From the NCBI GenBank assembly GCA_023388355.1, contig JAEWGI010000024.1, positions 1 to 19,842 on the forward strand: a stretch of 19,842 nucleotides of DNA. Reading direction: 5' to 3'. Below the pieces are notes generated by a model, which saw nothing but the letters and a program-made list of their open reading frames with translations, had not been told where the DNA came from and made no database searches. Shown here piece by piece: positions 1-19,842 of the stretch. Position 1 is the first letter of the stretch, and each line of letters opens with the position of its first letter. The translations under genes were made by a program, and so were the position numbers. Source of the DNA: Pseudomonadota bacterium (lineage in GTDB: Bacteria; Pseudomonadota; Gammaproteobacteria; Xanthomonadales; Xanthomonadaceae).

Positions 1-182
1 CCTTCGTGATCAGCCATGACCGCTGGTTCCTGGACCGCATCGCCACCCACATCCTCGCCTTCGAGGGCGACAGCCACGTGGAGTTCTTCCAGGGCAACTA
101 CCGCGAGTACGAGGAAGACAAGAAGCGTCGCCTCGGCGACGACGCGGGCCCCAAGCGGCTGCGGTTCAAGGCGCTCAAGTGA
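1..182 (+). CDS. ettA: Energy-dependent translational throttle protein EttA (ABC-F ATPase), C-terminal fragment
   Basis: Only the last 59 codons are in the window; the frame begins at base 3 and the gene starts before the left edge. The visible part opens with the end of the second ATPase domain, including the ABC H-loop ([17 protein letters not shown]), followed by the conserved tail in which a basic [17 protein letters not shown] segment leads to the C-terminus. This tail agrees with EttA as known from E. coli rather than with the longer Uup or YheS proteins, which carry extra C-terminal domains. EttA binds the ribosomal E site and gates the first elongation step according to the ADP/ATP ratio. 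A strong hairpin follows the stop. The sub-family call rests on this short tail only. Confidence 0.85.
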
Positions 183-185
183 CGC

Positions 186-215
186 GAAGGACGCCGGGGA
201 AACCCGGCGTCCTTC
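186..215 (+). terminator. Intrinsic terminator-like hairpin after ettA
   Basis: A perfect 13-bp stem (186-198 with 203-215) closes on a GAAA tetraloop, three bases after the ettA stop. The stem ends in TTC and is followed by CTGG, so the U-tract is short. It most likely ends ettA transcription before pyrF. Confidence 0.75.
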
Positions 216-332
216 CTGGTGCCTGCTTGCCTGCCTCCTTCGCCCCGCCAGGCAGGGTTTCGAGCGGGGCGGCCGCAGCCACGAGGCGACCGACCGCGAC
301 ATGACGATGGACCTTGGGGGACAATCCGCACC

Positions 333-1148
333 ATGACCTTCATCGACAAGCTCCGCGCCCGCTGGCATGAGGCCGACAGCCTGGTCTGCATCGGCCTCGA
401 CCCGGACCCGGCCCGCTTCCCCGAGGCGCTGTTGGACGATCCGGACCCGCTGTTCGCGTTCTGCCGGGACATCGTCGATGCGACCGCGGATTTCGCCTGC
501 GCGTTCAAGCCGCAGATCGCGTACTTCGCCGCGCACAACGGCGGCGAAGCCTCGCTGCAGCGGCTCATCGCCCATATCGCCGCCGTCCACCCCGACGTGC
601 CGGTGGTGCTGGACGCCAAACGCGGCGACATCGGCAGCACCGCCGAGCAGTACGTGGCCGAGGCCTTCGACCGCTTCGGCGCCGACGCGGTGACCCTCAA
701 CCCCTACATGGGGCGCGATTCGGCCGAGCCGTTCCTGCGCCGCGGCGACCGCGGCTGCATCTTCCTGTGCCACACCTCCAACCCCGGCGCGCGCGATTTC
801 CAGGAGCTCGACGTGGGCGGCGAGCCGCTGTACCAGCGCATCGCCCGCGCGATCGCGACCGGCTGGAACGCCGCCGGCAACTGCGGCCTGGTGGTGGGCG
901 CGACCTTCCCCGGGGAACTGAAGGTGATCCGCGGCATCGTCGGCGACATGCCGCTGCTGATCCCCGGCATCGGCGCGCAGGGCGGCGACGTCGAGGCGGT
1001 GGTGCGCAATGGCGCGACGGCCGACGGCGGCGGCCTGATGATCAACTCCTCGCGCGGGATCCTGTATGCGTCTTCGGGCGTGGACTACGCGGCGGCCGCG
1101 GCGGATGCGGCGAGGGCGCTGCGGGATGAAGTCAACCGGTTCCGCTGA
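333..1148 (+). CDS. pyrF: Orotidine 5'-phosphate decarboxylase (type 2 family)
   Basis: PyrF converts OMP to UMP plus CO2, the last step of de novo pyrimidine synthesis, in the cytoplasm. The 271-residue product is the usual length for the type 2 OMP decarboxylase family. It shows the substrate-binding start GLDPD (residues 21-25), the catalytic block [12 protein letters not shown] (93-104, with the Asp-Lys-Asp set), LNPYMGRD after it, and a phosphate-binding end with PGIGAQGGD and a Gly-rich loop. The ATG at 333 is chosen because homology begins at MTFIDKL; the open frame extends upstream to 219, but that part is Pro/Arg-rich and unlike any PyrF. A GGGGGA run about 10 bases before the ATG may serve as ribosome-binding site. 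It is a lone gene, convergent with pncB, and separated from ettA by a terminator hairpin. Confidence 0.95.
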
Positions 1149-1213
1149 GCGGCGCGGACCCGCAACGTCCAGGACAGCCCGCTCCTGATCGCCGTTCCCT
1201 CGGATGCGCGAAT

Positions 1214-1480
1214 CCATGGACGCTGATTTTCTGGTTCTTCACCCATTCGCGGGATGACTGTTCGTGAAAGCGGGGCCCTGCTCCTTCCCCCGCTGCGCCG
1301 GGCCGGACGGGTGGGGTGGGGGCAAACCGGGTGCCGCGCCACCTCACGCGCGCCTGCGGCGCGCGCCCCCATCCCGGCCTTCCCCCGCACGCGGGGGAAG
1401 GAGCAGGGCCCCGCTTTCACGAATGAACGTCCCCGCGAACGGGAGAAGAACCGATTTTCTCGACGAGCCGACGTCCATGG
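1214..1480. repeat. Large imperfect inverted repeat in the pyrF/pncB convergent gap
   Basis: This 377-bp gap (1149-1525) holds no gene that I can support. Most of it is an inverted repeat. A perfect 33-bp core arm at 1261-1293 (TTCGTGAAAGCGGGGCCCTG onward) is repeated in reverse at 1391-1423. Outward homology continues imperfectly: GGTTCTTC near 1233-1240 pairs with its inverse near 1445-1452, and CCATGGACG at 1214-1222 pairs with CGTCCATGG at 1472-1480. The centre (1294-1390) is very GC-rich with further imperfect palindromes. A further REP-like motif, CCCGGCGTATGCGGGGATGA, lies near 1483-1502. It could act as a bidirectional terminator for pyrF and pncB, or be a non-autonomous mobile repeat (MITE-like) or a pair of REP-family units. 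No transposase gene is present. Confidence 0.75.
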
Positions 1481-1525
1481 CTCCCGGCGTATGCGGGGAT
1501 GACGCGGTCGCGGCTGTAGCGGTTC

Positions 1526-2719
1526 CTACAGGGGGGCGGCAGGTTGCGGGACGTCGAAGACCTGGCGCAGGTAGGCCAGGTAGCCGGGATCGTCGCACAT
1601 GGTCTTGCCCGGGGTGTCGCTGAGCTTGGCGACGGGCTGGCCGTTGCAGCTCACCATCTTCATCACGATGCTCAGCGGCTTCGGCCCCAGGTCGTTGGTG
1701 AGGTTGGTGCCGACGCCGAACGACATCAGGCAGCGGCCGCGGAAGTGCGCGTACAGGCGCATCACCTCGTCGATGTCGAGGCCGTCGCTGAATACGAACA
1801 CCTTGCTGCGCGGATCGACCTTGTTCGCGGCCAGGTGCGCGATCAGCCGTTCGCCCCATTCCACCGGATCGCCCGAGTCGTGGCGCATACCGTCGAACAG
1901 CTTGCAGAAGTACATGTCGAAATCGCGCACGAACGCGTCCAGTCCGATCACGTCGGTCAGCGCGATGCCCAGGTCGCCACGGTACTCGCGCGCCCAGCCC
2001 TCGAACGCGGCCACCTGCGAGTCGCGCAGGCGCGGGCCCAGGGCCTGCCAGGCCTGCAGCCATTCGTGCGCCATCGTGCCCTGCGCGATCATGCCGTGTC
2101 GGCGCGCCAGGTCGACGTTGCTGGTGCCGGCGAACTTCTCGCCCAGGCCTGAAGCCAGGCGCGGGATCAGCGCGTCGTGCCAGGCGCGCGAGTACCGGCG
2201 GCGGGTGCCGAAGTCGGTGATCCGGCAGTCATCAAAGCCGACCGCGTCGTTGATCCGGTCGAGCTTGCCCTGCAGCCGGCGCAGGCCCTCGGCCTCGTCG
2301 GGCGCGCCGTGGGTGTCGCGGAAGTACACCTCGTTGACGATCGCCAGCAGCGGCACCTCGAACAGGATGGTGTGCAGCCAGGGGCCTTTCACCTCCAGCT
2401 CGATCGCGCCGGGCTCGGCGTCGGACGCACGCAGCGCGACGTATTTGCGCTGCAGCCGGAACAGGGCGAGGAAGTCCACGAAGTCGGGCTTGATGAAGCG
2501 CAGGCCACGCATGTAGTCCAGCTCGTCGTCGGACAGGCGCAGCGTGCACAGCCGGTCGATGGCGTCGGAGATCGCGTCGACGTGGCGGGCCAGGTCGACG
2601 CCGGGCGTGCGGCAGCGGAACCGGTATTCGGCGTGCGCGGCCGGATGCTGGTGCAGCACCGCCTGCATCATGGTGAACTTGTACAGGTCGGTGTCGAGGA
2701 GGGATTCGATCACGGGCAT
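1526..2719 (-). CDS. pncB: Nicotinate phosphoribosyltransferase
   Basis: PncB joins nicotinate to PRPP, with ATP hydrolysis, to give nicotinate mononucleotide, the entry step of the Preiss-Handler NAD salvage route in the cytoplasm. The product is 397 residues, the normal length of the short bacterial PncB type. Visible family motifs include [15 protein letters not shown] near the N-terminus, [11 protein letters not shown] (167-177), [13 protein letters not shown] (198-210), MAHEW (216-220; His residues here are candidates for the phosphorylated His) and [11 protein letters not shown] (275-285). The ATG at 2719 is chosen because homology starts there and GGAG lies 6 bases upstream; the open frame continues to 3097 but overlaps the glycosyltransferase gene. 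It follows that gene on the same strand after a 98-bp gap with a palindromic repeat, so it may be transcribed separately or as a distal operon member. Confidence 0.96.
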
Positions 2720-2763
2720 CGCATGCTCCAAGGGGGGAAAGCGCGGGTCGAAAGGCGGGGTCG

Positions 2764-2847
2764 AAAGCCGGGGTCGGGGTCGAGTTCCCATCATTCTCCC
2801 GCCGGCGGCACCGACGATCAGGGAACGTCGACTCCGACCCCGGCTTT
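2764..2847. repeat. REP-like palindrome spanning the glycosyltransferase 3' end and the pncB leader
   Basis: Left arm 2764-2789 (AAAGCCGGGGTCGGGGTCGA then GTTCCC) and right arm 2821-2847 are reverse complements except for one mismatch and one extra base, around a 31-base centre. The left side is preceded by two GGGTCGAAAG-type direct copies (about 2746-2766). This resembles the palindromic intergenic repeats that are frequent in Xanthomonadaceae. The right arm lies inside the upstream glycosyltransferase gene. As RNA it would form a long hairpin before pncB. Confidence 0.8.
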
Positions 2848-3696
2848 TTCCTGACGCCGCCACCACGCCCCAAGCGCGGCGAACGGGAAACGCAGCCAGA
2901 TCGCGCCCCAGACCGCGAGCCGCTCCGGCCACGACGCGGCGGCGGCATCGAACCTGCGGAAGTAGCGCCACAGTCCGCGGTGCTTGTGCCATTCGACGAA
3001 CAGCGGCCGCGAGCGGCTCGACACGCCGCGCAGGTGCAGCACCTGCACGTCGTTGGCCACCGCCACCACCGCGCCGGCCTGGCGCGCACGCCGGCACAGG
3101 TCGAGGTCCTCGGCGTGCAGGCGGTAGCCCTCGTCGAAGCCGCCGATGCGCTCGAACAGCCGTCGCGGCAGCAGCATCAGCGCCCCCGAAACGGCATCGA
3201 CCCGCTGCAGCGCGCGCGCCGCGTCCATCGGCACCGTGATGCCGCGCCTGGCGGGATCGCGCAGCATCGTGGCGAAGTCGGGATCGTGGCGCCTCGCGGC
3301 GGCATCGCGCTGCCCGTGTTCGTCGACCAGGTCGACGCCGAGCAGGCAGTCTCCACCCAGTTCGCGCGCGTGCGCGAGCAGGCGCGCAAGCGCGTCCGGC
3401 TCGGGCAGGCAGTCGGGATTGACGAAGGCCAGCCAGTCCGCGTCGCTGTCGCGCGCGCCCTGGTTGCAGGCGTACGAGAATCCCGGATTGTCGGGATTGC
3501 CGATGAAGCGCAGGCGCGGGTCGAGCGAGGCCTGGCGCTGGATCGCCTCGAGGCTGCCGTCGTGCGAACCGTTGTCGACCACCCGCACCTGGGCCACGTC
3601 GATCGACGCGCGCAGCCGCGACAGGCAGCCATCGATCGTGTCGATGCTCTGGTGGCTGACCACAATCGCGGCGATCGCGGGCGGCGGCGCGCTCAT
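2818..3696 (-). CDS. Glycosyltransferase family 2 (rhamnosyltransferase-like)
   Basis: The 292-residue product is a GT-A fold glycosyltransferase that would move a sugar from a nucleotide donor to a polysaccharide or lipid-linked acceptor at the inner face of the membrane. Family features are the N-terminal [10 protein letters not shown] strand, DNGS (41-44), the NPDC metal-site motif (93-96), the GGFDEGY turn, and the acceptor-site AEDLDLCRR (195-203), an arrangement known from WbbL-type rhamnosyltransferases. The C-terminus has a hydrophobic, Trp-rich amphipathic stretch (about 263-280). The ATG at 3696 overlaps the previous stop as ATGA, indicating translational coupling. The frame is open upstream to 4206, but that is a shadow of the preceding gene. 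The last nine residues (KAGVGVDVP) are encoded exactly by one arm of a palindromic repeat. Donor and acceptor are unknown. Confidence 0.88.
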
Positions 3697-4571
3697 GCGG
3701 TGGCCCCGCCCGGCTCGATGCCCTCGCCCGGCGGTGCGGCGGGAAACAGCTCGCGCTGGCGCTGCGGGCCGTCGATGTCCGCTTCCAGCCGGGCCAGCCG
3801 CGCGCGCAGTTCGTGCAGCGGATCCTGCATCAGGAAGGTGGCCAGCCGCGCATGCCAGGTCGGCCAGCGCGCAGCCAGCGCGTCCATGTCGCCGTCGGCC
3901 GGGCCACCCTCGCCGCCGCGGCCGACAAACGCGGTTTCGCACAGCACGTTGCGCCAGCCCAGGCCCGACAGGCGCAGCGCCAGATCGATCAGCGCGGCGT
4001 ACCACGAGCCGTAGCTGGCGGCGTCGAGTCCGCCCGCCCTGCCCCTCGCGCTGCCGCGCAGCATCACCGCATGCGCGACCGCGGCCGGCAGCTCCGGATG
4101 CAGCGGCGGCATCGCCGCGCAGGCGCGCGCCAGACGATCCGGTTCGCCGGGCATCGGCGCGACCTCGCCGATCCGCGGCCACGCGGCCACTTCGCCGGCG
4201 TTGCACCAGGGCGTGGCGCTGGCGATCGATGCGTCGCGCGCGAAGCAGGCGGCCAGCTGCACCGCCCAGCCCGGCGCCGGCACCGCGTCCGGCGCCAGCA
4301 CGATCACGTCGGCCTCACCGCAGGCGGCCAGCATCTGGTCGACGTGCGCGACCTCGCCCAGGCGCCGGTCGCGGCGCGTGTAGTCGGCCTGCAGCGGCGT
4401 GGACGCGAGCCACCGCTCGATGATCGCCAGCCCGCGCGGGCCCGCCTGGGCATCGTCGGCCAGCCAGATCCGGGTGCCGGGCGGGGTGCCGGCGTCGAGC
4501 GCGGCCAGGCAGGCGTCGAGCGCGTCGTCGTCGGCGCCGACCGGCAGCGCGATCACCGGCAGCTCAGCCAT
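3693..4571 (-). CDS. Probable glycosyltransferase family 2-like protein, possibly degenerate
   Basis: The product has 292 residues and no signal peptide or clear membrane segment. It has the pattern of a GT-A glycosyltransferase: a first strand (VIALPVG), [13 protein letters not shown] where the family has a VLLIDDAS strand, [16 protein letters not shown] matching the usual NPDxxxPxGW metal-site region, and [16 protein letters not shown] matching the DFCLRAxxxGWRxV helix. The acidic pair usually found just before that helix is replaced by YAAL, so activity is uncertain. The C-terminus is a charged, possibly coiled segment ([15 protein letters not shown]) followed by a Pro/Gly tail. It starts 27 bp after gspD and overlaps the next glycosyltransferase by four bases, so the two are probably co-transcribed with the secretion operon and may act together. 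Confidence 0.75.
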
Positions 4572-4598
4572 GCGCGCCCCCGCGGGCGTCCACCGGCG

Positions 4599-6806
4599 CT
4601 AGTCCCGCTCGCGGTGGAGCGGCTCCATCGCGCGGAACCTGCGGCTGTACTCGTCGGTGAGGCTGCGTGCCTCGGCGTTGTTGCGGATGATGCGCGCGGT
4701 GATCAGCACGATGGTCTCGCTGCGCGAGGTTTCCGAGCGCTGGTTGCCGAACAGCGCGCCCAGGATCGGGATCCGGCTCAGCCCCGGGATGCCGCCGGCA
4801 CCGCGCTCGACGCCGTCGCTGATCAGGCCGGCCAGCATCACCGTATCGCCATCCTGGGCCGCGGCCTCCGTTTTCAGCCGGCGGGTGGAGATGATGAAGT
4901 TGCCGTTGTTGTCCGGCTGTCCGGTCGGCGCGCTGATCTCCTGCACGATGTCGAGGAACACGGTGCCGTCCTGGGTCACGCGCGGGCGCACCTTGAGGAT
5001 GGTGCCGGTCTCCAGGTACTGCACCGAGGTCAGGCTGTTGTCGCTGCCCAGGATCGGGTTGACCGAAACGGTCGAGACCGGGATGCGGTCGCCGACATTG
5101 AACTCCGCCTCGGCGTTGTTGCGCACGAACACCGACGGCGTGGACAGCAGGCGCACGTCCGAGACCCGGTCCAGCGCGGTGATGATGGCGGCCGCGTCGT
5201 TCTTGAACAGGGTCCAGGAAGCGCCGCTGCCGGTCACGCTGCCGCCGAAGGTGCTCCAGCTGCGCGGAATCTGCGGATTGACGCTGAGGTCCAGGCCGGG
5301 CACCCCCGGCACGCCGATACCGCCGTTCTCGATGTACCACTGCACGCCATAGGCAAGCTCGCCGCTGAGCTGCACCTGCGCCACCTGCGCCTCGATGTGC
5401 ACCTGCAGCGGCATCACGTCCAGCCGTTCGACCACTTCACGGATCGACTTCCAGGCCGTTGGCGTGGTGCGCACCAGCAGGGCGTTGGTCTCGTCCAGCG
5501 CCGATACGCCCACCCGGTCGCCCTCGATCTCGAGCGTCACCCCGCTGGCGCCGCCGCGGTCCTGGCTGAGCGACATCGAGCCGCTGCCGAATCCGCCACC
5601 ACTGCTGCTGCCCCCGCTCGACGGCCCCATCGCGCCCATCGGGTCGCCTTCGCCGCTCCGGCCGGAGTCGCCCAACCGGCCGGCATCGTTGCCGACCGTA
5701 GCCGGGGTGAGCCCGGGCATCAGCGAGGGACCGTCGCCGCCGTCGCCGGAGCTGCGGCTGCCGCCACCGAACACTTCGGCCAGGCGTTCGGCGAGGTCGC
5801 GGGCGCGGATGTACTTGAGTTCGTACGAATACAGGCGCATGCCCGCGCCGGCGCTGTCGATGCGCTCCAGCCACTCGCGGATGTCCTCGAGATAGTCCGG
5901 CTGCGGGGTGATCACCAGCACCGCGTTGGCGCCTTCCAGCGGCATGAAGCGGAACATGCCGGCCACGGGCGACTTGCTCTGCTCGCCGAACACCTTTTCC
6001 AGGTCCGCCACCACCCGGGTGGCCTTGCCGCTCTGCAGCGGGAACACGCCCACCGACATGCCCGAGAGCCAGTCGACGTCGAAGATCTCGATCGTGCGCA
6101 GGTAGTTCTCCAGCTCGATGCGCGAACCCGAGACGGTGATCGTGTTGCGGCCGTTGTCGACCGCGACGATGGCATTGGGACGCGCATAGGGCTCGAGCAC
6201 CTTCTCCATCTCGGTGGCCGAGATGTAGCGCAGCGGCACCACCCGCACCTCGAAGCCGCGCGCGGCGGCCGCGCTGCCGGTGCGCGGGGCGACGGCGCCC
6301 GATAGCAGCGCCGAGTCGGCAGGCACGATCTGGTACATGCCGCCGACGTAGACCATGCGCGCGTTGTTGTCGGCCAGCGCGCGCTCGAGCAGCATGTAGG
6401 CCTGCGCCGGGCTGACCGTGCGCGGCGTGGCCAGGGTCACCGTGCCCTGCACGCCGGGCGCGATGGTGTAGTTCTGGCCCAGCATGTCGCCCAGGACCGC
6501 CTTGACCACCGCGTGCAGCGGTTCGCCCTCGAAGTTGAACGAGGCCTCGCCGCTGCTGCCGCCCAGATTCGGCGGCGGCGACGCGGCGACGCCGCGGTTG
6601 ATCACCTGGCCGGTGCCGCGCCGGATCTGCGCGCGCGGGCCCTCGTCTTCCACCAGCGCCCCGGTGTCGACCGCGCCGGCGGCGCCCGCCTCGGGCGGAT
6701 GCTGCCCGGTCCGCGAGAGCGTGGGCGGCGGCATCGAGGCGCAGGCCGCCAGCAGCGTGATCAGCAGGGCCGCGGATGCGTTTCGGCAGAAGGTTCGGAA
6801 GGTCAT
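4599..6806 (-). CDS. gspD: Type II secretion system secretin GspD (XpsD), outer-membrane channel lipoprotein
   Basis: GspD forms the outer-membrane secretin ring through which folded exoproteins leave. The 735-residue product starts with a lipoprotein signal, with lipobox LAAC and Cys22, as known for XpsD of Xanthomonas. A linker (23-85) is followed by the N0 domain (about 88-162), the N1 and N2 repeats (about 187-315), N3 (about 320-460) interrupted by a Gly/Ser-rich insert (348-415), and the secretin barrel domain (about 465-710) with the signature GIPGLSRIPILGALFG (672-687). The ATG at 6806 is used; a GTG two codons earlier (6812) is an alternative, and neither has a clear ribosome-binding site. 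Only nine bases separate the ATG from the N/C gene. It is the last secretion gene of the cluster, as in the xps operon. Confidence 0.96.
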   Translation of the reverse strand: MTFRTFCRNASAALLITLLAACASMPPPTLSRTGQHPPEAGAAGAVDTGALVEDEGPRAQIRRGTGQVINRGVAASPPPNLGGSSGEASFNFEGEPLHAVVKAVLGDMLGQNYTIAPGVQGTVTLATPRTVSPAQAYMLLERALADNNARMVYVGGMYQIVPADSALLSGAVAPRTGSAAAARGFEVRVVPLRYISATEMEKVLEPYARPNAIVAVDNGRNTITVSGSRIELENYLRTIEIFDVDWLSGMSVGVFPLQSGKATRVVADLEKVFGEQSKSPVAGMFRFMPLEGANAVLVITPQPDYLEDIREWLERIDSAGAGMRLYSYELKYIRARDLAERLAEVFGGGSRSSGDGGDGPSLMPGLTPATVGNDAGRLGDSGRSGEGDPMGAMGPSSGGSSSGGGFGSGSMSLSQDRGGASGVTLEIEGDRVGVSALDETNALLVRTTPTAWKSIREVVERLDVMPLQVHIEAQVAQVQLSGELAYGVQWYIENGGIGVPGVPGLDLSVNPQIPRSWSTFGGSVTGSGASWTLFKNDAAAIITALDRVSDVRLLSTPSVFVRNNAEAEFNVGDRIPVSTVSVNPILGSDNSLTSVQYLETGTILKVRPRVTQDGTVFLDIVQEISAPTGQPDNNGNFIISTRRLKTEAAAQDGDTVMLAGLISDGVERGAGGIPGLSRIPILGALFGNQRSETSRSETIVLITARIIRNNAEARSLTDEYSRRFRAMEPLHRERD

Positions 6807-6815
6807 CGGCACAGT

Positions 6816-7640
6816 CTATTGGTTGGTCGGGTTGGCGCGCTGCCTGGCCGGCGCCGTTTCTTCCGCGCGCAGTCGCGCGCGGCGCTCCTCGATCCGGCGC
6901 CGGATCATCTCCACCTGTTCCTGCGCCGCCTGCTGCTGGCTCGGGCCGTCGGCCGCCATGTCGGCCATGGGGTCGGCCATGGGGTCGTCCGGCGCGGGGC
7001 GCTCGCGCCGGGACGTCTGTGCGCCGCCGCTGGCCTGCGCCTGCGGGCCCATGGCCGGATCGGCCTCGGGCGTCGGCGACGCCGACGCATCGGCCATCGG
7101 GTCGGGCGCGTTGAACGGCGTCGGCGCCTGTCCCCCCATGCCGTCGAACACGCGCAACTCCAGCGCCTGCTCGCCCTCCGGCCCGACGAACACCGCGCGC
7201 CGCGCCTCCACCGTCTCCAGCACCCAGCCCGGCGCACCGTCCGGCGCGTTGCCCTGGCGCACCCGCACCGGCTCGCCGCCGCCGGCCGGCTGCAGGATCA
7301 CCAGTTGCACCTCCGGCGTGAGCAGCACGCTGGTCAGCACGTAGTCGAAGCCGCCGCCGCCTTCGCCGGCGTCGGCCATCGGGTCGATCACGAACGGCTG
7401 CGGGCGCCGGTTGTCGGTGAACAGCGGACGCGCGGCGATTTCGCCGTACTGCGGCAGCGGCCCGAGGCGTCCGGGCGCGCGCGCCACCGGCGCCGGCAGC
7501 GCCTGCCGCAGCGAAGGATCGTCGTCGAGCCGGTCGATGCTGCCGCCCATGCCGAACATCGCCAGCACCCACACGCACAGCGCCCAGCCGGCGAGCGCGG
7601 CGTACAGCCAGGTTCGCGCTCCGGCGTCCTCAGCGCGCAT
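6816..7640 (-). CDS. xpsN: Type II secretion system protein XpsN (GspC-like inner-membrane linker)
   Basis: In the xps system this protein takes the GspC place, linking the L/M platform to the secretin across the periplasm. The 274-residue product has one N-terminal membrane anchor (about 11-30), a Pro-rich spacer, a homology-region domain (about 58-170: YGEIAARPLF then a beta-rich core with LTSVLLTPEVQLVIL), and no PDZ domain. The C-terminal third is low-complexity and ends in a Gln/Arg/Glu-rich predicted coiled coil (about 235-262), which recalls GspC proteins that end in a coiled coil instead of PDZ. The pentapeptide DPMAD occurs four times (86-90, 180-184, 219-223, 223-227). The ATG at 7640 overlaps the end of gspM by 11 bp. 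Databases may name it GspN or GspC. Confidence 0.85.
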   Translation of the reverse strand: MRAEDAGARTWLYAALAGWALCVWVLAMFGMGGSIDRLDDDPSLRQALPAPVARAPGRLGPLPQYGEIAARPLFTDNRRPQPFVIDPMADAGEGGGGFDYVLTSVLLTPEVQLVILQPAGGGEPVRVRQGNAPDGAPGWVLETVEARRAVFVGPEGEQALELRVFDGMGGQAPTPFNAPDPMADASASPTPEADPAMGPQAQASGGAQTSRRERPAPDDPMADPMADMAADGPSQQQAAQEQVEMIRRRIEERRARLRAEETAPARQRANPTNQ

Positions 7641-8244
7641 CGGCCGCTCCCGCCTGGTGGACCGGCTGCAGGTAGCCCGAGAGGTCGAAGCTCACGTCGA
7701 CCCCACCGCCGCTGCCGTGGTTGCCGCTGAACTGGTAGCGCTGGGCGAGGATGTTGAGGTTGTCGACGAACAGCCGCGGCGAGCCGCTTTCGAGCGAATG
7801 CAGCACGGTGGCCAGTTCCGGATTGCCGCAGGTCAGGCGCACCTGCACGGTGGCGCGCGGAAAGCGCTCCTCGCGCGCGTCGTTCATCGGCTGGCGGTTG
7901 GTGATCGCGCAGCTGCGGTTGCCGGGGCTGGCCCGGGCCACCACCTGCTCCAGCCGCTGCACCAGGGCCGAGGTCGCCAGCTGCACGTTGGCTTCGGCCA
8001 TGAACCCGGGCGCGCTGCCGGCCGCGGCGCGCGCGGCCTCCAGCCGCTCCTGCACCTGCGGCGCCTGGGCTAACTCGGTGCGCGCGCGCAGGTCGCGCTC
8101 GCGCAGCGCGTCGATGCGCGCGCCGGTTTCGAGCATCGGCACCGTCCACCACGGATGCACCAGCACCAGGTAGGCGAGCGCGAGCGCGCCGGCGAGGATC
8201 GCCAGCGCCAGCCAGCGGTCGCGCCTAGCGGGCTGCGGCTGCAT
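7630..8244 (-). CDS. gspM: Type II secretion system protein GspM (XpsM)
   Basis: GspM is a bitopic inner-membrane protein that binds and stabilises GspL in the assembly platform. The 204-residue product has a short basic N-terminus, one membrane segment (about 11-30, LALAILAGALALAYLVLV), a predicted coiled coil (about 40-75, rich in Arg, Glu and Ala) and a periplasmic ferredoxin-like domain (about 85-190). Two Cys residues (in RSCAIT and LTCGNP) could form a disulfide in the periplasm. Position between gspL and the N/C gene supports the call, since GspM is weakly conserved in sequence. Its ATG at 8244 lies 20 bp inside gspL and its stop lies 11 bp inside the next gene, a sign of coupled translation. 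Confidence 0.88.
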   Translation of the reverse strand: MQPQPARRDRWLALAILAGALALAYLVLVHPWWTVPMLETGARIDALRERDLRARTELAQAPQVQERLEAARAAAGSAPGFMAEANVQLATSALVQRLEQVVARASPGNRSCAITNRQPMNDAREERFPRATVQVRLTCGNPELATVLHSLESGSPRLFVDNLNILAQRYQFSGNHGSGGGVDVSFDLSGYLQPVHQAGAADAR

Positions 8245-9418
8245 CGGCTGCCTCCGGCGCGGGTGCCGCGGGCTGCGCGGCGGCGTCCGCGGTGGCCACG
8301 GTCGCGGTCAGGGTGAAGCGATCCATGCGGCTGCGCGGATCGGGCTGCAGCGCGCCGGCCAGCGCCGGCGAAGTCCACAGCGGCGAGCCCTGCAGCTGCC
8401 CGACCAGGGCCGAGGCCTCGCTGCTCAGTCCGATCAGCAGGATCCGGTCGCCCTCGATCGACAGCTTTTCCAGATAGGTGCCGTCGGGCAGCCGTCGCGC
8501 CAGCTCGTCCATCAGTTCGACCATGGTCGGGGTGCCCGCACGCGCGGCCTGCAGGAACGCGCCACCTTCCACCAGGTCCAGCAGGCGGCGCTTTTCCAGC
8601 GAGGCGGCGCGGGCTTGGCGCACGGCCTCGTCCACCTGCTGTTCGAACACGTCCGCGGCAGCCTCGCGGTTGGCCAGCATCTGCCACATGCCCAGGCACA
8701 GCGCCAACGCGGCCGCCAGCAGCAGCATCGCGTTGCGCCGGCGCCAGGGATCCTCGCGCCGGTGCCTGCGCGCGTCGCCCATCAGGTTGACCGCGAGCGG
8801 CTCGCCGTCGGCGTTGGCGGCATCCACGCCGGCCAGGGTGGGCGCGATCGGGCCCAGCGCCTCGAGCGCCGCGGCCAGCGTAGTCCTCGGCACCACCACC
8901 AGTTCGACGTCGAGCTGGTCGTCGCCGCGGCGGCCGAGCACGCGCGCGTCGTAGCTCACTTCGGCGGCGCTGAACGGGGTCTGGCGGTCGATCTCGAATC
9001 CAAGCACCTCGCGCAGCCGCTCGCCCGCGGCGGCGGGCAGGGTGAGCCGGCGCCGCAGCACCACGGACGCGGGCAGCACCAGCCAGCGCGGCACGTCGGC
9101 CACGCGCGGCGAGAGCACGATCGCCAGCGGATCGCCCTGGCGGCCGGCAAAGCCCGCCAGCGGCAGGTCTGCAAGCAGGCGCACGCCGTCGCCGCGCCAC
9201 AGCGCCAGCTGCAGTTCGGGGCCCCGCGCGCGCAGCAGCAGCCGCTGCGGCGAGAGGCCGAACAGGTCGCGGGTGCGGGCGGGCAGCCAGCTCGCAAGCG
9301 CGGCGGTCCACCACGATACGAAGCCGCGCAGGCGCGGCCGCAGCGAGCCTTCGACCCGGCGCAGCCCGCCCCGCAGCCCGCCCGGGGCCGCTGCGGATTG
9401 TTCATCCACGGCACTCAT
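8225..9418 (-). CDS. gspL: Type II secretion system protein GspL (XpsL)
   Basis: GspL is the bitopic inner-membrane protein that holds the ATPase GspE at the membrane and pairs with GspM. The 397-residue product has a cytoplasmic actin-like N-terminal half with the PilM/GspL-type stretch LREVLGFEIDRQTPFSAAEV (136-155), one membrane segment (about 229-248), a coiled coil (about 250-285), and a periplasmic ferredoxin-like domain (about 290-375) with LPDGTYLEKLSIEG, as in PilN/GspL. An Ala/Pro tail ends it. The ATG at 9418 is chosen because it overlaps the gspK stop as ATGA; the frame extends eight codons further upstream but only inside gspK. The first 45 residues are Arg/Gly/Trp-rich and look poorly conserved. 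Confidence 0.9.
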   Translation of the reverse strand: MSAVDEQSAAAPGGLRGGLRRVEGSLRPRLRGFVSWWTAALASWLPARTRDLFGLSPQRLLLRARGPELQLALWRGDGVRLLADLPLAGFAGRQGDPLAIVLSPRVADVPRWLVLPASVVLRRRLTLPAAAGERLREVLGFEIDRQTPFSAAEVSYDARVLGRRGDDQLDVELVVVPRTTLAAALEALGPIAPTLAGVDAANADGEPLAVNLMGDARRHRREDPWRRRNAMLLLAAALALCLGMWQMLANREAAADVFEQQVDEAVRQARAASLEKRRLLDLVEGGAFLQAARAGTPTMVELMDELARRLPDGTYLEKLSIEGDRILLIGLSSEASALVGQLQGSPLWTSPALAGALQPDPRSRMDRFTLTATVATADAAAQPAAPAPEAADAAAAR

Positions 9419-10284
9419 CGCGGCAACGCGCCTTCCTCCCATCTCAACACGGTGAATGCCGACCCCGGCACGCCACTGGGCCCGAGCCGGACCACGGCGC
9501 GCAGGGCGGATTCGCGCCCGTCCCTGAGCCGCGCCCGGCTCTCGATACTATACGTGCCGCTGCCGGCGCCCACGAACGAGGGATCTCCCGGCTGCGGAGT
9601 GCGTTCACGGTTGGCCAGCACCGGTGCGGGATCCACGCCCATGGCTTCGAGCACCGGCGCCGCGGCGAAGCGCGCATCGGGAATCGGCAGGCCGCTGTGG
9701 ATGGTGAGGTGTCCGGCCAGGGTCGCGTACAGCGCCGGGGTCATGCCCAGCACCTGCTCGACCTCGGCCACGGTTTCGAACGGTGCGTCCTTCGCACCCC
9801 ATGGCAACCCGGCCGCGGCGTACTGCGGGTCCTCGGCGCCGCCCTGGGGCTGGGTGAGATCGTCGCCGTCGCGCCAGTCGACGATCGCGGCCGCCACCGC
9901 GTCGGCCTGCGCGGGTTCGGCGCCGAGCACGCGCATCAGCGCCGACAGCGACGCCGCGTCGGCGGCGTTGAGGTCGAACTTGCCGGATTCGTCGATGATC
10001 CGGACCTCCACGTCGGCGCCGGCGAAGCTCCACGCGTGGGCGCGTCCGTCCGGCGCCCACTGCAGGCGCAGGTCGGGATGCGAGACGCGCGTGGTCGCGT
10101 ACTCCAGACCCGCGCGTGCGACCTGGCCGGCCACCAGCGACGCGCCCAGGGTGCGGCCCCGCAGGTATTCGGTCTGCGCGGTCATCGCGAACGCGCCGAT
10201 CAGCGCCGCCAGCAGCGCCACCAGCCACAGCACCAGGACCAGCGCGGCGCCGCGGCCGCGTGTGCGTGCGCGGTTGCGGTTCAC
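9415..10284 (-). CDS. gspK: Type II secretion system minor pseudopilin GspK (XpsK)
   Basis: GspK is the large minor pseudopilin that sits at the pseudopilus tip with GspI and GspJ. The 289-residue product has a short prepilin leader (MNRNRARTRGRG, 12 residues) cleaved before Ala13, then the hydrophobic segment AALVLVLWLVALLAALIGAF without the Glu5 found in other pseudopilins, which is normal for GspK. The motif DLNAADAASL and the following helical region fit the T2SSK alpha domain inserted in the pilin fold. The start is GTG at 10284, overlapping the gspJ stop as GTGA; the open frame further upstream lies inside gspJ. Unlike gspG to gspJ, its leader is of ordinary length and carries no repeat sequence. 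Confidence 0.93.
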   Translation of the reverse strand: MNRNRARTRGRGAALVLVLWLVALLAALIGAFAMTAQTEYLRGRTLGASLVAGQVARAGLEYATTRVSHPDLRLQWAPDGRAHAWSFAGADVEVRIIDESGKFDLNAADAASLSALMRVLGAEPAQADAVAAAIVDWRDGDDLTQPQGGAEDPQYAAAGLPWGAKDAPFETVAEVEQVLGMTPALYATLAGHLTIHSGLPIPDARFAAAPVLEAMGVDPAPVLANRERTPQPGDPSFVGAGSGTYSIESRARLRDGRESALRAVVRLGPSGVPGSAFTVLRWEEGALPR

Positions 10285-11201
10285 GGCACCATGCCCCCCA
10301 GCCGCTGCGGCAGGCTCACCACCATCGGCGGCCACGCGCCCGCGCCGCGGCTGGACAGCCGCAGTTCGACCTGCAGCGGCAGCGCATCGACGTACTCCCA
10401 GCGATCCTGCCATTCGCCCAGGCGCCCGTCCTCGGCCAGGCCGCGGTAGCGGAAGCGGGCCTCGACCAGATCCGGCACCAGCGCCTCGGGCGGCCGCGCG
10501 TTGCGGTCCTCGATCGTGCCGCCGGCAACCGCCATGGTGAAGGCGACCGTCAGCTCCGGTCCGTGCCCGCCCTCCAGCACCGCCACGTCGTGCAGGTGCG
10601 GGCCGCCGCGACCGAGATAGTTCGGCAGGTCGGCAACGAAGCGCACCCGTTCGGGCTCGCCGATGAAGCGCACCATGCGGCCGCTGTCGGGTTCGATCGC
10701 GAACGCGACCGGCGTCGCCGACGCCAGCCGCCGGCGCAGGAAACCTTCCACCGCGCGCATGCGCTCGGTGCGCTCGGCCATCCGTTCGCCCCGATCGACC
10801 GTGGCCGTGGCCGCGCGCAGCGTGGCGAAACCGAGCGCCAGCCCCGCCGCCAGCAGGGCGGTGGCAAGCAGGATTTCAATCAACGTGAATCCGCGCTGCC
10901 GCGCATTCGACGATCGCACGCCAATGAGGCCGTCGCCGCGCCGCGCAGGTCCAGCCGCCTTGTCGGGAACGAGGCCGTCGCCACGGCCGACGCCAAAGAC
11001 TCGCCCGCGAAAAACGCCTTTCCCCCACCAACCACCAAGCACCCGCACGTCGCCAGCGCCACCACCACCGTCGTCACCAGCACCCCTGCCACCCGAACCG
11101 CATGCATCCCACCAACCACCAGCACCTCGCGTATCAGCGACACCGTCGCCGCCCTGCAGGGCAACACCGCCAGCCACCAACCTCCGCCAGCCCGCCCTCA
11201 T
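10281..11201 (-). CDS. gspJ: Type II secretion system minor pseudopilin GspJ (XpsJ) with a 104-residue predicted leader
   Basis: GspJ is a minor pseudopilin of the tip complex. The core is clear: ARQRG^FTLIEILLATALLAAGLALG with Glu5, then a beta-rich periplasmic domain of the T2SSJ type (FRYRGLAEDGRLGEWQDRWE and LPLQVELRLS near the end), 202 residues after cleavage. The start is uncertain. An in-frame ATG at 11201 overlaps the gspI stop as ATGA, the coupling used elsewhere in this operon, but it places 104 residues, largely Gly-rich and repeat-encoded, before the cleavage Gly. The alternative is GTG at 10919, which gives an ordinary 10-residue leader (VRSSNARQRG) but has no visible ribosome-binding site. 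Codons in the extra leader (many GGT and GTT) differ from those of the core. The core call is firm and the start is not. Confidence 0.85.
   Translation of the reverse strand: MRAGWRRLVAGGVALQGGDGVADTRGAGGWWDACGSGGRGAGDDGGGGAGDVRVLGGWWGKGVFRGRVFGVGRGDGLVPDKAAGPARRGDGLIGVRSSNARQRGFTLIEILLATALLAAGLALGFATLRAATATVDRGERMAERTERMRAVEGFLRRRLASATPVAFAIEPDSGRMVRFIGEPERVRFVADLPNYLGRGGPHLHDVAVLEGGHGPELTVAFTMAVAGGTIEDRNARPPEALVPDLVEARFRYRGLAEDGRLGEWQDRWEYVDALPLQVELRLSSRGAGAWPPMVVSLPQRLGGMVP
10922..11034 (-). repeat. Leader-embedded repeat, gspJ copy
   Basis: Bases 10967-11034 match the gspI copy at 11632-11699 at about 60 of 69 positions by hand count. The left part (10922-10966) matches the gspG copy, sharing a GCGCCGCxCAGxTCCAxCCG block. 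Read on the minus strand in the gspJ frame it gives GWWGKGVFRGRVFGVGRGDG and a second RRGDGL. The Pro/Thr-rich plus-strand words CCACCAACCACC recur at about 11025 and 11109, suggesting a further local duplication upstream. The rest of the 10920-11197 stretch shows no other gene. Confidence 0.75.
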
Positions 11202-11770
11202 CCCCCCACTCCCGAAGGATCCGGCTGCACCAGCCGCAGCGATTCCACCTGCAGCCGCTCGCGCGCGCCACCCTCCCCCCAGCGCACCAGCAGCGACAGC
11301 CGCAGCAGCTGCGGCGCGAATCGATCGACCGGCTGCCCGGGCACGCGCGCGCGATCCAGGTAAGGCTCGATCTCCAGCTCCCAGGCGTAGCGCCCGTCCT
11401 CGAAGTTTCCGTCGCGCCGGCCCGGCGCCAGCACTTCGCCCACGCCGACCACGTCCAGCAGCGACTGCGCATGCAGCGCCGCGCGCGCGCTGTCGGCCGA
11501 CCACCGCACCTGGCGCGTGCCGCCGGACAGGATCCCCAGCAGCAGCGTCAGCGCCAGGCCGAGCACGGCGAAGGCGACGATGATCTCGAGCAGGGTGTAG
11601 CCGCGCTGCCGAGAAGGTACCGGCCGCACGCGAACCAGGCCGTCGCCACGGCCGACACGACTGACTCGCCCGCGGGAAACGCCCTTCCCCCACCAACCAG
11701 CAACCGCCGGCGCACCCGCAGCGCGATCATCGCTACGGACACCGGCGACCCGCTCGCGCGGCAGGCTCAT
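11198..11770 (-). CDS. gspI: Type II secretion system minor pseudopilin GspI (XpsI) with a 57-residue predicted leader
   Basis: GspI is a minor pseudopilin that nucleates the tip with GspJ and GspK. The core reads SRQRG^YTLLEIIVAFAVLGLALTL with Glu5, then a small T2SSI-type domain (WELEIEPYLDRA, LLRLSLLVRWGEG), 133 residues after cleavage. The ATG at 11770 overlaps the gspH stop as ATGA and is in frame, giving a leader of 57 residues that runs through a repeat also present before gspJ and gspG. A GTG at 11629 would give a 10-residue leader (VRPVPSRQRG) but has no ribosome-binding site upstream. Tyr rather than Phe at the first mature position is slightly unusual for a pseudopilin. The stop overlaps the candidate gspJ ATG. 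Confidence 0.87.
   Translation of the reverse strand: MSLPRERVAGVRSDDRAAGAPAVAGWWGKGVSRGRVSRVGRGDGLVRVRPVPSRQRGYTLLEIIVAFAVLGLALTLLLGILSGGTRQVRWSADSARAALHAQSLLDVVGVGEVLAPGRRDGNFEDGRYAWELEIEPYLDRARVPGQPVDRFAPQLLRLSLLVRWGEGGARERLQVESLRLVQPDPSGVGG
11632..11699 (-). repeat. Leader-embedded repeat, gspI copy
   Basis: It is closely similar to 10967-11034, same orientation, and read in the same frame (GWWGKGVSRGRVSRVGRGDG). It ends 11 codons before the prepilin cleavage Gly, the same distance as in gspJ and gspG. Confidence 0.8.
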
Positions 11771-12387
11771 CGCACCACCTCGCCGCGCCGCAGCGTCACC
11801 TCGCCGGTCAACCACGCCACGTCGATGTTCCAGGCTGCGTCGCGCAGGCTCAGCTGCAGGCGCCCGCCGGTGGACGCGCCGTCGCCGAAGAACACGATCG
11901 CGCCGACGCCGGCCCGCGGCTGCACTTCGCGCGCGCCGGTGAAACGCACCTCGAGCGTCTCCGGCAGTTCGCCGCCGCGTCCGTTCGCCCCCTGCCAGGT
12001 GCGCGCGGCGGGATCGACGGTGAACGTCTGCGGCGCGCCGGTGGCGATCGCATGGGCACGGGCGAAGCGCATCTGCGCCGCCATCTCCTTGGCCCCGGTG
12101 CGCAGGGCCATGCGGTCGAAACCGCCGGTCAGCACGCCGGCCGCCAGCAGTCCGGTGGCGGCGATCAGGGCCATCACCAGCAGCAGTTCCAGCAGCGAGA
12201 ATCCACGCTGCCGGACTCGCGCCGCTTCCGTGATCGGCGCGATCCGTCCGGATGCGGCGCGCGTGCCCGGACACCGACCCTTCCCCGGCCCTCCCCTGGA
12301 AGGAGGGGGCGAAGGGCGGAGCTGCCCCTCGCGGGAGCAGCGCGCGTCGACGGCAATCGCAGGATCAGCGCGCAGACCGGCCCTCAT
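11767..12387 (-). CDS. gspH: Type II secretion system minor pseudopilin GspH (XpsH) with a 62-residue predicted leader
   Basis: GspH connects the pseudopilus shaft to the tip complex. The core reads VRQRG^FSLLELLLVMALIAATGLLA with Glu5, followed by a GspH/FimT-type beta domain (LRTGAKEMAAQMRFARAHAIATG and FFGDGASTGGRLQL), 144 residues after cleavage. The ATG at 12387 has GGAG about 11 bases upstream and lies 26 bp after gspG. From that ATG to the cleavage site there is no other in-frame ATG, GTG or TTG, so unless a rare start is used the leader is 62 residues long. Leader residues about 18-38 (REGQLRPSPPPSRGGPGKGR) are encoded by a palindromic GC-rich repeat. The stop overlaps the gspI start as ATGA. 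Confidence 0.9.
   Translation of the reverse strand: MRAGLRADPAIAVDARCSREGQLRPSPPPSRGGPGKGRCPGTRAASGRIAPITEAARVRQRGFSLLELLLVMALIAATGLLAAGVLTGGFDRMALRTGAKEMAAQMRFARAHAIATGAPQTFTVDPAARTWQGANGRGGELPETLEVRFTGAREVQPRAGVGAIVFFGDGASTGGRLQLSLRDAAWNIDVAWLTGEVTLRRGEVVR
12275..12345. repeat. Palindromic GC-rich repeat inside the gspH leader
   Basis: CCCTTCCCC to CCTCCCC near 12278-12295 pairs imperfectly with GGAGGGGGCGAAGGG at 12302-12316. A smaller palindromic part (GAGCTGCCCCTCGCGGGAGC) follows at 12320-12339. It resembles short palindromic intergenic repeats of this family but lies inside the coding frame of gspH. Confidence 0.6.
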
Positions 12388-12413
12388 GGGTCACCTGCTC
12401 CAGTCGCCGGCGA

Positions 12414-12971
12414 TCAGTCGTAGCGGATGTCGGCGTCGACGCTGGTACCGCCGGCGCTGCGGTCGGCGCCGAGGCTGACGATGTCGAACGGCCGGCCATC
12501 GCCCGGGGCCCGGTATTCGAACGGCGTGCTCCAGGGATCGCGCAGCTCCGACTCCTTCGCGTACGGCCCCAGCCAGCCGACCGCGTCGCCGGGCTGCACC
12601 ACCAGCTGTTCCAGCGAGGCGGGGAGCGAGCCGGTATCCATCCGGAACTGTTCGACCTTCTCGGCCAGGGTCTGCACCTGCGCCTCCGCCAGCCGCACCC
12701 GCGCACGGTCGCCGCCGCCGAGGATGCGGGTCGCGGCGAACGCGACGATGCCGCCGATCAGGACCACCACCAGGATGATCTCGATGAGGCTGAAGCCCCG
12801 CTGCGCGAACCCGACCGCGGCTCCGCCAGCGATGCCGTTGCCACGGCAGACACCAGCAACCGGCCCGCGCCGCCCAGCTCCAACCGCCTTGCTGCTCTCG
12901 CCGCGACCAACGCCAGCCAATCGCCCACGCGAAATCCCGCCACCGCGCACCTGTATCCGTCGTCCCGCCAT
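12414..12971 (-). CDS. gspG: Type II secretion system major pseudopilin GspG (XpsG) with a 59-residue predicted leader
   Basis: GspG is the main subunit of the pseudopilus that pushes substrates through the secretin. After the leader the protein begins FSLIEIILVVVLIGGIVAFA with Glu5, and ends in the calcium-binding loop region SLGADRSAGGTSVDADIRYD typical of GspG; the mature part is 126 residues. The ATG at 12971 is favoured because a near-perfect GGAGGAG lies 6 bases upstream. The only later in-frame ATG, GTG or TTG codons before the cleavage site are GTG at codon 8 and TTG at codon 18, so the leader is at least 42 residues. Leader residues about 10-50 are repeat-derived and parallel those of gspJ and gspI (ISRGRLAGVGRG against FRGRVFGVGRG). 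It follows gspF after a 114-bp gap. Confidence 0.93.
   Translation of the reverse strand: MAGRRIQVRGGGISRGRLAGVGRGESSKAVGAGRRGPVAGVCRGNGIAGGAAVGFAQRGFSLIEIILVVVLIGGIVAFAATRILGGGDRARVRLAEAQVQTLAEKVEQFRMDTGSLPASLEQLVVQPGDAVGWLGPYAKESELRDPWSTPFEYRAPGDGRPFDIVSLGADRSAGGTSVDADIRYD
12830..12955 (-). repeat. Leader-embedded repeat, gspG copy (diverged, two units)
   Basis: Unit one is 12830-12872 (GATGCCGTTGCCACGGCAGA region). Unit two is about 12893-12955 (CTCGCCGCGACCAACGCCAG onward). Between them GCCGCCCAGCTCCAACCGCC matches the block at about 10940-10960 before gspJ. Similarity is lower than between the gspI and gspJ copies, but orientation, reading frame and distance to the cleavage site are the same. 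Confidence 0.65.
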
Positions 12972-12977
12972 ATCCGT

Positions 12978-12984
12978 CTCCTCC
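12978..12984 (-). promoter_or_regulatory. Strong Shine-Dalgarno of gspG
   Basis: GGAGGAG, with ACGGAT between it and the ATG at 12971. It is the best ribosome-binding site in the operon and decides in favour of the long-leader start. Confidence 0.75.
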
Positions 12985-13033
12985 ACAACACAATCCGTTC
13001 AGCACGTCCCACCAGGAGAACGCAGCACATCGG

Positions 13034-13063
13034 CCGGCATCCCCGCGAACGCGGAAATGACGG
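13034..13063. repeat. REP-like palindrome in the gspF/gspG gap
   Basis: CATCCCCGCG (13038-13047) and CGCGGAAATG (13050-13059) form an imperfect palindrome inside CCGGCATCCCCGCGAACGCG. Related motifs occur in the pyrF/pncB gap (GCGGGATGAC near 1249, GCGGGGATGAC near 1493). It is probably a dispersed repeat. Confidence 0.65.
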
Positions 13064-13085
13064 CAGGTGCGAACCATCCGCACGT

Positions 13086-14300
13086 TCACCCGATCACATT
13101 CGTCAGATCATAGATCGGCACCAGCACCGCGAGGATCACCACCATCACCACCAGCGCAAGCAGCAGGGTGATCGCCGGCACCAGCGCCGCCAGCATGCGA
13201 TCCAGCGCCTGTCCGGTTTCCTGCTCGAAGGTGTCGGCGGTCTTGAGCAGCATCGCGTCGAGCGCGCCGGATTCCTCGCCCACCTGCACCATCTGCAGCG
13301 CCAGGCGCGGGAAGCGCTTGCCGCGGCCCAGCGCCGTCGACAGCCCGACGCCGTTCTTCACTTCCTCGGCAGCAGCTTCGACATCGGCGGCAAGCACGCG
13401 GTTCCCGACCACCGTGCGGCCGATGCCCAGCGCCGCCATCAGCGGCACGCCGTTGCGCAGCAGGGTGCCGAGGGTCCGCGCCAGGCGCGCGGTTTCCAGA
13501 CGCGCGGCCATCGTCCCCATCAGCTTGCGGCGCAGCATCCAGCCGTCGAAGCGGGTGCGGAAGGCGGGATCGCGCAGGCGTCGGTCGAACCACCACAGCG
13601 CCAGTGCCGGGACCACCAGCAGCACGATCCACCAGTCGCGCACGAACAGGCCGATGGCCAGCACGATCTTCGTGAACAGCGGCAGCGGCGCATCGAGGCT
13701 TTCGTACATGGCCGCGAACTGGGGCACCACGTAGCCGAGCAGGAACATCAGCGACAGCCCCACCATCACCACCAGGATCGCGGGATAGATCAGCGCATTG
13801 ATCACCCGCCCGCGCAGCAGACGGCTGCGCTCGAGGTAGTCGGCCAGCCGCTGCAGGGTTTCCTCCATGCTGCCACCGGCCTCGCCGGCGCGCACCATGT
13901 TGATGTACAGGCGCGAGAAGGTGCCGTGCTGGCGTTCGAGCGCGGTCGACAGCGCGGCGCCGCCGCGCACCGCATCGCGGATCTCGACGATCGTGCGCCT
14001 GGCGGCCGGCTCGTCGGGCAGTTCCAGCAGGATCGTCAGCGCGCGGTCGAGCGGCTGCCCGGCGCCGAGCAGGGTCGCCAGCTGCTGGGTGAACTGCACC
14101 AGACGCTGGCCCGCGAACGGCCTGCGCCGCAGCAGCGCCTTCCACGACCCCGCGCCGCCCTCGCCCGCCGGTCGCGCCTCGACCGGCAGATGCCCCTGCT
14201 CCTGCAGGCGCAGCACCACCTCGGCGTCGCTCGCGGCCTCCATCCGGCCCTCGAGCATCTCGCCGCGCGCATTGAGCGCCTTGTAGTGGAACAAGGGCAT
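13086..14300 (-). CDS. gspF: Type II secretion system inner-membrane platform protein GspF (XpsF)
   Basis: GspF is the polytopic platform protein thought to couple GspE to pseudopilin movement. The 404-residue product is of normal length and has the two T2SSF domains: the first (about 65-190, with QLATLLGAGQPLDRALTILL and RAGEAGGSMEETLQRLA) and the second (about 268-395, with TLGTLLRNGVPLMAALGI and QVGEESGALDAMLLKTA). Membrane segments are at about 168-193, 210-236 and 370-396. The N-terminus (MPLFHYKALNARGEMLEGRM) is the classical GspF opening, so the ATG at 14300 is sound, although no good ribosome-binding site precedes it. It is 159 bp downstream of gspE, across a GC-rich gap with a tandem palindromic repeat. 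Confidence 0.96.
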   Translation of the reverse strand: MPLFHYKALNARGEMLEGRMEAASDAEVVLRLQEQGHLPVEARPAGEGGAGSWKALLRRRPFAGQRLVQFTQQLATLLGAGQPLDRALTILLELPDEPAARRTIVEIRDAVRGGAALSTALERQHGTFSRLYINMVRAGEAGGSMEETLQRLADYLERSRLLRGRVINALIYPAILVVMVGLSLMFLLGYVVPQFAAMYESLDAPLPLFTKIVLAIGLFVRDWWIVLLVVPALALWWFDRRLRDPAFRTRFDGWMLRRKLMGTMAARLETARLARTLGTLLRNGVPLMAALGIGRTVVGNRVLAADVEAAAEEVKNGVGLSTALGRGKRFPRLALQMVQVGEESGALDAMLLKTADTFEQETGQALDRMLAALVPAITLLLALVVMVVILAVLVPIYDLTNVIG

Positions 14301-14413
14301 GTCAGGGGCCGGGCCCGGGGAAAGCGGTGACGGAACTGGGCTGGGGGAGCGTCATCCACGGGTCGCGCGCGGAAAAAACGCATGCGCCGACACGCCGGAA
14401 CGTGTCCGCCCTT

Positions 14414-14443
14414 CCCGGGACCCGGGACCCGGGTCCCGGGCCC
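14414..14443. repeat. Tandem CCCGGGN heptamers forming a 20-bp perfect palindrome
   Basis: Four CCCGGGN units (N = A, A, T, C) lie at 14414-14441. Bases 14421-14440 are a perfect palindrome (CCCGGGACCCGGGTCCCGGG). They fall in the 159-bp gspE/gspF gap, which otherwise shows no gene or promoter that I can support. The array could form a stable hairpin in the operon mRNA. There is no U-tract, so it is not a typical terminator. Confidence 0.8.
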
Positions 14444-14459
14444 CGCTCGCTCTCCATCC

Positions 14460-16196
14460 TCACGCCTCCTCCGTCACCCGCAGCACTTCCTCGATCGTGG
14501 TCACGCCGGCAAGCGCCTTGGCGAGGCCGTCCTCGTACATGGTGCGCATGCCGTGCTGGCGTGCGAGCTGTTCGATCTCGCCCATGCCCGCGTGGCGCAT
14601 CACCGCGCGGCGCAGCTCGTCGTTCATCACCAGGAATTCCATGATCGTGGTGCGGCCGAGGTAGCCGGTGGGCGCGATCGCCGAGCCGCGCGCGCGATAC
14701 AGGAAGATCTCGCCTTCCGGCTGGAAGCGGCGCAGGCCGAACTTCTCGATCTCCTCCGGCGACGCCGGGTACTGCTCGGCGTGGGTGGGCTCCAGCCTGC
14801 GCACCAGCCGCTGGGCGAGGATGCCGTTGATCGTGGAGGTCAGCAGGTAGTCCTCCACGCCCATGTCGAGCATGCGGGTGATGCCGCCGGCGGCGTTGTT
14901 GGTGTGCAGGGTGCTGAGCACCAGGTGGCCGGTGAGCGCGGACTGGATCGCGATGCGCGCGGTTTCCAGGTCGCGCATCTCGCCGATCATGATGATGTCG
15001 GGGTCCTGGCGCACGATGCTGCGCAGGGCGTGGGCGAAGTCGAGGCCGATCTGCGGCCGCGCCTGGATCTGGTTGATGCCTTCGATCTGGTATTCGACCG
15101 GGTCCTCGACGGTGATGATCTTCACGTCGGGCGTGTTGAGCCTGCTCAGCGCGGTGTACAGCGTGGTGGTCTTGCCCGAGCCGGTGGGCCCGGTGACCAG
15201 CAGGATCCCGTGCGGCTGCTCCAGCACGCGCTGGAACTGCGGCAGGAACGCGGAGGTGAAGCCCAGCCGCTCGAAGTCGAACACCACCGTCTCGCGGTCG
15301 AGCAGGCGCATCACCACGCTCTCGCCGTGCGCGGTGGGCACGGTGCTCACGCGCAGGTCCAGCTCCTTGCCCTGCACCCGCAGCATGATGCGGCCGTCCT
15401 GCGGCAGGCGGCGTTCGGCGATGTTGAGCCTGGCCATGATCTTGACCCGGCTGATCACCGCCGCGGTCAGGTTCGAGGGCGGGCTTTCGCCGTCCTCCAG
15501 CACGCCGTCGATGCGGTAGCGCACCTTGAGCCGGGTTTCGAACGGTTCGATGTGGATGTCGGACGCGCGCAGCTCCACCGCGCGCTGGATGACCAGGTTC
15601 ACCAGGCGGATCACCGGCGCCTCGGAGGCGAGGTCGCGCAGGTGCTCGACGTCGTCCATGTCGCCGCCGCCCTCGCCGTCGGCGGTCTCGACGATCGCGC
15701 CCATCGCGCTGCGGCCCTGGCCGTGCCAGCGTTCGATCAGGTCGTCGATCTCCGAACGCAGGCCGACGACCGGCTGCACCTCGCAGCCGGTGGCCAGGCG
15801 CACCGCGTCGAGCGCGTACGAGTCGTGCGGATCGGCCATCAGCAGCGCCAGCCGACCGTCGCTGCCGCCGATCGGGCACAGGTGGAACTGCTTGAGGAAG
15901 CGCACGCCCGGCGACTGCGCATCGGACAGCAGTTCCGGCGGCTCGGCCGGCAGGTCCTTGACCGCCACCAGGTCCAGGCCCAGCGCCTGGGCGCAGGCCT
16001 CGGCGTGATCGCGTTCGGAGACCAGCCCAAGCCGCGACAGCAGCTGCAGGATCGCGCCGCCGGCTTCCTCCTGCAGTCGCCGGGCGCGCGCCAGGTCGAC
16101 ATCCTTGAGCTGCTGCCTGGCCAGCAGCGCGGCGAGGATGCGGTCTTCCGCGGTCTGTGCCTCGGGCGCGGCGACCGGGTCGGGAATCGCGTTCAC
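14460..16196 (-). CDS. gspE: Type II secretion system ATPase GspE (XpsE)
   Basis: GspE is the cytoplasmic hexameric ATPase that powers pseudopilus assembly. The 578-residue product has the N1 domain (about 15-80), which in XpsE contacts GspL, the N2 domain (about 90-155), and the C-terminal motor with Walker A GPTGSGKT (336-343), the Asp box ITVEDPVEY (361-369), Walker B DIIMIGEMRD (400-409) and the His box LVLSTLHTNNA (425-435). Close agreement with Xanthomonas XpsE runs through almost the whole length. The four zinc-binding cysteines of many GspE proteins are absent between residues 460 and 500. The start is GTG at 16196 with GGAAG 7 bases upstream; the frame is open to 16661 but that overlaps the protease gene. 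It is the first gene of the secretion operon. No clear sigma-70 promoter is visible in the 125-bp gap upstream. Confidence 0.96.
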   Translation of the reverse strand: MNAIPDPVAAPEAQTAEDRILAALLARQQLKDVDLARARRLQEEAGGAILQLLSRLGLVSERDHAEACAQALGLDLVAVKDLPAEPPELLSDAQSPGVRFLKQFHLCPIGGSDGRLALLMADPHDSYALDAVRLATGCEVQPVVGLRSEIDDLIERWHGQGRSAMGAIVETADGEGGGDMDDVEHLRDLASEAPVIRLVNLVIQRAVELRASDIHIEPFETRLKVRYRIDGVLEDGESPPSNLTAAVISRVKIMARLNIAERRLPQDGRIMLRVQGKELDLRVSTVPTAHGESVVMRLLDRETVVFDFERLGFTSAFLPQFQRVLEQPHGILLVTGPTGSGKTTTLYTALSRLNTPDVKIITVEDPVEYQIEGINQIQARPQIGLDFAHALRSIVRQDPDIIMIGEMRDLETARIAIQSALTGHLVLSTLHTNNAAGGITRMLDMGVEDYLLTSTINGILAQRLVRRLEPTHAEQYPASPEEIEKFGLRRFQPEGEIFLYRARGSAIAPTGYLGRTTIMEFLVMNDELRRAVMRHAGMGEIEQLARQHGMRTMYEDGLAKALAGVTTIEEVLRVTEEA

Positions 16197-16278
16197 GGTG
16201 GGGCTTCCGTCGGGGGCCCCGACTTTAACAGCTTGGCCGTGCGCGCTGCCTGGCGCGGCGGCCACCCCGGAAAGCGGA

Positions 16279-16299
16279 AGCCCCGGCCTGGCCGGGGCT
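16279..16299 (-). terminator. Hairpin after the S8 protease gene
   Basis: AGCCCCGGCC (16279-16288) and GGCCGGGGCT (16290-16299) are perfect inverse arms. On the minus strand the stem is followed by TCCGCTTTCC, a weak U-tract. It lies 22 bp after the protease stop and 83 bp before gspE, so it may end protease transcription or limit read-through into the secretion operon. Confidence 0.6.
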
Positions 16300-16321
16300 C
16301 CGCGTCGCATCCCCGCGATGC

Positions 16322-18253
16322 TCAGTTGTGGCGCGCTAGCAGCCGCACGTTGCTGTAGGCGCGGGTGCCGACCAGCTTGATGTAGTACGTGCCGGCCTGC
16401 GGCGCGTTGATGCGCACCGTCTCGTTGTTGCCCGGACGCGCTGAGCGGTACTGGGCCGCCTCGTCGGTCGGTTCCTCGTCGAGGCTGACCAGCAGGGTGA
16501 CGTTGCCGCTGCCGCCGGAGGTGGTGATGCTCAGCGGGCCGCGGACGCCGGCGGGCACCTCGATGCTGTACAGGGCCTCGCTGCCGGTGCCGCCCGACAG
16601 GCCGGTCAGCGCCGCGCCGTTGGCAATCGGGGTGGCATCGGGTTCGCAGTCGACCTCGCACGGCGGCTCGATCGCGCTGGCCACCGCGGCGGCGGCGTTG
16701 ACGATGCCCGCACCGATCGGCTGCGACGCGCCGGGCGCGACCGTGAACGGGGTCGCGGTGTCCTGCAGGATGTCGCGCACCTCGGCCGGGGTCAGCAGCG
16801 GCATGCCCGCATCCAGGCGCGCGCCCTGCATCAGCGCCACCACGCCGGCCACGTGCGGCGAGGCCTGGGAGGTGCCGGCCGAGCCGCCGTAGGCGCTGAC
16901 CGGGTCGATCTCGGCCAGCGGCGCCGGGCTGGTGGTGCTCGGGTTGCGCGCCTGCCAGACGAAGCCATCGTAGATCTGGCTGCCGCTGCCGGCGTCGTTG
17001 GCGTAGATACCGCCACCCGGGGCGGAAATCTCGACGCCGTCACCGTAGTTGGAATAGAAGGCGCGGCGGCTGGTGACGCCGTTGGCGGCGACGGTGATCA
17101 CGCCCGGGCAGTTGGCGGGCGAATAGCCGGACACATTGGCGGCGTCGTTGCCGGCGGCGACCACCACCACCGCGCCCAGTTCGTTGGCCTCGTTGATGGC
17201 GGCCATGTCGCCTGCCGTGCACGGCCCTTCCCCGCCCAGGCTGAGGTTGATGACATGGGCTGGATTCGGGTTCGCCGGCATGCCTTCGACCACGCCGCCT
17301 GCGGCCCAGACGATGGCGTCGTTGATGTCGCTCTCGTAGCCGCCGCAGTGCCCGAGCACGCGCAGGTGCAGGATGTCGGCGCCGTAGGCGATGCCGGTCA
17401 TCCCCACGCCGTTGTCGGTCAGCTGCGCGCCGGCGGTGCCGGCGACGTGGGTGCCGTGCCAGGAACTGTTGCGCTGCTGGCAGCCTTCCGCGCCCGGATA
17501 GCCGACGGTCCAGTCGCCCAGGTCCCAGCCACCGGGCACGCGGTCGTCGGTCTCGCGGCCGGACACGAAGGCGTCGGTGATGAAGTCGTATCCGGCGTCG
17601 ACGTTCGAGGTGTCGATGTCGGGATGCGCGGTAATGCCGGTATCGAGTACCGCGATGGTGATGCCGTTGCCGTCGGCCAGGTCCCAGGCCGCGGGTACGT
17701 TGGCGCCGCCGCGGTTCGGGCCCCCGTCGTAAGTGGCCGAGCCGTCCGGCGCCAGCATGTGCCACTGGTACTCGATGAAGTCGGGATCGTTCGGGATGTA
17801 GGCCGGCTGCACGCCCGGCAGGCGTTCGGCGCTGCGCGCGATCTGGCGCAGGCGGTCGGGGCGCACCGAGACCACGTCCGGATCGGCCCGGAGCTGGCGC
17901 ATCAGCGCGGCGGCTTCGACCCGGTCGAGGCTGCGCGAGAGCTTGAGCAGATGCTCGCCGCTGGCGAGCCGGCGCAGGTGGCTGGCGGTGGCCGGACGCG
18001 TCGTCGCCAGGCCCGACTGCGACAGGGCGCGGGTCAGGCCTGCCGCGGCGGCCCTGCGGTCCCCCGCCTCGCGCGCGCCGTCGCGGTACTCGACCAGGAA
18101 ACGGTGGAACAGCTGCTGGTCACCGACGCTGGCCGACAGCCGGGAGGTGTCCGCGGCGAACTTCGCCTTCTTGCCCGCGGTGGCGCCCGTGACGCCGATC
18201 GCGGCGATCACGGCGACCGCCAGGGTGCAGGGGAGGATATTGCGTTTGTTCAT
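16322..18253 (-). CDS. Secreted subtilisin-like serine protease (S8 family) with C-terminal PPC-type domain
   Basis: The 643-residue product has a Sec signal peptide (1-26, cleavage likely after GATA), a propeptide (about 27-145, ADPDVVSVRPD near its end) and an S8 catalytic domain (about 150-525) with Asp204 in IAVLDTGI, His266 in WHGTHVAG, the oxyanion Asn369 in AAGND and Ser462 in GTSQASPHVAG. A Cys-containing linker (CEVDC) leads to a beta-sandwich PPC domain (about 540-640), a module common in extracellular proteases of Xanthomonas, Lysobacter and Vibrio and often removed after export. Six Cys residues in the mature part could form disulfides. The ATG at 18253 has GAGAGGG as ribosome-binding site. 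Its location directly before gspE, together with its domain set, suggests export by the adjacent type II system. The physiological substrate is unknown. Confidence 0.95.
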   Translation of the reverse strand: MNKRNILPCTLAVAVIAAIGVTGATAGKKAKFAADTSRLSASVGDQQLFHRFLVEYRDGAREAGDRRAAAAGLTRALSQSGLATTRPATASHLRRLASGEHLLKLSRSLDRVEAAALMRQLRADPDVVSVRPDRLRQIARSAERLPGVQPAYIPNDPDFIEYQWHMLAPDGSATYDGGPNRGGANVPAAWDLADGNGITIAVLDTGITAHPDIDTSNVDAGYDFITDAFVSGRETDDRVPGGWDLGDWTVGYPGAEGCQQRNSSWHGTHVAGTAGAQLTDNGVGMTGIAYGADILHLRVLGHCGGYESDINDAIVWAAGGVVEGMPANPNPAHVINLSLGGEGPCTAGDMAAINEANELGAVVVVAAGNDAANVSGYSPANCPGVITVAANGVTSRRAFYSNYGDGVEISAPGGGIYANDAGSGSQIYDGFVWQARNPSTTSPAPLAEIDPVSAYGGSAGTSQASPHVAGVVALMQGARLDAGMPLLTPAEVRDILQDTATPFTVAPGASQPIGAGIVNAAAAVASAIEPPCEVDCEPDATPIANGAALTGLSGGTGSEALYSIEVPAGVRGPLSITTSGGSGNVTLLVSLDEEPTDEAAQYRSARPGNNETVRINAPQAGTYYIKLVGTRAYSNVRLLARHN

Positions 18254-18406
18254 GAGTGCCCTCTCTGGGAACGTAGGTCATTCGCACATGGACGACGCGG
18301 TTGGTTTTGCCGCGTCGCGGTCACCGTCTGCTGCTCTCGCTTGCCTGAAGGCGATCCCCGCGGGAGACGGATGCGCCGTGGCGCCCCCCGGGAACCTTGA
18401 TCCGTC

Positions 18407-18435
18407 GCGGCGGCCGGCGTGGCACCGGCCGCCGC
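18407..18435 (-). terminator. Hairpin after the adhesin gene
   Basis: An 11-bp perfect GC stem (GCGGCGGCCGG at 18407-18417 with CCGGCCGCCGC at 18425-18435) and a 7-base loop lie 8 bp after the adhesin stop. No U-tract follows, so termination is plausible but not certain. The remaining gap to the protease ATG (18254-18406) should hold the protease promoter; I cannot identify one with confidence. Confidence 0.55.
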
Positions 18436-18442
18436 ATGTGCT

Positions 18443-19842
18443 TCACCAGCCGAAGCCGGCGCCCACGCCCACCGACTTCTCGTCGCCGCTGAACGCACCG
18501 CCCACGGTGATCGTGGCGCGGTCGCTGATCGCGCGCTGGTAGCCCAGCGACAGCGCGCTCTCGCCGCCCTGGAAGCCGATGCCCACGCCCACCCGGTTCT
18601 GGGTGCGGATACCGGCCGCGCTGGTGGCCATGTTGAGCATCGCCGCGCCCATCGCGCCCTGGCGGTCGATGCGGCGGTCCTGGTCGGTGAAGCGCTGGTC
18701 GAGCTGGTCCTGGTAGGCCGAGAAGCTGTCGCTCCACGCGTCGAAGCGCTGGTCGGTATAGGCATTGGCATCGGCCACCGCCCGGGTGGCGGTGGATTCA
18801 AGCTGGGCCACGTTCACCGCGTCGCTGGCCTGGGTACCGGCGGCGACGTTGGTGATCTGGCGCTCGTTGCCGGCACTGCCCACCGACACGGTGTTGGCAC
18901 GGTCGGCCACCGATCCCTGCCCCAGCGCAACCGAGCCGGCGGCAGTGGCGCTGGCGCCATCGCCGATCGCGGTGGCGGTGGGCGCCGCGGCGGTCGCGCC
19001 CTGGCCGAGGGCCACGGCGGTCGCGCCGCTGTCGACCGCCGGGACGGCGCCGCCCGAGTCGGCAACGACGGTGGAGTCGGCCGCATCCACGCTGCCGGTG
19101 CCGCCTGCATCGCCGAGGCGGCGACCGGACGCGGCCGCGCCTGCAGCCGGGGCCGCGGCGGCCGAAGCACCGCCTTCGAGCACGCCCAGGCGCTGGCCGA
19201 GCAGGCTGATCTCGGCGTCCACCGCGCCCAGCGCGTCGCCCACGCTGAAATAGGTGCCGCCCTGGATCATGAACGCCGGCGCGGACACGGTGCCGAACGC
19301 GGTGACCTCGCTGCCGCCGCCGATGACCTGGGCCACGCTGTCGAGCGCGCCGTGGACCTGGCCGCCCGTCACCGCATCGGTGCTGCCCACCGCGATCCGG
19401 CCGTCGGCGACGTTGGTGATGGTGCGTTCGTTGCCTGCGCTGCCCACCGACACGCTGTCGGCGCGGTCGGCGACCGAGCCCTGGCCCAGCGCCACGCTGT
19501 TGCTGGCGGTGGCGTCGGCACCGGAGCCGACCGCCACCGAGCCTTCCGCGATCGCCACGCTGCCGGCGCCCAGCGCCAGCGCGCCGGCGCCCTCGGCCAC
19601 GGCGTTGAAACCGATCGCGGTCGCGGCATCGTCCAGCGCGAACGCGCCGCTGCCGTAGGCCGAGGCGCCGTCTCCCTCGGCCGTGGCCGACTCGCCCGCC
19701 GCGGTCGCGTATTCGCCGTTGGCGAAGGCGCCGTTGTCGCTGTCGACGCCGCCGGACGCGGCGAAGTAGCGGACATCCGCGGTCACCTCCTCCAGCTGGC
19801 CGAGGTTCACCGCATCGGTCGCCTCGGTGCCCGCGGCCACGT
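18443..19842 (-). CDS. Trimeric autotransporter adhesin (YadA-like), C-terminal 466 residues
   Basis: The gene enters from the right edge, so the signal peptide and the start of the head are missing. Visible order: a neck (AAGTEATDAVNLGQLEE), a YadA-type head of repeated GxxAxAxGxxSxA units (about residues 38-125, for example ATAIGFNAVAEGAGALALGA), a neck (ERTITNVADG), a segment with YFSVGDALGAVDAEI, an Ala-rich linker, a second short head, a second neck (ERQITNVAAGTQASDAVNVAQLE), a coiled-coil stalk (AYTDQRFDAWSDSFSAYQDQ onward) and the membrane anchor, ending in VGVGAGFGW with the terminal aromatic residue needed for Bam insertion. Three chains form one 12-strand barrel, and the trimer projects the stalk and head for attachment. 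The ligand is unknown. It does not need the type II system for export. Confidence 0.95.
   Translation of the reverse strand, partial: VAAGTEATDAVNLGQLEEVTADVRYFAASGGVDSDNGAFANGEYATAAGESATAEGDGASAYGSGAFALDDAATAIGFNAVAEGAGALALGAGSVAIAEGSVAVGSGADATASNSVALGQGSVADRADSVSVGSAGNERTITNVADGRIAVGSTDAVTGGQVHGALDSVAQVIGGGSEVTAFGTVSAPAFMIQGGTYFSVGDALGAVDAEISLLGQRLGVLEGGASAAAAPAAGAAASGRRLGDAGGTGSVDAADSTVVADSGGAVPAVDSGATAVALGQGATAAAPTATAIGDGASATAAGSVALGQGSVADRANTVSVGSAGNERQITNVAAGTQASDAVNVAQLESTATRAVADANAYTDQRFDAWSDSFSAYQDQLDQRFTDQDRRIDRQGAMGAAMLNMATSAAGIRTQNRVGVGIGFQGGESALSLGYQRAISDRATITVGGAFSGDEKSVGVGAGFGW
18841..18932 (-). repeat. Intragenic direct repeat in the adhesin, distal copy
   Basis: This 92-bp unit matches 19405-19496 with scattered differences. 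It encodes SVALGQGSVADRANTVSVGS followed by AGNERQITNVA. Head-to-neck repeats of this type are normal in trimeric autotransporters and allow length change by recombination. Confidence 0.8.
19405..19496 (-). repeat. Intragenic direct repeat in the adhesin, proximal copy
   Basis: Partner of 18841-18932. It encodes SVALGQGSVADRADSVSVGS followed by AGNERTITNVA. The two copies lie 564 bp apart, a multiple of three, so recombination between them would keep the frame. Confidence 0.8.

Follow-up and report, generated by a model that had tools for sequence, protein, structure and literature searches.

The leaders of the type II secretion (T2SS) pseudopilin genes gspG, gspI and gspJ in the window (the whole 19,842-nt stretch of DNA analysed here) each carry, in frame, a full copy of one palindromic repeat, element E. 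With a probability of roughly 0.75, we regard E as a repeat of REP-like type, selfish or copied locally, that is tolerated and frame-filtered in a peptide removed by prepilin peptidase. The window holds a T2SS operon of Lysobacteraceae type, closest to Luteimonas. Its genes lie on the minus strand in the order F-G-H-I-J-K. Pfam domains above cut-offs were T2SSG in G, GspH and N_methyl in H, and N_methyl alone in I and J, and gspG-J were assigned as T2SS pseudopilin genes by the pseudopilin or N-methylation domain and the position after gspF. Pseudopilin leaders are normally short. Those of the window and their repeats are located as follows:

12795..12971, minus strand, gspG leader, 59 residues, start ATG with GGAGGAG upstream
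12796..12875, minus strand, E in the gspG leader, 3' end at the cleavage glycine codon (model R1, 56.9 bits, E-value 7e-7)
11767..12387, minus strand, gspH (Pfam GspH)
11600..11770, minus strand, gspI leader, 57 residues, ATGA overlap with the gspH stop
11601..11680, minus strand, E in the gspI leader, 3' end at the cleavage glycine codon (model R1, 73.8 bits)
10890..11201, minus strand, gspJ leader, 104 residues, ATGA overlap with the gspI stop
10936..11015, minus strand, full E in the gspJ leader (model R1, 79.9 bits)
10890..10935, minus strand, partial 15-residue repeat unit of gspJ, between the full E and the cleavage site (read from the translation)

In the window, model R1 matches E three times, once in each of the G, I and J leaders; all three copies belonged to its training set. 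The window gspH leader (about 62 residues) is without E and carries another palindromic repeat. The repeats of I and J are identical at 60/69 bases (highest of 15 shuffles, 39), those of I and G at 40/69 (shuffle maximum 37) and those of J and G at 43/69 (shuffle maximum 40). These values agree with a preliminary description of this DNA, which gave about 60 of 69 bases for I and J, a more diverged gspG and leaders of 57 (I), 104 (J) and probably 59 (G) residues, the lengths also found here. Plain identity of the gspG copy is hardly above chance, and it is therefore frame, register and the model score of 56.9 bits that carry the case for G. The fixed 11 residues previously counted from the repeat block to the cleavage glycine are literally true, but need correcting for two leaders: the full copy of J lies 15 residues further upstream, a second, partial J unit ends at the cleavage site, and the block described for G merged two units. 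On the preferred reading, the fixed distance is thus E's own 3' part and not a measured spacing. The repeat had also been placed near the old start codon; it lies directly 5' of the cleavage codon, and the GspG start segment, which in the window resembles the MxNRRxQVR of loci L001-L005, L037 and L074, survives upstream of the repeat.

E is about 73 nt long. It opens with the 5' segment GGCGATTCATTGG, followed by the hairpin GCCGT-nnnn-ACGGC in its centre; a variable stretch then leads to the 3' end, GCGC, which stands immediately before the target GG. In the pseudopilin frame it encodes R(G/A)DG(I/L)..10..RQRG, a peptide that is poorly conserved outside RxDG. The stem is conserved pair by pair, every pair in 48-51 of 51 rows, and the loop varies; sequence conservation reaches well beyond the hairpin. 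A known RNA family was rejected, as Rfam had no match at gathering score in the window, L074, L068, L105 and L085; on L161 and L186 it gave an SRP RNA and a tRNA only.

The in-frame repeat family proposed for the three window leaders proved to be wider than the window and extends to many Luteimonas and related bacteria. Across the window and 80 related loci (81 sources), the 53 model matches, in 36 genes of 19 sources, are without exception in G, H, I or J leaders, on the sense strand and in frame; most of the 53 were included in the training of model R1 and, the species being related, the counts are not independent. The last E copy ends exactly at the cleavage glycine in 27/36 genes, and a distance of 46 nt between E and the +1 codon is common to window gspJ, L001 G, L062 J and L020 G. 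Of 180 genes (window and relatives, spacers of at least 60 nt), 24 have a perfect 5-bp hairpin at a distance of 51 nt upstream of the +1 codon; none of the other offsets from 30 to 89 nt reaches three genes, and the background is 0.3% of positions. This hairpin register is far beyond chance. E also lies in gspH of L003, L011, L048, L051 and L074. In L. salinisoli a second, different T2SS, located on another contig, likewise carries it in the leaders of H, I and J. Genes carry 0 to 4 copies by the model, and the set of E-bearing genes differs between near neighbours. Among relatives the gspJ leader ranges from 6 (L009) to 163 residues (L003) in the coupled-start reading, largely from repeat copies. 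Copy spacings are a multiple of 3 in 17/17 pilin cases versus 4/10 non-pilin sites (Fisher p 0.0007), the latter count leaving out two weak non-pilin array spacings of 146 and 161 nt (E-value 0.1-0.4), neither a multiple of 3. The GspK leader was rejected as a further host: it contains none of the 53 model matches, and no E was seen by eye in the GspK translations of 19 sources, several of which end before the cleavage site.

The I and J leaders appear to be translated from the coupled upstream start, in line with the preliminary description, as judged from the conservation of frame and stops. Frame is kept with a start overlapping the previous stop in 72/76 I genes and 75/75 J genes (leaving out L008 J, which has a negative gap, the dropped loci without matches L039, L042, L065 and L071 for all four genes, and L072 for I and J), and is broken in four I genes (L015, L025, L031, L061); frame-breaking indels in orthologues, which would have spoken for untranslated spacers, are thus largely absent. 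Spacers of at least 60 nt are in frame in 25/28 I genes (the three exceptions being L015, L025 and L061) and 24/24 J genes, as are 33/37 distinct spacer lengths of I and 34/34 of J. Stops occur in 0/49 long leaders in frame versus 36/98 in the other frames, and those in the other frames rule out that the open frames are due solely to GC-rich openness. The 35-gene set of the analysis that gave these stops and the copy similarities below probably includes L008 H and L032 J as false members. In G and H, 21/21 copies share the reading frame of the mature part of the gene they lie in, and the spacer lengths cover all three remainders modulo 3. An in-frame ATG, GTG or TTG follows the last hairpin in 22/36 E-bearing genes, so internal initiation is possible in these; the other 14, window gspG included, have no start codon between the last hairpin and the cleavage site, and in window gspG no in-frame ATG, GTG or TTG occurs from the E hairpin to that site.

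At least 64 E matches were found in ten genomes, 48 of them, among the matches listed, in pseudopilin operons; the remaining listed matches are at gene ends (parE, sbcB, hrpB) and one elsewhere, and the G006 C3 and C35 matches, at contig ends, may be one sbcB locus counted twice. A widely dispersed genomic repeat was ruled out for the ten genomes by the few copies outside pilin operons among the matches listed. The "dispersed repeat" of the preliminary description is thus little dispersed, being found in these matches mostly in T2SS pseudopilin operons and at few gene-end sites. E occupies the parE 3' end in at least 7 genomes (some named by eye), with further separate non-pilin sites at hrpB, polA, sbcB and SRP RNA; beside parE, sbcB, hrpB and SRP RNA it is outside the coding frame. 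In five genomes, E occurs within about 50 nt upstream at no fewer than 16/22 prepilin-type sites in T2SS clusters versus 0/52 elsewhere, and a general prepilin-leader element, including type IV pilins, was rejected on its absence from these 52 other prepilin-type (N_methyl) genes. Because the 52 genes are perhaps equally tolerant, tolerance alone does not explain the restriction of E. Of the pseudopilin genes without E, 143/268 have the motif (G)CGCGG before the +1 codon (107 as GCGCGG, 36 as CGCGG), as do 9/52 other prepilins (0/9 with E); site choice by this motif alone was rejected, and with such frequency in the absence of E it may help and does not suffice.

Copy similarity is 0.589 between genes within a genome (21 pairs) versus 0.441 for the same gene between genomes (155 pairs). 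The earlier view that members of a single repeat family occupy equivalent sites in the paralogous genes, with copies shared within a genome, is supported. On the GspF tree, 57/76 rows are without E, and E presence requires at least 10 changes, 7 of them forced by well-supported branches. The within-genome similarity is modest in itself and counts against the copying idea. In 14/26 aligned non-pilin copies, a stretch of upstream host and E sequence, 22-73 nt by alignment length, recurs behind E; the script gave no convincing duplication for 12/26 (score at most 11; L105 has one by eye), and in the copies at the parE 3' end the duplication differs or is absent.

We propose that E, itself without a gene, joins its GCGC 3' end to the GG of the target. 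In T2SS pseudopilin genes, where the -1 glycine codon begins with this GG, E would fuse in frame and leave the cleavage motif intact. The lengthened leader, probably translated to judge from frame and stop conservation, would presumably stay cytoplasmic as a basic, low-complexity stretch and presumably be removed by prepilin peptidase. Copy number would grow by tandem units of 84 or 45 nt, the G, H, I and J genes of one genome would exchange copies, and selection would remove those that break the frame. Of the two earlier suggestions for the leaders, tolerance because of their removal fits best, and a tuning of targeting or expression is unsupported here.

A less likely alternative is that E is immobile: it would have originated in a single pseudopilin leader and spread among the paralogues through tandem slippage and gene conversion, the rare copies elsewhere being accidental microhomology exports. 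The 48/64 listed matches in gsp clusters, the within-genome copy similarity, the identity of E's 3' end with the pseudopilin QRG codons and the 14/26 non-pilin duplications, as expected of slippage, would agree with this, whereas the many filled parE 3' ends with differing or absent duplications, the other separate non-pilin sites and the second T2SS of L. salinisoli argue against it. Rather doubtful is a reading of E as a mobile element with site targeting through the few bases before a GG, the cleavage codon being a protein-level safe harbour; target-primed (SINE-like) insertion would fit the non-pilin copies with their variable host duplications and GG microhomology. If the safe-harbour reading were true, E would be transcribed and translated, and prepilin peptidase would then clear it from the mature protein, an intein-like self-erasure in which, however, the host enzyme does the work. 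We hold it to be improbable that E is functional and kept by selection, its basic peptide or mRNA hairpin tuning pseudopilin translation, stoichiometry or targeting: the preference for T2SS-cluster sites, the exact register and sense orientation and the kept stem with its varying loop point that way, but most tree rows are without E, copy number and gene set vary, the peptide outside RxDG is poorly conserved, and the same element occurs out of coding frame beside parE, sbcB, hrpB and SRP RNA. Very improbable is that the E stretches are untranslated spacers with initiation downstream, as many N-terminal REPs were judged non-coding by the authors of PMC3733652 in its available sections; a GTG at -10 in both I and J of the window (by eye, no obvious ribosome site precedes it) and a start codon at -7, e.g. 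in L074 G and I, would allow this, against which stand frame and stop conservation, the 14/36 genes without such a codon and the 21/21 in-frame G and H copies despite spacers in all remainders modulo 3.

On the preferred reading of E as a tolerated repeat, the cleaved part of a protein would be a clear case of a refuge for repeat DNA, and these operons would represent a natural, many-times-repeated experiment in which a prepilin leader is stretched up to 163 residues (coupled-start reading) with the gene still open. Gene callers that apply a short-leader rule may, in these genera, place the start of a pseudopilin gene far downstream of the actual one. With its sharp 3' boundary and few genomic targets, E offers a tractable case for the movement of REP-like repeats.

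As far as the available sections of PMC3733652 extend, E resembles the Rickettsia palindromic elements (RPE-1, RPE-4, RPE-6) and intragenic REPs as a short palindromic repeat within coding genes and, like the former, is a palindrome in frame within a putatively translated part of the host protein; R. conorii proteins with N-terminal RPE-1 are expressed in vivo, and repeat clusters code for 43-82 residues. RPEs and REPs occur in various unrelated genes at mostly varied sites, whereas coding-sequence E occurs in one functional class at one codon and, unlike them, in a cut-off peptide across species and paralogues. E shares with GTAG- and CGTC-tagged REPs a small hairpin near 3' ends of conserved genes and with CGTC family 1 a loop of 4, and its sites beside parE, polA, sbcB and hrpB compare with the REPs noted in DNA synthesis and repair genes (PMC3733652). 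CGTC-tagged REPs are defined by an unpaired CGTC at one hairpin end and complementary A-T at the first/second stem positions (PMC3733652). In E, CGTC is present at columns 24-27 in 7/51 rows and TGTC in 16, the outermost stem pair is G-C in 49/51 and the next C-G in 51/51, and the positions outside these two pairs are paired in only 10 and 13 of 51 rows; GTAG is not among the commonest tetramers at two positions 5' of the stem (5' side only). A simple CGTC-tagged REP was rejected on both the unpaired tag and the A-T stem pairs (51 rows), and E differs from the tagged REP families by having neither a conserved CGTC tag nor outer A-T stem pairs and by conservation well beyond the hairpin.

Prepilin leaders are cytoplasmic and variable in length, very long in S. 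sanguinis, and those of type IVb and Streptococcus sanguinis type IV pilins vary in length like the pseudopilin leaders here (PMC10191384, available sections). A repeat origin is not described for those long leaders in the same sections, whereas the gspJ leader variation here is largely by repeat copies. No report of repeats in pseudopilin leaders was found in the accessible part of the open-licence full-text literature, a scope outside which most subscription papers fall. The kind of element is known from the Rickettsia palindromic elements; the niche and register of E look new.

The operon carrying the repeat encodes type II secretion (T2SS) and lies on the minus strand, with its genes running E, F, G, H, I, J, K; gspE was named by eye, and gspK from its place in the operon and a tblastn of its relatives. 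The GspF of this operon shares 91% identity with the GspF proteins of Luteimonas rhizosphaericola (L003) and Luteimonas sp. J29 (L005). The repeats that the preliminary description had placed in the gspG, gspI and gspJ leaders are real: R1, a covariance model trained on 51 copies of the repeat (hereafter element E), matched the 19.8-kb window at three places, one per leader. The reported agreement of the gspI and gspJ repeats at 60 of 69 bases is exact, and the fixed spacing of 11 residues to the cleavage site holds, but in gspJ the count begins at the second, partial unit. The gspH leader contains a separate palindromic repeat, so repeat-like DNA occurs in all four window leaders from G to J. 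This and other window features are:

12280-12318, gspH leader, minus-strand gene: a different palindromic repeat (CCTCCCCTGGAAGGAGGGGG region, read PSPPPSRGGPGKG)
13040-13066, gspF-gspG spacer, upstream of gspG: palindrome CCCGCGAACGCGG, which we take to be REP-like, with TGACGG nearby (CGTC on the opposite strand)
16322-18253, adjoining the operon: subtilisin-like protease (named by eye), which may be a T2SS substrate
18443-19840, adjoining the operon: YadA-like autotransporter fragment (named by eye)
1261-1423: inverted repeat, its arms 63 nt long, 78% complementary and separated by 37 nt

The consensus of element E is approximately GGCGATTCATTGGCGTCA-GCCGTGGCGACGGC-ATCATTG...GCAGCGCGG. All five stem pairs are conserved, each in 48 to 51 of the 51 rows, and the loop is variable. 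Among copies outside the training set, pairing is retained in an altered stem at L158 and L162 (CGCGT/ACGCG), the stem reads CCCGT/ACGGG at L161, and the outer pair is lost at L160, L163 and L168 (CCCGT/ACGGT). No Rfam family matched element E in the sources searched.

GspF was used to fetch 80 related loci, in which gspG and gspH were located in 76 and gspI and gspJ in 75. Over the resulting 81 sources (1,477,140 bases), R1 gave 53 matches at an E-value of at most 0.01, from 19 sources. Every match falls in a leader or spacer, of gspG (12), gspH (9), gspI (9) or gspJ (23), has the sense orientation and shares the reading frame of the mature protein. The final copy stops one base before the first codon of the mature pseudopilin (+1) in 27 of 36 genes; 16 to 79 nt, often part-units by eye, separate the two in the remaining nine. 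Most of these copies belonged to the training set of R1, and the informative results are therefore where no match fell and a model-free scan for perfect 5-bp hairpins, which gave a sole peak, in 24 of 180 genes, at 51 nt upstream of the +1 codon. At L033, 2501 nt lie between the gspF stop and the GspG cleavage site, which suggests an insertion.

Five genomes held 74 N_methyl matches (E-value at most 0.01), 22 of them in T2SS clusters, and 16 of these 22 had element E about 50 nt or less upstream (positions compared by hand). None of the 52 non-T2SS sites had a hairpin at the register, and R1 gave a single match there up to an E-value of 1 (17.9 bits; Fisher p 1e-11 for T2SS versus other sites, ignoring kinship). 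L. salinisoli encodes a further T2SS on contig C50 (L250, G007:C50:16000-34000), where GspE, F, G, I, J and K all exceed their NCBIfam cut-offs, Pfam recognises GspH and a GspM domain is present; the GspF of this cluster falls far under the XpsF cut-off, and the system is thus of another type. Here element E occurs in the H, I and J leaders in the same frame, and gspG has none.

Element E is very probably translated, as judged from frame and stop conservation, the lack of downstream starts in some genes and the upstream start of gspG. Measured from the stop of the preceding gene up to the cleavage site, the frame of the overlapping start is preserved in 75/75 gspJ and 72/76 gspI genes; these starts are mostly ATGA or GTGA, with TTGA or CTGA in four gspI and three gspJ genes. 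Spacers of at least 60 nt keep the frame in 24/24 (J) and 25/28 (I) cases, and because the species are related and such counts are not independent trials, distinct spacer lengths give the fairer figure (33/37 in frame for I, 34/34 for J). Stop-to-cleavage distances of gspG and gspH are spread over all three remainders. Read in the coding frame, all 49 long I and J leaders are free of stops; stops interrupt 36 of the 98 readings in the other two frames. Of the 36 E-bearing genes, 14 offer no start codon after the last hairpin and ahead of the cleavage site, among them the window gspG, whose ATG is preceded by GGAGGAG; GspG of near relatives retains an upstream start segment like MxNRRxQVR.

On the GspF tree, the E label, assembled by hand and carried by 19 of 76 rows, requires at least 10 changes, seven of them forced by well-supported branches. 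Within a single genome, copies from different genes are more similar to each other (0.589) than orthologous copies are (0.441) or those differing in both gene and genome (0.419). Element E is therefore gained and lost over time, with apparent copying inside genomes.

Across ten genomes, R1 gave at least 64 matches at an E-value of at most 0.01; among those listed, 42 lay in the main gsp cluster, six in the second T2SS of L. salinisoli, and the others at gene ends (parE 3', nine; sbcB 5', five; hrpB 3', one) or elsewhere (one), with weaker matches after polA and after the SRP RNA. In a family sample of 149 genomes, at least 19 had a match at an E-value of at most 0.001 under stricter filters. 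To identify the non-pilin neighbours, fragments were compared with family models: exodeoxyribonuclease I exceeded its cut-off; ParE, HrpB and PolA were best matches, yet under whole-protein cut-offs, with Pfam HrpB_C above; and additional parE sites were named by eye from a shared C-terminal peptide. Sequence upstream of element E is repeated after it in 14 of 26 aligned non-pilin copies (score 15 or more); eight of the 14 duplications begin 35-36 nt past the hairpin, by eye mostly at a GG or G common to the host. Array spacings are divisible by three in 17/17 pilin versus 4/10 non-pilin cases (Fisher p 0.0007). After the parE 3'-end arrays (L105, L106, L116, L120, L159, L183, L184) come duplications, 26-73 nt long as aligned, that include the last parE codons, and L159 has a unit of about 110 nt three times in tandem. 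The gene-end copies in L160, L162, L085, L098, L161 and L186 lie at hrpB, polA and sbcB (5' end) and directly after the SRP RNA.

The simplest account is a tolerated REP-like repeat: it would be tolerated in prepilin leaders provided that the frame and the cut-site glycine are kept, since the leader remains cytoplasmic and is cleaved off (PMC10191384). Tolerance alone does not explain the absence of element E from other prepilins; contributors to it could be local copying among paralogues, a (G)CGCGG preference or a function that escaped detection. REPs in frame within genes are already known, chiefly from Rickettsia (PMC3733652); what goes beyond that precedent is that element E sits at a single codon position, that it recurs there in four paralogues and in many species, and that other prepilins lack it. 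Several gene-end hosts of element E are DNA replication and repair genes, as has likewise been reported for intragenic REPs.
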